Positions 1 through 64,000 of a DNA stretch of 64,000 bases are shown one piece after another (positions within the stretch are counted from its first letter, which is position 1; each line of letters opens with the position of its first letter). Source of the stretch: Prosthecobacter dejongeii (GTDB lineage: Bacteria; Verrucomicrobiota; Verrucomicrobiia; Verrucomicrobiales; Verrucomicrobiaceae). Where the stretch lies: assembly GCF_014203045.1 (NCBI RefSeq), contig NZ_JACHIF010000008.1, positions 124,001-188,000 of the forward strand. The letters run 5' to 3'. The notes beneath the pieces were generated by a model, which had not been told where the DNA came from, did not search any database, and worked only from the letters and a program-made list of their open reading frames with translations. Both the position numbers and the translations under genes were made by a program.

Positions 1-70
1 TAGCTCTGCCAAGTGCATGATCGGGGTGGCAGGACGGATCATAATAATTGGAGCGGATAATAGACTCCAT
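1..70 (-). CDS. Partial 5' end of a leftward gene, unidentified
   Basis: A leftward reading frame begins with ATG at 70 and stays open to the window edge, giving 23 residues (MESIIRSNYYDPSC and onward). A second open frame begins with ATG at 42 (MIRPATPIMHLAEL), which superficially resembles a GNAT acetyltransferase start. The sequence cannot decide between them. The reason to expect a gene here is the LexA-type palindrome at 122-135, about 50 bases upstream of the ATG at 70, with an AT-rich promoter-like stretch between. Neither start has a clear Shine-Dalgarno sequence. The product is not recognised. Confidence 0.3.
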   Translation of the reverse strand, partial: MESIIRSNYYDPSCHPDHALGRA

Positions 71-121
71 ACGCTAAGTGCCAACTAAATATTTAGGTAA
101 GTTAATATTTTTATAATTACG

Positions 122-135
122 TGTTCTTTAGAACA
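122..135. promoter_or_regulatory. LexA-type operator (TGTTC-N4-GAACA)
   Basis: The 14 bases TGTTCTTTAGAACA form a perfect palindrome with 6-base arms. They match TGTTC-N4-GAACA, which I recall as the LexA-binding motif defined for Verrucomicrobia (Verrucomicrobium spinosum). The site lies downstream of the ParA stop codon and upstream of the leftward start at 70 or 42. It therefore more likely controls the gene leaving the window than parA. Confidence 0.55.
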
Positions 136-208
136 TCTAAGTGAGGCGTGAGCCCAATCTACTTTTGGGTTCAGTAACGGAACCTTCTCAAGTGGAATTG
201 TCTTCCAA

Positions 209-982
209 CTATTTGTTGGCACGTCTGGCCATGAACTCTTCTGCCAGCGCGCGATAAGCCTGAGCACCACGACCAGAAGATTCATATTCAATGATCGTCT
301 TTCCGTAACTGGGGGCTTCTCCCAGGCGCACGGTTCGCGGGATAATGGTATTGTATATGACCTCTGCAAAGTAGCTCTTCACGTCATTGACGACTTGATT
401 GGCCAGATTGGCTCGCTGGTCGTACATCGTCATGACGATACCTTCTAACAGAAGGTTCGGGTTTACCCCGCAATCGCGGATTTGCTGAACGACTTGTACA
501 ATGCTCGATAACCCTTCCAACCCGAAGTACTCACATTGGATGGGCACCAACATCTCATCCGCTGCCGCGAGGGCGGAAGTCATCAGGACTCCCAGCGAGG
601 GGGGGCAATCAAGGAAGGCATAGTCAAAGTGGTTTGACTGACGGAGTTGATCCAGCACTTCACGAAGGCGGGTGAGGTGATTTCCCCGCTGGGCTAGCTC
701 GATCTCACAGCCAGCCAGTTCTTGGTGGCTGCGGATGATGGAAAGATTGGGCAGACGTGTGCTGCGGATAACGTCGTGCGGGTCGCTGCCTTCAACCAAG
801 GCTGAATAAATGCTGCCACCTTCTTCTTTAGCCAAACCGAGTCCACTGGTGGCATTGCCCTGAGAATCCAGGTCAATGAGCAAGCAGCGAACGCCTCGCT
901 GGGCGAGACAAGCAGACAGATTAACAGCGGTCGTGGTCTTACCCACTCCGCCCTTTTGATTGGTGATCGCGACTATCCGCAT
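209..982 (-). CDS. ParA/Soj-family chromosome-partitioning ATPase
   Basis: A cytoplasmic ParA-type ATPase of 257 residues, the usual length for Soj-like proteins without an N-terminal HTH. The deviant Walker A motif KGGVGKTTT is at residues 10-18, with the signature lysine K10. The Walker A' region LIDLDSQGNAT is at 35-45, and the Walker B aspartate is D125 in FLDCPPS. ATG at 982 is chosen because family homology starts exactly at MRIVAITNQKGG; the frame could be read further upstream but without similarity. Members bind DNA non-specifically and segregate chromosomes with ParB. No parB follows within the window, so it may be an orphan ParA or ParB may lie elsewhere. It is divergent from the SNF2 gene, with 54 bases between the starts. 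Confidence 0.93.
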   Translation of the reverse strand: MRIVAITNQKGGVGKTTTAVNLSACLAQRGVRCLLIDLDSQGNATSGLGLAKEEGGSIYSALVEGSDPHDVIRSTRLPNLSIIRSHQELAGCEIELAQRGNHLTRLREVLDQLRQSNHFDYAFLDCPPSLGVLMTSALAAADEMLVPIQCEYFGLEGLSSIVQVVQQIRDCGVNPNLLLEGIVMTMYDQRANLANQVVNDVKSYFAEVIYNTIIPRTVRLGEAPSYGKTIIEYESSGRGAQAYRALAEEFMARRANK

Positions 983-1036
983 AAGTTGCCTTGACGACAG
1001 ACATTGAACGGGAACCATGCCCCGCGCCAGAAAGAA

Positions 1037-4000
1037 ATGGAATTCACGGAGAAATGGTTGGGAGAAATCGGTGGCTGGCAAGCCATGAAGGCCGCGCGTG
1101 GCCTCGTGGAAGCTGGTCTTGTAGAACTGCAAACGGTAGAGGCCAGCCTTGTGCGTGGCTTAGCCGGGAGCGGTAAGGTGAAATTTGCCTGCGGCCTCCG
1201 CATCAAAAGCCGCAGCGATGTGGACAACCTCTGCACCTGTCCAGCAGCCCGCCGAAGCATGATCTGCGAGCATTCGCTCGCGGTCGCTCTTTTGCATCTG
1301 CGCCCGGCTCCGGCTCGCTCGGTCCCAGGGGCTTCGCGTCCAGTGGGCGCACCCACGCCGCTAACGATGGGGGCTCGTTCAACCTCGGCTCCAGTCCAGC
1401 CAGCACCTAAAGTGCGCCAGCCCCGGCGTGTACCTGGACGATACACCCTGTTTTTGCCGGAAGGTCTTTTTGGCGGAGGTGTGAAGGAACCTTTGGGAGC
1501 TTATGTGAAGTTTGTAGCTGGTGGTGAAGCGGAGGAATCGCTGTTCGCCGCATGGCTGGCTGAGCAGGGGATTCAGGCCCAAAGCGCCCCGATGTCTCTT
1601 AATGCCAAAGTTTTGGCAGATGTGCTGCCCCTTTTGGCTGGGCATCCTCGTGTCATTGCGGGAAAACCGTCTGGAGGTGGCGTGGGGGTGGCTGTGGCAT
1701 TTGAGCCGATGCGCCTCCCTTTGCTGATCGAATCTGCAGGTGACCAAGTAACGCTGAAATTAGAGGGAGTCGGCCAGCAGCCGCTTTTCAAGACTCAGCC
1801 CGCAGGGTGGTGGACCTGCCGTGAGACTACGAGTCTCTTTTCGATTCCCGCTGTTTCAGCAGATGTGGTCCAAATATTGGCTGAGCTTCCTACACGTCGA
1901 CCTCTGACTTGGCTGGTGGCTCATCGGGAGGCTTTATCTGAGGTGTTCCAAGTCGAAATGCGGGGGGCGACGTTGGAGAAGTTCCATGTTGTCCCGGTGC
2001 CTTGTCACTTCGTTCTTCACCTGGATGGTTCATTCCAGGCGGCAGATGTGACCCTCTCCGCCGAATATGCAGGGCATCGTTGGAATCTCACCTCGGGTTC
2101 CACCTCAGTGGCGATTGAAAAAATATTTCCTATTCAGGATCAAGATTCTCCCGGTACTTTTTACGTTTCTAACAGACATGCTGAAGCGCGGTTATTAGCG
2201 CGTCTTCAGTTTCTGGGTTTCAAAACGGCAGGTATCAAACTTGGGACGACAGATACGGAAGTGTTTCGCCTTATGGGGCAGGACAATGTCATGCGGTTTT
2301 ATGCTTCGGAGTTGCCTCGTCTTCGTCATGAACTGCGAGTGGTCGAGGGGGAGAAATGGCGTGCAGCTACCCGTGGCGTGGCCAGAATTCAGCCACAGGT
2401 CCGGCAAGTACCAACTGAGGGGGAGCGCGGGGCGGGCTCGGATTGGCTTGTGATGGAATTTGGTTATGAATCTCCTGATGGATTCCGTTTACCGCGTGCT
2501 GAGGTGTTACGGTTAGTCCGCTCTGGGCAGCGTTCTGTGCAGGGGAAGAATGGGAAAAAATACCTGCTAGATCTCCAGGAAGTGGAGGAATTTGAGGACA
2601 CTCTGAAGGACGTTCCTCTACAAATCACTCCCGATGGTGCCCGCATCAGCTCCCTGCATGCGGGGTACTTTTTGCCAGAATCTGAGGCGACTACCCCACT
2701 TCCAGATGAAAAGACTACCCTTACGCAGCTTGGGGAACTGGGTGGGCGCTTGCGACCCTATCAGTTGCTCGGGGTGCGCTGGATGACCTCTTTGGTTTTG
2801 GCTGGGCGCGGTGGGCTGCTGGGAGATGAGATGGGGCTGGGTAAAACCGTGCAAAGTATCGCGCTTGTGACCAGTTTCCTGTCACAGAGAAAGGCTCAAG
2901 AAACGATACTCATTGTCTGTCCTAAGTCACTTTGTGGGAACTGGCTGTCTGAATTTGAGCGCTTTGCACCCCAATTGAGGGTGGCAATTTCTCAAGGTAG
3001 TAAGCGTGATTCATTGCTGAATAGTATTGACGCATGGAACGTGATAATTACCACTTATCAGTTGATTGTTAGAGATATTGATAAATTAAAGATTAAAAAT
3101 TTTGGGCTTATTTTATTGGATGAAGCTAGCTACATCCGTAACCCGGATACGGATGCGGCCAAAAGCCTGCGGAGTCTGCGAGCGCATGCCCGAGTGGCCT
3201 TAACGGGAACTCCGGTGGAGAATAGCACCCGAGATCTTTGGTCCATTTACCAATTTCTTCTGCCCGGTTACCTCGGCAGTCGTGAAAATTTCAAAGAACG
3301 TTTTGATCAGCCCATCCAGACCGCATTGGGCACACCTGCGGGGCAGGCGGCGAGCGAGCGCCTGAAAAAGCTCATTCGCCCCTACTTTTTGCGGCGAACC
3401 AAACGCGAAGTGCTCAAGGACCTGCCCGATAAGATTGAGCAAGTACTTTGGTGTGATCCCTCGCCTGCACAGGGTGAGGTTTACCGTCGTCTTCTGGAAG
3501 AAGGGCGCGAGGAGATCAAGGCTGCCCGTAAACGTTCGGGACAAGGTGGGGCGAAGATGACCATGTTCACTGTTTTGCTGCGTCTGCGCCAAGCCTGCTG
3601 TGACCTGCGGCTGACTGGGCTGCAAGGTGATACACTGGGTAAACTGGAGCGTGAAGACCTGTCTGGAAAATGGCCAATGCTTCAAGAGCGGCTGGATGGT
3701 ATCATTGAAGGAGGAGGCAAGGTCCTGATATTCAGTCAGTTCGTCCAGTATTTACGCCTGGTTCGTGATTACTTGGGGGAGCAAAAAACACCCTATGCTT
3801 ATTTGGATGGCAGTAGCCAGGATCGGGATGCCCAGGTGAAGACCTTTCAGTCACATCCATCCTGTCGGGTTTTTCTCATCAGTTTAAAAGCAGGTGGTTA
3901 TGGTCTCAACCTGACGGCTGCAGACCATGTCATTTTGCTAGATCCCTGGTGGAACCCGGCGGTGGAATCGCAGGCGATAGATCGAGCTCACCGTATTGGC

Positions 4001-4171
4001 CAGCAGCGGGTGGTGACGGCCTACCGTCTGGCCATCCGTGGAACGGTGGAGGAGCGTATCCTCGCTCTCCAAGCTAAAAAAAGAGGTTTGGTGGAGGCGG
4101 CGCTTGATGAGCAGTCTCCTCTGATGGCCGGGTTACAAGAAAGTGATCTGGAGGCTTTGATTGAGGGATGA
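1037..4171 (+). CDS. SWIM-domain SNF2/RapA-like helicase
   Basis: A SNF2-family DNA translocase of 1044 residues. The N-terminus carries a SWIM zinc finger with C66, C68, C77 and H79 (CTCPAARRSMICEH). A long linker follows, then the SNF2 ATPase core: Walker A DEMGLGKT near residue 600, motif II DEAS near 694 in place of the commoner DEAH/DEAQ, and motif VI QAIDRAHRIGQ near 980. This layout is the bacterial SWIM-SNF2 type, which remodels protein-DNA or RNA polymerase complexes or acts in repair; the exact substrate is unknown. ATG at 1037, preceded by AAAGA, is preferred over TTG at 1004. An AT-rich patch around 3035-3125 stands out from the rest of the gene. Confidence 0.9.
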   Translation: MEFTEKWLGEIGGWQAMKAARGLVEAGLVELQTVEASLVRGLAGSGKVKFACGLRIKSRSDVDNLCTCPAARRSMICEHSLAVALLHLRPAPARSVPGASRPVGAPTPLTMGARSTSAPVQPAPKVRQPRRVPGRYTLFLPEGLFGGGVKEPLGAYVKFVAGGEAEESLFAAWLAEQGIQAQSAPMSLNAKVLADVLPLLAGHPRVIAGKPSGGGVGVAVAFEPMRLPLLIESAGDQVTLKLEGVGQQPLFKTQPAGWWTCRETTSLFSIPAVSADVVQILAELPTRRPLTWLVAHREALSEVFQVEMRGATLEKFHVVPVPCHFVLHLDGSFQAADVTLSAEYAGHRWNLTSGSTSVAIEKIFPIQDQDSPGTFYVSNRHAEARLLARLQFLGFKTAGIKLGTTDTEVFRLMGQDNVMRFYASELPRLRHELRVVEGEKWRAATRGVARIQPQVRQVPTEGERGAGSDWLVMEFGYESPDGFRLPRAEVLRLVRSGQRSVQGKNGKKYLLDLQEVEEFEDTLKDVPLQITPDGARISSLHAGYFLPESEATTPLPDEKTTLTQLGELGGRLRPYQLLGVRWMTSLVLAGRGGLLGDEMGLGKTVQSIALVTSFLSQRKAQETILIVCPKSLCGNWLSEFERFAPQLRVAISQGSKRDSLLNSIDAWNVIITTYQLIVRDIDKLKIKNFGLILLDEASYIRNPDTDAAKSLRSLRAHARVALTGTPVENSTRDLWSIYQFLLPGYLGSRENFKERFDQPIQTALGTPAGQAASERLKKLIRPYFLRRTKREVLKDLPDKIEQVLWCDPSPAQGEVYRRLLEEGREEIKAARKRSGQGGAKMTMFTVLLRLRQACCDLRLTGLQGDTLGKLEREDLSGKWPMLQERLDGIIEGGGKVLIFSQFVQYLRLVRDYLGEQKTPYAYLDGSSQDRDAQVKTFQSHPSCRVFLISLKAGGYGLNLTAADHVILLDPWWNPAVESQAIDRAHRIGQQRVVTAYRLAIRGTVEERILALQAKKRGLVEAALDEQSPLMAGLQESDLEALIEG

Positions 4172-4314
4172 GAATGTTATCCCAAGGGAGAAAGTTCTGA
4201 ACACACCAGAATCCGTGTCTGAAAAGTTGCTTACCCAGACTGTCTTCTGAAACGGGTGAGATTTCAATTCACCGCCCAGAAATGCGGCCCAGATACTGCT
4301 CACACACAGAATTT

Positions 4315-4641
4315 ATGATGACTACTCCTACCCCTTGGAAGATTCTTTCTTCATCTGCTTCTTTCAGTCTTCTTTCGGAATGTTGGTGTTTAGCAACCCT
4401 AGAACCAGGGGAGGAACAAACGCGCAATTTCGTGGTAGAGGTGGTTTTTGACACACCCTTTATGACGATTCCGGTCGTGCAGTTAGGGATCACCAGTTTT
4501 GATATTGACCAAAGAGATAGCGCACGGCTGACGATTAACGTTACCCAGATTAGCGAGGCAGGTTTTACGGCTGTCATCTCCACCTGGGCCAGCACTCGGG
4601 TGTATGCGGCAGGGTTCAATTGGTTCGCGATTGGAGCTTAG
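4315..4641 (+). CDS. Small H-type lectin domain protein
   Basis: A 108-residue protein whose second half matches the H-type lectin fold (Helix pomatia agglutinin-like). Visible pieces in order are PFMTIPVVQLGITSFDID, the NVT turn, GFTAVISTWASTRVYAAG and the terminal W-F-A-I-G. In this family such strands form a six-stranded beta sandwich that trimerises and binds N-acetylgalactosamine or related sugars. I see no convincing signal peptide: the N-terminus MMTTPTPWKILSSSASFS is only weakly hydrophobic. ATG at 4315 or 4318 could be used. It stands alone between the SNF2 gene and a convergent terminator. Sugar binding is inferred from the fold only. Confidence 0.7.
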   Translation: MMTTPTPWKILSSSASFSLLSECWCLATLEPGEEQTRNFVVEVVFDTPFMTIPVVQLGITSFDIDQRDSARLTINVTQISEAGFTAVISTWASTRVYAAGFNWFAIGA

Positions 4642-4684
4642 GGATACAGGTCTGTCTTGTGGAGGCTTCCTGCATAAGACAAAA

Positions 4685-4715
4685 AATGCGTGCGCCTGGT
4701 CCAGGCGCACGCATT
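4685..4715 (-). terminator. Terminator of the DUF6600-like gene, 31-bp palindrome
   Basis: Two 15-base arms (AATGCGTGCGCCTGG and its exact complement) surround a single central base. Read leftward the hairpin is followed by a run of T, so it acts as an intrinsic terminator for the gene ending at 4732. It could also stop rightward transcripts from the lectin gene. Confidence 0.85.
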
Positions 4716-4731
4716 GCACAGAAAGACTTAA

Positions 4732-6807
4732 TTATCGTTCGCGACGCTTTTGCTCAGCCTCGGCGCTAGCGGGCTTTTTAGCGGGCGTAGGTTTTGGGCG
4801 TGCCTGAGGAGCGGCCTGTTTAACTTGTGGACGGGGTTGGGGGGCTGCCTCTTTCACCTCAGGTCGTGGGGAGGGAGCCGCTTGCTGAACCTGTGGGCGG
4901 GGCTGCTGGGCAGGTTTTTTCACCTGAGGCGCTGGTCGTGATTCGGGGCGCGTAGAGCGAAAAGCGGCTTCTTCTTGTCGTTTCGTGGCAGGTGTAGGGC
5001 GGGCTTCAGGTTTAGGCATCGGAGCCGGCTTAACTTTTGGTGCGGCAGGTTCTGGCATGCGCTTAGGTTTGGCTTCTGGGATGCGCTGAGGTTCCGGCAT
5101 GGGGACTGGGCGCGCATTTGAGGGGGCACTTGGGACGCCACTTGGACGGCGGGTGTCAGAATCCCGATCTGGACGCATGTTAGGAGATTCCGGGCGAACC
5201 TTGGGTAGATCTGAACGATCTTTTGGCAGATCGGGAGCTTTTGGGATCACTTTGGGAGCTGGTGGAGCATCCTGGGTTTTAGGGGGAGTCATGGGAACAC
5301 CTCCGCGGCGGGGCACCTCATCATTTGGGACAACGCCTGGGGCTAATCTTGGGCGTGGTGCTTCATTAGGTTTGACTCCAGGACGGCGGTCTGGGCGGTC
5401 ATCTCCATCATTCATTCCTGGGCGACGATCTGGACGATCATCTTTATTCATTCCCGGGCGATCAGGTTGTTTGTTGGGTTGGTCACGGTCGGGTTGTTCG
5501 CGTGGATTGATGCCGGGCATACGACCTTCATCATTGCGAGCATCTGGGGTGCGATCACGAGGCATGCGATCATCTCTTGGGCTATCGCCAGGGCGGCCAT
5601 CACGGTCTGGCATTCCTGGACGGTTTGGCGTCCCGGGGGTAGGCGGCATATCTTTAACATCGGGTCTGCCGTCTCTTTCGCGAGGGTCACGAGGTTTTCC
5701 ATCTGGACCTAAAGGCATGGCCTTGCGCACTTCTTCATCAATCCGACCTGGGCTAGGGCGCTGGCCGGGGCCACGACGTTCTTCGGGCTTTAGCAGGCGT
5801 CCTACGGCAGGAGGTGGAACTTTACTTGTTACCAGATCAATCGCCTTGTCGGGTAGATTGGCAGGCCTATTTTTCGAAAACTCTTCGCGTTGACGCTCGC
5901 GCAGGCGCTCCACGGCCTGTGTGTCGCTGCCCCGCCAGCCTCGGTCAATTTCAGGGCGCTCAAGCCGTTCTTTTACACGAGAAGGAAGGCGAAGGGAGTT
6001 ATCTCTGCGGATGGATGGGGCCGCGACGATCAATTCGTCGCGCTCAATGCGTGAAAGACTATCGAAACCACGCGGGCGTTCACCGCGCTCATTTTGCCAC
6101 TCATTGCGGAAGCGGTCGTCATCGCGACGCAGGCTTAAGCGGCGGATGCGGTTTTCACCTCGATCAAAACGGGAGGGGTCAGGCCCACCGACAAAAATGT
6201 TATTCACCACATTCTGCCGATAGGAGATGTTGGTGATGTTTACCGAACGGTCAATGTAGGTGTAGTTGCGGCTGCGATCAATGATGACGGGCCGCAGGGA
6301 GGTGCGGCGAGCAAAGAGATTGAACGGCACGAAGTTGTAATAGGAGGGACCCACATCGTAGTAGCTGTCGGTCCACTGATTGAAGCCGATGCTGACGGAC
6401 CAGCGTGCTTCAGGGGGCAGGGGGGCCCAGCCGATGTGGTCGTCGGCTTGGCGCCAAGAGACCCAGGCGGGCGCCCACTCATAACCAGGCACCCAGACCC
6501 AGCTTCCGCTCATGCGGATCCAGCGTCCATAGTGATAAGTGGCCCAGCCGAAGTCTTCGTTCGAGATCCAGGTCCAGCCTGCGTCCGTGTAGGCCCAGTA
6601 GCCATCGGAATACGGAGCCCATCCAGGCTCTTGTGAAACTGCGGGCTGGAAAACATAACCGTAATCGTCGGCATAGATCCAGTCGCCATGGGGGCTCAAA
6701 GCATCAAAGAAGAAGTCAATGGAGACATCCACGTCAGCACGCGCCGACTGAGTCGGCGCAGCCACCGCAAGTAGCGTGGCGCATAAGAGGAGATAGAAGT
6801 GTTTCAT
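4732..6807 (-). CDS. Secreted DUF6600-like protein with Pro/Arg-rich tail
   Basis: A 691-residue exported protein. Residues 1-24 are a signal peptide ending SARA. Residues about 30-150 are very rich in Trp, Tyr and Gly (GDWIYADDYGYVFQP, GYWAYTDAGWTW, TYHYGRW), the pattern of DUF6600-type proteins of unknown function. A charged section to about residue 300 follows, then nearly 400 residues of low-complexity Pro/Arg/Asp/Lys sequence with short repeats such as DDRPDRRPGMN and PQPRPQVKQAAP. The tail looks disordered and strongly basic, so binding to nucleic acid, an acidic polymer or the cell wall is possible but unproven. The gene is monocistronic, with a strong terminator and a 290-base upstream region. 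Confidence 0.75.
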   Translation of the reverse strand: MKHFYLLLCATLLAVAAPTQSARADVDVSIDFFFDALSPHGDWIYADDYGYVFQPAVSQEPGWAPYSDGYWAYTDAGWTWISNEDFGWATYHYGRWIRMSGSWVWVPGYEWAPAWVSWRQADDHIGWAPLPPEARWSVSIGFNQWTDSYYDVGPSYYNFVPFNLFARRTSLRPVIIDRSRNYTYIDRSVNITNISYRQNVVNNIFVGGPDPSRFDRGENRIRRLSLRRDDDRFRNEWQNERGERPRGFDSLSRIERDELIVAAPSIRRDNSLRLPSRVKERLERPEIDRGWRGSDTQAVERLRERQREEFSKNRPANLPDKAIDLVTSKVPPPAVGRLLKPEERRGPGQRPSPGRIDEEVRKAMPLGPDGKPRDPRERDGRPDVKDMPPTPGTPNRPGMPDRDGRPGDSPRDDRMPRDRTPDARNDEGRMPGINPREQPDRDQPNKQPDRPGMNKDDRPDRRPGMNDGDDRPDRRPGVKPNEAPRPRLAPGVVPNDEVPRRGGVPMTPPKTQDAPPAPKVIPKAPDLPKDRSDLPKVRPESPNMRPDRDSDTRRPSGVPSAPSNARPVPMPEPQRIPEAKPKRMPEPAAPKVKPAPMPKPEARPTPATKRQEEAAFRSTRPESRPAPQVKKPAQQPRPQVQQAAPSPRPEVKEAAPQPRPQVKQAAPQARPKPTPAKKPASAEAEQKRRER

Positions 6808-7094
6808 GGTGAGGGTGGTTAATTGGAATCAAAATCTTTCGATGCGGAACTGATGTCGTTCATTCGATCGAATTGAGGGACATCCCTTCGCGCAGCCGAA
6901 AGAGGCTGATTGACACCCTCCATCTTTGCATGCCGCTAGCCAGAGAGTCTGTTTGATTTAATGCGTTAATATTGAACGAATTAAATCACAGATCAGATTT
7001 TTGAATTCGTGCGATACGCAAGATGGTACGCGAATTTCATGCACGATGGGCAGTTTTTGCCCCTGACGAATCTTTTTGTTAGGCGGGCTGTTGG
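6807..7094. other. Intergenic region upstream of the DUF6600-like gene
   Basis: These 288 bases contain no gene I can support. They should hold the promoter of the gene starting at 6807. An AT-rich stretch around 6954-6986 has an imperfect inverted repeat, GATTTAAT and ATTAAATC about 17 bases apart, that might be an operator. No terminator was seen for the gene ending at 7095. Confidence 0.4.
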
Positions 7095-7769
7095 CTAGCT
7101 TCGGTCGCCCACAAAAATGGTATGCGTCTTTTTCTTCGCTTGAGGATAAGCTTTGCAGCCAACGATCTCCACTTTGAAGCCTGCTTTGGCCAGTCGGCGA
7201 GCAAAGGCTGAGTCCTGACTTGCGGACCAGAAGGTCACGCGGCCTCCAGGTTTTAAAACGCGGGAGATGGTGGCCAATCCTTGAGCTTGATAGAGGCGGC
7301 CATTGCCCTCCTTGACCATCGCGATAGGGCCATTGTCCACATCCAATAATATGGCATCGTAATGACCTGTGGGCGCTTGAGCAAGGATTTGAAAAACATC
7401 CATGACTGAAATTTCCACGCGTGGGTCATCCAGCAGCAGGCCATTGACGGTGGTAAGAAATTCGCGGTTCCAGGCGACGACTTCAGGTAATAATTCCGCG
7501 ACTTGAACATGGGATTCAGGCCCCACACACTCCAGTACGCGACGCAGGCTGAAGCCGAGCCCCAAGCCCCCGATGAGAACACGGGGGGCCGTGTGCTGGC
7601 GCAGACGGCTGCACGCTAGTTCCGCTAGAACCTTCTCAGATTCGGAGGCATTCGTTCCCATCAAGGGCTGACGATTTACCCGAATGTAAAATTCTGAGTC
7701 GTGTGAATGCAGGGTCAATTCAGCTCCCTCGGGGGTGCGGGCTTGAGCGAGGGTGAGGAAAGGCTTCAT
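7095..7769 (-). CDS. Spermidine synthase-fold methyltransferase-like protein
   Basis: A 224-residue protein with the Rossmann-like fold of polyamine synthases and SAM-dependent methyltransferases. The cofactor loop PRVLIGGLGLGFSLRR lies near residues 59-74 and a motif-II-like acidic stretch ILLDVDNGP near 135-143; C-terminally GGRVTFWSAS matches the strand after the usual catalytic region. It is shorter than a true spermidine synthase (about 280 residues), and the N-terminal beta domain is reduced to about 55 residues. Such proteins are common in bacteria and rarely have known substrates, so polyamine synthesis should not be assumed. It is divergent from the cupin-like gene, with 100 bases between starts. 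Confidence 0.75.
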   Translation of the reverse strand: MKPFLTLAQARTPEGAELTLHSHDSEFYIRVNRQPLMGTNASESEKVLAELACSRLRQHTAPRVLIGGLGLGFSLRRVLECVGPESHVQVAELLPEVVAWNREFLTTVNGLLLDDPRVEISVMDVFQILAQAPTGHYDAILLDVDNGPIAMVKEGNGRLYQAQGLATISRVLKPGGRVTFWSASQDSAFARRLAKAGFKVEIVGCKAYPQAKKKTHTIFVGDRS

Positions 7770-7869
7770 GAAGGAAAACTAGAAAAAGGCTGCGCCACGT
7801 GCCGCCTCCATCTGCCAAAGGAGCGCGTTGCCGCTGTGGTGCAAGAGGGAAGCAGGCGCAGTTAACGGG

Positions 7870-9153
7870 ATGTTTCCCGACACCTTTGAATGGTTCTTGT
7901 CGGAATGGATGCCTTGGTGGATGGGTGGGCCGATGAATGATTTTTTCAAGGACATGGGCCAAGCCGTTTTGAAGCGCTGGAAGCTGGCAAATTTCTCTTT
8001 GGAGAAGTTTCCTGGCATCGCACAAGCGGTGCTAGATGAGCGCCCGCCAGCCCAGCATGTGGACCTTCCAGCATTGATGAGGGAGTTCCTACTCAATGAT
8101 GAGCAGCCTTTGCAAACTCAGTCCGGTTTTGGCCAGCCGGAGCTGGTGGCGTATGAGCATCCGCGTTTTTACATCCAACTGCTTTTCTGGATGGATGGGA
8201 CGACGGACATTCATCAGCATGAGTTTTCTGGGGCCTTTCACGTGATGCATGGCTCCAGCATCCATGCACATTATGAGTTTGAAAAAAACCATGCCATCAC
8301 CCCGCATCTACAGATGGGGCAGGTGCGGATGAAAAACATCGAACTGCTGGAGACGGGGCGCACGGTGCCCATCATCTCGGGGCACCGGTGCATCCATTCG
8401 CTCTTCCATCTGGATACCCCCTCGGTGACGGTGGTGGTGCGCACGCAGAATGATCCGGGCACGGGTCCTCAGTTTAACTACCTGCCTCCTCACGTCGCCC
8501 TAGACCCGATGTTCAGCGATTTCCTGACCATGCGCCGCAAACAACTGCTGGATGTCTTGGAGCAGACTGAAGATCCTGAGTATGCGGATTTCGTGATCGA
8601 GATGATCTCAGACTTGGACTTTGAGCGTGGCTTTTACATCTTGCAGCACTGCATGGGAGCTTTGGCAAATTTGGGCGAGTGGGGAACTGCGCTATCGGTT
8701 TTTGAAACCAAGCATGGGGAATTGGCCCAGGGCGTGGCCGCTACTCTGGAAGAGTGCGTGCATCGCGATGCCATCAAAGGCATGCGCAGCAGCATTGGCG
8801 AGCCGGAGCATCGCTTCTTTCTGGCCCTGCTGATGAATGTCACCAACCGGGCGGATCTGTTGGCCCTGGTGGCCCAACGTTTCCCGAATGTGACGCCTAC
8901 GGATACCGTGCTGCGCTGGGCGGATGAATTGATGGACACTTCCGATGATGGCTGCGCCATTCTGGATGCCCAATTCCCAGAGTCCCTAGACATCGCCATC
9001 GAGGACCAAGAAGAGCTGTTCCTGGCTTCGTTAAAGCACTTGATGTTAGGTCAAAAGAAAGCTCCGGCCTCGCTCAAGCCCTTGGCTGCGACCGGACTGA
9101 AACAGGTGAAGGCTGCCCTGGCTGCCTCCAGCCTGCGCGTTCTGGTGGACTGA
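7870..9153 (+). CDS. Cupin-like protein, unknown function
   Basis: A 427-residue cytoplasmic protein I cannot assign to a named family. Residues about 100-210 have cupin-like features: DIHQHEFSGAFHVMHGSS supplies an H-x-H-E metal-site pattern followed by a glycine turn, and ISGHRCIHSLFHLD supplies later histidines, as in cysteine dioxygenase-like cupins. The C-terminal half (about 215-427) is alpha-helical, with leucine-rich segments and no motif I know. There is no signal peptide. ATG at 7870 is chosen because it is the first ATG; 7933 is an alternative. A 12-base inverted repeat overlaps the 3' end. A metal-dependent oxygenase or a sensor is possible; this is inference. Confidence 0.7.
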   Translation: MFPDTFEWFLSEWMPWWMGGPMNDFFKDMGQAVLKRWKLANFSLEKFPGIAQAVLDERPPAQHVDLPALMREFLLNDEQPLQTQSGFGQPELVAYEHPRFYIQLLFWMDGTTDIHQHEFSGAFHVMHGSSIHAHYEFEKNHAITPHLQMGQVRMKNIELLETGRTVPIISGHRCIHSLFHLDTPSVTVVVRTQNDPGTGPQFNYLPPHVALDPMFSDFLTMRRKQLLDVLEQTEDPEYADFVIEMISDLDFERGFYILQHCMGALANLGEWGTALSVFETKHGELAQGVAATLEECVHRDAIKGMRSSIGEPEHRFFLALLMNVTNRADLLALVAQRFPNVTPTDTVLRWADELMDTSDDGCAILDAQFPESLDIAIEDQEELFLASLKHLMLGQKKAPASLKPLAATGLKQVKAALAASSLRVLVD

Positions 9154-9167
9154 TGGAACGCGCAGGC
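9131..9167. terminator. Inverted repeat at convergent gene ends
   Basis: GCCTGCGCGTTC at 9131-9142 is perfectly complementary to GAACGCGCAGGC at 9156-9167 with a 13-base loop. It overlaps the last codons and stop of the cupin-like gene and lies just before the end of the convergent gene. There is no T-run on either strand, so a role in termination or in 3' mRNA protection is only a suggestion. Confidence 0.4.
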
Positions 9168-9182
9168 CGGGCTGTTAGAATT

Positions 9183-9929
9183 TTACTTGGCTGCTTCGGC
9201 ATTCCAGACTTTCACGTCGTCGAAATAACCGTCTTTGCCTGCGACACCGAGTTCGATCTTCGACTTGGTGGCGTGGGCGATGCCGGAGGATTTGAGGAAA
9301 CCTGCGGGTTTGCCATCTAGGGTGACGCGCATTTCATCTCCCGCGGTTTCAACGACCAGGGTGTACCACTTGCCCGTTTCCAGCTTGGCGGGGAAGGTGG
9401 CTGAGCGTCCTGCCAGCAGTTTGGCCACTTCAGCTTTTTTGCTGGGGTCGTTGCGCATCTCGCGGATGTCATTGCGCATGCCGCCGTCGCGCTCGTCAAT
9501 GAGGGTGACGCCATTCAACCGAACCTGTGCGCGGCAGAGGTGGCCATAGTGAGCACCCGTGTATTTGCGGTCATCGAATTCGACATCAATCATCGTGGCC
9601 CCATCGAAACGGATTTTGGCCTCCACCACGCTGTCCTTTGTGGGGATTTCCAGGCCGTGAACGGCGGCATGGGCGCGGATTTCCGGTTTGCCATTGGCGG
9701 CCGGGATGGTCACATCGCGGGTCTGGGTGCCTTTGAGCGTGCCTTTCTCGACGACAAAAGTCGGCACCACTTTGTGCCAGACTTTATCAGGGGCGGAGCC
9801 TTCAAAATCATCACTGAAGAGCAGCTCTTTCTTATTGGCAATCGACTTGGAAGGGATGGTCGGCAGGTCGGCAGCCAAGGCTGCGGAGGTGATGGCAAGG
9901 AGCGGGGCGATGAGGATGCGGGGATTCAT
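9183..9929 (-). CDS. Secreted LamG/DUF1080-like protein
   Basis: A 248-residue exported protein with a signal peptide (residues 1-19, ending SAALA). The mature part is a single concanavalin-like beta sandwich: LLFSDDFEGSAPDKVW at the start, a central VEAKIRFDGATMIDVEFDD, then GKWYTLVVETAGDEMRVTLDGK and the final FDDVKVW. These are typical of the LamG and DUF1080 (3-keto-disaccharide hydrolase-like) proteins abundant in Planctomycetes and Verrucomicrobia. No catalytic residues can be named. Sugar binding or hydrolysis outside the cytoplasm is plausible. It is probably monocistronic; the peroxidase gene downstream in genome order starts a separate leftward unit. Confidence 0.75.
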   Translation of the reverse strand: MNPRILIAPLLAITSAALAADLPTIPSKSIANKKELLFSDDFEGSAPDKVWHKVVPTFVVEKGTLKGTQTRDVTIPAANGKPEIRAHAAVHGLEIPTKDSVVEAKIRFDGATMIDVEFDDRKYTGAHYGHLCRAQVRLNGVTLIDERDGGMRNDIREMRNDPSKKAEVAKLLAGRSATFPAKLETGKWYTLVVETAGDEMRVTLDGKPAGFLKSSGIAHATKSKIELGVAGKDGYFDDVKVWNAEAAK

Positions 9930-10041
9930 GGTGTGGGTAGAAATGATCTAAACGCACAAATTGGGGGAATCTGCCCACCCTTTTTTTAAGTTTAAAAGAA
10001 CGACATGGAGGGAAAACTGGACCCATTTACCTTGGAATACT

Positions 10042-11409
10042 TCAGGGCGTCACCACATAAGCATAACGATAGAACTTGGAGTTGGTTAGGCTGACGCTGT
10101 GCTGGCAGAGACCATTGAGGTCGGCGGTCACCGTGGCCACGATGCTGTTCCAATTCACCAGATCCGTCGAAGACTGAAGTTGATAGGACAAACCTGGAAC
10201 GGCCTGGCAGATGACGTTTGCCGTGTTGCTTGCCGTTTTTTGAATGGCGATCTCCGTGGGCGGGAAGACGATGAGGGTGAGATTGCCTTGGTCATCAAAG
10301 GGATCTGACCAGCGGGCATCGGTGTAAACGGCACTGCCGGTGAGTGTGCGTAGAAAGGCGATGAGGCTGTCTTTCTGTGGCTGGGTGAGATTGAGGTTTT
10401 GAGTTTGATTGCCGGGACGGCGAAGACGGTTGTCGAGGCCCGTATTCCCGTCAGGAGGGTTGGGTATGGCATTGTAATGTTCCACCACCTGGGCCAGTGA
10501 GGTGAGGCTGCCATCATGCATGAATGCCCCATTGGACTGGCCGCCGGGCCCTACAAGATCTCGCAGTGATGGAGAGCGTGTGTTCGTCAAATCGGTGCCT
10601 CCGCCGATCTTGGTGATGACGCCGTTGTTTCCGCTGGCGGGGTCAATGTCAAACTCACCGGGCCGATGGCACCCTGCACATCCTGCGCCTCCCGGAGGCG
10701 GGGCAAGGAAGAGCTGTTTTCCCGCATTTTCCTGCGCGGTGTAGTTTGGGAAGGCGGTGTTCGCGTTGGCCACCTGCACACGGCCAGCATCGAAACGAGA
10801 GTCAAAGGACTGAATGCTGCGGATGAACTGGGAGATGGCCTGTTGCACGCGAGCCTCGGTGATGGTGCTGTTCCCAAAGGTCATGGTGAACAGCACGCGA
10901 TACTCTTCAATGGCAGCCAGCTTCACCAGCAGCTCAGAGAAAGCAGGATCTCCATTAGCCCCGCTGAATCCCATCTCGGCATGATCGCGGATGGGCTGGG
11001 TGGTCTGGTTTTCCAGCGAGGTGGCACGCTCATCCCAAAAGAACCGTACCTCCTGAGCAAAGCGGGCATTGATGAGCCGCATGGAATGCCGGCCCGTCGT
11101 GCCATTCACGCCCGTACTGGCCGTGGCGGTATCGCTGAAAGCATGAGCTTGCTGGTGGCAAGATGAGCAGGAGATGCTGTCATTCCGCGACAGTCGCTTG
11201 TCATAAAACAGCACGCGCCCCAGCGTGGCTCCCTTGTCCGTGATGGCGTTGCCTGGCGGGGTGTTGTTGCGGGTGATGTAGGCTGGCACCGTCTGATCGG
11301 CGTAATTGGCCAGACTCGTCAGGTCAATGACTCCATCTCCAGCTTTGGCGATGGGGGCCAAGCAGGAAGCAAGCGTTGTCCAAAGGACAAAAAGGGGAGA
11401 AATTTTCAT
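10042..11409 (-). CDS. Di-heme cytochrome c peroxidase (CCP/MauG family)
   Basis: A 455-residue periplasmic di-heme protein with a signal peptide (to about residue 23). Heme 1 is bound by C81-S-S-C84-H85 and heme 2 by C-A-G-C-H near residues 242-246. The sequence between and after, including GAFMHDGSLTSLAQVVEHYN, is typical of the bacterial peroxidase/MauG superfamily. These enzymes reduce hydrogen peroxide or oxidise protein side chains. The last 85 or so residues are extra: GLSYQLQSSTDLVNW and FYRYAY match a small C-terminal beta domain common on secreted verrucomicrobial proteins, perhaps for sorting or attachment. The gene stands alone. Confidence 0.9.
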   Translation of the reverse strand: MKISPLFVLWTTLASCLAPIAKAGDGVIDLTSLANYADQTVPAYITRNNTPPGNAITDKGATLGRVLFYDKRLSRNDSISCSSCHQQAHAFSDTATASTGVNGTTGRHSMRLINARFAQEVRFFWDERATSLENQTTQPIRDHAEMGFSGANGDPAFSELLVKLAAIEEYRVLFTMTFGNSTITEARVQQAISQFIRSIQSFDSRFDAGRVQVANANTAFPNYTAQENAGKQLFLAPPPGGAGCAGCHRPGEFDIDPASGNNGVITKIGGGTDLTNTRSPSLRDLVGPGGQSNGAFMHDGSLTSLAQVVEHYNAIPNPPDGNTGLDNRLRRPGNQTQNLNLTQPQKDSLIAFLRTLTGSAVYTDARWSDPFDDQGNLTLIVFPPTEIAIQKTASNTANVICQAVPGLSYQLQSSTDLVNWNSIVATVTADLNGLCQHSVSLTNSKFYRYAYVVTP

Positions 11410-11512
11410 GAGGCAGCGGCTCGTTTCTCATAAATGGGTTCAGGGGGCAATGCCCTTTACTTGGGCTTAACAATTCTCAAGACAGAGGTGAACGAATTGG
11501 TAAAATGAGGCC

Positions 11513-11905
11513 ATGGATTCGCCTGCTTCCCCTTCCGAATATCTCGTCCTCTCTCGCGGCCAATGGGACAAAGACCTGCCGCCTGAAACCATCCAGGCGA
11601 CCATTGATCATTTTTACTCTTGGATAGACCGGATGGTTGAGGAGGGTAAGATGCGTCATGGTCAGAGGCTGGCGACGGGAGGCAAAACGTTGTCGCGCAA
11701 TCAGGGGATTACCGATGGACCCTACGGCGAGACCAAAGAGGTCATCGGTGGCTACTGGTTCGTCCTCGCTGACAGCCTGGATCAAGCGGCCGAATACATG
11801 TCTGGCAATCCCTGTCTGGCCTGCGGGCTGGTATTTGAGGTGCGTCCTGTGGAAACCATCAAAGCTTCGGCTTTCGCGGTGACGAATGAGACGCCGGGGG
11901 AGTGA
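11513..11905 (+). CDS. YCII-related (DGPF) domain protein
   Basis: A 130-residue protein of the YCII/DGPF family, named for the ITDGPYGETKEVIGGYW segment at about residues 64-80. The family adopts a ferredoxin-like dimeric fold with an active-site-like His/Asp pair; most members have no known substrate. The N-terminal EYLVLSRG and the mid-protein RLATGGKTL agree with the fold. ATG at 11513 is the only sensible start. The next gene follows after 52 bases on the same strand and could be cotranscribed, but it is unrelated. Confidence 0.85.
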   Translation: MDSPASPSEYLVLSRGQWDKDLPPETIQATIDHFYSWIDRMVEEGKMRHGQRLATGGKTLSRNQGITDGPYGETKEVIGGYWFVLADSLDQAAEYMSGNPCLACGLVFEVRPVETIKASAFAVTNETPGE

Positions 11906-11957
11906 TTCGATACACGTGAAAATCTGAGGCTTTTCGTAGTCTAACAATTTTTCATCA

Positions 11958-12533
11958 ATGCCCACCAAAACAGAGAATAAGCAGCTTCATTTCTCCGCAG
12001 CGTTAGCTTGTTCATTTGCTCTTGTAACAGGGGCGTTTGTTGTGGAGCAAGCAATCCGATACACGGATCATCTGGAAGGCCTTGTCAGCGGGCTTTTACA
12101 CGTGTTTTTCACGGGGATAGGGTGGGTTGTTTATTTCTTGCCTTGGAGTCTGTTGGTCTATGCGATGTATGTTTGGGGAAAGTGGAACCGATTTCGAACG
12201 GCTTGGATCATTACTCCGGCGCTTCTCTGTTTTTTGTGGCAATTGTCGAGCTTGATCACGTCTCCGCCGACACCGCAGCATCGGCTGAAACAATACGCTA
12301 GTGCTACGTTACCTCTTGGTTCAGAAGGTCTCCGATATTACTTCCGGGGAGGTGGAGTGGCAGACTATTCCGATACCTATTATTTCAAGTGTTTGAAGGC
12401 AGATGTTGATCGCCTGATTCTAGAGATGCAGTTGGAGCGAGATCCATCGTTTGAACAATTAGAGGTGTGGGGGCCGATTGTGGCATTACCTGATGCCCCA
12501 GATCCAAAGACTTGGAAAGCCGCCAGAATGTAG
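11958..12533 (+). CDS. Small membrane protein, unknown
   Basis: A 191-residue protein with three predicted membrane helices: around residues 10-32 (ALACSFALVTGAFVVE), 43-72 (LHVFFTGIGWVVYFLPWSLLVY) and 79-98. The remaining 90 residues are soluble and include EGLRYYFRGGGVADYSD. I recognise no family. Base composition is slightly more AT-rich than the neighbours, which may mean recent acquisition or simply weak constraint. It is convergent with the UvrD-like gene. Confidence 0.65.
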   Translation: MPTKTENKQLHFSAALACSFALVTGAFVVEQAIRYTDHLEGLVSGLLHVFFTGIGWVVYFLPWSLLVYAMYVWGKWNRFRTAWIITPALLCFLWQLSSLITSPPTPQHRLKQYASATLPLGSEGLRYYFRGGGVADYSDTYYFKCLKADVDRLILEMQLERDPSFEQLEVWGPIVALPDAPDPKTWKAARM

Positions 12534-12657
12534 CGACGGAATGACGATGGATGGTCTTATTATTTGTTAGTCAATGCAGATAGCACCGAAGTTTATATCC
12601 ATTACGGATGCATCTGAGTTGGATCCAAGATGTATTCGGATACCATAAACTCCTCCC

Positions 12658-14664
12658 TCACCACCCGCTTCGCACATTCCATTTTTCCATGAGTTCCATG
12701 GGCAGCTCGGTAATGAAGCGGCTGGGTTTCATGAGGATGTCGCCATCGCGGGCCTGATGATTGATGAGTGGGTAGGTCAAGTACAGCTCGTCCTTGGCGC
12801 GGGTGACGGTGACGTAAAAAAGACGGCGTTCTTCCTCCAGGCCGGCATCGCTTTCCTCAATGGCGCGGGCGTGGGGGAACATGCCGTCGGCCATCCAGAC
12901 GGCGAAGACGCTGTGCCACTCGAGACCCTTGGCCTGGTGGGCGGTGGAAAGGGTGACGGCTTCGCGGTCCTGCTGATCCGGTTTGTTGTCTGTATCGACG
13001 CCGCTGAGCAGCGAAAGTTGGCTGAGAAATTCGAGCGGATCGGTGAAGCGCACGCTGTAGTTGCTGAGCTGCTCCAGGTCCTGCTGGCGCTGCTCGGCGT
13101 TCTTAAACTTGGACTTCATGTATTCCTCATAAACACCATCATAGATGCTGCGGATCATCTCGGGAGGGGTGGCGATTTTGCCATCCACGATGAGTTCATC
13201 CAGGGTGTAGGCGAACTGGTCCCAGGTCTCGCGGGCTTTCTTGGGCACGCTCATGGGGATGAGCAGATCCGAGAACTTGCCGGTCATCACTTCGGCCTGG
13301 GCGGCTTCGGTTTTTAACCATTCACTCCAGACCTTGGTGGCGCTGGCTCCGCCGATGCCGGGGATGAGCTTCACCATGCGCATGAAGCTGACTTCATCCC
13401 GACGGTTGACGGCAAATTTCATGAAGGCGGCCACGTCTTTCACATGGGCCTGCTCAAAGAACCGCAGACCGCTGGTGATCTGGAAGGGAATGCCGCGGCT
13501 GGTCAGCTCCATCTGGATTTCCATGCTGTGGAAATGAGCGCGGTAGAGGACGGCGATTTCGTTTAGCTCCACACCTTCATCCTGAAGTTCCAGAATGCGC
13601 TGGGCGATGAAGGAGGCCTGGGCACTGCCGTTATCCAGCGGCACCAGGGCAGGGAGCTGGCCTTTGGGTTCCCTGGAAGGCTGCAGGTTCTTGCGGATCT
13701 GCGCCTTGTTATTGCCGATGGAGACATTGGCCAGTTCCAACACTTCGGGCACGCTGCGATAGTTGACTTCAATCTTGTGGACCCGGGCGCGCGGCCAGTG
13801 CTCGTGAAAGTTCAGCACGTTGGTCACATCCGCCCCGCGCCAGGAGTAGATGGATTGCGCATCGTCCCCTACCACCATGAGGTTGCCATCCTCACCGGTC
13901 AGCATTTCGACAAACTGGGACTGCAGGCCATTGGTGTCCTGATACTCATCCACCAGCACGAATTCGAACTGGCTACGGTAGCGCTCCAGCAGGTCCTCAT
14001 TTTCTTTCAGTAGGCGGACGGATTGGGTCAGCAGATCATCGAAGTCCATGCAGTTGGTCTCTACCTTCTTGTCTTGGTAGAGCTTGCGAATGTGGATGAT
14101 CTGGTCGGTGATTTTTTCGAAGTAAGGATAACGTGTGAGCAGGATCTCCTTCAGTGGCGTGCAGGTATTATCCGCCATGGAGTAGATGTCTCCCAGCACT
14201 TCGGCTTTGGGGAAACGGAAGCCGGCGGTGTCAATGCCGCTGCTGCTGACCACGGTTTCCATTAGGTCTTTCTGGTCCTCACGATCCATGATGGAAAAAC
14301 CTTTGCGATAGCCCAGGCGTTCCGCATTCCAGCGCAGGAGCTTGTTGCCGATGCTGTGGAAGGTGCCACCCCAGAGACGCTGCGTATCCACGGGGACCAG
14401 GGCGGTGACTCGCTCCAGCATTTCACGGGCAGCCTTATTGGTGAAGGTGAGGAGGAGGATCTGCTCCGGCAGCACCCCATTGTCCAGCAGCCAGGCTACG
14501 CGGTAAGTCAGCGTGCGGGTTTTCCCCGAACCTGCGCCTGCGATCACCAGGGTCTGCCCCGGCGGGGTGGTCACGGCGGCATACTGCTGCTCATTGAGCT
14601 CCGCTTTGTAGTCAATGCGGGGTGCCGCGTGGGGCGCGGTGTGCAGGGTATAATTGCGGGACAT
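12658..14664 (-). CDS. UvrD/PcrA-type superfamily 1 DNA helicase
   Basis: A 668-residue 3'-5' DNA helicase of superfamily 1A. Walker A GAGSGKT is at residues 43-49. Motif II is VDEYQDTN, motif III GDDAQSIYSWRGAD, motif IV/V TAHQAKGLEW and motif VI FYVTVTRAKDEL, all intact and in order. Such enzymes act in nucleotide excision and mismatch repair and in replication restart. ATG at 14664 is chosen over TTG at 14712, because homology begins with LNEQQYAAV near residue 23. It is 50 residues or so shorter than Escherichia coli UvrD, with no C-terminal Tudor-like extension. I see no LexA-type box in the divergent upstream region. Confidence 0.93.
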   Translation of the reverse strand: MSRNYTLHTAPHAAPRIDYKAELNEQQYAAVTTPPGQTLVIAGAGSGKTRTLTYRVAWLLDNGVLPEQILLLTFTNKAAREMLERVTALVPVDTQRLWGGTFHSIGNKLLRWNAERLGYRKGFSIMDREDQKDLMETVVSSSGIDTAGFRFPKAEVLGDIYSMADNTCTPLKEILLTRYPYFEKITDQIIHIRKLYQDKKVETNCMDFDDLLTQSVRLLKENEDLLERYRSQFEFVLVDEYQDTNGLQSQFVEMLTGEDGNLMVVGDDAQSIYSWRGADVTNVLNFHEHWPRARVHKIEVNYRSVPEVLELANVSIGNNKAQIRKNLQPSREPKGQLPALVPLDNGSAQASFIAQRILELQDEGVELNEIAVLYRAHFHSMEIQMELTSRGIPFQITSGLRFFEQAHVKDVAAFMKFAVNRRDEVSFMRMVKLIPGIGGASATKVWSEWLKTEAAQAEVMTGKFSDLLIPMSVPKKARETWDQFAYTLDELIVDGKIATPPEMIRSIYDGVYEEYMKSKFKNAEQRQQDLEQLSNYSVRFTDPLEFLSQLSLLSGVDTDNKPDQQDREAVTLSTAHQAKGLEWHSVFAVWMADGMFPHARAIEESDAGLEEERRLFYVTVTRAKDELYLTYPLINHQARDGDILMKPSRFITELPMELMEKWNVRSGW

Positions 14665-14850
14665 GGAGAAGGATGGAACGTGCTCAGTGCTCAGGCGGTT
14701 GCCGGGAGTCAATAGGGAAGTTTGCTCTCAACAACGGGCCTGCTTGCGAGCAATCCTCGGTCGTGGGTCATTCTGGTGACGTAAATGCTTGTGCTAGCAG
14801 GTGTCCACATGGATAAAAGACCTGTTTTTGGACGTAAACTCTGCCTGCCC

Positions 14851-15765
14851 ATGCCTTCCGAAACTCTTGCCCGCGATGACCTCTTCGATGCGGCCTTTCT
14901 GGACCGGCTTCGCTCACTGGCCGTGCGTCTGCGGAAACGGAGGTCACTGATGCGGCGTGGTTCACAATCCACCCCCGCCACGGGTTTTACCCGAGAGTTC
15001 AAAGACTACCGCCACTACACGCCGCGCGAGGACTATCGGGCCATTGACTGGCGGCTGTATGCGCGTCTGGATAAGCTTTTTGTTAGGCTTTACGAGGAGA
15101 CGCAGGAGCTGAACCTGCACATCCTGGTGGATACCAGTGGCTCCATGGCGGAGCCGTTTGGGGAAAAGCGACGTCAGGCCCTGCGGTTCGCCGTCGCTTT
15201 GGCCTACTTAGGGTTAGCGGGGCAGCAAAGAGTAAGCCTGTATTCTCTGAATGACACCGTGCGCCAGGAACTGCCGCCGCTGAGAGGGCAGGGGAACATC
15301 GAGAAGATCATCCAGGCCGCGACGCGCCTGAAATATGGCGGATTCACGGACTTAGAGCGCGGTTTCACGGAGTTCCACCCGACGCGACAACGTTATGGGG
15401 TGATCTTTGTCATCTCCGACTTTTTTGGTCGCGATGTGAATACGGCGGCTGAGGCCGTGAAACGTGCTGCTGCTTGGCCTGGGGAGTGCCATTTTGTACA
15501 GATCCTGCACCCCGAAGAGAGGCAGCCTTCCCTAGAAGGTGAGGTGGAACTGGCAGAGGTGGAGACGGGGGAGAAACGTCGCTTTTGGCTGACACGACGG
15601 GACGTACAGCGTTATGTGGACAGCTTTGATGCCTTTTGCGAAAACCTGGCCCGTGAGTGCGCGGCCCACCGCATTGACTTCATGCAGTGCGGGGCGGAGG
15701 AACCTTTTGAGGACCGCTTCCTGGATCTTCTGAACCGTGGCAGTGCGCTGGCGGGCGGCGTCTAG
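14851..15765 (+). CDS. DUF58 domain protein
   Basis: A 304-residue cytoplasmic DUF58 protein. The defining motif R-E-Y-like segment FTREFKDYRHYTPREDYRAIDW is present near residues 48-69, and a von Willebrand A-like MIDAS pattern D-T-S-G-S lies in LVDTSGSMAEPF near residue 95. DUF58 proteins are usually encoded with a MoxR AAA ATPase and BatA/BatB proteins and are thought to help assemble or activate metalloproteins or membrane complexes. Here the BatA-like gene begins 14 bases after the stop, so the pair is an operon, but no MoxR gene is in the window. ATG at 14851 is preferred over 14785 and 14809 because family similarity starts after it. Confidence 0.88.
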   Translation: MPSETLARDDLFDAAFLDRLRSLAVRLRKRRSLMRRGSQSTPATGFTREFKDYRHYTPREDYRAIDWRLYARLDKLFVRLYEETQELNLHILVDTSGSMAEPFGEKRRQALRFAVALAYLGLAGQQRVSLYSLNDTVRQELPPLRGQGNIEKIIQAATRLKYGGFTDLERGFTEFHPTRQRYGVIFVISDFFGRDVNTAAEAVKRAAAWPGECHFVQILHPEERQPSLEGEVELAEVETGEKRRFWLTRRDVQRYVDSFDAFCENLARECAAHRIDFMQCGAEEPFEDRFLDLLNRGSALAGGV

Positions 15766-15778
15766 AAGGAGCGACTGC

Positions 15779-17620
15779 ATGCAATTCCTGAATCCCCAGC
15801 TTCTGCATCTGGCCTGGTTGGCGCTCATTCCGCTGGCACTGTATCTGTTTCGGAAAAAGGCGCGCCGGGTGCCGGTTTCTACACTGTTGTTTTTTCGTTC
15901 GCTATCGCGTGAACACCAAGAATCCGCTTGGCTGCGTCAGCTTAAAAAATGGCTGTCCTTGTTGCTGACGTTGCTGGTGATTTGGCTGGGCGTTTTAGCT
16001 CTCGGCAGGCCTGTGGGCAATGCGGGGAATGAATCCACAGGTGCCGTGATCGTGGTAGTGGATCGCTCAGCCTCCATGGCCGCTAAGGATGCTGCTGGCA
16101 AGACTCGGGTGGAGGAGGCGCGGCGGCTTTTGCGAGATCGTCTAAATCGCCTCCCTGATCAGGTGGTCATCTCCCTAGTCACTTATGATGCCAAGGCGCA
16201 GGTACTGCTTTCGCGAAACCGCAATCGTCGGGAATGCCTGCGACTGCTGGATGAAATCCGTCCTGTCCCGGTGGAAGGCCGAACCGATGCGGCGGTAACG
16301 GTGGTGCGGCGTCTGGCCGAGTTGGAGAAGGGGACTCAAGTGTGGCATGCGGGAGATACCGTCTGGGTAGATACAGCGGGCCTTGCTTATGAATTTACGG
16401 GCGTGGCCTTGCCCAGCCTGACGAATGTAGGCATCACAGGCTTTCAGATCCGCCAGGCCCCCCTGGCGAGAGATCGGTATGAAGGTTTTGTCAAAGTCAC
16501 TGCGGCGAGTGCCAATGCAGGAAAAGTGACCGCAACGCTGGAAGTCACATTGGCTGGGAGATTGGCTCAACTTCGGGAGTTGGAGTTGGAACCTGGCAAA
16601 TCCAGCACTCTCATTCTACCTTTGGAAGGTGTGCGTGGGCAGCGGGTGGAAATGCGGTTAAAGGCCGCTGGTGACTGCCTGGGCTGGGATGATGCTGTAG
16701 CTGCTCCGCTGCCCAATGCACGTCCTTTGGTCGTGGCCTGGGTCGCTGAGAAGCCCGATCCATTTACAGAACTGGCTATGACCTCCATGATCGAAGCTGG
16801 GCGGATCGAGATGCTGAAGGGAAGTCCCGCAGCCTGGCCCATGAAGGATAAGCCTGATGTGTATGTCTTTGAGCAATGGCTGCCACCTGAGTGGCCGACG
16901 GATCGGCCAGTGATCGCGCTCAATCCGCTCAAATCCATAGGGCCCGTGCAGGTGAAGCCTCTCCAAAGTGCGGGGCTTCCGCATGACAGCGTGCGCAGCG
17001 TGGCACCGGATCACCCGGTGCTATTCCGCGTTTCACCCACTCGGTTGGCGATTACTCAGACGGGTGTTTTGGATCTGGGCAGTTCTTTTGAGCCTTTGTG
17101 GATGGCTGGTGCAGAGCCGGTGCTCGCTGCAGGAGAGGTCAATGGACAGCGGTTGGTGGTGACGGCTTTTTCTCCAGCCAAGTCTGAGCAACTGGCCCTT
17201 TTGCCTGCTTTTCCCCTGATGCTTGGCAATGCTCTCTACTGGTGCACGGAAGGAGATGAGTCTGCAGCCGGGCTGAAAGTGCAGCGCCCAGGTGATTTGC
17301 TGGAAGAAGCTGGACTCATTCAGTGGACCGAATGGGACGGTACACAGTTTAGTGATGCGACGGATACCGCACCTTCCGGCTTGCTTGCCATCCAGCGGTT
17401 AGGGGCTTGGCAAACAGCCGAGGGGCATACGGGAGCTAGTGCGCTGGCTTCTGTACAGGAAACGGACATTCCTGGCTCCACCTCAGTTGCCTCCACAACG
17501 CCACTGCCTAAGTTATCTGGAGCCAGTCGTTTTAGCGACTGGTCGCAGATGCTGATTTGGAGTCTTCTGGGTGTGCTTTTGCTAGAGAGTTTCCTCTTCC
17601 ATCGCAAAGCGGTATTTTAG
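15779..17620 (+). CDS. BatA-like membrane protein with vWA domain
   Basis: A 613-residue membrane protein. Residues about 8-24 (LHLAWLALIPLALYLF) and about 56-76 form two N-terminal membrane helices, as in BatA/YfbK-type proteins. A von Willebrand A domain follows, with the metal-ion-dependent adhesion site D-R-S-A-S in VVVDRSASMAAKD. A long beta-rich, probably periplasmic region and a C-terminal helix (LIWSLLGVLLLESFLF) complete it. The start at 15779 has a good AAGGAG about 8 bases upstream, unusual in this window. Its role is inferred from the DUF58 neighbour: a protein-interaction platform in a MoxR-Bat type system. Confidence 0.85.
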   Translation: MQFLNPQLLHLAWLALIPLALYLFRKKARRVPVSTLLFFRSLSREHQESAWLRQLKKWLSLLLTLLVIWLGVLALGRPVGNAGNESTGAVIVVVDRSASMAAKDAAGKTRVEEARRLLRDRLNRLPDQVVISLVTYDAKAQVLLSRNRNRRECLRLLDEIRPVPVEGRTDAAVTVVRRLAELEKGTQVWHAGDTVWVDTAGLAYEFTGVALPSLTNVGITGFQIRQAPLARDRYEGFVKVTAASANAGKVTATLEVTLAGRLAQLRELELEPGKSSTLILPLEGVRGQRVEMRLKAAGDCLGWDDAVAAPLPNARPLVVAWVAEKPDPFTELAMTSMIEAGRIEMLKGSPAAWPMKDKPDVYVFEQWLPPEWPTDRPVIALNPLKSIGPVQVKPLQSAGLPHDSVRSVAPDHPVLFRVSPTRLAITQTGVLDLGSSFEPLWMAGAEPVLAAGEVNGQRLVVTAFSPAKSEQLALLPAFPLMLGNALYWCTEGDESAAGLKVQRPGDLLEEAGLIQWTEWDGTQFSDATDTAPSGLLAIQRLGAWQTAEGHTGASALASVQETDIPGSTSVASTTPLPKLSGASRFSDWSQMLIWSLLGVLLLESFLFHRKAVF

Positions 17621-17626
17621 AGTGGG

Positions 17627-18754
17627 CTAGACCACGGGGCCTTCTACAGAGTCCCACTTTTGATGCCACTCGCGGTAAACGAAGGGGCTGATTTCGCTAG
17701 GTTTGATCTCGCTGCGACCGCCCCAAAACACGTTGGTGTACTCGACTGGAATGCCGATGGAGGCGAGGTGGTCATCAATCGCTTCTTTGTGCTTCATGAT
17801 GAGGTCTTTGTCAGTGCCATGCACCACGCCCATGATGTTCACATTGCCAAAGCGGGGACCACCTTCGCGCCAGTAGCAGTGGGTCATGATGGTGTGACGG
17901 CCGACTTCGGCGCCACCACGCTCCTGCATGCCCTCAGGCACTTTCCAATGGAATAGGCCGTTGAAGCGGGTCACACGCACGCCAGTCTGGCTGGGTTTCA
18001 CGTGCTCCAGAAAGGTGGAAAAGCGACCGATAACGCCTTTTTTGTCGAGGTTTTTAGCGACTTCGCAGAAGCGTTCCAGCGTGGTGCCGGCGGCCATCGC
18101 GCGGCCTGCCCAGGGCTCCGGACTGATCTCTTCTAGCGAAAGCTCACCCTTCAGATTCAGCAACACGTTCCACTCTTCTTCATCCAAATCGGCGATGTTG
18201 GTGGTCATCATTTTGGCCGGTTCATCGGACTTCTCGCCCGGTTCCATTGTCTTGCGGCGGACATGGCCCACGCCGAGGGCAAAGATGCCATGCGCAGGCA
18301 TGAGAAGGTATTCTTCCGCTCCGGTTAGCCGCTTCAGGACATCCGCATGCTCCGTCATATCCGTGCCTTGGGGCACTTTTAGTGTGGTCCACAACTTATA
18401 GTCACTGCCGCTGACTTCACGATCGGTCGAACGAAGAACGACATGTCCACTGAAGGGGTCTTCCTTGAACATGAATTCAAAGGCCGCGTCCAGTTTCTCA
18501 TTCGGGACTTTCCAGGCGACTAGGGCACCTTCGGCCAGCTTATTGGCCAGCAGGGTCTGGCGCACCCGGCGGATGACGCCCCCGGCGACCATGGCGCGGA
18601 TGCGTGCCACCACCGTCTCAAAAGGTAGGCCGCTTTCTTCGGCAATGAATTGGAAGGGGTGCTGATGAAAACCCTTCACCCGGTCTTCACTCACCGCCAG
18701 GATGCGGGCGTTGGTTTCTTCCGTGTGTTCGATGGGGAGGGTGTCGGCGGTCAT
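17627..18754 (-). CDS. Fused AhbA/AhbB (NirD/NirL)-like AsnC-family protein
   Basis: A 375-residue protein made of two homologous AsnC/Lrp-like halves. The first (about 1-165) has an HTH-like segment FIAEESGLPFETVVARIRAM and ends with an RAM-type beta-alpha fold. The second (about 185-375) has GRFSTFLEHVKPS and IMTHCYWREGGPRFGN, which resemble the conserved stretch of siroheme decarboxylase subunits AhbA/AhbB and NirD/NirL. Those enzymes decarboxylate siroheme in heme or heme d1 synthesis and no longer act as repressors. No other heme-biosynthesis gene is nearby. ATG at 18754 is preferred; longer starts add no similarity. A transcriptional role remains the alternative. Confidence 0.7.
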   Translation of the reverse strand: MTADTLPIEHTEETNARILAVSEDRVKGFHQHPFQFIAEESGLPFETVVARIRAMVAGGVIRRVRQTLLANKLAEGALVAWKVPNEKLDAAFEFMFKEDPFSGHVVLRSTDREVSGSDYKLWTTLKVPQGTDMTEHADVLKRLTGAEEYLLMPAHGIFALGVGHVRRKTMEPGEKSDEPAKMMTTNIADLDEEEWNVLLNLKGELSLEEISPEPWAGRAMAAGTTLERFCEVAKNLDKKGVIGRFSTFLEHVKPSQTGVRVTRFNGLFHWKVPEGMQERGGAEVGRHTIMTHCYWREGGPRFGNVNIMGVVHGTDKDLIMKHKEAIDDHLASIGIPVEYTNVFWGGRSEIKPSEISPFVYREWHQKWDSVEGPVV

Positions 18755-18960
18755 GTGGAGAAAAGGGTCAGAGAGCATGGCAGGTCTAAACACGCCACGC
18801 GGGGAGCGATTCTTAGCGCGCTCCTGGTGAATGACAAGGACGGCGTGCTCTTGAACAAGGTGGTGCAAAGATGATGGGAATGAAAACCAAAGTGCTTTGC
18901 CAGGAATCCTGTCTTGCCAGCGTTTGTTCCGCTCCCTATTCTCGCTCTTTCTCTCCCGAT

Positions 18961-20199
18961 ATGAAATCCCCTGCTGCTAAGAAGCTGTTTGTCATGATGG
19001 TCTTGGAGTTCTTCATCTGGGGGGCTTGGCTGCCGCTGATCTGGGGGTATATGGGAAAAGATGGTCTGGCTTTCACCGACACTCAAATCACATGGGTGGG
19101 AACAGCTTTTGTTATTGCTTCTGTTCTGGGGATCTTCTTCAGCAATCAGTTCGCGGATCGCAATTTTTCTGCGGAAAAGTTCATGGCGTTTAGCCACCTC
19201 GTCGGTGGATTGGCAATCCTTGGGATGTATTGGGTAAAGGATTTTCCGACCTTTTTTGGACTGATGCTCCTGCATTCTCTCCTCTATGTACCGACGATTT
19301 CGGTCTCGAATTCTATCGCTTTTGCGCATCTAAAAAATGCACAAAAGGAATTCGGATTGGTTCGCATGGGCGGCACCATTGGCTGGATGCTGGCCGCTTG
19401 GCCGCTTTACTTCGTGCTAGAAGGCAAGGCAGGTGCTGAAGCGGTGGCTGCTAGTCGAAATATCTTCCTCGTCTCGGGTATCTCCTCTCTAGTGCTAGCA
19501 GTATTCAGTCTCGGCCTGCCGCACACGCCACCAAAGCCTGCAAAAGCAGGGGAAAGTGGTTTTGCTTGGCTGCATGCAGCGAAGTTCCTCAAAAAGCCCT
19601 TCCTGCTCGTTCTTTTCATCGTCACGTTTATCGATGCTACCATTCATAACGGATATTTCCTCATGGCTGGAAGCTTCTTGGGCAGTGAAACCGTGGGCAT
19701 TAAGGCCCAGTGGATCATGCCCGTGATGAGCATCGGCCAAATCGCAGAAATTCTGACGATGGCGGTGCTCGGCTGGTTCCTCTCCCGCATGGGCTGGAAA
19801 ACGACCATGATTCTGGGCGTGCTGGGGCATGCTGCCCGCTTCGCCGTGTTTGCCTTCATGCCACAAAACCAGACGATGATCATCCTGGTCCAGGTGCTGC
19901 ATGGCGTGTGCTACGCCTTCTTCTTTGCCACTCTCTACATCTTCATTGATGCGGCCTTCCCCAAAGATGTTCGTTCCAGCGCCCAGGGGCTCTTCAATCT
20001 TCTAGTGCTGGGATTGGGAGATTTAGCGGCTAAGTTGATCTTCATTCCGTTGCAGGGTGATTTGACCACCAACGGTGTCGTCAACTATCGTGAGCTCTTC
20101 CTCTGGCCCACGGGCATGTCCTTAGCAGCCGCACTGCTCCTGCTGTTTGCCTTCTGGCCACCAAAGGAATTGGATGCGCCAGCAGAAGTCTCTCACTGA
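18961..20199 (+). CDS. Nucleoside:H+ symporter-family MFS transporter
   Basis: A 412-residue inner-membrane transporter with about 12 helices. The N-terminal FFIWGAWLPLIWGYMG and IASVLGIFFSNQFADRNF, and the C-terminal YIFIDAAFPKDVRSSAQGLFN, are typical of the NHS family (NupG/XapB), which takes up nucleosides with protons. A longer version starting at 18871 would add 30 non-membrane residues; ATG at 18961 places the first helix normally. It is divergent from the AhbA/B-like gene, with about 200 bases between. A strong terminator follows at 20229. The substrate is inferred from family membership. Confidence 0.85.
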   Translation: MKSPAAKKLFVMMVLEFFIWGAWLPLIWGYMGKDGLAFTDTQITWVGTAFVIASVLGIFFSNQFADRNFSAEKFMAFSHLVGGLAILGMYWVKDFPTFFGLMLLHSLLYVPTISVSNSIAFAHLKNAQKEFGLVRMGGTIGWMLAAWPLYFVLEGKAGAEAVAASRNIFLVSGISSLVLAVFSLGLPHTPPKPAKAGESGFAWLHAAKFLKKPFLLVLFIVTFIDATIHNGYFLMAGSFLGSETVGIKAQWIMPVMSIGQIAEILTMAVLGWFLSRMGWKTTMILGVLGHAARFAVFAFMPQNQTMIILVQVLHGVCYAFFFATLYIFIDAAFPKDVRSSAQGLFNLLVLGLGDLAAKLIFIPLQGDLTTNGVVNYRELFLWPTGMSLAAALLLLFAFWPPKELDAPAEVSH

Positions 20200-20228
20200 G
20201 TTCTTTTGACGACCTGAAAAATGTTTTC

Positions 20229-20265
20229 AGCTCGCCCCGTCATTTTTGACAGGGCGAGCTTTTTT
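20229..20265 (+). terminator. Intrinsic terminator after the nucleoside transporter
   Basis: AGCTCGCCC at 20229-20237 pairs with GGGCGAGCT at 20252-20260. Inside, GTCA pairs with TGAC around a TTTT loop, with one C-A mismatch. TTTTTT follows. This is a clear Rho-independent terminator for the gene ending at 20199. Confidence 0.92.
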
Positions 20266-20334
20266 GTGGGCCGAAGGCTTGAATTTTGGGTTATATTTGC
20301 TTGACTGCGCAAATAAGATAATGTTTCGAGGGGC

Positions 20335-21291
20335 GTGTTTTCACTCCTCATACTGACTGCTGCGTTTGCGGTTGCTTATGCCAACGGAGCCAATGCCAAT
20401 TTTAAAGGTGTGGCTTCTTTGTTTGGCAGTGGCACCACGACGTATCGGGTGGCGGTGAACTGGGCTGCGGTGGCGACGGCTGCGGGAGCATTATGCGCGG
20501 TTTTTGCTTCGACACAGTTGTTGAAGGCCTTTTCGGGAAAGGGATTGGTGCCGGATACCTTGATTGCAGAGCCCGCTTTTCTTTTTTCTGTGGCTGCGGG
20601 CGCAGCTCTCACTGGCAGTTTGGCCACTTGGCTGGGCTTTCCCGTTTCCACCACGCATGCCCTTACGGGGGCTTTATTGGGAGCCGGTTGGCTGGCGAGT
20701 CCAGCCGGGGTAAATCTGACTCATTTGGGTAAGGTCTTCGCCTTACCTTTGTTTTTAGGACCGGTGGTGGCCATCATCCTTGGGGCCGTTCTCCATGGGG
20801 TGTTGCATACCTTGAAGTGGGTGCCAGATCATCGCACACGCACGCTGGATGTGGCCCACTTTCTCGGTGCGGGTGCTGTTTGTTTTGCCCGGGGTCTCAA
20901 TGACACCCCCAAGATGGCTGCGCTGCTGGCTGGCCTAGCCTTTTGGGCTGGTCCTCAAGGTCTTCTACTGGTCACGGTGGCTATGACCCTTGGGGGGCTG
21001 CTCAGTGCCCGTAAAGTAGCCGAGACGCTGGCTCATAAAATCACGGGCATGAACCCAGGGCAGGGGTTTGTCGCCAATCTGACGACCTCCTTTTTAGGAA
21101 TTACTGGGTCTGTTTATGGTCTGCCTCTTTCCACCACCCATGTCTCTGTGGGGGCTTTGTTAGGCATTGGCGTGGCCACGCATCAGGCGCGATGGCGCAC
21201 GGCGATCCCCGTATTGCTGGCCTGGGTCATCACGCTGCCATGCGGGGCATTGTTGGCTGCGGCTGTGTACTGGGCTGCCCAGGCTGCTTGA
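20335..21291 (+). CDS. PiT-family inorganic phosphate transporter
   Basis: A 318-residue membrane protein of the PiT family of cation-phosphate symporters. The two inverted-repeat signatures are visible: YANGANANFKGVA near residue 16 and FARGLNDTPKMAAL near 183, each followed by small-residue helices and a conserved PVSTTHA or PLSTTHV. The start is GTG at 20335; it is directly preceded by GAGGGGC, and no upstream ATG is in frame. The family uses proton or sodium gradients to take up phosphate. The barrel-like gene begins 26 bases after the stop. Confidence 0.88.
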   Translation: MFSLLILTAAFAVAYANGANANFKGVASLFGSGTTTYRVAVNWAAVATAAGALCAVFASTQLLKAFSGKGLVPDTLIAEPAFLFSVAAGAALTGSLATWLGFPVSTTHALTGALLGAGWLASPAGVNLTHLGKVFALPLFLGPVVAIILGAVLHGVLHTLKWVPDHRTRTLDVAHFLGAGAVCFARGLNDTPKMAALLAGLAFWAGPQGLLLVTVAMTLGGLLSARKVAETLAHKITGMNPGQGFVANLTTSFLGITGSVYGLPLSTTHVSVGALLGIGVATHQARWRTAIPVLLAWVITLPCGALLAAAVYWAAQAA

Positions 21292-21317
21292 AGTTTTATG
21301 GATTCTCTCGACCTCAC

Positions 21318-21992
21318 ATGAAAAAAACCATCTGCCTCCTGGCTCTAACCGTCGCTTCCTCCCTGTACGCGACGCCTACCGGACTCAATAACATCCCCAC
21401 GGCTGATACGGTGCCTCACCGCACGGTTGCCATCCAAGCCTTCAGCAGCTTTGGCGGGGCCAATCAGTTTGCGGCCAATGGCGAAGGTCAGCATTCCTTT
21501 TGGATGGGATTTAAGACAGGCTGGGAACTGGGGCCCGCAAATCTAGAATGGGGCCTGGACAGCCCTCTCGGGCCAGATCTGAGCGGTCCACTTTTGTTCC
21601 AGACCAAGCTTGGCTTTCAGCCTTGGGAAAAGGGTGCCTTTGCCCTGGGTGTGGCTGGGGTTGCCCTGAGTGACATTGAGCGTGCGGGGGATCCTTTCAC
21701 CTATGCCATGCTTGCTCATGATTTCGGTCTGGCTCGCTTCCATCTGGGTTACGGCGTTCAGACGAATGGCAACAGCTTACTGTTAGGGGTGGACCGCACC
21801 TGGAAACTTCTGGATCGTGATTTCAATCTCAATGCCGATTTGGTACAGGTGCGTGATCAAGAAGCCTGGTTGCCTTCTGTCGGGGCTAAATATGGCCTAA
21901 CGAAAAACATCGTTTTGGAAACCTGGGCGAATTTCCCTGATCAAGGTTCCGTGAGTTTCATCGCCAAGATTAACTTCGTTTTCACTTTTTAA
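21318..21992 (+). CDS. Exported, outer-membrane beta-barrel-like protein
   Basis: A 224-residue exported protein with a signal peptide of about 18 residues (ending SSLYA). The mature N-terminus TPTGLNNIPTADTVPHRTV resembles the start of YjbH-like outer-membrane proteins, and the body alternates Gly/aromatic residues in strands (AFALGVAGVALS, FHLGYGVQTNGNS). The chain ends with phenylalanine (NFVFTF), the usual BAM recognition signal. The size suits an 8-10-stranded barrel. Function is unknown. It sits between the phosphate transporter and the rhodanese gene, 21 bases before the latter, so the three may be cotranscribed. Confidence 0.65.
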   Translation: MKKTICLLALTVASSLYATPTGLNNIPTADTVPHRTVAIQAFSSFGGANQFAANGEGQHSFWMGFKTGWELGPANLEWGLDSPLGPDLSGPLLFQTKLGFQPWEKGAFALGVAGVALSDIERAGDPFTYAMLAHDFGLARFHLGYGVQTNGNSLLLGVDRTWKLLDRDFNLNADLVQVRDQEAWLPSVGAKYGLTKNIVLETWANFPDQGSVSFIAKINFVFTF

Positions 21993-22013
21993 TTTTAACC
22001 TATCCCACCGACC

Positions 22014-22937
22014 ATGAAACCTCTCCACACATTCGTTGCTCTGCTGGCCCTTTGGGCACCCGCTTCTCAGGCAGACATCGGCCTCATTACTCCTGCTGAA
22101 GCCAAGGCGCTGATCGAGAATCCAGACGCTGCCAAACGTCCCATCGTGCTCGATACGCGCGGCGGTTATAAAGACTACTTCCGTGGCCATTTGCCCACCG
22201 CGCACCACCTTAATTTTGATACTCTCCGTGGCACCGACGCAGGCGTGCCTGTGCAATATCTGCCAGAGGAGTTGACTCAGGCGCTTCTCCTCCGGGCCGG
22301 AGCCCATAAGGATCGCACGCATCTCCTCTATGCCACTGGGGCCGTGCTGCCGAATGACGAAATCCTTAGCGCGACCATGGTGGCTCACGTCTTGGAAAAA
22401 GCCGGCATCAAGGACATTCGCATCCTGGATGGAGGGCTGCCAGGATGGAAGGCCGAAGGGAATCCCACCACTCAGCATTACTTTGGCAATCCAACGGGAG
22501 TTCTGCCTGAGAAAGGAGCTCCGGAAATCGCGGCTGACATCACGGCTGTGAAAGCGGAAAAAAATCAGGCTGGCGTGATCCTCGTGGATGCACGTCCGCT
22601 GAATGAATTCATCGGTGAGGACGATGTCTGGCTGCGCAAAGGCCACATTCCAGGAGCGGTCAGTTTTCATTGGGCTCGCCTCATGGAAAAAGACAATACC
22701 CATAAGTTCAAACCCTTCTCCGAAGTGAAAGCCGAGCTCGAAAAAGCAGGCATCACGCCTGATAAAAAAATCATCTGTTACTGCGGTACTTCCCGCGAAG
22801 GCAGCCTGGTGCGCTTTTACCTGAAGCATGTGGCTGGTTACCCCAATGTGCGTTTGTACGAAGGTGCCTGGAAAGAGTACGTGTGGCTGGAAAATCAGTC
22901 CCTGCCTGCTGAGACGACTCCCCCAGTGCAGAAATAG
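22014..22937 (+). CDS. Periplasmic tandem-rhodanese sulfurtransferase
   Basis: A 307-residue exported protein with a signal peptide (ending ASQA, about residue 20) and two rhodanese domains. The N-terminal domain (about 25-150) has LDTRGGYKDYFRGHLPTAHH but no catalytic cysteine. The C-terminal domain (about 165-295) has VDARPLNEF and the active loop C257-G-T-S-R-E-G. In this family that cysteine carries a persulfide, transferring sulfane sulfur from thiosulfate or mercaptopyruvate. The loop differs from the CRKGVT of thiosulfate sulfurtransferases, so the natural donor is uncertain. A terminator follows. Confidence 0.85.
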   Translation: MKPLHTFVALLALWAPASQADIGLITPAEAKALIENPDAAKRPIVLDTRGGYKDYFRGHLPTAHHLNFDTLRGTDAGVPVQYLPEELTQALLLRAGAHKDRTHLLYATGAVLPNDEILSATMVAHVLEKAGIKDIRILDGGLPGWKAEGNPTTQHYFGNPTGVLPEKGAPEIAADITAVKAEKNQAGVILVDARPLNEFIGEDDVWLRKGHIPGAVSFHWARLMEKDNTHKFKPFSEVKAELEKAGITPDKKIICYCGTSREGSLVRFYLKHVAGYPNVRLYEGAWKEYVWLENQSLPAETTPPVQK

Positions 22938-22958
22938 TTGGCTGTTTATTTGCATGTG

Positions 22959-22993
22959 AGACCGATGGTTGCACGGGCAGCCATCGGTCTTTT
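22959..22993 (+). terminator. Intrinsic terminator after the rhodanese gene
   Basis: AGACCGATGG at 22959-22968 pairs with CCATCGGTCT at 22981-22990. Further pairing inside closes on an ACGG loop. A short T-rich tail follows, marking the end of the phosphate transporter, barrel and rhodanese unit. Confidence 0.85.
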
Positions 22994-23113
22994 CATACCT
23001 TGGAAGACGAAACGACTTATGATTGGGCTGGTAACGATTCCATCACAAGAAAATGAAGGAATCTCCTTAGCACGGCGTTTTTCGTGCTCGGCCAACTCGC
23101 CTTACCTTTGATC

Positions 23114-24907
23114 ATGAAACGTTTTCTGCTCGTTCTGCTTAGCCTTTGTTCGATGGCTCTGGCACAGTTACCCAAACCGAATGTGGTCGTCTTCCTGGCC
23201 GACGATGCGGGTTGGGGCGACTACAGCCAAAATGGCAATCAGATGGTGTCCACGCCACACATCGATTCCATCGCCAAAGCTGGGGTCACACTGGATCGCT
23301 TTTTTGTCTGTCCTGTTTGCTCACCTACTCGTGCGGAGTTTTTGACCGGTCGTTACCATCCACGCGGCGGGGTGCGGGGGGTATCCACCGGACAAGAGCG
23401 CCTAGACTTGAGCGAAAAAACCGTGGCCGATGCTTTTAAGGCGGCAGGTTATGCCACCGGTGCCTTTGGCAAATGGCACAATGGCAGCCAATGGCCATAT
23501 CATCCCATGGCACGTGGTTTTGATGAGTACTATGGCCACACCTCAGGCCACTGGGGGGAATATTTTGACCCCCCGCTTGAACAGAATGGCAAGATGGTAC
23601 GAGAGAAAGGTTACATCGTAGATATCTGCACGGACAAAGTCTTGAGCTTCATTGATCGGAATAAGGAAAAGCCCTTTTTCTGTTACGTGCCATTCACCAC
23701 CCCGCACTCGCCATGGGCCGCGCTTGAGAAAGATTGGCAGCGTCTCAAAGATAAGCCCATCACACAAACTGCTACCGATGTCGCCAAAGAAGTGGCGGAC
23801 GAAACTCGATGCGCTCTTGCTATGATCGAGAATCAAGATGGGAATGTCGGTCGGGTGCTAGATAAGTTGAAGGAGCATGGTCTAACTAAAAATACCATCG
23901 TCATTTATTTCTCCGACAATGGTCCGAATAGCCATCGCTGGACAGGCGGCATGAAAGGTAAAAAAGGCACCACAGATGAAGGTGGCGTCCGCTCTACTTT
24001 TTACATTTCGTGGCCTTCCTCGCTGCCCCAGGGACATACCGTCACTCAGATCGCTGGTGCCATTGACCTTTTGCCCACTCTCGTCTCTTTGGCGCAGATC
24101 CCACGAGTGGGGGATAAGCCGCTGGATGGCCGCGACTTGACGCCGCTTCTCAAAAAACAAGACACAGGCTGGCCTGATCGCATGATTTTCTCCACTTGGG
24201 GCTCCAATATCAGCGTGCGCACTCAGCAGCATCGTCTGGACAATGCGGGGCAACTTTATGATATGCGGGCCGACCCCGGTCAGACGAAGGCGATCAATGA
24301 CCAAGAGCCAGCGATAGCCGCGAAACTAAGCGCGGCTGTGGCCACTTGGCGTGAAGAAGTCTTTGGAGTAGCCACAGAAGAAGTTAAGGCTAAAGGCAAA
24401 AAGAAGGGGGCAGGTAATGCCGTGGATCCCCGTCCCATTCCTGTAGGCTATCGCGAGTTTCCCATCACCATGTTGCCTGCTCGTGATGGCGATCCGCGCG
24501 GAGGTGTGAAACGCAGCAGTAACGCTCCTAACTGCTCTTATTTCGTCAATTGGACAAACAAAGAGGATCACCTCGTATGGCTGCTGGATGTCCATACGGC
24601 AGGGCGCTACGAAGTCACAGTGGATTATACCTGCCCGGTTGGCGATGCGGGTTCGACCGTTGAGTTGTCTTTCAAAGACAGCCGTCTTAAAAATCAGGTC
24701 ACGCCAGGCTGGGACCCTCCACTTTATACCAATCAAGACACTCTTCCACGGCCTGATGGAGAGTCGCAAATGAAGGAGTTCCGCACGCTAAACCTCGGCC
24801 AAATGAAGCTTCAGGCCGGGCAGGGGCCGCTGACTCTTCGTGCTCTGGAAATCCCTGGAAAATCAGTCATGGACCTGCGCCGCATCACCCTCACTCTTTT
24901 AGACTGA
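23114..24907 (+). CDS. Secreted sulfatase 1 with C-terminal beta domain
   Basis: A 597-residue exported type-I sulfatase. The signal peptide ends near residue 18 (SMALAQ). Metal-site acids D30 and D31 are in FLADDAG, and the signature C69-S-P-T-R73, followed by AEFLTGR, is intact, so C69 should be converted to formylglycine by a maturase not in this window. Residues about 440-597 form an extra beta-rich domain (FVNWTNKEDHLVW, LRALEIPGKSVMDLRRITL) with the look of a carbohydrate-binding or DUF-type module. The substrate is probably a sulfated sugar. It is the first of four sulfatases and has its own 60-base gap to the next gene. Confidence 0.92.
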   Translation: MKRFLLVLLSLCSMALAQLPKPNVVVFLADDAGWGDYSQNGNQMVSTPHIDSIAKAGVTLDRFFVCPVCSPTRAEFLTGRYHPRGGVRGVSTGQERLDLSEKTVADAFKAAGYATGAFGKWHNGSQWPYHPMARGFDEYYGHTSGHWGEYFDPPLEQNGKMVREKGYIVDICTDKVLSFIDRNKEKPFFCYVPFTTPHSPWAALEKDWQRLKDKPITQTATDVAKEVADETRCALAMIENQDGNVGRVLDKLKEHGLTKNTIVIYFSDNGPNSHRWTGGMKGKKGTTDEGGVRSTFYISWPSSLPQGHTVTQIAGAIDLLPTLVSLAQIPRVGDKPLDGRDLTPLLKKQDTGWPDRMIFSTWGSNISVRTQQHRLDNAGQLYDMRADPGQTKAINDQEPAIAAKLSAAVATWREEVFGVATEEVKAKGKKKGAGNAVDPRPIPVGYREFPITMLPARDGDPRGGVKRSSNAPNCSYFVNWTNKEDHLVWLLDVHTAGRYEVTVDYTCPVGDAGSTVELSFKDSRLKNQVTPGWDPPLYTNQDTLPRPDGESQMKEFRTLNLGQMKLQAGQGPLTLRALEIPGKSVMDLRRITLTLLD

Positions 24908-24969
24908 GCTTTTTTGGGGGCTTCATGATTAGGCTTCACCACCAGGCTAGGATGTAGTATGATCATGAG

Positions 24970-25980
24970 ATGAGTTTACCGATGTTGAAGTGGGCAGTCA
25001 TGGGGCTGTTGTTAATTCAGAATGCTTTTGGCTGTCTCTGGGACAAAGACACGCTTGATGCTGAACGCGCTCGTTTCCCCGGTATCGGGGTTTTGATCAG
25101 CGGAAGCTTTGCCCGCCACTCAAAAGAGTTTCATCAGTGGCGCATTCAGCAGCGTGAGAAAGACATCGCTTCAGATCAATCCTTGCCAATTCACTTGGAT
25201 GACTTGGCCGTTTCCCAACACAAACTGGGGGATCATCAGGCGGCCATTCAGACGATGTTACGTAAAGACAAACTGATCCCGGGTTTGTATGAGACGTACT
25301 CAAACCTTGGCACCTTTTATATTTACACCGGAGATCTCAAAGAAGCCCTCCGTTACATCGACAAAGCTCTCGCCATCAATGCCAATGCCCACTTTGGTCG
25401 CGAGAAGTATCAAAAGTGGTTAGTGGAATGGATTCTGGAAACTCGCGCCACGCCGCCCGAACCGGAAGGACCTTCGGAGATCGGTTATGGTGGTATTCCA
25501 GGGTTTGCCTCTTTTGTCGCCAGAATGGAAGCTGGAGGGATGCCTGCCAGCCGCACACAAAGTTTGACGCTCAGCACCAAACAACGGGCTGATGCCATCC
25601 GTGGCGTGACGGGCATGATCTTCTTTGCTGACTATGACAATCCATTGCTACAGGAAGCTCTGGGAGATCTTCTCATTGCCGGAGACATCCGGGATAATGC
25701 GGCAAACCTCGCCAGTCTTTGCTACATGCACGCCGCTTTGAAAGCCCCGAATGAAACGGAAAAAGCGCGTCTCATGAAGAAGTGTGAATTGAGTGGTCGT
25801 GTTTCTTATGGGTTCGATCTCAAGAAAGTCGAAACTAGCCTCAAGACTGCCCTCAAAAAGGGGGCGGAGTATCAGGAGTCCGTTCGCCAAGATGAAGTGA
25901 AATGGATTGCCGAGGGCCATGACGCCTCGGCTGAGTTTCAGAAAAAGTATCTGGTCCCGTCGTCACCAGAGGTGAAATAA
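24970..25980 (+). CDS. Exported TPR-repeat protein
   Basis: A 336-residue protein with a hydrophobic N-terminus (residues 4-21, ending NAFGC), which could be a signal peptide or, given the cysteine, a lipoprotein signal. Residues about 80-160 contain two to three tetratricopeptide repeats, clearest in YSNLGTFYIYTGDLKEALRYIDKA. The C-terminal half has helical segments and no recognised motif. TPR proteins scaffold other proteins. Lying between sulfatases 1 and 2 on the same strand, it may be part of their expression unit, but a functional link is only guessed. Confidence 0.7.
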   Translation: MSLPMLKWAVMGLLLIQNAFGCLWDKDTLDAERARFPGIGVLISGSFARHSKEFHQWRIQQREKDIASDQSLPIHLDDLAVSQHKLGDHQAAIQTMLRKDKLIPGLYETYSNLGTFYIYTGDLKEALRYIDKALAINANAHFGREKYQKWLVEWILETRATPPEPEGPSEIGYGGIPGFASFVARMEAGGMPASRTQSLTLSTKQRADAIRGVTGMIFFADYDNPLLQEALGDLLIAGDIRDNAANLASLCYMHAALKAPNETEKARLMKKCELSGRVSYGFDLKKVETSLKTALKKGAEYQESVRQDEVKWIAEGHDASAEFQKKYLVPSSPEVK

Positions 25981-26072
25981 CAAGATGATCTAAATTCATG
26001 CACTTGCATTCCAGATAGGCAGCGGTGCCTTTTTCATTGGCAAGATGGGGGTAGATGCTTCGTGATAAGGAA

Positions 26073-27806
26073 ATGCGATTCTTTCTGCTCTTCGGATTCT
26101 TTTTAACCATCCTGTCCACCCATGGGGCAGATCGGCCTAACATCATCCTCATCATGGCGGATGACATGGGTTACTCCGACTTGGGTTGTTTTGGCAGCGA
26201 GATTGATACACCGAACCTGGATGCTTTGGCCAAGGGAGGCGTGCGCTTCACTCAGTTTTACAACACCGCCCGCTGCTGCCCCACCCGCGCGGCTTTGCTC
26301 ACCGGTTTGTATCCGCATCAGGCAGGCATCGGCCACATGATGGATGACAAAGGCCTGCCAGGTTATCGTGGCGAACTGAGCCGGGATGCCGTGACCATCG
26401 CAGAAGTGCTCAAGCCTGCAGGTTATCGCACCTACATGGCTGGAAAATGGCACGTCACCAAAAAAGTGAACCCTCTGGTTGCCGATGCCAAAGAAAACTG
26501 GCCTCTCCAGCGCGGGTTCGATCGTTTTTATGGCACCATTCATGGTGCAGGCAGCTATTTTGATCCCAACACGCTCACCCGTGATAACGAATTCATCTCC
26601 CCCTTTGCCGATAAGGATTATCAGCCCAAGTCTTTCTACTACACCGATGCCATTGCTGACCACGCCACACGCTTTGTGGCAGATCATGCGCGAGATCACC
26701 AGGCGCAGCCTTTTTTCATGTATGTGGCCATGACGGCGCCTCACTGGCCCATGCACGCAAAGCCAGAAGACATGGCCAAATACAAGGGCAAATATGATGG
26801 GGGTTATGATGCCATCCGCGCGGCCCGCGTAGAGAAGATGAAAAAACTGAGGCTCCTGCCGCCAAGTTGGCAGGTGACTGCGCAAGCAGGCGGATCTTGG
26901 AGCACGGTGAAAAATCGCGAGTTCGAAACCCGCTGCATGGAAGTCTTTGCGGCGATGATTGACTGCATGGACCAAGGCATCGGCCGTCTCGTAGCTGAAC
27001 TCAAAAAGCAGGGGCAGTATGAAAATACTCTGATTCTTTTCTTCCAGGATAACGGCGGTTGTGCCGAAGGCATGGGGCGCAACGGCCCCCTTAAACCGCG
27101 TGCCTCACAACCCACTTTACCCGCAATGGCGGCTACCGATTTACAGCCAGACATGATCCCCAAACAAACCCGGGATGGTTACCCGATGCGCCAGGGTTAT
27201 GGCATCCTTCCTGGGGGGGCGGATACCTATCACGGTTACGGTGAAGCATGGGCGAATGTCAGCAACACACCCTTTCGAGAATACAAGCACTGGGTGCATG
27301 AAGGCGGGATCAGCACGCCTCTCGTGGCTCATTGGCCAAAGGGCATCCCGGCTGGGCGTCATAATGCACTGGAGACTCAGCCTGCCCACCTCATTGATCT
27401 CATGGCCACCTGTGTGGATGTCGCCGGGGCTCGTTACCCCACGCAGCATGCTGGGCAGAAGATTAAGCCTGTCGAAGGCGTGAGTCTGCACCCGGCTCTC
27501 AAAGGTGAATCGATTGGCCGCAAGGAGCCCATCTTCTTTGAGCATGAAGGCAACCGGGCTGTGCGTGATGGTATCTGGAAACTCGTCGCCAAAGGCCCGC
27601 AGGGTGCTTGGGAACTTTACAATATGGAGGCTGATCGCACAGAACAGCATGACCTCGCTGCGAGTGAGCCAGAACGCGTGAAAGCTATGGCGAACCAATG
27701 GGAAACCTGGGCCAAACGTGCCCAAGTCATCCCCTGGATTTGGGGTTTGCCGCATGGTGACCCTTTGCCTAACAAAAAAGGTAAGAAGGGTAAAAAGAAA
27801 GTCTGA
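26073..27806 (+). CDS. Secreted arylsulfatase (sulfatase 2)
   Basis: A 577-residue exported sulfatase. The signal peptide covers residues 1-19 (ending THGA), and ATG at 26073 follows AAGGA, preferred to ATG at 26055. Metal-site acids are in IMADDMGYSDLG. The signature is C68-C-P-T-R72, with AALLTGLYPH after it, the form typical of aryl- and N-acetylgalactosamine-type sulfatases. The PLKP and FFQDNGG segments agree. The C-terminus ends in a lysine run (KKGKKGKKKV). The stop is 2 bases from the start of sulfatase 3, so the two are surely cotranscribed. Confidence 0.93.
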   Translation: MRFFLLFGFFLTILSTHGADRPNIILIMADDMGYSDLGCFGSEIDTPNLDALAKGGVRFTQFYNTARCCPTRAALLTGLYPHQAGIGHMMDDKGLPGYRGELSRDAVTIAEVLKPAGYRTYMAGKWHVTKKVNPLVADAKENWPLQRGFDRFYGTIHGAGSYFDPNTLTRDNEFISPFADKDYQPKSFYYTDAIADHATRFVADHARDHQAQPFFMYVAMTAPHWPMHAKPEDMAKYKGKYDGGYDAIRAARVEKMKKLRLLPPSWQVTAQAGGSWSTVKNREFETRCMEVFAAMIDCMDQGIGRLVAELKKQGQYENTLILFFQDNGGCAEGMGRNGPLKPRASQPTLPAMAATDLQPDMIPKQTRDGYPMRQGYGILPGGADTYHGYGEAWANVSNTPFREYKHWVHEGGISTPLVAHWPKGIPAGRHNALETQPAHLIDLMATCVDVAGARYPTQHAGQKIKPVEGVSLHPALKGESIGRKEPIFFEHEGNRAVRDGIWKLVAKGPQGAWELYNMEADRTEQHDLAASEPERVKAMANQWETWAKRAQVIPWIWGLPHGDPLPNKKGKKGKKKV

Positions 27807-27808
27807 AT

Positions 27809-29308
27809 ATGCACCGCCTTCTTTGCTTTCTCTTCGTCCTTGCCACGCTGCATGCAGCGGCGAGTGCTTCTGAGCGCCCCCATATCTTGCTGATTTGTGT
27901 GGATGATCTCAAGCCTGCCATCGGCTGTTACGGTGACCCCCTCGCCCAGACGCCGAATCTCGACCGCCTCGCTGCACGTGGAATGAGGTTTGATCTCGCC
28001 TACTGCAATCAGGCCGTTTGTGCGCCATCGAGAAACAATCTGTTGTTAGGTTCTCGATCTACCTCCTTAGGCATTTACAATCTCAGCGATAACTTTCGCC
28101 AAGCTGTGCCAGGCGCGGTGACTTTACCCCAGTATTTCAAATCCCACGGCTGGCACACGGAAGCCATTGGCAAGATTCTCCACACGGGACATGGCAATCA
28201 TGACGACGAGATTTCCTGGAGCGTGCCACCCATCAAAGAAAAGGTGATCGAATACCTGGACCCTGCGAATTCAGCCGATGGCAAACTCACTCGTGAAGAA
28301 GCCTACTTTACGAACCAAGAGCTTAACAATATCCGTGACTTACCACGCGGAGCTGCTTGGGAAAATCAGGATGTGCCGGACAATGCTTATGCAGATGGTC
28401 GCATCGCGGATGCCGCCATTCAGCGGCTGCGGAAAATCAAAGAAAAGCCAGAACAGCGCGTTTTCCTTGCCTTAGGTTTTGTGAAGCCTCACCTGCCATT
28501 CACAGCGCCCAAGAAATATTGGGACATGCATGATCGGGATGCTTTCACTCTACCCAAAAGGGTCACTCCGCCTGAGGGAGCACCCGTGTATGCTGGAAAG
28601 ACTTTGGGAGAACTGAACAACTACGCGCCCATCCCTGAAAACCCACCTCTAACGCCAGAAATCAAGCGCACGCTCCTGCATGGCTATTATGCGGCCGTGA
28701 GTTTTATGGATGCCCAACTGGGCCGCGTCTTGGATGAACTGGATGCTCAAGGTTTAGCCCAAAAAACCATCATTGTGCTGTGGGGGGATCACGGTTGGCA
28801 CCTGGGCGACCATGGCATGTGGACGAAGCACACCAACTATGAGCAGGCCAATCGCATTCCCCTCATCTTCATCGCTCCAGACATTGCAGCTCCCGCCTCT
28901 TCGACCCGCCAGCCGGCTGAGACGGTGGACGTCCTGCCAACATTGGTGGAGCTTGCTGGCTTGCCTCCCCACACAGGGCCCCAGCCTCTGGACGGAACCA
29001 GTCTTGTACCGGTATTGCGCGATCCTTCCATGCGTGTCCGCGACCATGCTACCCACGCCTTCCCGCGCCAACGCGAAGGGAAACCCATCATCGGCCGTGC
29101 CATCCGCACAGAGCGTTATCGTCTGGTGGAGTGGAAGCAACCTGGGGCTGCTGCAAACATGGCAGACATAGAGCTTTACGATTACCAAGAAGATCCGCAG
29201 GAGACCCGTAATATGGCTCCTTTGCAGCCAGCGGTTGTCGCAGAACTGCGCGCTATTTTAGACCGTCAACCAGAGGCGAAAATGAAGCCTAACCCAAAGA
29301 AGAAATAG
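27809..29308 (+). CDS. Secreted sulfatase 3, iduronate-2-sulfatase-like
   Basis: A 499-residue exported sulfatase resembling iduronate-2-sulfatases. The signal peptide ends near residue 20 (AAASA). ICVDDLKPAIGCYGD carries the metal-site aspartates and is diagnostic of this subgroup, and the modification site is C71-A-P-S-R75. LWGDHGWHLGDHGMWTKHTNYEQA in the second half is the classical subgroup motif for the rest of the active site. By analogy it removes 2-O-sulfate from a uronic or related sugar. It lies between sulfatases 2 and 4 with gaps of 2 and 4 bases. Confidence 0.93.
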   Translation: MHRLLCFLFVLATLHAAASASERPHILLICVDDLKPAIGCYGDPLAQTPNLDRLAARGMRFDLAYCNQAVCAPSRNNLLLGSRSTSLGIYNLSDNFRQAVPGAVTLPQYFKSHGWHTEAIGKILHTGHGNHDDEISWSVPPIKEKVIEYLDPANSADGKLTREEAYFTNQELNNIRDLPRGAAWENQDVPDNAYADGRIADAAIQRLRKIKEKPEQRVFLALGFVKPHLPFTAPKKYWDMHDRDAFTLPKRVTPPEGAPVYAGKTLGELNNYAPIPENPPLTPEIKRTLLHGYYAAVSFMDAQLGRVLDELDAQGLAQKTIIVLWGDHGWHLGDHGMWTKHTNYEQANRIPLIFIAPDIAAPASSTRQPAETVDVLPTLVELAGLPPHTGPQPLDGTSLVPVLRDPSMRVRDHATHAFPRQREGKPIIGRAIRTERYRLVEWKQPGAAANMADIELYDYQEDPQETRNMAPLQPAVVAELRAILDRQPEAKMKPNPKKK

Positions 29309-29312
29309 ATTT

Positions 29313-30722
29313 GTGAAAGTCATTGGTTTTTTATTATGGCTGTTAATCGTATCCACGGTTTCAGCGCAGGCGAAGCCCAATATCCTCCTCATTCTGGCGG
29401 ATGATTGCACCTACAATGATCTGCCCGTGTATGGCGGTGTGAACGCCAAGACACCGAACATTGATTCGTTGGCGTCTCAAGGACTCACCTTTAATCGCGC
29501 CTATGTGAGTGAGGCTATTTGTCAGCCTTGCCGAGCAGAGCTATACACCGGCCAGTATCCCATGCGAAATGGCTGCGCTTGGAATCACAGTGCCAGTCGT
29601 CCCGGGACTCGCAGTCTGCCTCACCACCTAGCACCTCTAGGGTACCGCATCGGTTTGGCAGGTAAGTCACATGTGCTGCCTGAAGCATCCTTTCCTTTTG
29701 AATCCGTTCCAGGGTTCGACCCCAGTTGTGTCCGGAATCCCACCCAGGCGCATGATCTTGCAGGTGCCCGTGAATTTATGGGACGCAAACAGGATGAGCC
29801 CTTTTGTCTCGTCATTGCGTTGGTGGACCCGCATGTCCCTTGGGTCATGGGAGATGCCACAAAGTATCCTCCCAAGAAGATCCAACTTCCGCCTAACATT
29901 GCGGATACACCCAAGACTCGTGATGACTTCAGTCGTTACCTCGCTGAGATCACCTACATGGATGGGCAAGTCGGGGAGATACTCTCGCTGCTCAAAGAGT
30001 CCGGCCAGGAACAAAACACCCTGGTTCTGTTCTCGTCCGAACAAGGCTCCCAGTTCCCGGGCAACAAGTGGACGAATTGGGATACCGGTCTGCATACTGC
30101 TCTGATCGCCCGTTGGCCTGGGCAAATTCTGCCTGGCCAGCGCACGGATGCCCTGGTGCAGTATGCCGATGTGGCTCCCACCTTGGTAGATCTGGCAGGA
30201 GGGAAGGGGAGCGAGAACGCTTTTGATGGTCAGAGCTTTGCGGCCGTTCTTCGTGGCGAAAAAAAAGATCACCGCGCTTTCGCCTATGGCTTGCATAACA
30301 ATATCCCCGAAGGTCCAGCTTATCCGATTCGCACGGTAACGGATGGTGAGTATCGCTACATTCGCAATTTGACGCCTAACGATCTTTATGTTGAAAAGCA
30401 CATTATGGGGATTCAGGGCAATGGTGCTTTAAACAATGCCTATTGGCCTACCTGGGTCAATTTTGCTTCAGATAATCCGGCGATTTACGCCTTAGTGAAA
30501 CGCTACGTCTTGCGCCCTGCTGAGGAGGTTTACCACACGGCTTCAGATCCCTTTGAGAGGATTAACCTCGCTGATGACCCTCCGCACAGAGCTATCCGCA
30601 CACGCCTTGCGGGTGAGCTAGACCGCTGGCTTCTGGAACAGGGAGATCCAGGCATTCCGCAAGACACGAAGGAGGCCCATCAGGCCGCTAAACGTGGTGA
30701 GCACCTTTTCCCGAAGCCTTGA
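29313..30722 (+). CDS. Secreted sulfatase 4 (C-Q-P-C-R type)
   Basis: A 469-residue exported sulfatase starting with GTG at 29313, four bases after the stop of sulfatase 3. The signal peptide ends near residue 18 (TVSA). Metal acids are in ILADDCTYNDLPVYGG and the modification site is C70-Q-P-C-R74, followed by AELYTGQYPMRNG. This is the heparan-N-sulfatase-like form, with a cysteine in the fourth position. SEQGSQFPGNKW further on fits the active site of that group. N- or O-sulfoglucosamine release is a reasonable guess. It ends the sulfatase operon. Confidence 0.92.
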   Translation: MKVIGFLLWLLIVSTVSAQAKPNILLILADDCTYNDLPVYGGVNAKTPNIDSLASQGLTFNRAYVSEAICQPCRAELYTGQYPMRNGCAWNHSASRPGTRSLPHHLAPLGYRIGLAGKSHVLPEASFPFESVPGFDPSCVRNPTQAHDLAGAREFMGRKQDEPFCLVIALVDPHVPWVMGDATKYPPKKIQLPPNIADTPKTRDDFSRYLAEITYMDGQVGEILSLLKESGQEQNTLVLFSSEQGSQFPGNKWTNWDTGLHTALIARWPGQILPGQRTDALVQYADVAPTLVDLAGGKGSENAFDGQSFAAVLRGEKKDHRAFAYGLHNNIPEGPAYPIRTVTDGEYRYIRNLTPNDLYVEKHIMGIQGNGALNNAYWPTWVNFASDNPAIYALVKRYVLRPAEEVYHTASDPFERINLADDPPHRAIRTRLAGELDRWLLEQGDPGIPQDTKEAHQAAKRGEHLFPKP

Positions 30723-30793
30723 GAGAGTTCACGCTTTTATCTTGCTGAACGATTACCTTTGCGACAGCATCGCCGCCTTTCCCCCACGCTCTC

Positions 30794-31186
30794 ATGCTCA
30801 AGAAAAACTGGTATCTCTTCACTCCTCTGTTTCTCATTGCCATCCCTGTGGCGATTTATTTCTATTATGCCTCCAGCATGGGTTACAACACCACGGATGC
30901 GATGAATGCGACCAAGTACTTCCTGGTTTCTGGCACACGCTACGCCATGGATTACAATGAGGTGAATTTCAATCGGTTGCAGCCTGGCATGGATGGTCGG
31001 CAGGTTTATCAGATCATGGGAAAGCAGCCCTCTGAACGGCTGGAAAACGATTCCCGGTGGGTGTATGCCCTCGCTAAGCCAGGGGCTCGTGCTTACCATG
31101 AGCGCGTCGTCATCATGGAGCGAGATAAGCAGAATGTGCCTCGGGTGAAGGAACTGGTGCGTCGTTTCCACGCACCCGGTCAGTAA
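30794..31186 (+). CDS. BamE/SmpA-like membrane-anchored protein
   Basis: A 130-residue protein with one N-terminal membrane helix (residues about 7-26, WYLFTPLFLIAIPVAIYFYY). The rest looks like a small alpha-beta domain of BamE/SmpA type: FNRLQPGMDGRQVYQIMGKQPSERL, a central aromatic VYAL, and ERVVIMERD. In BamE this domain binds outer-membrane assembly factors; here it is tethered to the inner membrane rather than a lipoprotein. The match is by pattern and not strong. It is followed after 55 bases by the LysM lipoprotein gene. Confidence 0.6.
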   Translation: MLKKNWYLFTPLFLIAIPVAIYFYYASSMGYNTTDAMNATKYFLVSGTRYAMDYNEVNFNRLQPGMDGRQVYQIMGKQPSERLENDSRWVYALAKPGARAYHERVVIMERDKQNVPRVKELVRRFHAPGQ

Positions 31187-31241
31187 ACTCGCGCTTGCTC
31201 CCAGTTGCGGGGGAGCTCCATTGCGTCCAATCTTTGCCACG

Positions 31242-31733
31242 ATGTCCTTTCTCCGTGTTACTTCTTTCCTAGGGGCTCTGGTCTTGCCTCTACTTATGGC
31301 CTCTTGCGGCTCTTCACAGCCACGTGGATTGCCACGCAAGCTGCCTGTGATTAATTTGAATGGTTCTCCGCAGACTCCGCCGCACTCCATGGAGAAAAAG
31401 GATTATCCCTTTGATCCCAATGGAAACTATGTGACGGCTTGGGCAGCGGAGGGGGAGCGCGCGGCTTCAGATGATGATGTGGCTCGATGGCAGTCCTCTC
31501 ATGGTGGAAGTGTTTCTCGCAAACAGCCTTCTCCAGTGATGAAGGTGTCGTCCAAAAAGAAGACTGCCAGCACCAAATCCAAAGGTGGCAGCTCCTCTTA
31601 CACCATCAAGGCGGGTGATAATCTGGGGGCGATCGCTCGCAAAAACAATACCACCGTGGCGAAGATCAAAGCCGCCAACGGTCTGAAGTCTGACATGATA
31701 CGTGCGGGAAAAACACTGAAGATCCCGCGCTAA
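31242..31733 (+). CDS. LysM-domain lipoprotein
   Basis: A 163-residue predicted lipoprotein. The signal sequence ends in the lipobox LMASC, with the lipidated cysteine near residue 22, then a Ser/Pro/Lys-rich linker. The last 45 residues are a LysM domain (YTIKAGDNLGAIARKNNTTVAKIKAANGL through AGKTLKIPR), which binds peptidoglycan N-acetylglucosamine. ATG at 31242 is preferred over 31221 because it starts at a lipoprotein-like MSFLRVTSFLG. It probably anchors between outer membrane and wall. A textbook terminator follows. Confidence 0.9.
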   Translation: MSFLRVTSFLGALVLPLLMASCGSSQPRGLPRKLPVINLNGSPQTPPHSMEKKDYPFDPNGNYVTAWAAEGERAASDDDVARWQSSHGGSVSRKQPSPVMKVSSKKKTASTKSKGGSSSYTIKAGDNLGAIARKNNTTVAKIKAANGLKSDMIRAGKTLKIPR

Positions 31734-31744
31734 TTTTGAGCCGG

Positions 31745-31774
31745 AGCCACCCTAGAATGGGTGGCTTCTTTTTT
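31745..31774 (+). terminator. Intrinsic terminator after the LysM lipoprotein gene
   Basis: AGCCACCC at 31745-31752 and GGGTGGCT at 31759-31766 form a perfect 8-base stem with a 6-base loop. TCTTTTTT follows. The convergent ABC gene ends at 31788. Confidence 0.95.
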
Positions 31775-31787
31775 GAATACCCCTGCC

Positions 31788-32468
31788 TTATCGAAGGCTG
31801 CCTTCGTGGAGGTACAGGGTGCGTCCCATGCGCGCGGCTTGGGCGGGATGGTGCGTCACCATCACCAAAGTTGTTCCAGTGGTCCTCTGAAGCTCCAAAA
31901 GAAGACTGGTGAGAGACTCGGCATTCTTTTCGTCCAGCGCACCCGTAGGCTCATCTGCGAGGATCAGCTTCGGCTCATTGATGAGTGCCCGGACCACCGC
32001 CACGCGCTGACGCTCGCCGCCTGATAGTTGGGCTGGTTTCCAGCTCAGGCGATCTTGAAGACCGACTGAACGGAGGAGACCTTCTGCTCTTTTTTTTAGG
32101 GTGGCAGCATCCGGCTTGGTTTTGAGTGCAAGCGTAGGAAGAAGCACATTTTCCAGGACACTGCACTGCGGCATGAGATGATGCAGTTGAAAAATGAAGC
32201 CTATTTTTTCACTGCGTAGTGTGGCCAACTGCGCCGGGCTGCATCCAGAAAGAGGGTGCCCATCCAGAGTGTATTCTCCCTGATCGGGGATATCCAGTGT
32301 GCCTAGGATGTTCAGGAGCGTGCTTTTACCGCAGCCTGAAGGGCCCACAATGGCCACCGATTCGCCGGCCTGAATGTTCAAGGATACATCGCGCAGCACG
32401 GGCACCACATTGCCGCTACCGGGTTCGCGGTAAGACTTCGAAAGGTGGGTAAGGGTGATCAAAGACAT
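31788..32468 (-). CDS. LolD/MacB-like ABC transporter ATPase
   Basis: A 226-residue ABC ATPase of the LolD/MacB/FtsE type. Walker A is GPSGCGKST near residues 43-51, the Q-loop FIFQLHHLMP, the signature LSGGERQRV and Walker B LILADEPTGALD, all intact. The insertion HHLMPQCSVLENVLLP is typical of LolD, which works with LolC/E to release lipoproteins. No permease gene is adjacent, so the membrane partner is elsewhere. ATG at 32468 (MSLITL) is preferred to 32540. It follows the AraC gene on the same strand after 84 bases. Confidence 0.9.
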   Translation of the reverse strand: MSLITLTHLSKSYREPGSGNVVPVLRDVSLNIQAGESVAIVGPSGCGKSTLLNILGTLDIPDQGEYTLDGHPLSGCSPAQLATLRSEKIGFIFQLHHLMPQCSVLENVLLPTLALKTKPDAATLKKRAEGLLRSVGLQDRLSWKPAQLSGGERQRVAVVRALINEPKLILADEPTGALDEKNAESLTSLLLELQRTTGTTLVMVTHHPAQAARMGRTLYLHEGSLR

Positions 32469-32552
32469 GAGGCTAACACAAAGGTAGAAGGTGGCAGGGT
32501 GGCTGCAAAGAGGAAACGTTTGAAAAGCCCATGGAAGCACAAGCTTCTTTAT

Positions 32553-33434
32553 TTACGCCCCTTCCAAGCCCAGCCCTTCACGGAAAGCCGTAGGAGTCAT
32601 CCCCGCGTGTCTTCGAAACCAAGCCGTAAAATGGGGCGGATGCCGAAAGCCCAGGGCAAAAGCGATCTCTTTCAGTGCTGTGTCTTCATGGGTCAACCTT
32701 TGGCGGGCAAGTTCTAGCCGTCGTCTTTCTTGATAACGCTGGGCTGTCATCCCGAGTTCCTGCTTGAGCAATTCATGCACGCGACGAGACGTCAAATTCA
32801 CTCGCTGCGCCGCTTCTTCAAGATCCAAGGGTCGATTCAGGGGAGCCGCTTGCAACCAACGATGTAGATGTTGCAGCCTTCGATCTCCAGCTCCGGGCCG
32901 ATTCATCGGCTTGATACCCTGTTGATCCAATGTTCTCACATAATGGGCGAACCATGTACGAAAAGCTGCCTCCTGCATGGCCCAGTCCTTCAGTTCACGG
33001 TCTGCAACCTCCGTTGCTTTCGCATAGGAGACCCGCTTCTGCTGGCCATGAATCTCTCTGAAAAGGCGACGCGTTGCGAGGTGAAGGTCCTTGATCTCTT
33101 CGGTCGGCAGCGCAGAGTTTAGTCCCGTGAGATACACGGGTAACCCCTCAGGCCACAGGCTACGAAACCCCACCGAAAGCAGTCGGGTCTTGGGCTGAAA
33201 CCACTGTTGGCGAAGGCCGGGAGCTGAAAAAAAGGCATAGCCCTCCGGCACCTCGGTTTCGATCTTGCCCACCCGAATTTTCACCCCGCCACTTTCCACA
33301 AAAAAGAGACCTGCAGGCACGGTGATCTCCTGCGACCACATTAGCACACGAGGGGCGATGCCGTGATACACCCAGAGCCATTCGCAGGTGATGCCCTGCC
33401 ATAAGGCGGCTGGTAAAAGGGGCGAGTGAGGCAT
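32553..33434 (-). CDS. AraC-family transcriptional regulator
   Basis: A 293-residue regulator. Residues about 190-293 form the double HTH of the AraC/XylS family: LEEAAQRVNLTSRRVHELLKQELGM, then ALKEIAFALGFRHPPHFTAWFRRHAGMTP with the usual F-x-R-x-F/W register. The first 130 residues are beta-rich (FFVESGGVKIRVGK) and may be a cupin-like sensor. It is divergent from the large secreted protein at 33584, with 150 bases between the starts, so it may control that gene and itself. The ligand is unknown. ATG at 33434 is preferred over 33470. Confidence 0.9.
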   Translation of the reverse strand: MPHSPLLPAALWQGITCEWLWVYHGIAPRVLMWSQEITVPAGLFFVESGGVKIRVGKIETEVPEGYAFFSAPGLRQQWFQPKTRLLSVGFRSLWPEGLPVYLTGLNSALPTEEIKDLHLATRRLFREIHGQQKRVSYAKATEVADRELKDWAMQEAAFRTWFAHYVRTLDQQGIKPMNRPGAGDRRLQHLHRWLQAAPLNRPLDLEEAAQRVNLTSRRVHELLKQELGMTAQRYQERRRLELARQRLTHEDTALKEIAFALGFRHPPHFTAWFRRHAGMTPTAFREGLGLEGA

Positions 33435-33583
33435 GGTTAAGAAACGGAGCGCAGGTGATAATCTCTGCAACCGTAGAGTGTTAGCAGAAGCAGAGCACCG
33501 TCGTGCAAAGCTGTAAGGGATTTCATCGCTGTGTAAGCTTCCTGTCTTGTCACGAGGTTAACAATCATGCCAAAAGTCTAGTC

Positions 33584-36037
33584 ATGCGAGTTCTCCTCAC
33601 CAGCCTTTGCTTTGTCTCCGCGCTCAGCCTCTTATCAGGGCAAGAGCCACGCCAGATCAGTGGTATCTATCCACACCTGGCCATGTTCAATGAGGAAGGG
33701 GAATGCGGAACTGGGGCCGTGGTGCCTTGGGCAGATCGGCTTTGGGTCATCACCTATGGTCCTCACTTGCCCTTTGGCTCTAGTGACAAACTCTATGAAA
33801 TCACACCAGAATTGCAGCAAATCATCCGTCCGGAAAGCGTGGGGGGCACGCCTGCAAATCGTCTCATCCATCGCGAGTCTCAGCAGCTCCTAATTGGCCC
33901 TTACGTGATTAATGCCCAGCGTCAGGTCCGCGTGATCCCACCCAGTAAGATGCCTGGGCGTCTGACAGGCAATGCCCGCCATCTTAATCAACCCGCAGAC
34001 AAGGTTTACTATGCGACCATGGAGGAAGGTCTTTATGAAGTGGACGTAAAGACCCTAGAGGTAACGGGCCTCATTCAGGACGGGAATAAACCAAAGCCCG
34101 GTTTTTCAAAAGAGATCGCGCCTGTGAGTCTGGTCTCTCAACTCCCTGGTTACCATGGTAAAGGTCTCTACAGCGGTCATGGCCGCGTCGTATATGCCAA
34201 TAATGGTGATCGTGACAAGCGGGTCATCACAGACCCTGCAACGCCAAGTGGTGCTTTAGGCCAGTGGACCAGGCCCGGTAGTGATTGGCAACTGGTGCGC
34301 CGCAATCAATTCACGGAAGTCACGGGTCCTGGGGGCATCAGCGGCAATGAGCGGCCCGAGACGGATCCTATCTGGAGCGTGGGCTGGGATCATCGCTCTC
34401 TCATTCTCATGTGTCTGGCCAAAGTGGCAGACGCTCCTGAACCTCAGTGGCAGGCCTATCGTCTTCCCAAATCCAGTCACAGTTATGACGGCGCACACGG
34501 ATGGAATACTGAGTGGCCACGCATCCGGGACATTGGCGAAAAATCTCTCTTGATGACCATGCATGGGGCCTTCTGGGCATTCCCTCGTGAATTTGCACCT
34601 GGGAACACGGCAGGTATCTCCCCTCGTAGCAATTACCTCAAGGTCATTGGCGATTTTGCCCGTTGGGGAGAGAAATTGGTGCTGGGGTGTGATGATTCAG
34701 CTAACAAAGAGTTTCTCAACGTCCGCAAGGCCAAAGGTGAACTGGCAGGCCCTGGAAAATCTCAGTCGAATCTTTGGTTCATTGACCCAACTCAGCTTGA
34801 TCAGTTAGGGCCTGTCATCGGTCGCGGTGCCGTCTGGATGCAAGATCCCGTCAAGGCAGGAGAGGTGAGTGAACCTTATCTGTTTTCAGGTTACCAGCAT
34901 CGTTCGCTGCACCTCGTTTCCAGTAGCGATAGCGCGGTTGAGGTGATTCTCCAAGTGGATGAGAGAGGAGACGGAGTCTGGCGGGAAAAACAGCGTGTCA
35001 AACTTGCGGCAAACGGCAGCCAGTGGATTGATTTTCCAGCCAGCGAGTCTGGAGTTTGGATCAGACTGCAAGTCTCCCACGCGGTGGATCGTTTTAGTGC
35101 GGTCTTTCACTATCGGCAGGAGGATACTCGTGAGGTTGCAGCATCCCCCGTGTTTGAAGGCTTGGCTCAGCCGGGCGATCATGACATTTCAGGTGGGGTT
35201 CTTCACGCCCGCGGAGCCGCATTTAAAAACCTGCGTTTCATCTCTCAGTCAGTCGGTCAAGTTCCCACCGTTTATGATTTAGGTCATGCCTTTGATCTCG
35301 TCGCCAAGGAAGACCCCGAGGGCCTAAAATGGACTTCCAAAAATGCGGCCATTCCTGAAGATGTTTTGAATCATGATGCTGCCTCCATTCTTTACGTGGA
35401 TGACAAAGGTCGCTGGCGCCTACCACGCGGAGATGCTGCATTTGATCAGCCTGGGAGCTTAGGTGCAGAGCGGGTTTGCCGTGAGGTATGCACGGAGAGG
35501 GATCTCTTCAACGCTGGCGGTACTTTCTTTGAGCTACCGGCTGAAAATGCAGGCGGGTTTGCCAAGATCAGGCCCGTGACCACACACAATCGCCGCATCA
35601 AAGATTATGCCAGCTATCGAGGATTGATGGTGATGAGCGGCGTGAAAAACGAGGCTCAAGGCGAGCACGTTGTCCGCTCGACGGATGGCAAGACCGCTTT
35701 GTGGGTAGGTGCCGTGGATGACCTTTGGCAGTTCGGAAAACCTCGGGGTTTCGGAGGTCCTTGGAAAGACACCGCCGTGCAAGCAAACATCCCCAGTGAT
35801 CCTTACCTCTTCACCGGATATGATCACAAGCATCTCTCCCTGAGCAGTGATAAACCCGTGAAAATTCGTGTGGAAGCTGATATCTCAGGCACAGGTCTGT
35901 GGGTTACTTACCAGGAATTTGAGGTCAAGCCCGGTAGTAACACCGAGCATACCTTTCCGGACTCTTATGGGGCCTACTGGTTGCGTTGTGTGTGCGACAC
36001 TCCAGCCACTGTATCAGCCCAACTTCGGTATGACTGA
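33584..36037 (+). CDS. Large secreted protein with duplicated beta domain
   Basis: An 817-residue exported protein with a signal peptide (ending LLSGQ, about residue 20). I do not recognise the family. Its N-terminal 380 residues contain repeated strand-like segments (DRLWVITYGPHLPFG, DKVYYATMEEGLYEVD) that suggest a beta propeller. Two segments of about 80 residues are similar: one from EPYLFSGYQHRSLHL (about residue 428) and one from DPYLFTGYDHKHLSL (about residue 741, at the C-terminus). Both continue with a glycine-rich turn G-D-G-V-W or G-T-G-L-W. Divergence from an AraC gene hints at substrate-induced expression. A sugar-binding or hydrolase role is inference. Confidence 0.75.
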   Translation: MRVLLTSLCFVSALSLLSGQEPRQISGIYPHLAMFNEEGECGTGAVVPWADRLWVITYGPHLPFGSSDKLYEITPELQQIIRPESVGGTPANRLIHRESQQLLIGPYVINAQRQVRVIPPSKMPGRLTGNARHLNQPADKVYYATMEEGLYEVDVKTLEVTGLIQDGNKPKPGFSKEIAPVSLVSQLPGYHGKGLYSGHGRVVYANNGDRDKRVITDPATPSGALGQWTRPGSDWQLVRRNQFTEVTGPGGISGNERPETDPIWSVGWDHRSLILMCLAKVADAPEPQWQAYRLPKSSHSYDGAHGWNTEWPRIRDIGEKSLLMTMHGAFWAFPREFAPGNTAGISPRSNYLKVIGDFARWGEKLVLGCDDSANKEFLNVRKAKGELAGPGKSQSNLWFIDPTQLDQLGPVIGRGAVWMQDPVKAGEVSEPYLFSGYQHRSLHLVSSSDSAVEVILQVDERGDGVWREKQRVKLAANGSQWIDFPASESGVWIRLQVSHAVDRFSAVFHYRQEDTREVAASPVFEGLAQPGDHDISGGVLHARGAAFKNLRFISQSVGQVPTVYDLGHAFDLVAKEDPEGLKWTSKNAAIPEDVLNHDAASILYVDDKGRWRLPRGDAAFDQPGSLGAERVCREVCTERDLFNAGGTFFELPAENAGGFAKIRPVTTHNRRIKDYASYRGLMVMSGVKNEAQGEHVVRSTDGKTALWVGAVDDLWQFGKPRGFGGPWKDTAVQANIPSDPYLFTGYDHKHLSLSSDKPVKIRVEADISGTGLWVTYQEFEVKPGSNTEHTFPDSYGAYWLRCVCDTPATVSAQLRYD

Positions 36038-36048
36038 GTGGCTCCACC

Positions 36049-36591
36049 TCACTTCACCAAACCCGTGGCTTGCAAAAGCCACACGTAAAAAGTGAAGAGT
36101 CCAACGAGGAGTGCGATCAGAAAGACCACCAGGACTCCCAGGAAAACGAACATACGTGTCGTGCTTCGTTTCACCGTCTGCTGCTGCCCTGCCTGCCAAG
36201 CTTGAAGCAAGCGCAGATTCCTGACGTTCGACTTAAAAAAGGCACTAACAACAGGCCCGCCCACCGGAAGGAAATCAAACAAAGTATTCAGCAGCATGTT
36301 CCCGCCCATTCTCAGCAGCACGGGAAAGCTGATGCCTGCACGGATGGATTCCACCAGGATCAAAAGCCCGCCTCCTGAGGCCAGGGCACTTCCCACCCCC
36401 GGAAAAAGAGCGAGGATCGGATCCAGCCCCACCTTAAAATTGGTGCCAGGAATGCGTAGCCAGTTATCCAACCATTTGGCTAAAAAACGGGCGACTTCAG
36501 ATTCTTTCCCCAGATTGCTTCCAGCGCCAGCTTTGCCTGAAGGCCGCAAGATTTCGTCAATGACAGGGCGATCCGGTGGTGGAGGTGGCAT
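36049..36591 (-). CDS. DUF4112 membrane protein
   Basis: A 180-residue protein of the DUF4112 family. The defining segment WLRIPGTNFKVGLDPILALFPGVGSALASGG is at about residues 40-75, followed by two to three membrane helices, the last FVFLGVLVVFLIALLVGLFTFYVW near the C-terminus. The N-terminus is Pro-rich (MPPPPPDRP). The function of the family is unknown. ATG at 36591 is chosen as the first family-like start. It lies directly downstream of the sigma-factor gene with 66 bases between, so the two are probably an operon. Confidence 0.85.
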   Translation of the reverse strand: MPPPPPDRPVIDEILRPSGKAGAGSNLGKESEVARFLAKWLDNWLRIPGTNFKVGLDPILALFPGVGSALASGGGLLILVESIRAGISFPVLLRMGGNMLLNTLFDFLPVGGPVVSAFFKSNVRNLRLLQAWQAGQQQTVKRSTTRMFVFLGVLVVFLIALLVGLFTFYVWLLQATGLVK

Positions 36592-36657
36592 GGCGATGAA
36601 GGGGAAAATGGTTCCCAAACTATACGCAGCAAACGCACCAGACACGGGTGCCAACCA

Positions 36658-37326
36658 TTAAAGCATGGTATTTTCCAGGGCCTGTACCTCTTTTTTTACC
36701 AAGGCTCCGACACGATGTTTGGCCAAGTAAACTTGGGCTGCATTGATGCCTAGCGCCTCGCTGGTTTTCTTAACTCCCCAGCCTTTCATGACATAGCAGT
36801 CAAAGATTTGGAATTGACGCGGAGATACCTTGGCTTTCACACGCTCTAGAGCCGCTGCCGTGATGTTGTCCCGCCATTCTTTATCCCAAATATTTTCCAG
36901 CAGATTGTCCTTCTCATTGGAGAGCCGATCCAGGGCTAGATTGCTTGTCTCCTCGCTTTCGGAGTTGCCTTGGTCGGCCAGGGAGGGTTGGCGTTTGCGG
37001 GCGCGGAAGACATCCAGCACGCGCCAGCGGGTCATCTGTAGCAACCAAGCTTTGAAGGAACCGGCGCGGGGATCATACTGACCTTTCTGCACTTGGCGTG
37101 CAATTGCGATGATGGTTTCCTGAATGACATCGAAGGCTTCTTCGCGAGTAAGTCCTGCTTTGGTCGCCACGCTGTAAATGAGCCTCCAGTAAGTCTGGTA
37201 AAATTCATTCCAGGTTCTCTGGTCCTCCCAGTTGTTCAGACGTTCGATCAGGCTCTTGCGGGTTTTCTCCCACAGGCCTTTGTCTTTTTTCGCTTCTTCA
37301 GGGATGTCTGGCAGTTCCTCCATCAC
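36658..37326 (-). CDS. ECF-type RNA polymerase sigma factor
   Basis: A 222-residue extracytoplasmic-function sigma factor. Region 2 (about residues 44-108) includes YWRLIYSVATKAGLTREEAFDVIQET and the core-binding FKAWLLQMTRWRVLDVFR. Region 4 (about 160-215) includes SPRQFQIFDCYVMKGWGVKKTSEALG, an HTH that reads the -35 element. No anti-sigma factor gene is adjacent; the DUF4112 gene follows. The pattern fits the group of verrucomicrobial/planctomycete ECF factors that act without a classical anti-sigma partner. ATG at 37326 or 37323. Confidence 0.9.
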   Translation of the reverse strand: MMEELPDIPEEAKKDKGLWEKTRKSLIERLNNWEDQRTWNEFYQTYWRLIYSVATKAGLTREEAFDVIQETIIAIARQVQKGQYDPRAGSFKAWLLQMTRWRVLDVFRARKRQPSLADQGNSESEETSNLALDRLSNEKDNLLENIWDKEWRDNITAAALERVKAKVSPRQFQIFDCYVMKGWGVKKTSEALGINAAQVYLAKHRVGALVKKEVQALENTML

Positions 37327-37431
37327 TGGGGATTGTCAACGTTTGCGAGGGACTGTCAAACCCCGTGTACAGGGGGTAGCCCCCCCGTCAGAAAAAAAAC
37401 TGTCTTTCGCAAAAGATGCACAGAGATGATC

Positions 37432-39111
37432 TCAGCTCTGGCGGGCACGTATTTCCAGCAGCTTTTTCATCACATGGGCTAGATTTCCGCTCCAACGGGT
37501 GGTGCCAAAAGAGTCGTGTAAATCCCGGTAGAGCGAATATAACTCTGCATAAATCGCCTGGTTTTCAGGAATCGGGTAATAGACTTTTTCACGCGTGGCG
37601 GTGACTTTGGTTTGCAGATTTCCTATGCTATCCACCTCGGCGGCTGCCGCGCCAAAGATCGCAGCCCCAAGAGCACAGGTTTGCTCGCTTTGACTGACCT
37701 TCATTGGCTTACCGATGATGTCGGCATAGCACTGCATGAGCGTGGCATTTTTGATGGAAAGGCCGCCTGTGTTGACGATTTCACGCACTTCCACTCCGTA
37801 ATCCTCGACCCGCTTGATGATCGTCAGCGCACCGAAAGCTGTCGCCTCGATGTAGGCGCGGTAGATTTCATGGGCCTCCGTGTGCAGCGTCTGACCTAAC
37901 AGCAGGCCCGTCAACCGCACATCCACCAGCACGGTGCGGTTGCCATTGTTCCAGTCCAGGGCGAGCAAGCCCGTGGCACCGGGTTTCTTACCTGCCATGG
38001 CTTTTTCCATGGCATTGAATTTATCACCGATAGTGCTGCCGTAGCTTTCTGGAACAAGGTTTTTCACCAGCCAGAGAAAGAGATCGCCAACGGCGCTTTG
38101 ACCCGCCTCGATGCCGTAATATCCCGGCAGGACAGATCCATTGACAATGCCGCATACACCCGGAATATCGGCCAAGGGTTGGCTGGTGGGGGTGATCATA
38201 AGATCACAGGTGCTAGTCCCCAAAATTTTGACCAAGGTGCCTTCCTTGACCCCCGCACCTACAGCGCCCATGTGCGCATCGAATGCCCCTACAGAAATGG
38301 CGATACCTTCGGTTAGGCCTAGCTTTGTCGCCCATTTGGCACAAAGGCTTCCGGCTTTCACGTCCGAAGTGTGAGCTTCATGGTACAGGCGGTCACGTAG
38401 CTCTGCCAGAGCAGGGGAAAGGTGACTGAGAAATTCTTTATCTGGAAGGCCTCCCCATTCATTGCTGAACATGGCTTTGTGACCAGCCGCACAGACACTG
38501 CGCTTGAGAGTCAGTGGGTTGGTATCGCCAGAAAGTTCAGCCGGCAGCCAGTCACAGTGCTCGACAAAGCTGTAAGCCGCCGCAAAGACCTCGGGATCTA
38601 TCCGGCTGAGGCGCAGGATCTTGCTCCAAAACCATTCGCTGGAGTAAATGCCCCCACATTTGGCGATGATGTGCGGTCGCATCTCATGAGCTAGTTGAGT
38701 GATCTCTGCCGCCTCGGCATACCCGGTGTGATCTTTCCAGAGCCACACCATGGCGTTGAGATTGTTTTGAAAGTCTGGCAGGAGACCGAGCGGTGTTCCC
38801 TCCTGGTTCACGGGAATGGGCGTGCTACCCGTCGTATCAATGCCGATACCAATCACTTGTGCAGGATCAAATCCTGGGATTTTGACCACCGCTTGCTCCA
38901 GCGCACCTCTTGTTACGGCCACTAAGCCATCCAAATAATCCTGCGGGTTCTGCCGCGCTACGTGGGGATTTTTGGGGTCTAAAAGCACACCCATTTCGCC
39001 TGAAGGGTAATTAAAAACACTGGAGCCAATCTCTGCCCCATTTTCGAGATCAATCAGAAGGGAACGGCAAGAGTTAGTGCCGTAGTCAATGCCAAGGGCG
39101 TACTGGGTCAT
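37432..39111 (-). CDS. araB: L-ribulokinase
   Basis: A 559-residue sugar kinase of the FGGY family, close to the usual 566 of AraB. The N-terminal ALGIDYGTNSCRSLLIDL binds ATP phosphates, GIGIDTTGSTPIPV and GAFDAHMGAVGAG are AraB-typical, and the LKRSVCAAGHKAMF segment is the subgroup signature. It phosphorylates L-ribulose to L-ribulose 5-phosphate in arabinose breakdown. No araA or araD gene is in the window, so it is an isolated pathway member, or its partners lie elsewhere. ATG at 39111 is preferred over 39159. Confidence 0.93.
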   Translation of the reverse strand: MTQYALGIDYGTNSCRSLLIDLENGAEIGSSVFNYPSGEMGVLLDPKNPHVARQNPQDYLDGLVAVTRGALEQAVVKIPGFDPAQVIGIGIDTTGSTPIPVNQEGTPLGLLPDFQNNLNAMVWLWKDHTGYAEAAEITQLAHEMRPHIIAKCGGIYSSEWFWSKILRLSRIDPEVFAAAYSFVEHCDWLPAELSGDTNPLTLKRSVCAAGHKAMFSNEWGGLPDKEFLSHLSPALAELRDRLYHEAHTSDVKAGSLCAKWATKLGLTEGIAISVGAFDAHMGAVGAGVKEGTLVKILGTSTCDLMITPTSQPLADIPGVCGIVNGSVLPGYYGIEAGQSAVGDLFLWLVKNLVPESYGSTIGDKFNAMEKAMAGKKPGATGLLALDWNNGNRTVLVDVRLTGLLLGQTLHTEAHEIYRAYIEATAFGALTIIKRVEDYGVEVREIVNTGGLSIKNATLMQCYADIIGKPMKVSQSEQTCALGAAIFGAAAAEVDSIGNLQTKVTATREKVYYPIPENQAIYAELYSLYRDLHDSFGTTRWSGNLAHVMKKLLEIRARQS

Positions 39112-39238
39112 GGTCGGGAAAAATGGGAAATCTACGCAAGTGTAGAGACTGCATCCCACAGGGCCAGCAAAAACCGGACAACAGAACTGAATGATGGCAA
39201 GCTTCTGCCCGCCGCCGCGTTTACGCCCCCGATTTTTT

Positions 39239-39997
39239 ATGCCAGACCTCCCTCACCTCACGGAAACTGATCGAGCACTCTACCAATGGCAGATGTGGGT
39301 ACCCGGTATCGGCGAAGAAGGACAGCGAAAGCTCAAAGGTGCAACCGTCCTGATTTCACGCGTTGGGGGACTTGGCGGTCTCGTCGCACTCGAATTGGCA
39401 GCCGCAGGTGTGGGACGTCTCATCTTAGCCCATGGCGGTAAACTCAAGCTGGCAGACTTAAATCGTCAACTCTTGCAGACTCGGGATCACCTGGGTAAGC
39501 CGCGAATAAACAGCGTTGTCTCGAGATTGAAGGATTTGAATCCAGATTGTGAAATTGTCGGTGTGCCTGAAAATGTGAGTGAGGCCAATGGGGATGCTCT
39601 CGTCGCTCATGCAGATGTGGTGGTGGATGCTGCCCCACTCTTTCAGGAACGGTTGGCTCTGAATTCGGCTGCCGTGCGTGCTAGAAAACCCATGGTGGAA
39701 TGCGCCATGCATACTCTGGAGGCCACGTTGACGACCTTCATTCCTGGCACCACCGGTTGCCTAGCCTGCTATGTCCCTGAAGTACCCGCATCCTGGACCA
39801 GGCAGTTTCCTGTCTTTGGCGCTGTATCCGGAACCGTGGCCTGTCTCGGGGCCATGGAGGTGATCAAACTGATCACAGGTATCGGCCAGCCTTTAGCAGG
39901 AGAAATGCTGTGCATGGATCTCAGCCGCATGTCATTTCGGCACCTGAAGTTACCTCACCGCCCTGACTGTGAAGTATGCGGTGCACAGGTTTTCTAG
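39239..39997 (+). CDS. ThiF/MoeB/HesA-family E1-like adenylyltransferase
   Basis: A 252-residue E1-like enzyme. The nucleotide loop RVGGLGGLVALELAAAGVG lies near residues 36-54, with the downstream DLNRQLLQTRDHLGKPR supplying the ATP-binding arginine and lysine. Zinc-site cysteine pairs are C-L-A-C near residue 178 and C-E-V-C near the C-terminus. Family members activate the C-terminal glycine of a small sulfur-carrier protein. No thiS, moaD or related carrier gene is beside it, so the partner is unknown. It is divergent from araB. ATG at 39239 is preferred over 39191. Confidence 0.88.
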   Translation: MPDLPHLTETDRALYQWQMWVPGIGEEGQRKLKGATVLISRVGGLGGLVALELAAAGVGRLILAHGGKLKLADLNRQLLQTRDHLGKPRINSVVSRLKDLNPDCEIVGVPENVSEANGDALVAHADVVVDAAPLFQERLALNSAAVRARKPMVECAMHTLEATLTTFIPGTTGCLACYVPEVPASWTRQFPVFGAVSGTVACLGAMEVIKLITGIGQPLAGEMLCMDLSRMSFRHLKLPHRPDCEVCGAQVF

Positions 39998-40009
39998 CTA
40001 ACAATGGAT

Positions 40010-42175
40010 TCAACGACCGACAGGCACTGCACGCTGGACTTCGTTAGGCAGGTCGGTTGCGTTTTTGCCGGACTTTCCTTTCGATTCCGCTGGCACGGAA
40101 TACCAATTCAGCTGCGGCACCCCGACGAGTTGGACCCACTGCTGGGAACCAAGTTTCACCCATTCCAGTTCCACGATCGCCCAGACATGAGCTCCCCACG
40201 GGATGCGATCTTTGAGCTCGCGACCAATCTGAGAATCCTTTTCCACAAACACAGTGTTCAGATAAGGATTCGGCGGGGATGGACTGATGCGGAAAGCATC
40301 CTTGTTCTCTGAATTTGGCACCTTGTATTCAAAGTCATGGACACGGGTGATGCCCACATGAAAGCGGGCAGCGCCTTCTTGATACCCTTCAAAAAACTTT
40401 TCCAGCAATCGGTCCTTAAACTCGACAAAGGAGAGCCAATCCACTTGGAAGCCATCTTTGGTTTCCTCCAGCATGACAGGCACCGGGAACTCCCAGGTGC
40501 GGCTCTCGACGCCAAATAACGCATGGGCACCGCTGCCCATCTGGGGTTTAGGGTCCAGTCGAATGAGACCGATGGTATCCACACGGATCGGCCCATCAGG
40601 CTGGGCTTTGTAATACATCTCCATCAAAGGTTTCATGGAAGATGCTGCGAGCGTGTAACGCATGCGTTCTTTCATGTCCTTGGCGTTGAGGAATTTCAGC
40701 AAAGCCTCAGCCGCAGGCTTGGCCTCTTCGGAGACCTTCATTTGGACTTCCGCCGTGCTCGGGGCCAAAATACTTTGGGGGCTGCTCGGAGCCGCATCGT
40801 TCTGCAACGACGGTGTTAATGCTTTAGAAGGTACTTCTGTGAGAACTGGTGATTCCCCAGGAGACATCGGCGGACTTGGATTCAGAGCCGCCATTTCTGC
40901 GGGGGAGGGAGCCATGGCCTTTGGCGGCGCGGTTTCACCCGGATCAAAAGCTGGCTTTGGCGCAGGCTCCACGGGGATTTCCACGGGTGGTACTTCTGTC
41001 ACCGTTGCTTTGGAGGACTCGCTAGATTCAGGTTTACCCACCGGCATGACCACGACTGGAGTCTCCGGCACTTCATCTTTCGGCGGCATGTAACGGTGAA
41101 CCAATTCCATGATCGGCTCGCGAAACATCCAGCCCGCAGCGGCAAGGAAACCCACTAAAAAAAGCACCGCCAGCGCAAACATGAAAACATTTGAACTGCG
41201 GCTCGGCTTTTTGATGGCTCTAGCAGGGCGAGCTGGCGGCGTGGCAAAGTCTCGCCGTGGTTCAGGAATAGCCGCTGGGGCCGGCGCCGTAGCAGGCACT
41301 TCTCGGGATAAAAGAGAACTTTGGGGGGAGGAATCACCCATTCCCATGGATCCTAGAGTCGGGAGGGTAGGAGAACCTGGAATGAGGTTGCTGTGAGAGG
41401 GGGCCCCTGAGCCAGTAGCCTTTGGTGCGGGAAATGTAGGACTGCCACCGGCAGTGACAGGTTGATTGAGCTCCTGCGGTTGCTGAGCAGGCGGCAGGCC
41501 TCCCCAGGCTGCCATCGGTGTTGGAAGCGAAGCAGTGAGCGGCGACTGCCCCTCATTCCTTTTCGGTGGAAGACCTCCGCCTCCAAATCCCGTAGAACCT
41601 GGCATGCTGGAAGCAGAAGGAATACCTCCTAGCAAAGTCTGCCCTAAACCTGGCTGCTGCCAGGGGGGAGGAGACTGCTCCTGAGGGCTAGCGGGCGGCC
41701 CATTTAAAAAGCCAGGAATCGTAGATGGCGCAGGGAAGCCAGAATTTTGAGGCGGCGGATTAAACTCACCAAGCTGTTGAGGAGCACCCGGAAAGCCGTT
41801 GCCATGGGGGGATGATGGAAATCCTAAAGGCGCTTGAGGTAAGAGCCCCCCTCCAGGAATAGAAGCACTGCCAGCGCCTAAGGGAGTCAAATGCTGCGCA
41901 ATCGAATTGGGCATGGGCATCACCAGGCCCTGGCCCGCAGCAGAATTCAGACTCGGAGGAGCGGCCAACTCAGGCTCCTGAGGGGGGCGGTAAGATGGCT
42001 GTACAGGGGCCGGAGTCGTGAAAAGAGAGACAGGGATCGCCGGAGGGACTGCGCTCGGAGACGTAACTGTTTGGCCGCAAATGGGGCAGGGCCCCGTGAC
42101 CCCAGCCATGTGGGATGGCACGGTGAGGACGTTTTGACACGCACTGCACTGGAACTGAAGCACATCCGAACTCAT
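40010..42175 (-). CDS. Zinc-ribbon, Pro-rich single-pass membrane protein
   Basis: A 721-residue protein. Residues about 8-38 form an N-terminal zinc ribbon with two C-x-x-C pairs (CSAC and CPIC), similar to MJ0042-type ribbons. About 280 residues of Pro/Gly/Ser-rich sequence follow, a single membrane helix (FMFALAVLFLVGFLAAAGWMF) near residue 335, a second Pro-rich linker, and a C-terminal globular domain of about 230 residues (KVSEEAKPAAEALLKFLNA onward). The ribbon would be cytoplasmic and the C-terminal domain periplasmic. The domain is not one I can name. It may couple a cytoplasmic signal to the envelope. Confidence 0.7.
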   Translation of the reverse strand: MSSDVLQFQCSACQNVLTVPSHMAGVTGPCPICGQTVTSPSAVPPAIPVSLFTTPAPVQPSYRPPQEPELAAPPSLNSAAGQGLVMPMPNSIAQHLTPLGAGSASIPGGGLLPQAPLGFPSSPHGNGFPGAPQQLGEFNPPPQNSGFPAPSTIPGFLNGPPASPQEQSPPPWQQPGLGQTLLGGIPSASSMPGSTGFGGGGLPPKRNEGQSPLTASLPTPMAAWGGLPPAQQPQELNQPVTAGGSPTFPAPKATGSGAPSHSNLIPGSPTLPTLGSMGMGDSSPQSSLLSREVPATAPAPAAIPEPRRDFATPPARPARAIKKPSRSSNVFMFALAVLFLVGFLAAAGWMFREPIMELVHRYMPPKDEVPETPVVVMPVGKPESSESSKATVTEVPPVEIPVEPAPKPAFDPGETAPPKAMAPSPAEMAALNPSPPMSPGESPVLTEVPSKALTPSLQNDAAPSSPQSILAPSTAEVQMKVSEEAKPAAEALLKFLNAKDMKERMRYTLAASSMKPLMEMYYKAQPDGPIRVDTIGLIRLDPKPQMGSGAHALFGVESRTWEFPVPVMLEETKDGFQVDWLSFVEFKDRLLEKFFEGYQEGAARFHVGITRVHDFEYKVPNSENKDAFRISPSPPNPYLNTVFVEKDSQIGRELKDRIPWGAHVWAIVELEWVKLGSQQWVQLVGVPQLNWYSVPAESKGKSGKNATDLPNEVQRAVPVGR

Positions 42176-42378
42176 GACAGGAAAAAAGGATTTCTCAAGA
42201 TTAAGAAAGTATCACCCATTAGGGCTGTCTCGACAAGTCAGCTTTGGCTATTGTTTAAAAAAACTAGAATTTAAACGGTTTTTACTCGGGAGCATGAAAG
42301 TTATACCACAAAGTTCTACACATATAAACATCTCTGATTGTTAAAATGTCAGCATTTGTTAAATAACTGGGAATTCCT

Positions 42379-43209
42379 ATGCCTCAGAACACTTTCCGTG
42401 CCAGCACTAAAGAACGCGCGCTGAGGCGCACGGATCGTGCCCAACTCACCAACCTGAGCAGGAATCCTCGTCAGCAAAAATTGAAACGAGTGAAGAGCAT
42501 GAAGCGGATGCTGGGTGTTGTTCTGCTTTTCCCACTGGCTCTCATCACCGCAGTGACTCTTGGGGAGATGTTGTGGCGGGCGGTGATTCGGCTGGAATTC
42601 TGGCGCACAGAGGAGGTCATCTTTTTCTTAGTCGGGGGGCTTGCCTGGGCGGTCACTTATGCTTCGGGGTGGCGTCCGGTCCGCAGCTATGTTTTTGGCC
42701 ATGAAGTAAGTCACTTGTTAGTGGCGCGGGCTTTCGGAGGAAAGATCCTAGATTGGGATTTTTCTGCGACGGGCGGTTACGTAGAAACCAATAAGTCCAA
42801 TACCTGGATCACCCTGGCTCCTTACTTGCTGCCTTTTTATTCCCTCATCGTGTTACTCGCCTTCGGTGTGGTGGGGATGTTTTGGAATCTCCATGCCATG
42901 CATCATGTGGGAGCGGGGGCTGTGGCCTTGAATTTTAAACCTGTCTGGTTTTTTTACGCCATGTTAGGGCTGACATGGTGTTTCCACGCCACGTTTACTT
43001 GGAAAACTGTCTTCATCGAGCAAAGTGATTTGGAGCGGAATGGCGAGTTTTTTTCCATGCTGCTGATCTTCCTGGTGAATGTGCTGCTGCTGGTTGCCCT
43101 CTTCATCGCCGCATCTCCTTCACCCGGCCTCGGCATCGCAGAGGTAGGGCGCTGCTGGGTGTCCACCGCCGCCTCCTTGTCGAATTTCTTTCTGGGCCCC
43201 TTTTGGTGA
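42379..43209 (+). CDS. HExxH membrane protein, M50-like
   Basis: A 276-residue protein with a basic N-terminus (1-44) and about five membrane helices. The second or third helix region carries H108-E-V-S-H112 in FGHEVSHLLVARAFGG, a zinc-protease HExxH motif, and WITLAPYLLPFYSLIVLL follows as in membrane metalloproteases of the M50 type. The usual downstream NPDG/LDG motif is not evident, so activity is uncertain. There is no signal peptide beyond the basic leader. It stands alone just before xseA. A regulated intramembrane protease is the inferred role. Confidence 0.65.
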   Translation: MPQNTFRASTKERALRRTDRAQLTNLSRNPRQQKLKRVKSMKRMLGVVLLFPLALITAVTLGEMLWRAVIRLEFWRTEEVIFFLVGGLAWAVTYASGWRPVRSYVFGHEVSHLLVARAFGGKILDWDFSATGGYVETNKSNTWITLAPYLLPFYSLIVLLAFGVVGMFWNLHAMHHVGAGAVALNFKPVWFFYAMLGLTWCFHATFTWKTVFIEQSDLERNGEFFSMLLIFLVNVLLLVALFIAASPSPGLGIAEVGRCWVSTAASLSNFFLGPFW

Positions 43210-43257
43210 TCACTTAATGCTGGCGGCATGGGGCACCATCGCTACAAAGGGGGTGCC

Positions 43258-44589
43258 ATGTCTGCTGAAAACGTTTTATCCGTTAGTGAACTCACCCGCG
43301 AGATTCGAGAGGTATTGCAGGGGCACATTGGTACCGTCTGGGTAGAGGGGGAGATCAGCAATCATCGGCTGCAAGGCAGTGGACATCAGTATTTTACCCT
43401 GAAAGATGCAGGCTCACAGCTTTCTTGTGTGATGTTTCGTGGAGCTCGGAGTTCTGTCCGCTTGTCGGATGGAGCCCTCGTTCAGGTGCATGGGGAAATC
43501 TCCGTGTATGAGCCGCGGGGGCAATACCAAATGGTGGTGAAGCAAGTGCAGATGAAAGGGCAGGGCAGTCTGCAGGCGCGGTTTGAGGCGCTTAAGCGCA
43601 AGCTCTACGAAGAAGGGCTTTTCGATGCGGATAACAAACAGTCCGTTCCCAAATATCCACGTGTGGTTGCCTTGGTCACTTCCCCCACTGGAGCGGCCAT
43701 TCAAGACATGCTGAACATCCTTACCCGCCGTGCACCCTGGATTCACATTTTGGTGTTTCCTGTGCGCGTCCAAGGGCAGGGGGTCGAGCATGAAACGATT
43801 CGTGCTTTGGAAATGCTCAATGATGCAACGGCATACGGCCTACCGATCCCAGACACCATCGTCATCGGACGTGGTGGCGGCAGCATTGAAGATCTGTGGG
43901 CCTATAATGAAGAGGCCCTAGCGCGCGCCATTTTCGCCTCAGCCATTCCGGTCATCTCTGCCGTGGGTCATGAAATAGATTTTACCATTGCCGATTTTGT
44001 GGCTGATCTGCGTGCTCCCACTCCCAGCGCTGCGGCGGAGCTTCTGGCCCCGGATGTGACGGAGATCAAACGTCATTTCGATTCGCTCTCTCGACGCCTC
44101 AGCGGGCAGGTCACCACCTTCCTGGATCGGCACGAACAGACGCTGGATTTTATGGCGCGTAGTGCGCTGAAAACAGCTCCGGCTTATCAATTGCAAACGG
44201 CTGAGCAAGCCGTGGATGAAATGGAGGCTCACCTGAAGGAAGCCTCTCGAGAGCAACTTCGGACGCTGGTAGATGAAGTCCAAGAGCGTCAGCAAATCAT
44301 TGCGGAGCATCATCCCCGCATCATGCTCATGGAGGCTGCTCATCGCCTAGAGCACCAAGCCCGACAGGTGCAGCAAAGCATGATGCATCGGCTAGAACGC
44401 CTAACCGACCAAGTTAGTTCACGCGCTCAATTGATCAAGCATTTGGGGCCGGAATCCATTCTCTCACGTGGATTTTCCTACACCACCGATGCCCATGGGA
44501 ATGTCATCCGCGATGCGCGGGAAGTCGCCGCTGGTGAAACGCTCGTCACGCGTTTACAGCAGGGCACTGTCAAAAGCACCGTCGTGTAA
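43258..44589 (+). CDS. xseA: Exodeoxyribonuclease VII large subunit
   Basis: A 443-residue protein matching the usual XseA length. The N-terminal OB fold begins VLSVSELTREIREVLQGHIGTVWVEGEIS. The catalytic-core motifs VALVTSPTGAAIQDMLNI, RGGGSIEDLWAYNEEALARAI and SAVGHEIDFTIADFVADLRAPTPSAAAEL are intact, followed by a long coiled-coil region. The enzyme degrades single-stranded DNA with XseB, whose gene is not adjacent. ATG at 43258 is preceded by AAAGGGGG, a good ribosome site, making it better than 43228. Confidence 0.95.
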   Translation: MSAENVLSVSELTREIREVLQGHIGTVWVEGEISNHRLQGSGHQYFTLKDAGSQLSCVMFRGARSSVRLSDGALVQVHGEISVYEPRGQYQMVVKQVQMKGQGSLQARFEALKRKLYEEGLFDADNKQSVPKYPRVVALVTSPTGAAIQDMLNILTRRAPWIHILVFPVRVQGQGVEHETIRALEMLNDATAYGLPIPDTIVIGRGGGSIEDLWAYNEEALARAIFASAIPVISAVGHEIDFTIADFVADLRAPTPSAAAELLAPDVTEIKRHFDSLSRRLSGQVTTFLDRHEQTLDFMARSALKTAPAYQLQTAEQAVDEMEAHLKEASREQLRTLVDEVQERQQIIAEHHPRIMLMEAAHRLEHQARQVQQSMMHRLERLTDQVSSRAQLIKHLGPESILSRGFSYTTDAHGNVIRDAREVAAGETLVTRLQQGTVKSTVV

Positions 44590-44678
44590 AATCACGCTTT
44601 TTTCAATACATGCGCAACTGAACTTCAAGCGGTGGGTTGGAATAGCTGTCGTTGAAAAAACACTCAGCCTACCCAACT

Positions 44679-45512
44679 ATGAAACCGCACAAGTCCGTCT
44701 ATTGTCTTCTTGGTTTGCTCTCCTTAAGCGCAACCTTGGCCATCGCACAGGAGGGGGAACGCAAAGGTCCGCCTCCCGGTGGTGAGGGTGGCTCTGGCAA
44801 CCGATTGGGCGAGTTTCTAAAGCGCGCAGACACCAGCGGCGATGGCAAGATCAGTAAAGAAGAATTCGGTGCCCTGTCGCGTGGAGGTGGTGATGAGCGC
44901 TTTGCCAAAATGGATGCTAATAGCGATGGTTATGTGGACCAAAATGAGATCGCTACCATCGCAGAAAAAATGCGTGAAGGCATGCGCAATCGCCCTGCTG
45001 GCGAAGGCGGCTCACGCCGTCCACCAGGAGACCGGCCAGAGGGCGGCCCAAGACCAGAGGGCGACCGTCCTGCGGGCGGACCGGAAGGTGGCCGCCGCCC
45101 GGAAGGTGGCCCTGGAGGTCCTGGGGGTGCCATTATGATTGATGAAGTGTTTGGTCGCATGGACAAAAACTCGGACGGCACCGTGGATAAAGCGGAATAC
45201 TTGGAATTTTCCCAGCAGGAGATCGAGTCTCGTTTCAGCCGGGTGGATGAGAATACGGATGGTAAATTAACTAAAGAAGAAATGAAGGCAGGCATGGAGC
45301 GCATGCGTAACATGATGAGAGGACCAGGCGGGCCTGGTGGTCAGCGTGGTCCGGGTGGGGATGGCGGGCGCGGGCCTGGAAGTGAGGGTGGCCCCCGTCG
45401 CGGTTCTGACGGTGGCGAAGGGGGATTCCGCCGTCCACCTTCTCAAGAAGGTGAAAAAGCGTCCCCTCGTCCTGAATTTGAACAGCCGACCTCTAAAAAA
45501 GATCCAGCTTAA
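44679..45512 (+). CDS. Exported EF-hand protein with Gly/Pro/Arg-rich linkers
   Basis: A 277-residue exported protein with a signal peptide (ending ATLAIA, about residue 23). Four EF-hand loops are visible: DTSGDGKISKEE, DANSDGYVDQNE, DKNSDGTVDKAE and DENTDGKLTKEE, each with the usual D-x-[DNS]-x-D-G pattern, arranged as two pairs. Between and after the pairs lie long Gly/Pro/Arg-rich stretches. Such calcium-binding proteins are common in secreted planctomycete and verrucomicrobial proteins; an outer structural or calcium-buffering role is guessed. A strong terminator follows. Confidence 0.88.
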   Translation: MKPHKSVYCLLGLLSLSATLAIAQEGERKGPPPGGEGGSGNRLGEFLKRADTSGDGKISKEEFGALSRGGGDERFAKMDANSDGYVDQNEIATIAEKMREGMRNRPAGEGGSRRPPGDRPEGGPRPEGDRPAGGPEGGRRPEGGPGGPGGAIMIDEVFGRMDKNSDGTVDKAEYLEFSQQEIESRFSRVDENTDGKLTKEEMKAGMERMRNMMRGPGGPGGQRGPGGDGGRGPGSEGGPRRGSDGGEGGFRRPPSQEGEKASPRPEFEQPTSKKDPA

Positions 45513-45547
45513 TTTGTCTGAGTGAGGTCTCGACCTCCCTTTCATAG

Positions 45548-45578
45548 GCGGAATTCCTGATCGGGAATTCCGCTTTTT
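45548..45578 (+). terminator. Intrinsic terminator after the EF-hand gene
   Basis: GCGGAATTCC at 45548-45557 and GGAATTCCGC at 45564-45573 form a perfect 10-base stem with a 6-base loop. TTTTT follows. It ends the EF-hand transcript and isolates the next gene. Confidence 0.93.
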
Positions 45579-45647
45579 GTCTTTTGGGCATTGCAAGAAG
45601 CTACAGGCGGTGACGTCTATGCTTCGTGCTTGTGGCACCCTCATCCT

Positions 45648-46937
45648 ATGCGCTACCTGACTGCTTTTTTTCTGCTACCGTCTTTGTTGCTCCACGCCAA
45701 AGATTTTCCTGTCGAAGATGTAGTTAGTCTGGAATCCGCTGCAAAAATAGCCTCGCCAGGGGATAGGATCGTGCTTCGAGAAGGAGTGTGGAAAGATGCG
45801 GTGGTGAAATTTCAGGGAAAGGGCACTGCCCAGGCGCCCATTACCTTATGTGCTGCGATTCCAGGAAAAACGATTTTCACGGGAGCCTCTGCTCTGAGGA
45901 TGGCTGGAGAGTATTTAATCGCAGAAGGTCTTTGGTTTAAAGATCCTGATTCTTCCATTGGCGATAGCATTGAGTTTAGGGTGGATTCCAAGCATGTAGC
46001 CACGCACTGCCGATTAACCAATTGTGCCATCACCATGTCGCCAGAAGCAGCAAATAAAACGGACAAGGAATCGCGCTGGATCGGACTGTACGGCAGTCAT
46101 AATCTCGTGGATCGTTGTCTAGTGGAGGGGAAAGTCACCAAGGGAACGACACTTGTTGTCTGGTTGGGGGGAGAAAACACAGGCCACCACATCATTGAGA
46201 ACAACTACTTTGGTCCGCGTGAGAAACTTGGCAAAAACGGCGGGGAAACCATTCGTGTGGGAGATAGTAAAACCTCCATGGAGACAGCCTCCTGCATTGT
46301 GCGGCAAAATCTCTTCGTCAGATGTGATGGCGAGGCAGAATGCATCTCCAATAAATCATGTGGGAATCTGTATCAGGGAAACAGCTTCGTCGAAGTCAGT
46401 GGCACCCTGACGTTGCGCCATGGCAATGGCTGTATCGTCGAGAAGAATGGTTTTTTTGGCCACGGTGCCAAAGGCACCGGGGGCATCCGGATCATTGGGG
46501 AAGATCACATCGTGAGGGAAAATTATTTAGAAAGCCTCACAGGCGATGAAACTCGCTGCGGCATCACTTTGATGATGGGGCTGCCGAATTCACCCGCAAA
46601 TGGCTATTTCCAAGTTAAGCGTGCTCGTGTGGAAAACAATACCTTGGTAAATTGTAAGCACCCGATTCTCATTGCGCTTGAGGGGGACAAGGTACCCGGA
46701 AAGCCCTCCTTACCACCCATAGAATGCGTCATCATCGGCAATAAAATTCATGGGGCAGAAACCCAAGTCGTCGAGGCTCGTTGTGACCTTGCGGGTATCC
46801 GGTGGGAGGCGAATCATTTCCATGGCAAAGCTTTAGGAATCCCTGAAACCGAAGGTATCGCATGGGGAAAAGAGCCAGACATTCAAAGGTTGAAGGCCCT
46901 AGACCGCAAAGCCGTGCAGCCAAGCTGGTGGGAATAG
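45648..46937 (+). CDS. Polysaccharide lyase family 6-like enzyme
   Basis: A 429-residue exported right-handed beta-helix lyase resembling PL6 (alginate lyase, chondroitinase B). The signal peptide ends near residue 16 (LLHA). Family-typical segments in order are NGGETIRVG, GEAECISNKSCGN (with the likely catalytic lysine), LTLRHGNGC (likely catalytic arginine) and GGIRIIGEDH, spaced on a parallel beta-helix with N-x-F/I-x rungs. PL6 cleaves uronate-containing polymers by beta-elimination, often calcium-dependent. Substrate, alginate or dermatan-like glycan, cannot be told apart. The dehydrogenase gene follows after 58 bases. ATG at 45648 is preferred over 45591. Confidence 0.88.
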   Translation: MRYLTAFFLLPSLLLHAKDFPVEDVVSLESAAKIASPGDRIVLREGVWKDAVVKFQGKGTAQAPITLCAAIPGKTIFTGASALRMAGEYLIAEGLWFKDPDSSIGDSIEFRVDSKHVATHCRLTNCAITMSPEAANKTDKESRWIGLYGSHNLVDRCLVEGKVTKGTTLVVWLGGENTGHHIIENNYFGPREKLGKNGGETIRVGDSKTSMETASCIVRQNLFVRCDGEAECISNKSCGNLYQGNSFVEVSGTLTLRHGNGCIVEKNGFFGHGAKGTGGIRIIGEDHIVRENYLESLTGDETRCGITLMMGLPNSPANGYFQVKRARVENNTLVNCKHPILIALEGDKVPGKPSLPPIECVIIGNKIHGAETQVVEARCDLAGIRWEANHFHGKALGIPETEGIAWGKEPDIQRLKALDRKAVQPSWWE

Positions 46938-46995
46938 CTCTTCGAAGAGCGATGTAAGTGCGCAAGTTGGGGGGAAAGACACGCGTTTTTAACTC

Positions 46996-47784
46996 ATGAA
47001 TCGCAACGCTTCACCTTTCGATCTCACGGGTCAGCGTATCTGGGTCGTCGGTGGAGCAGGTTGGTTAGGCCAGTCCACCGTTTTACTGCTCGCTGAAATG
47101 GGGGCCAGTGTTTTATGTGCGGATCTGCCAGGGCGTAGTTCCGCTTTTTTAGAGAAAGCTGATTTTGCTGGGGATATTAGCCCTGTGGATTTGGATGCTC
47201 ACGATACTGAGGCTCTGGAGCCATTCGTTCGTAAACATCAAATCAGCCATGGAGTGCCGCATGGGTTGGTCAACCTAACCTACGCGGCCACACCCAAGAG
47301 GCTATCTGAACTCACGACCGCTGATTTTGATCAGGTGAATCATGGAAATCTGACTAGCACCTTCATTCTCACTCGAGCTGTGGCGGAACTGATGGCTGCT
47401 GCGGGGCAGGGGAGTGTGGTGCTATTTTCCAGCATGTATGGAGGGGTGGCTCCAGATCCACGCATCTATGAGTCACCATTGAATACTAATCCGATCGAGT
47501 ATGGTGTTAATAAAGCTGGAATACGCCAAATGGCGCGCTATTTGGCAGTGCATTACGGCAGTCGTGGCGTTCGCTGCAATTCCATTTCTCCCGGTCCCTT
47601 TCCCAATCCAGGAATTCAGGCAACGCAGCCCGAATTTATCGCGAGACTGTCGCAAAAGGTTCCTTTGGGCAGAGTTGGTGCTCCCGTAGAAATCGCCGGA
47701 GCCGTAAACTTTTTGCTGAGTGACGCAGCCAGTTTCATCACTGGAATTGATCTGCCCGTGGATGGCGGTTGGACGGCTTGGTGA
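46996..47784 (+). CDS. Short-chain dehydrogenase/reductase
   Basis: A 262-residue SDR oxidoreductase. The cofactor loop VVGGAGWLGQST is near residues 14-25, and the catalytic residues are the serine of VVLFSSMYGG and the Y-G-V-N-K pair (YxxxK) 20 or so residues later. The C-terminal DAASFITGIDLPVDGGW is typical of the gluconate-5-dehydrogenase-like subgroup. Because it follows the polysaccharide lyase, a role in reducing an unsaturated uronate or 2-keto-sugar product is a reasonable inference, but the substrate is not shown by sequence. The next operon begins after a regulatory region. Confidence 0.9.
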   Translation: MNRNASPFDLTGQRIWVVGGAGWLGQSTVLLLAEMGASVLCADLPGRSSAFLEKADFAGDISPVDLDAHDTEALEPFVRKHQISHGVPHGLVNLTYAATPKRLSELTTADFDQVNHGNLTSTFILTRAVAELMAAAGQGSVVLFSSMYGGVAPDPRIYESPLNTNPIEYGVNKAGIRQMARYLAVHYGSRGVRCNSISPGPFPNPGIQATQPEFIARLSQKVPLGRVGAPVEIAGAVNFLLSDAASFITGIDLPVDGGWTAW

Positions 47785-47855
47785 GGCCTGTTTTTGGATT
47801 TAATTCGGAAAGATGAAAAGTCGTCGGATGCCTGTAAAATCAGGGTACGGATGAC

Positions 47856-47875
47856 TTTGTGAAATTTTTCACAAA
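47856..47875. promoter_or_regulatory. CRP/FNR-type operator upstream of atpB
   Basis: TTTGTGAAA and TTTCACAAA are 9-base arms separated by TT, a perfect palindrome. Its core TGTGA-N6-TCACA equals the classical CRP consensus and is shared with the FNR superfamily. It lies 65 bases before the start of atpB, between the SDR gene and the ATP synthase operon. It lacks a T-run, so it is not a terminator. This suggests regulation of ATP synthase by a CRP-family protein; whether it activates or represses is unknown. Confidence 0.6.
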
Positions 47876-47939
47876 TAAGTCTTGCCTCTCTTCTTCCCGC
47901 TGCTAAAACACACTCTGCCGACTCGGCCCGCTATTTGCT

Positions 47940-48845
47940 ATGGACGTAAGTTTTCCCTTTTCCTCATCCGCCATCCTGCTCGCTGAAGTGAGCCGTAGGG
48001 CCGTGTCTTTGCTTGGTGGCGGAGATAAGGAAAGCTTTTGGGCTTTCGTGACAAACTCCTGTTTCGTTGCTGCTTTGGTTGTTGGAATCATCATTTGGGT
48101 GGCCAACAAGGCGACATCCAGGATGACGCTCATTCCTCATCCTTGGCAGAATTTCTTCGAGTCCATCATCGAGGCTGTTTACAATCAGGTGGAGGCTATT
48201 GTAGGGCCTAAGCAGGCTCCTCGTGCCTTCCCTCTCTTGGCGACCTTGTTCATCTTCATTTTGGTGGCTAACTATTTCGGCCTGCTGCCGGGCGTGGGCA
48301 CGATTGGTTGGGGTCACGGTCACGGAATGCTGAGCTTGGATCATGTTAGCGCGCCTCTGCTTCGACCAGCGACGGCGGATCTCAACATGACTCTTGGCAT
48401 GGCGCTCTGCTTCATGTTGATTTGGTTCTACCTGACCATTCGTGAGCTTGGTGTTTGGGGCTTTATTAAGCATACCTTCGGTCCAAAAGGTGGGGCAAAA
48501 GGCTTGATGGGCATCTTTATCGCGCTGGTATTCTTGCTGGTTGGAGCTATCGAAATCGTTTCCATCATGTTCCGTCCGGGTTCGCTTTCCTTGCGTCTTT
48601 TCGGTAACATCTATGCGGGGGAAACTCTTCTCCACACCATGATGACTCTAGGCGAGATGTTCAAGTTGGGTAGTGTTGGGCAGTTCATCATTGCTACGAT
48701 TGCTCCCATTCCCTTCTATTTCATGGAGTTGCTCGTGGGCTTGCTTCAGGCCAGTGTCTTCACCCTCCTTTGCGCTGTTTATATCCAGCTCTCCACTACG
48801 CATGATGAGCATCATGGTGAAGAGCATGGGCACGATCACCACTGA
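47940..48845 (+). CDS. atpB: ATP synthase F0 subunit a
   Basis: A 301-residue integral membrane protein, the proton-channel stator of F0. The essential arginine is in SLRLFGNIYAGETL near residue 220, followed by the helix with the conserved AGE turn. About five to six membrane helices are visible, the first near residue 39-58. The C-terminus ends in a His/Glu-rich tail (HDEHHGEEHGHDHH), not usual in the family. It opens the operon a-c-b-delta-alpha-gamma-beta-epsilon; no atpI precedes it. Upstream lies a CRP-type palindrome. Confidence 0.96.
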   Translation: MDVSFPFSSSAILLAEVSRRAVSLLGGGDKESFWAFVTNSCFVAALVVGIIIWVANKATSRMTLIPHPWQNFFESIIEAVYNQVEAIVGPKQAPRAFPLLATLFIFILVANYFGLLPGVGTIGWGHGHGMLSLDHVSAPLLRPATADLNMTLGMALCFMLIWFYLTIRELGVWGFIKHTFGPKGGAKGLMGIFIALVFLLVGAIEIVSIMFRPGSLSLRLFGNIYAGETLLHTMMTLGEMFKLGSVGQFIIATIAPIPFYFMELLVGLLQASVFTLLCAVYIQLSTTHDEHHGEEHGHDHH

Positions 48846-48922
48846 AGCCTTTGACCGTCGGGACCATGCCTCTGAGTGTGGGCGGCGGCCAGAACAACCA
48901 AATACAGAAAGACTAATACACT

Positions 48923-49186
48923 ATGATGATGGAAGTTATGACCCTGGCAGCTGAAGCTGCCGCCGCTGCTCCTGCTGCCGCTGCTGGTATCTCCGGTTCC
49001 TTGACACTGGGTCTCGCTGGTGCTGGTGCTGCAATCGGCATCGGTCTGATCGGTGGCAAGGCAGTGGAAGCTGTCGGCCGTAACCCAGGTGCTGCTGGCA
49101 GCATCCAGACTCTGGCAATCATCGGCATGGCGCTGGCAGAAGCTGTCGCTATTTACGCCCTGATCATCGCATTCCAGGGTCGTTAA
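48923..49186 (+). CDS. atpE: ATP synthase F0 subunit c
   Basis: An 87-residue hairpin protein of two membrane helices forming the rotor ring. The helix-1 glycine ladder GAGAAIGIGLIGG, the cytoplasmic loop RNPGA and the ion-binding glutamate in GMALAEAVAIYAL are all present. The residue after that glutamate is alanine, not the Ser/Thr of sodium-type rings, so proton use is likely. The N-terminal 22 or so residues are Ala-rich and longer than usual, perhaps a short signal or membrane-insertion segment. ATG at 48923 is followed by two more ATGs. Confidence 0.95.
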   Translation: MMMEVMTLAAEAAAAAPAAAAGISGSLTLGLAGAGAAIGIGLIGGKAVEAVGRNPGAAGSIQTLAIIGMALAEAVAIYALIIAFQGR

Positions 49187-49252
49187 TCCCCTTGAGGTGG
49201 CGGTCACTCAGGTGGCCGCCACCTTCTTCTCGCTCACTCATTTGTTCCTGTC

Positions 49253-49777
49253 ATGACCACGACTTTCCTTGCCGCCGCTAACGACATTGCAGACCAGTTT
49301 GGCCTCGAATTGCCAAAGCTGATCGCGCAAGTCTTGATTTTTCTCGTCGTGTTTTATGTGCTGAAGACCAAAGCCTTTGGTCCTATTCTGGCCATGCTTG
49401 AACAGCGCCGCGCACGCATTGCTGATGGCGAATCCAAGCTGGACAAGATCGCTCGTGATCTTGCTGAGGCTGAAAAAAATGCTCAAGCCATTGTTGATAA
49501 GGCTAATGATGACGCCAATCGCCTCGTGAAGGAAGCTGGTGATAGCGCCAAGTCCCTTGCTGAGAAGCGTCAGCAGGAAGCCATTCAAGAAGCTGGTCAG
49601 ATCCTTGCCAAGGCTCGCGAAGCTGCTAAGCTTGAGCATGAGCAGTTGATGGCTCAGTTGAAGAGCGAATTTGGTCGTATGGTTTCTGACGCGACCTCTC
49701 GCGTGACTGGTAAGGTCCTCAATACCGACGACCAGGCTCGCATCAATCAGGAAACCTCTGCTCAGGTTAGCCTGTAA
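49253..49777 (+). CDS. atpF: ATP synthase F0 subunit b
   Basis: A 174-residue peripheral-stalk subunit with one N-terminal membrane helix (PKLIAQVLIFLVVFYVLKT, about residues 22-40). A long charged coiled-coil follows (DKIARDLAEAEKNAQAIVDKAND and onward) to the C-terminus, which binds the delta subunit. The gene begins 66 bases after atpE and is in the same reading frame as atpH after it, separated by its stop codon. Confidence 0.94.
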   Translation: MTTTFLAAANDIADQFGLELPKLIAQVLIFLVVFYVLKTKAFGPILAMLEQRRARIADGESKLDKIARDLAEAEKNAQAIVDKANDDANRLVKEAGDSAKSLAEKRQQEAIQEAGQILAKAREAAKLEHEQLMAQLKSEFGRMVSDATSRVTGKVLNTDDQARINQETSAQVSL

Positions 49778-49801
49778 TTTCCTTCCTTCGCCACCACGAA
49801 C

Positions 49802-50197
49802 ATGAAAATCAGCAAGGAAGTTCGCCGCACCTCTCGCCAGCTTTTCCGGGTCTGCCTGGTGAATGGCAAGTTGGATGATTCCCGCGTGCGTCTGGTGGTG
49901 AACCAGATCATCACCAGCAAACCCCGTGGTTACCATGGCATGCTTGATTCCTTTGCTGCTCTGGTGCGCAACGAAGTTGAAAGCCAACGTGCTGTTGTGG
50001 AAAGTGCGACTTTCCTGACGGCGGATATTCAGGCTGATCTCAAATCGAGCTTGTCCCAGAAGTACGGTCGTGAGCTGGCTCTTGAATTTCACATCAAGCC
50101 TGAACTTCTTGGCGGTATTCGCGTCAAGGTGGGCAGCGATGTCTGGGACGGCTCTGTTAAAGCCCGTCTTGAAGCCCTAAAAGCCTCTCTTTCCTAA
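49802..50197 (+). CDS. atpH: ATP synthase F1 subunit delta, short form
   Basis: A 131-residue delta subunit, about 45 residues shorter than usual. The C-terminal domain is intact: ALEFHIKPELLGGIRVKVGSDVWDGSVKARLEALK is the family signature. The first 30 residues (VRRTSRQLFRVCLVNGKL) resemble helix 1 of the N-terminal bundle, but the next helices that bind the alpha subunit seem absent. The in-frame stop of atpF 24 bases upstream rules out a longer start. Either the protein is a true short form or the gene is degenerate. The rest of the operon is intact, so a functional short form is likelier. Confidence 0.9.
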   Translation: MKISKEVRRTSRQLFRVCLVNGKLDDSRVRLVVNQIITSKPRGYHGMLDSFAALVRNEVESQRAVVESATFLTADIQADLKSSLSQKYGRELALEFHIKPELLGGIRVKVGSDVWDGSVKARLEALKASLS

Positions 50198-50251
50198 TCG
50201 TTACCGCCCGGCACCCGCCCCCATTTTTCCCTTTCAAAACCAGTAGTTACC

Positions 50252-51781
50252 ATGAGCAACATCCTCCAGGAGATCGAATCCCAAATCGCCGGACTTAAGA
50301 CGGCGGTCACCAAATCCAATGTCGGCGTGGTCCGCGAGATCGGTGACGGCGCAGCCAAGATCGAAGGTTTGAGCGATGTCATGCTCAACGAAATGATTGA
50401 GTTCCCCGGTGGTCTCTTTGGTTTGGCTCTGAACCTTGAAGAAACTGAAGTGGGTTGCGTGCTTTTGGGTTCTTCCGAAGGCATCAAGGCCGGCGACGAA
50501 GTCAAGACCACCGGCCGCCTTCTTTCGGTTCCAGTTGGTAAGAGTCTTCTGGGTCGTGTGGTCAGCACTTTGGGTGAGCCTCTCGATGGCAAAGGCCCGA
50601 TCAAAGGCGATGCGCAGTATCCTGTTGAAAAACTTGCTCCTGGTATCATTACCCGTAAGTCGGTGTCTGTTCCAGTGCAGACGGGCATCATGTCCATTGA
50701 CGCGATGATTCCGATTGGCCGCGGTCAGCGTGAGTTGATCATTGGTGACCGCTCCACGGGCAAGACGACCATTGCTGTGGACACCATTATCTCCCAGGCA
50801 CAGCAGAACAAGGCAGCCGAACAAGGCAAGCTGGCAGGTCACAAGCCTCTGTATTGCATCTACGTCGCCATCGGCCAGAAGCAGTCCAACGTGGCTCGTG
50901 TCGTCAAGACTCTCGAAGATGCTGGTGCTATGGAATACACCGTTATCGTGAATGCTTCGGCTTCCGACAGCGCTGTTAACCAGTATCTTGCTCCCTACAC
51001 GGGTTGCGCCATCGGCGAATGGTTCATGGATCAGGGCCAGGACGCTTTGATTGTTTTCGATGACCTTTCCAAGCAGGCTGTTGCTTATCGTCAGGTTTCC
51101 CTCGTTCTGAAGCGTCCTTCTGGTCGTGAAGCTTACCCTGGTGACGTGTTCTATCTCCACTCACGGTTGCTTGAGCGTTCTGCACGCGTGAACGAAAACT
51201 ACGGTGGCGGTTCCCTAACAGCTCTTCCGATCATCGAAACCCAGGCTGGTGACGTTTCTGCCTACATCCCGACCAACGTGATTTCTATCACCGATGGTCA
51301 GATTTTCCTGGAAACCGACCTTTTCTATCAAGGCATTCGCCCTGCTATTTCGGTGGGCCTTTCCGTCTCTCGTGTCGGTTCTGCCGCTCAGACAAAAGCC
51401 ATCAAGAAAGTGTCTGGTACCACAAAGCTTGACCTCGCTCAGTTCCGCGAATTGGCCGCTTTCGCTCAGTTCGGTTCAGACCTCGATGCTGCCACGAAGG
51501 CCAAGCTGGATCGTGGTGCTCGCATCGTGGAACTTTTCAAGCAGCAGCAGTATCAGCCAAAGAGCCTGCCAATCATGGTCATCAGTCTGTACGCTATGCA
51601 GAAGGGCTACTTCGATAGCGTATCTGTGGATCGCGTGAAGGAGTTCCAGGCTAAGTTGGAAACCTACCTCACTGAGCGTAAATCTGAATTGGTTGAAAAG
51701 CTCGCTAATGAAAAGGCTCTCGACAATGTCGAAGCTGACATCAAGACCGCTCTCGAAGACTTCAAGACCGCCTGGAAGTAA
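50252..51781 (+). CDS. atpA: ATP synthase F1 subunit alpha
   Basis: A 509-residue nucleotide-binding, non-catalytic subunit. Walker A is [13 protein letters not shown] near residues 170-182, preceded by [13 protein letters not shown]. The family signature [17 protein letters not shown] near residue 365 and the [13 protein letters not shown] segment confirm alpha. The N-terminal beta barrel begins [13 protein letters not shown]. It forms the hexamer with beta and follows atpH after 54 bases. Confidence 0.97.
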
Positions 51782-51825
51782 TTGCTCCTGGTTCACTGTT
51801 CTCGTTTTTTTAGCTCTCCGCTCCC

Positions 51826-52707
51826 ATGCCCTCCACCCGCGACATTCGCCGCCGAATCAAATCGGTCAAAAACACGGCCCAGATCACCAAGGCCATGCAG
51901 CTCGTCGCGGCTGCGAAGATGAAGAAAGCACAGGATCAGGCCGCCAATGGTCGTTCTTATGCTGAGCTAATGAACAAGATTCTTGTGAGTTTGAAGGAAA
52001 GCGCCGCTGAAGGTGTGCATCCTTTTTTCAGCGAAGGCTCGGGCAACAAAACTTTGGTTCTTGTTATCGCGACCGATAAGGGGCTTTGCGGCGCTCTGAA
52101 TACTAACTTGCTCAAGAAGCTGGTTAACAGTCCGATTGAAGGTGAAGTTGAATACATCACCATTGGTCGCAAAGCTTCACAGGGCCTCGGACGTCTTCGT
52201 AAAACTCTCATTGCAGACTTCCCGATCAAGGATCCTGCTAAGTTTGTTGAAACTCGCACGGTCTCCAAATTCATTCAGGAAAAATTCCTGACGGGTGAAT
52301 ACAAGCGTGTTTTGGTCGCTTTTAACAATTTCATCAATGTGGTCACTCAAGTGCCCTCGATTGAGCAGATCCTTCCTGTCAATCCCGTGACGTTGGGTGG
52401 TAAGCGTAATTTCGATGAAACTTCTAAAGAGGTAAATCCTTCAGACATTCCGGATTACACCTTTGAGCCGGATGCGGCCACTGTTTTCCAAACAGTGCTT
52501 CCTCAGTATGTTAACGGTACCGTTTATCAAATGGTCTTAGAAGCCCGTGCTTCCGAGCACAGCAGCCGAATGGTGGCGATGAAAAACGCGACCGACAATG
52601 CTAAGCAAATGCTTAAAGACCTCAGCCTCGAATATAACAAACTGCGCCAGGCTGCGATCACCAACGAACTTCTCGAAATCACCACCGCCAAAATGGCTCT
52701 TGAATAG
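51826..52707 (+). CDS. atpG: ATP synthase F1 subunit gamma
   Basis: A 293-residue central-stalk subunit. The N-terminal helix RDIRRRIKSVKNTAQITKAMQLVAAAKMKKAQ and the C-terminal helix ASEHSSRMVAMKNATDNAKQM, ending NELLEITTA, are the two long coiled-coil arms of gamma and carry its strongest signatures. LVIATDKGLCGALNTN opens the globular domain near residue 75. It turns inside the alpha-beta hexamer. The spacing to atpA is 44 bases and to atpD 47. Confidence 0.96.
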   Translation: MPSTRDIRRRIKSVKNTAQITKAMQLVAAAKMKKAQDQAANGRSYAELMNKILVSLKESAAEGVHPFFSEGSGNKTLVLVIATDKGLCGALNTNLLKKLVNSPIEGEVEYITIGRKASQGLGRLRKTLIADFPIKDPAKFVETRTVSKFIQEKFLTGEYKRVLVAFNNFINVVTQVPSIEQILPVNPVTLGGKRNFDETSKEVNPSDIPDYTFEPDAATVFQTVLPQYVNGTVYQMVLEARASEHSSRMVAMKNATDNAKQMLKDLSLEYNKLRQAAITNELLEITTAKMALE

Positions 52708-52733
52708 CCTTCTTTGCATTCTTGACCCTCTGA

Positions 52734-54212
<1,479 letters not shown>

Positions 54213-54309
54213 GCCTGTTTGGTCAATGGTCAAGGTGGTCAACCAGTCAAGCCGGTCCGCCACCTTGACAAACTTGGCTCCTTGACTCTCTGTTTTCCGA
54301 CTTTTCCTC

Positions 54310-54726
54310 ATGCCTCTCAAACTCGAAATCGTTACCCCTGAAGCCCGCATCTTTTCGGATGAAGTGGACACTGTAGTGCTCCCGGGTTTTGAAGGTGAAA
54401 TGGGGGTTCTTCCCTCACATGCTCCTCTGGTGACGACTCTCCAGGTTGGTGAACTTCGTTACACCAAAGGCGGTAAAACGACTGAATTGGCCGTCGGTGA
54501 GGGGCTTGTCGAAGTGACTGGTAGCACCACTCGTGTGTTGACTGACATGGCTCTCAGTAGCGATGAAATCGACGAGAAAGCTGTCGAGGAAGCTATGGAG
54601 CGTGCTAAGCACTCCCTCGAGAGCCTCAAGCATGGTGAACAGCAAGAAGAAGTAGCTGCTGTGATGGCGATGATTCAGCGCAGCGCTGCTCAGCTCCAGT
54701 TGAAACGGAAGCGCAAGTCTATCTAA
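54310..54726 (+). CDS. atpC: ATP synthase F1 subunit epsilon
   Basis: A 138-residue subunit that couples the rotor to the hexamer and can inhibit hydrolysis. The N-terminal beta sandwich carries the family signature VVLPGFEGEMGVLPSHAPLVT near residues 21-41. The C-terminal helical part (EKAVEEAMERAKHSLE onward) is the inhibitory hairpin. It closes the operon and is followed by a strong terminator. The 97-base gap to atpD contains an imperfect repeat but no gene. Confidence 0.95.
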   Translation: MPLKLEIVTPEARIFSDEVDTVVLPGFEGEMGVLPSHAPLVTTLQVGELRYTKGGKTTELAVGEGLVEVTGSTTRVLTDMALSSDEIDEKAVEEAMERAKHSLESLKHGEQQEEVAAVMAMIQRSAAQLQLKRKRKSI

Positions 54727-54741
54727 TGGATTTTATAAAAG

Positions 54742-54773
54742 ACCCCTGGATGCCTGGCATTCAGGGGTTTTTT
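54742..54773 (+). terminator. Intrinsic terminator of the atp operon
   Basis: ACCCCTG at 54742-54748 pairs with CAGGGGT at 54762-54768, and inside ATGC pairs with GCAT around a CTG loop. TTTTTT follows. This ends the eight-gene ATP synthase transcript. Confidence 0.92.
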
Positions 54774-55110
54774 GTTTGGAATGAAGCTACCATTCACCTC
54801 AATGGATTCCTTCTCACCAAACTATATTGGGAGGAAGTTTGGGTGAGGGTTTCTGGCCGCGTTGATCCCCCAATAAAGATGCTCTCGCCCAGAAATGCTT
54901 TTCCCTGATCGGTTACCAACGCGGTCGTGCCCACGATTTAGACCGATTTCCAAAAATCTTGTCCGAAAAGCGGCGACGGGGTGGAATGATTGGCGTTCCC
55001 GCGCAAGCGGGACTTGGCTGTTATCGTCAAGATAGCAGCCTGCGCTCTTGCCTTGCCACTCATCCCACCGCGCCCGCCTTTTCAATCAGACAATCTTTTT
55101 GGAAAAAGGT
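54774..55110. other. Gene-free stretch, possible structured RNA
   Basis: These 337 bases separate convergent atpC and gluQ. I see no protein gene with support. The stretch holds two potential RNA folds: 54908-54947, where ATCGGT pairs with ACCGAT around an inner GTCGT/ACGAT hairpin, and TCCCGC-GCAA-GCGGGA near 54993-55010, a 6-base stem with a GNRA loop. A small RNA or 3' regulatory element is possible. No promoter could be assigned. Confidence 0.3.
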
Positions 55111-55965
55111 CTAGGATGCAGACTCTTCTAAGTTTAAGACTCGGCGCACTTTTTGGGGTGTCCAGCCTTCTTCTCGCAGGGTCCGCAAGGAGCGAGCGTG
55201 GTCTCTTTTCGCGAGTCGCTTGCCGAGTTCATCCGTGACTAAACGGTGATGATGCCAAGTGGGAACTGGCAGGTGGAGGAGTTCTTGAAGAAGTCGGTGA
55301 AGATGGGTGGCTTCAAAAAGATCTTCTCCACGGGTGACGAGGGTAATGCCTTGCCTTGCATCGTCCACCACCACGGCCAAATGGTAGCTAGCAGGTGTGT
55401 CTTTGCGGGCTAAGACGACATCTCCAAAGAGGGCGGGGTTTGCGGTTTGTAAGCCGCGGCCTAGATCTTCCCACTGAAGTGAATGGCCAATGCGATAAGT
55501 GGCTTTTTCAATATCTAGACGGAGTGCGTAAGGTTGGCCTGACTCAATAAGAGACTGGCTTTCTCTGTGAGAAAGATGGCGACAGGTTCCTGGATATAAG
55601 GGGCCATCAGGACCGTGGGGAGCGCGAGGGGCTTGGGCAATTTCTTCCTGGATCTCGCGCCGAGTGCAAAAACAGGGGTAGAGCAGCTCCTGTCTGGCGA
55701 GTTCATCCAAAGCCAGGCGGTAGTCTGCAGCGTGATCCGATTGTCGTAAGACAGGTCTTTCCCAAGTAAGACCTAACCACTGAAGGTCATCAAATAAAGC
55801 GGTCTCGTATTCAGGTCGAGAGCGAGTACCATCAATGTCCTCCAAACGAATGAGGAACCGGCCTAGATTTTGCCGCGCTTTTTGTTCGGCGAAAATGGCG
55901 GCATACGCATGGCCGAGGTGCAGCCAACCCGTGGGGCTGGGGGCGAAACGAGTGACGGTATTCAT
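55111..55965 (-). CDS. gluQ: Glutamyl-Q tRNA(Asp) synthetase
   Basis: A 284-residue paralogue of the catalytic domain of glutamyl-tRNA synthetase, with no anticodon-binding domain, the usual length for GluQ. The class I motif HLGH is at residues 16-19 in PTGWLHLGHA, the KMSKS equivalent is KRLAKR near 243-248, and a zinc site is formed by the cysteines of YPCFCTRREI and YPGTC. The enzyme puts glutamate on the queuosine base of tRNA(Asp). The isolated gene is followed downstream by the gene-free stretch. ATG at 55965 is used. Confidence 0.93.
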   Translation of the reverse strand: MNTVTRFAPSPTGWLHLGHAYAAIFAEQKARQNLGRFLIRLEDIDGTRSRPEYETALFDDLQWLGLTWERPVLRQSDHAADYRLALDELARQELLYPCFCTRREIQEEIAQAPRAPHGPDGPLYPGTCRHLSHRESQSLIESGQPYALRLDIEKATYRIGHSLQWEDLGRGLQTANPALFGDVVLARKDTPASYHLAVVVDDARQGITLVTRGEDLFEATHLHRLLQELLHLPVPTWHHHRLVTDELGKRLAKRDHARSLRTLREEGWTPQKVRRVLNLEESAS

Positions 55966-56001
55966 GGGTGATACACCGATAAATCAACGCCACGAAGGCT
56001 T

Positions 56002-56499
56002 TTAGGGTTCCTCTGTGGGTGCAGGGGGTAAGAGGTCCTCACGTTTCATTAAGTCTCGGACTCGGAGTAGGATCAGCTCGCCTTTAGGCGTATTGCAAAT
56101 TTCGCCCAAAAAGGGTGTGAGCCGATCCGTTTCGGCAATGGTGGTATGCACCAATGTGGCTAGGATGCGCTCATCATAACGATGAGGTGGAAAAATATTG
56201 GTGAGGCGAAACATCACTGCACCGCTGTCCCAATCGAGTTCAAAGTTGCCTAAGTTGAGCTCTTTGTTGGTACGCATCAGCAGTTCAGAGACTTGGAGGC
56301 GATGTGTGTGTGCGACTTGGAGTGAAGCTGTGGCGACGACGGTAGCGATGTGGGCTTCTCCATAGATCTGCACATGCAAAGCGACTTTTGTGTGATGCGC
56401 TTCGAAATCTGCTTCAAGGACTTCCATCCCTGTGACTTCGCGGTAGTGCCAGCCTTGAGCTTTGAACGTCTGGAGAGTGGCGGCGTAGAGTGCGGACAT
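56002..56499 (-). CDS. YbjN-domain protein
   Basis: A 165-residue protein similar to YbjN and type III secretion chaperone-like proteins. Most telling is the segment ELLMRTNKELNLGNFELDWDSGAVMFRLTN near residues 79-108, with the typical N-x-G-x-F-E-L-D pattern, and the amphipathic alpha-beta order. YbjN members are linked to stress and motility control but lack a known activity. Start: ATG at 56499 is preferred, because the alternative ATG at 56532 lies only 10 bases from the tRNA 3' end. A frame running through the tRNA is not real. Confidence 0.75.
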   Translation of the reverse strand: MSALYAATLQTFKAQGWHYREVTGMEVLEADFEAHHTKVALHVQIYGEAHIATVVATASLQVAHTHRLQVSELLMRTNKELNLGNFELDWDSGAVMFRLTNIFPPHRYDERILATLVHTTIAETDRLTPFLGEICNTPKGELILLRVRDLMKREDLLPPAPTEEP

Positions 56500-56542
56500 C
56501 TGGTATGCCAGTAACTTCAGTGGATAAACCATTCTTTGTGAA

Positions 56543-56619
56543 TGGTCGGGGCGGCCAGATTCGAACTGACGACTTCTTGCTCCCAAAGCAAGCGCTCTAC
56601 CAGGCTGAGCTACGCCCCG
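56543..56619 (-). tRNA. tRNA-Pro (anticodon UGG)
   Basis: The leftward strand folds into a standard cloverleaf of 77 bases including an encoded CCA. The acceptor stem is CGGGGCG/CGCCCCG, the D-arm GCTC/GAGC, the anticodon stem CTTGC/GCAAG with loop TTTGGGA, giving anticodon TGG for proline, and the T-arm GTCAG-TTCGAAT-CTGGC. The discriminator base is A. Confidence 0.96.
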
Positions 56620-56757
56620 TGTGCTCGGGTGGCCTTGATTGGCTGCGAGCGGGCTGTCACAATGCTGCGCGTTAGGGTAAGCGCAACTTAAATTCATACA
56701 TCTTTGATGAATTTAAGCGTGAATTTCTATCATCCATTCGTTTGATGGACACACTTT

Positions 56758-57639
56758 ATGAAATGGTTGTCTTCTCTCGCTCTGTTTTCACTGACGTTCA
56801 CCACCTTCGCTGTCGCGGTTGAACCTGTAACGATTCGTTTGTGGCCCCACGGTGCCCCTGAAAAAGAAGGGTTTAAAATCGAACCAGAGGCGGAAATTAA
56901 AAAGGAAAAGGACGATGGAGTTAAACGTCTGGGGAATGTTTCAGATCCCACCATTACGATTTATCAGCCGGAAAAGCCGAATGGCACGGCTGTCTTGGTT
57001 TGTCCTGGTGGTGGATATGGCATTCTAGCCATTGAGCATGAAGGCACGCAGGTTTGTGACTATCTACGCACTCTGGGCGTGACACCCGTTCTGCTGAAGT
57101 ATCGCGTCCCGCGTCGCGACAATGAGGATCCAAGCCGGGTGCCTTTGCAGGACACACAGCGGGCCATGGGTATTCTCAGGCACCGGGCTGCCGAGTTTGG
57201 TATTCAGCAGGATCGTATTGGCATTCTCGGATTTTCTGCGGGGGGGCACCTTTCCATCATGGCGGCGTTGCAGGGAGGCACGCGGACGTATGAGCAGGAT
57301 GCTGCGCTGGATATGGCGAACGCGACGCCTAACTTTGCCATCCCTGTGTATCCTGCATACTTGGTCGGGAAGGGGAATGAGTTTGAGCTCCTACCTGAAA
57401 TCAAAGTAACGGCTAAGGCACCCCCCATGTGCTTGGTCCACGCTCACGATGATCCACACAGTGCGGCTGGCAGTGCGCTGATTTACCTCGAATACAAAAA
57501 GAACAAGCTCCCCTGTGAACTGCACATTTACAGTTCTGGCGGACACGGATTCGGGATGAAGAAGAGTGGGTTGCCGGTAAACGACTGGCTTGTGCGAGTC
57601 GGTGAGTGGCTGCCGACGCTTTACCCAGCAAAGAAGTAA
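56758..57639 (+). CDS. Secreted alpha/beta-hydrolase esterase
   Basis: A 293-residue exported esterase with a signal peptide (ending FAVAV, about residue 20). It has the alpha/beta-hydrolase fold: oxyanion segment CPGGGYG near residues 82-88, nucleophile S160 in G-F-S-A-G-G, an acidic residue in AHDDPHS and the catalytic histidine in SGGHGFGM. This is the pattern of acetylxylan- or pectin-acetylesterase-like enzymes seen with glycan-degrading genes. It likely deacetylates a plant or algal polysaccharide; the true ester is unknown. Its 3' end faces the rplI terminator. Confidence 0.88.
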   Translation: MKWLSSLALFSLTFTTFAVAVEPVTIRLWPHGAPEKEGFKIEPEAEIKKEKDDGVKRLGNVSDPTITIYQPEKPNGTAVLVCPGGGYGILAIEHEGTQVCDYLRTLGVTPVLLKYRVPRRDNEDPSRVPLQDTQRAMGILRHRAAEFGIQQDRIGILGFSAGGHLSIMAALQGGTRTYEQDAALDMANATPNFAIPVYPAYLVGKGNEFELLPEIKVTAKAPPMCLVHAHDDPHSAAGSALIYLEYKKNKLPCELHIYSSGGHGFGMKKSGLPVNDWLVRVGEWLPTLYPAKK

Positions 57640-57710
57640 AAGCCCTTCTCGGTGCTATCTGGGAGCTTTGGAGAAAATCCTTCGCTCCCTGCTTCATGGA
57701 TTATGTTACC

Positions 57711-57733
57711 ATCTCCTCGCATAACGAGGAGAT
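57711..57733 (+). other. Perfect hairpin downstream of the esterase gene
   Basis: ATCTCCTCG at 57711-57719 and CGAGGAGAT at 57725-57733 form a 9-base stem with a CATAA loop. There is no following T-run on either strand. It could protect the esterase mRNA 3' end or act as a weak terminator. It is separate from the rplI terminator 16 bases further on. Confidence 0.45.
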
Positions 57734-57746
57734 TGCTGAAGGCATA

Positions 57747-57779
57747 AAAAAACCGCGCCCCAGGATGGGACGCGGTTTT
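57747..57779 (-). terminator. Intrinsic terminator of rplI
   Basis: AAAACCGCG at 57749-57757 pairs with CGCGGTTTT at 57771-57779, with CCC/GGG inside and one C-A mismatch around an AGGAT loop. Read leftward it is followed by TTTTTTT, so it terminates rplI. It may also stop transcripts from the esterase gene. Confidence 0.9.
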
Positions 57780-57805
57780 CAGTAAGGTTTTTAAAGGCGA
57801 CGAAA

Positions 57806-58303
57806 TTATTCGCTGTCTTCAGTCGAGTCCGCAGCGGCTGCATCAGAATCAGCGAGCACCGTGAGCTTCAGGAAGCAGCTTACATCTGCATGCAGCTTCA
57901 CTGGGATTTCAAAGGTGCCTGTGCTCTTGATGGGCTTGTCGAGCTGGATGAGGTGACGGTCGAGTTCAACCTTGGCAGAGCTTTCAGCTACTGCTTTAGC
58001 GATGTCCATGTTGGTGATGGAACCAAAGGCTTTGCCGCCCTGGCCAGTCTGAAGGGTGAGCTTCAGCTTCAGTTTCTTCAGCTTGGAGGCGGTTTTCTCC
58101 GCTTCCTGCAGTTCTTTAGCTTCACGCTCAGCGCGTGCGGCTTTCAGATGGTTGATGTTGCGAAGATTGCCAGCCGTAGCTTCATAAGCCTTGCCCTGTG
58201 GGACGAGGAAATTGCGTGCAAAACCACGCTTCACTTGCACGACATCAGCCTCGGCACCGAGGTTTTTGATCTTCTCTTTGAGTATTACTTGAACGTTTGC
58301 CAT
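57806..58303 (-). CDS. rplI: Ribosomal protein L9
   Basis: A 165-residue L9 protein. The N-terminal rRNA-binding domain has the signature VQVILKEKIKNLGAEADVVQVKRGFARNFLVPQGKA, followed by the long connecting helix (HLKAARAEREAKELQEAEK) and a C-terminal domain ending in an Ala/Ser/Asp/Glu-rich tail. L9 binds 23S rRNA at the L1 stalk base. ATG at 58303 has a good GGGAGG about 8 bases upstream. It stands alone, not in the usual rpsF-ssb-rpsR-rplI operon, which may be broken here. Confidence 0.97.
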   Translation of the reverse strand: MANVQVILKEKIKNLGAEADVVQVKRGFARNFLVPQGKAYEATAGNLRNINHLKAARAEREAKELQEAEKTASKLKKLKLKLTLQTGQGGKAFGSITNMDIAKAVAESSAKVELDRHLIQLDKPIKSTGTFEIPVKLHADVSCFLKLTVLADSDAAAADSTEDSE

Positions 58304-58378
58304 AAAGTCTGCCCTCCCAGGGAAAGGGGGGCGATTGTACATGCAGGTGAGTGCGTGTCAAACGGTGAGCAAAGTTTT

Positions 58379-59452
58379 TCACAATGATTCTCGTTTGACA
58401 AATTCCGGCATGACCTTGGTTTCGCCTTTGGCTCCGGGCTGCCGCACGAGCCGAAAGATGCGTTTAGCGAAGGTATCGGCAGCTACGCTGTATCGGGCAA
58501 TTTGGGGGATTGTCTCGTCCAGGAAGATGTCGTCATCACGGCAGATGAGTGCCACGTCTTGGGGAATGCGGAGGCCGCGCTGTAGAAGTCCAGTGCAGAT
58601 GGTGAGGGCGCTGGAGGTGCGGGCGATAAGCAAGGCCTGGGGTCTTTGCTTGGCTGTGAGCAGGCGATCCAGGGCTTTCAGAAGCCCCTCGCGGCTGCCA
58701 TCGTGCCGTTGTATATGCCCAGTGACACCGCGTGCAGCGGCGGCATGCAGGCCTTCCCCAAAGCCAGCTTCGCTTTCGCGATCACCCGCAAACTGGGGTT
58801 CCTGGATCACCAGGGCCAACCGCTGATACCCACGAGCGGCCAGGAGACCTACGGCATGGCGGCAAACGGCGCGGTGGTCGCGATCTACCGAAGGAAGCGA
58901 ATACCCTTTGAAGACAGAGCCTACGACCACGCAGGGGATCTGCCTTTGCTCAAACCACTGCTGCATGGCCTCCGTGCTGCGATAGAGTACCCAGGCAGCC
59001 GCTGGAACGGTAGTGGTGAGTGTTTGCAAGGCACGTGCGGGGTTTTTACCCCCTGACCAGGCGCGCCCCACATGCACCTGTAGAAGGTGGCCCTCACTGG
59101 CTAATTGGCTGCGCAATTCATCCACCCAGAGCAGAACAAAAGGGGGCATGGCATGCAGGGGCTCGGGACTGAGAAGGCCCACAGTTAGGGTAGGGGATGG
59201 TAGTGGTGGAGGGCCAGAGCTGCCTGCTGGGTGGCAAACGCGGGTTGGCTTGCCCTGAGCGATGGTGACCCAACCGTCTGCGGCGAGGGCTGTGAGTGCT
59301 GCACGCAGGGTGGGGCGACTGATGTGCCATTCTTCACAGAGGCGGCGCTCGCCGGGCAGTTCTTCTTGCCAGCGGCCACTGGCGATGGCCTCGCGCAGCA
59401 CGCGCAGGGTTTCAGCCACCAGGGAGGAGCGTTGGGGGATACTTGCAGGCAT
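58379..59452 (-). CDS. GntR-HTH/LacI-type sensor regulator
   Basis: A 357-residue regulator. The first 75 residues form a winged HTH of GntR type: LREAIASGRWQEELPGERRLCEEWHISRPTLRAALTALAADGWV. The remainder is a periplasmic-binding-protein-like sensor of the LacI family (LTVGLLSPEPL, VVGSVFKGYSLPSVDRDHRAV, RGYQRLALVIQ, PQDVALICRDDD). The fusion is a known arrangement in Planctomycetes and Verrucomicrobia and senses small sugars. The target is unknown; the divergent secreted protein at 59632 is a candidate, with 180 bases between the starts. ATG at 59452 is chosen because homology begins there. Confidence 0.88.
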   Translation of the reverse strand: MPASIPQRSSLVAETLRVLREAIASGRWQEELPGERRLCEEWHISRPTLRAALTALAADGWVTIAQGKPTRVCHPAGSSGPPPLPSPTLTVGLLSPEPLHAMPPFVLLWVDELRSQLASEGHLLQVHVGRAWSGGKNPARALQTLTTTVPAAAWVLYRSTEAMQQWFEQRQIPCVVVGSVFKGYSLPSVDRDHRAVCRHAVGLLAARGYQRLALVIQEPQFAGDRESEAGFGEGLHAAAARGVTGHIQRHDGSREGLLKALDRLLTAKQRPQALLIARTSSALTICTGLLQRGLRIPQDVALICRDDDIFLDETIPQIARYSVAADTFAKRIFRLVRQPGAKGETKVMPEFVKRESL

Positions 59453-59631
59453 GGCGGTAAGCGAGTGTAACCAGTGGCTGCCACGGGGTTGCAAGTCCCT
59501 TCCTTTCTCAGTGGCCAACTTTTTATACCAGTCTTTGGTTTTTTGAAGGGAACGGGAACGTTGCGATTTTGATTTATGTCTCCGGCTGAATTTGCTACAG
59601 TATGAGGATGTTAAATGGTCATGCCTGCCAA

Positions 59632-60561
59632 ATGAGTTTCCGTGGGTGTTTTTTCGTCGCGGCTTTCTTATGGCCAGTGCTTGCAGGGGCTGCGGCGGAT
59701 GAGACAAGTCCGTTTAAAACACCGCAGACGGCGGTCTCGCCGAATGGGCAGTATCGTCTGACTTTAACGCACTCAGAGCAGGGGCCTTCGCCCTGGGATA
59801 AAGAAGTGTCCTCTATTTCGGGGACATTTAGGCTGGAATCCCGTGCGAATCAGGCGGCGGATTTTTTGTCCCAGTTGCCGGAAAATGTGTTTTTGGAAAA
59901 AGTGGATTTGGAAGAAGCTGTCCTATTGTCAGGAGAAAACGTGGCGAACCAAAAGGGCTCCAAATGGACTGATACCTCTGACCTCACAGTAACGATCCAC
60001 ACCCACGAAGTGGGGAAATCTCTGCAGCAACTCCGCAGGTTGAAGCTGGTAGTGACACTGGCGAAAATCACGGAATGGAAGTATCTCGAGTTTAAAGGCA
60101 TCCAAAAAGCGGGTGATGCGCCTCTTAAATGTGGCCCGTTCGAGCTGGTGGTCAGTGAAGTTCAGCCTCAGCACCTAGTGCTGTCTGCAGCGGCATTTTC
60201 TGAGCATGCCCTGGAGCATGAAATCTATCGTCAACAGATGCCGTTGCTATTTCTCACGCACCGCTATGCCCTAGAAAACCTAAAGATCACCGATGCTGCT
60301 GATCAGCGTCTTTCGCTGTCATCGGGCACTTTTAGCGGTGGTGGGGGCAGTGGACGGTATGCTGTTCTTCGTGGGACGGCGTTGTCTTTCACCGCGAGCG
60401 GTAAGGCTGGGGATCAGTCTCCGGCATCTCTTTTCGAGGCCGTCGAAGACATTCATTATCCAGTGACTCTCGGGCTGAAACTTCCCCTCAAGTATGAAAG
60501 CGAGAGGGTGACCTTTGAGTTTCAAGATCTCCCATTCCCAAATTCTAAGCCCTTGAAGTGA
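59632..60561 (+). CDS. Secreted protein of unknown function
   Basis: A 309-residue exported protein with a signal peptide ending near residue 22 (AGAAA). The mature part is beta-rich (YRLTLTHSEQ, TFRLESRAN, DLTVTIHTH, RYAVLRGTALSFTASG). I recognise no family. It is divergent from the GntR/LacI-type regulator and may be its target. ATG at 59632 is preferred over an upstream ATG at 59602 because it starts the signal peptide cleanly. No catalytic motif was seen. Confidence 0.65.
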   Translation: MSFRGCFFVAAFLWPVLAGAAADETSPFKTPQTAVSPNGQYRLTLTHSEQGPSPWDKEVSSISGTFRLESRANQAADFLSQLPENVFLEKVDLEEAVLLSGENVANQKGSKWTDTSDLTVTIHTHEVGKSLQQLRRLKLVVTLAKITEWKYLEFKGIQKAGDAPLKCGPFELVVSEVQPQHLVLSAAAFSEHALEHEIYRQQMPLLFLTHRYALENLKITDAADQRLSLSSGTFSGGGGSGRYAVLRGTALSFTASGKAGDQSPASLFEAVEDIHYPVTLGLKLPLKYESERVTFEFQDLPFPNSKPLK

Positions 60562-60651
60562 CAATGACGGAGCTGGGAGAGGTCAGTCCAGGTGACCAGT
60601 GACCGCTGGGATTTGTGAGCGTTAAATAGGCTCTCTTAACGATACTTTTCT

Positions 60652-61398
60652 ATGCCCATCTCTCACGCAGACCTCTTGCAACTCAAGCGCTGGAACACAC
60701 CGACCATTTACAATGGCTGGGAACAGATCACGAAAGCCGATGTGGCTGCGGAGGCTTTTAATCTGGAAGAAACTCGGGACTTCATGCCGCAGATGGGCCC
60801 CATGGTGGGGTTTGCCGTGACGGTGGTGATCCAGCCTTCGGACAAAAGTCATCGTGAAGCTCATCCGAACGCCTGGGCGGAGTACCGTCGCTACATTGCG
60901 AGTGTGCCGGGCCCGAAGATCGTGATCGTGCAGGATCTGGATAAACCTCGCGTCATTGGCTCCTTTTGGGGAGAGGTGAATAGCAATGCCCACCGGGCGC
61001 TGGGCTGTGTGGGCAGCATCGTGGATGGAGCCATTCGAGATGTGGATGAAATGACCAATGCGGGATTCAAGGCGCTCGCTCGCCGCCTTTGTGTAGGGCA
61101 TGCGCATGTGCATCCGGTGCGCTGGGGTTGCGATGTGGAAGTTTTTGGTCGCAAGATTCAACCTGGGCAGTTAATCCATGCCGACAAACATGGGTTTATG
61201 GCACTGCCTTTTGGCGATGAGGATCGGCTTTTAGAAGCCTCCCGTTTCATGGATGCCAATGAGTGTGAGACGGTCATCCCTGCGGCCCGCGGCAGTGTGG
61301 GATTGCCACTGGAGCAGGTGATCGAAAACCTGAATGCGGCGGGGAAACAATTTGGGGAGAATGTGCGACGCCAATTCCAGCGTGAGGGAGAGTGGTGA
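60652..61398 (+). CDS. RraA/HMG-aldolase-like protein
   Basis: A 248-residue protein of the RraA/4-hydroxy-4-methyl-2-oxoglutarate aldolase fold. The core segment FWGEVNSNAHRALGCVGSIVDGAIRDVDEM, near residues 107-136, carries the glycine-rich loop and the R-D pair that bind a divalent metal and oxaloacetate-like ligands. N-terminal LKRWNTPTIYNGWE replaces the usual T-x-x-x-D opening. It could be an aldolase or decarboxylase for a keto acid; RNase E inhibition is unlikely here. The gene precedes the fusion gene on the same strand by 96 bases but an operon is uncertain. Confidence 0.85.
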   Translation: MPISHADLLQLKRWNTPTIYNGWEQITKADVAAEAFNLEETRDFMPQMGPMVGFAVTVVIQPSDKSHREAHPNAWAEYRRYIASVPGPKIVIVQDLDKPRVIGSFWGEVNSNAHRALGCVGSIVDGAIRDVDEMTNAGFKALARRLCVGHAHVHPVRWGCDVEVFGRKIQPGQLIHADKHGFMALPFGDEDRLLEASRFMDANECETVIPAARGSVGLPLEQVIENLNAAGKQFGENVRRQFQREGEW

Positions 61399-61494
61399 CG
61401 TGAGGGCTTTTGAAGCCATCACGAAATCTATTTCGTGATCTGCTATAAGCGTTGAGGGAAGGGGCCAGCCGCGCATTGTCCAGTCACTTTAATC

Positions 61495-62568
61495 ATGCCT
61501 ACTGACGCCGAAGCCTACGCTCCCATGACCCCTGCTGAAGTCCGCGCTTTGCGTGACCAACTCGATGCACAGGGGAAAAAACTGGTCTTTACCAATGGTT
61601 GCTTTGACCTCTTGCATGCTGGTCATGTGCGTTATTTGAATGAGGCGAGAGAGCTGGGCGATGCGATGGTGGTAGCTCTGAATTCAGATGAATCTGTGCG
61701 TGAATTGAAGGGGCCCACGCGCCCCATCAACAGCGAAAATGACCGGGCTGAAGTGATGGCTGCTCTGCGTGCTGTGGATGCGGTGGTGGTGTTTGGTGAC
61801 AAGCGGGCTACGTCCCTCATCGAAACCATCCAGCCACACATCTATGCCAAAGGTGGCGACTACACGGTGGACTCTCTAAACCCGGAAGAACGGGCTGCGC
61901 TGGATGCGGCTGGCACGGCCATTCGCATCCTGCCGCTGGTGCCGGGGCGTTCGACAACGGCCACGGTCCAGCGGATGACCCATGATGGGGGCGCTGGGCG
62001 TCTGCGCATCGGCGTGCTGGGCTCCGGTGAAGGATCGAACCTGCGTGCGATTTTGGCGGCCATAACGGCGGGCGCTTTGCAGGCGGACATCAGTGTGGCT
62101 CTTTCGGATCAGGCCGATTCTAAGTTCCTTCAAATTGCCCGTGAAGCGGGCGTGCCTGCCATTCATGTGGACGGTGGGGCGAATCCGCGCCGATTTGATG
62201 ATGCGGCGCAAAAGGAGATCGCCGAGCATCTGCAGCGTGCGCAAGTGGATGTGGTGGTGCTCATCGGTTTCATGCGCATTCTCAAGGAACCGACGCTGAG
62301 CCTGTATGCGGATCGCATTGTGAACGTGCATCCGTCTTTGCTACCTAAGCACAAGGGTGCGAATGCACCTCAACTGGCGATCGAAGCCGGGGATACGGAG
62401 ACGGGCTGCACGGTGCACCTGGTGACGGCGGAGATTGATGCCGGTCGCATCCTGGCCCAGGCGACGGTGCCAGTCCTGCCTGGAGATACGTCGGAGAAAC
62501 TGCATGCGCGTATCAAGGACCAGGAGCACAAGCTGCTGCCCCAGGTGCTGGCGGAGTGGAAGAAGTGA
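61495..62568 (+). CDS. Heptose-phosphate nucleotidyltransferase/PurN fusion
   Basis: A 357-residue fusion. Residues about 28-162 are a complete HldE-C/RfaE2-type nucleotidyltransferase: FTNGCFDLLHAGHVRYL with the H41-x-x-H44 motif, VVALNSDESV, KGPTRPIN, IYAKGGDY and the ending STTATVQRM. Residues about 170-357 are a complete PurN-like formyltransferase: GSGEGSN at 176-182, VVVLIGFMRIL, IVNVHPSLLPKHKG with N277 and H279, and the catalytic D315 in AEIDAGRI. The linker is only about 8 residues. The first activity makes ADP-heptose for lipopolysaccharide, the second GAR formylation in purine synthesis. The usual PurN segment GLHTH is GANAP here. No stop or frameshift separates the halves. Confidence 0.92.
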   Translation: MPTDAEAYAPMTPAEVRALRDQLDAQGKKLVFTNGCFDLLHAGHVRYLNEARELGDAMVVALNSDESVRELKGPTRPINSENDRAEVMAALRAVDAVVVFGDKRATSLIETIQPHIYAKGGDYTVDSLNPEERAALDAAGTAIRILPLVPGRSTTATVQRMTHDGGAGRLRIGVLGSGEGSNLRAILAAITAGALQADISVALSDQADSKFLQIAREAGVPAIHVDGGANPRRFDDAAQKEIAEHLQRAQVDVVVLIGFMRILKEPTLSLYADRIVNVHPSLLPKHKGANAPQLAIEAGDTETGCTVHLVTAEIDAGRILAQATVPVLPGDTSEKLHARIKDQEHKLLPQVLAEWKK

Positions 62569-62573
62569 ATACG

Positions 62574-62611
62574 CAAAAAGGACGTCTCCTGTCGGGAATG
62601 ACCGGAGACGC
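62574..62611 (-). terminator. Intrinsic terminator of the cytochrome gene
   Basis: CGTCTCC at 62583-62589 pairs with GGAGACG at 62604-62610, and GTC pairs with GAC inside around a GGGAAT loop, with one mismatch. Read leftward the stem is followed by a T-rich run at 62575-62579. It also separates the convergent fusion gene. Confidence 0.85.
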
Positions 62612-62628
62612 CCAAGGAAACTGGTCGT

Positions 62629-64000
62629 TTACTTTTTCGCGAGGGCTTCGAGGTAGTCCAGCAGGGAGGCGAATTCGCGGACGGTGAAGTTCATCATGAG
62701 GCCAGGAGGCATCATGGACATGGGGAGCTTTTGGCGCTCTTTGATATCACTGACTTTGAACGTGAATTCTTGGGCGGCGATGTTGCGCAGCTTCACTTCG
62801 CTGGCTCCTTCAAGGGTGATGAAGCCCATCTGCTGAGCGCCGTCCTTCATCGTGATGAGTTCGCTGGCGAAACCCTGGGCGATGGTCTTGTTCGGGTCCA
62901 GGATGTTTTGGGCGAGTTCCGGGCGTTTGTAGGTCTGGGCGATGTTGCCGAGGTAGGGGCCTTTCTGCGCTTCAGATTCCTTGGTGGTGTGGCAGGCGAT
63001 GCAGGTGGCGCGTGTGAAGATCTGCTCGCCCAGGGCGAGGTCACCTTTGGTCTTGAGGACGATGGCGATGACTTCTTCGGGCTTCAGCGTGGCGATTTTT
63101 GGCGTCTTGTCCTCAACTTTGGTTAGGCGCATGGCTTTCATGGCGCGGTTGGCGGCGTCTTTGACTTTGGGATCTGGATCGTCTGTGGCAGCGAGCACTT
63201 TGGGGGCGGAGGCCATGTGCTTGATCGCGGAGATGGCATCTAGGATCTGGACGCGGCGGTTGGCCTCCTGCCAGCCGTGGTCGAGGGCTTTTTGGGAAAG
63301 CTCGCGGGACTCGGGGCTGCCGGTGGTGCGTGCGGCGAGATTCAGCAGGGCGGCATCGGCATAACGGGAAGCTGGGCCGTCGAGTTTCTCGGCGATCTGT
63401 TCGATGAGCAGGTGATGGTTTTCCAATTTTGGTGAAGCGAAGAAAGCGGCGGAGGCGGCTTCGAAGTCCTTGAAGGACTCCGGCATCTTCTGCATGGGGG
63501 ACAGGACCGCCAAGGTGGCGCTGACGCCCTCGGCGCTGTCGGTCTTGGTCAGGGCGATGATGGCCTGGGAAAGCAAAGTACTCGAGAGCTTTAGCTCGCT
63601 GGGATCGACGATGCCGGGATTGGACGTCGTCTGGTCTTTGGAAGTCTTGGCGAGCTGAAGCTCTTGAGTACTTTTTAAGACTCCCACCAACATCGGGATG
63701 GCGTCGGCGGGAATGGTCTCGGCAACGGCGAGCTGGGCGACGGCATCGGGGATGACTTTGGGGTCTTGTTTGGCCAGGGTGAGGATGCGCTGGAGGGCAT
63801 CGTTGGACTGGATGCGGTTGCGGTTCATCTCTTTGACCAGGAAGGCGGCTTCTTCAGGGCTGGCCTTGGCGAGGGCAGTCTTGAGGGCTTCAGCGATCTT
63901 CGGCGTTTCACTCCAAGGCTCCGGCTGGTAATAAGGCCCGCGTGTGTCCGGGCGTGTGCCCCAGGAGTCGCCCTTCCATTCGCCTTCATGGAAATGCAGT
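62629..64000 (-). CDS. PVC-type heme-binding CxxCH protein, partial
   Basis: Only the C-terminal 456 codons are in the window; the frame is open through the right edge. The final domain is of the planctomycete/verrucomicrobial heme-binding type (TIGR02603-like): C-I-A-C-H coded at 62989-63003, the preceding KTKGDLALGEQIFTR and the later NILDPNKTIAQGFASELITMKDG. Upstream lie helical, HEAT-repeat-like segments (ALDHGWQEANRRVQILDAI, DPDPKVKDAANRAM). Such proteins often carry a membrane-bound dehydrogenase or glycan-related domain at the N-terminus, which cannot be seen here. The likely location is the cell envelope, with a role in electron transfer. Confidence 0.9.
   Translation of the reverse strand, partial: LHFHEGEWKGDSWGTRPDTRGPYYQPEPWSETPKIAEALKTALAKASPEEAAFLVKEMNRNRIQSNDALQRILTLAKQDPKVIPDAVAQLAVAETIPADAIPMLVGVLKSTQELQLAKTSKDQTTSNPGIVDPSELKLSSTLLSQAIIALTKTDSAEGVSATLAVLSPMQKMPESFKDFEAASAAFFASPKLENHHLLIEQIAEKLDGPASRYADAALLNLAARTTGSPESRELSQKALDHGWQEANRRVQILDAISAIKHMASAPKVLAATDDPDPKVKDAANRAMKAMRLTKVEDKTPKIATLKPEEVIAIVLKTKGDLALGEQIFTRATCIACHTTKESEAQKGPYLGNIAQTYKRPELAQNILDPNKTIAQGFASELITMKDGAQQMGFITLEGASEVKLRNIAAQEFTFKVSDIKERQKLPMSMMPPGLMMNFTVREFASLLDYLEALAKK

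Follow-up and report, generated by a model that had tools for sequence, protein, structure and literature searches.

The gene at positions 61495–62568 (+) of the window (the whole stretch of Prosthecobacter dejongeii DNA that was analysed, 64,000 nucleotides) joins HldC, the heptose 1-phosphate adenylyltransferase, to PurN, the glycinamide ribonucleotide (GAR) transformylase. In HldC–PurN two known enzymes are combined in a new way; the kind of system is not new. The protein is probably two ordinary enzymes on one tether, made by fusing neighbouring genes. The frame, its families, its active-site residues, the accompanying gene content and the relation to an adjacent gene pair in other genomes are direct observations. 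The preliminary description had claimed two complete enzymes in one frame, joined by about 8 residues; an intact 357-codon frame with zero internal stops, matches to both NCBIfam families and both catalytic sets bear this out, with the linker at residues 163–170. The features are:

61495..62568, + strand: gene for the hldC-purN fusion, 357 codons and a stop; 58 of 68 family genomes share the fused frame
61552..61980, + strand: HldC / RfaE domain II (heptose 1-phosphate adenylyltransferase), residues 20–162; TIGR02199, 181.5 bits; Foldseek match to HldC 5xf2
61615..61626, + strand: HxGH nucleotidyltransferase motif, H41–H44; invariant in fused rows
61981..62004, + strand: linker, residues 163–170 (8 residues), the gap between the TIGR02199 and TIGR00639 matches
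62005..62553, + strand: PurN (GAR transformylase) domain, residues 171–353; TIGR00639, 190.1 bits; Foldseek match to 3auf
62323..62331, + strand: PurN catalytic N277 and H279 (E. coli 106 and 108); 65/65 fused and 25/25 separate rows
62356..62370, + strand: GANAP loop, residues 288–292; variable in fused and separate PurN
62437..62439, + strand: PurN catalytic D315 (E. coli 144); 65/65 fused and 25/25 separate rows

Both halves were compared with protein families, and Pfam (PF01467 at residues 32–129, PF00551 at 171–352) agrees with NCBIfam (TIGR02199, TIGR00639). The catalytic residues had been placed correctly, as H41/H44 in the first half and N277/H279/D315 in the second; the latter three correspond by alignment to E. 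coli PurN residues 106, 108 and 144, of which we take Asn106 to be catalytic. The joining stretch, counted from residue 157 to 170, spans 9–139 residues across 58 fused frames and 13–20 in 47 of them. Two members of one genus (L080 and L081, g157) have Pro- and Ala-rich stretches of 123 and 139 residues. An open reading frame that we take to be RraA-like (window 60652–61398, +) precedes the fusion by 96 bases, in the same orientation. No paper that we found names an HldC–PurN fusion, in a search limited mostly to open-licence literature.

The fused frame was read in 58 of the 68 genomes of the window's family (f1), among the matches listed; this count includes the divergent fusion of genome G327, described below, and two partly cut frames (G336 and G297). 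Its recurrence rules out a frameshift or assembly artefact. The match ends at a contig end in two other family genomes (G288 and G318), and hldC and purN are separate neighbours in three (G234, G292 and G294). The remaining five (G293, G312, G313, G339 and G347) have a best listed match no better than 8e-15, the level reached by Fmt and PurU. Four of these are at most 85% complete; the fifth, G313, is 94% complete and has nothing at HldC or PurN level among the matches listed (best 8e-15). The G327 tail, used as a query against 386 genomes of the order, found PurN matches in at least 11 genomes of a second family, f62. Ten of the 11 inspected are fused, and in the eleventh (G437) HldC was not found within the 2.5 kb fetched around the PurN match. 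The f62 counts are no census, because the query is divergent and further f62 genomes were without a match.

Outside the order but in the same class, at least 22 of 56 genomes carry hldC and then purN as separate genes on one strand, the PurN match starting −4 to 482 bases past the hldC stop. Elsewhere in the phylum outside the family, none of 20 regions chosen for close matches or a long frame held a fusion; a 397-codon open frame in one of the candidates, G072, proved to be two genes. One scan of named genome records returned six loci, all fused and all labelled Verrucomicrobia or Prosthecobacter. A plasmid collection that includes some chromosome-sized records gave 805 matching records, and in one of these at least 80% of the query matched at a single place. 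This is a Rhizobium record (22.7% identity), annotated as purU plus an ABC transporter gene. The best match row there, a 538-codon frame on a 1-Mb plasmid of the actinobacterium Arthrobacter (L139:316–1929, +), has a C-terminal HldC domain and no PurN match, and is perhaps HldE-like.

A 71-row tree was rooted on the 20 pairs of unfused genes found beyond the order. The 48 fused rows, which come from 47 genomes, all fall into a single group together with three separate rows (L019 from G234; L084 and L085 from G292 and G294), at 100/100 support, and these three lie inside the fused f1 part. The fewest changes on this tree are three, so that one fusion followed by two later splits would fit, as would other, equally short histories. 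L019 is a long branch of unsure placement, and an earlier tree without f62 left its position unsettled. In L084 and L085 the fusion has apparently been re-split, with the PurN match in another frame 8 bases past the HldC stop. The fusion joint is real and old.

The HldC half sits exactly at its family threshold, with TIGR02199 giving 181.5 bits against a curated cut-off printed as 181.5; three relatives (L088, L089 and L079) fall slightly under it at 174.2–175.5 bits. The HxGH motif is kept in all 56 family fused rows with letters there (one of 57 is cut off) and in 10/10 fused rows of f62. Foldseek aligns this half with Burkholderia pseudomallei HldC (5xf2) at a TMt of 0.80–0.85 and 46–47% identity. 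Domain, HxGH motif, fold and a separate HldA partner are thus those of HldC / RfaE domain II; the difference lies in the company it keeps, since HldC elsewhere stands alone or is joined to the kinase HldA (HldE; NF008454), whereas here it is joined to PurN. In the window genome HldA has a gene of its own (347.1 bits, the cut-off being 345), and 67 of the 68 family genomes have the kinase at E ≤ 1e-60, 22 of the 68 with a score over the cut-off. The window genome's HldA gene adjoins a GmhA-like gene, and a heptosyltransferase-like gene lies in the same cluster, both under their curated cut-offs (168.3 against 209.45 bits and 77.9 against 185.3 bits, respectively). In G302 the contig with the intact fusion carries, some 15 kb away, a second, interrupted HldC copy (L086:501–890, +).

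The PurN half scores well over its family threshold (TIGR00639, 190.1 bits against 150.1) and superposes on 3auf with a TMt of 0.84. It has the full domain, the catalytic Asn/His/Asp, the SGxGSN loop and the fold of GAR transformylase (TIGR00639; 3auf; E. coli 1c2t), and differs from plain PurN by the HldC domain in front. Seven columns (S177, G180, N182, N277, H279, D315 and E344) hold one residue each in 55/55 family fused rows, and are equally invariant in 10/10 fused rows of f62 and 25/25 separate rows. In E. coli PurN, His108 and Asp144 are named as catalytic (PMC3261824, in the part available to us). Across 16 close pairs, dN/dS is 0.014–0.108 for HldC and 0.029–0.154 for PurN, with dS above 1 in several; these ratios indicate that both halves are under purifying selection.

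The window genome (a draft of 6.0 Mb in 22 contigs) has three PF00551 genes, namely the fusion, PurU (L002) and Fmt (L003). It therefore has no second stand-alone purN; PurT is present (618.3 bits against a cut-off of 502.15). Across the family, PurT occurs in 63 of 68 genomes at E ≤ 1e-80, in 59 of them over the cut-off. It was not found at that threshold in the two genomes of genus g158 (G344 and G345), whose fused PurN halves score 180.8 and 181.4 bits and which both have purH, cut short in G345. There the fused PurN is the sole GAR formyltransferase detected among the matches listed. True absence of PurT from this genus is likely but not certain, because the drafts are 92% and 86% complete. 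Absences in drafts can indeed be gaps: G293 (85% complete) has neither PurT nor PurN among the matches listed, yet has purH. In E. coli the formate used by PurT comes from PurU (PMC3261824, again in the part available to us). PurU was not found in G345, and the G344 copy is read through a single TGA. Taking PurU loss as a sign that PurT has gone works for genus g158 only; it is contradicted by G296, G293 and G312, which keep PurU without PurT, and by G302 and G288, which lack PurU and have PurT.

AlphaFold models the window protein with a mean pLDDT of 93.6 but a pTM of 0.60, which suggests two firm domains of unsure mutual placement. The protein may thus be two rigid domains on a flexible link. 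Foldseek with the whole model returns PurN structures as top matches, with HldC 5xf2 at rank 25.

One fusion departs from this picture. G327, a draft genome 88% complete, encodes a 405-codon open frame (L079:979–2193, −) whose HldC half shares 60–73% identity with nine relatives, against 24–31% for the PurN half. S177, G180, N182, M260, N277 and E344 are lost, as is D315 by alignment: the N277 column is Cys or a gap, and the D315 column is Gln with an Asp one column off, an alignment-dependent reading. The tail scores 23.6 bits with TIGR00639. AlphaFold nevertheless gives it a GAR-transformylase-like domain (block pLDDT 62–94, TMt up to about 0.7 against PurN structures), a model biased toward the PurN fold because its alignment was built from intact relatives. 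PurT, PurU and HldA are all present in G327. No second genome among the 386 of the order has a close match to this tail, among the genomes listed. The tail is possibly a pseudoenzyme domain.

That both halves are active, that they work independently and why the fusion was selected are inferred from these comparisons. Two neighbouring, co-directional genes would have fused to give a bifunctional protein. Its N-terminal half would adenylate D-glycero-beta-D-manno-heptose 1-phosphate to yield the ADP-heptose precursor of the LPS core, with the HldA kinase, from its separate gene, working one step earlier. The C-terminal half would use 10-formyltetrahydrofolate to formylate glycinamide ribonucleotide, working alongside PurT or in its place. 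The halves, flexibly tethered, would act independently, and the gain would be equal dose and joint expression; channelling is not expected, because no intermediate is common to both halves. A PurN domain is likewise joined to another enzyme in the PurN–PurH1 fusion of Halobacteria (PMC3261824, in the part available to us); PurH1 shares PurN's pathway and its need for tetrahydrofolate, whereas the partner here serves LPS synthesis. The two-enzyme reading carries caveats, as HldC lies exactly at its cut-off, the GmhA-like and heptosyltransferase-like genes lie under theirs, the PurT-less argument rests on draft genomes, PurU does not track PurT, and G313 has nothing at HldC or PurN level among the matches listed; a pure tether does not predict that G327 keeps a tail without the PurN active site.

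That tail allows for a role in structure or regulation, in which the PurN domain stabilises or oligomerises HldC, or senses GAR or formyl-folate for it. Sensing would match ADP-heptose output to nucleotide synthesis, and PurN catalysis would be optional where PurT exists. We think such a role unlikely, though it has several points in its favour: the fusion is kept across two families, and the G327 frame is open, with a conserved HldC half and a PurN-like modelled fold despite the lost residues, in a genome that has PurT and HldA. E. coli physiology also connects the pathways. Heptose and nucleotide synthesis both draw there on the pentose phosphate pathway, the common source of sedoheptulose 7-phosphate, leading to ADP-heptose, and ribose 5-phosphate, leading to purines; in a gmhA mutant, derepressing purine synthesis relieves the antibiotic sensitivity and the redox defects, though neither the ROS level nor the cell death (PMC10671730, in the part available to us). 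The preliminary description knew of no established metabolic link; this indirect one is in print, and the available part of that paper is silent on the fusion. Other points tell against such a role for PurN: G327 is a single draft genome with no listed second genome bearing such a tail, its model is biased as described, the catalytic columns are intact in the 65/65 other fused rows examined, two lineages seem to have re-split the genes, and the pTM does not point to a fixed interface. That the tethered PurN links ADP-heptose production to the state of purine or one-carbon metabolism, a dead domain being kept in the G327 lineage only for that purpose, is a shade less probable still.

A change of substrate was suggested at the outset from the loop at residues 288–292 (GANAP for the GLHTH of E. 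coli), the second half then formylating, for example, a sugar nucleotide. In most family genomes, PurT could take care of purine synthesis. ArnA-type and dTDP-sugar N-formyltransferases share the formyltransferase superfamily and have a cell-envelope connection. The loop itself, however, varies freely while the active-site and phosphate-loop columns are invariant. Of 55 family fused rows, 23 read GANAP and the others show 16 further words (17 in all), plain PurN is variable too (11 words in 25 separate rows), and solved PurNs include GLEAQ in 3auf and GLHAQ in 2ywr. K287 and A291 do not vary among the 55 family rows, yet they do in f62, and are therefore markers of the family, not of the fusion. 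The active site and the score over the equivalog cut-off are those of PurN, and the sugar nucleotide models stay far under theirs (NF005755, 35.7 against 238 bits; ArnA NF005998, 57.6 against 777 bits). Genus g158, with purH yet no detected PurT or second PurN among the matches listed, argues the same way, and on these grounds we reject the other-substrate reading as very improbable. Equally far-fetched is a PurN half also made alone from an internal start, giving separate enzymes besides or instead of the fusion. An ATG does lie in the linker stretch of 46/58 fused frames, and some start codon in 54/58, but the ATG is mostly M161 (M in 44/57 rows), inside the HldC match at 20–162, and a Shine–Dalgarno-like word precedes any linker start in only 6/58. 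The 58 frames give no consistent sign of such a start.

HldC–PurN, probably two ordinary enzymes on one tether, is a stable fusion of LPS precursor and purine synthesis, pathways without a common intermediate, kept across two families. As such it offers a clean case for asking why fusions of this kind persist, whether for co-expression, for dose or for a real coupling of growth to envelope building. Natural controls are at hand in the G327 tail that lacks an active site, in the genus where PurT was not detected and in the lineages that seem to have split the genes again. For annotation, purN in genomes with the fusion is not missing; it sits behind hldC.
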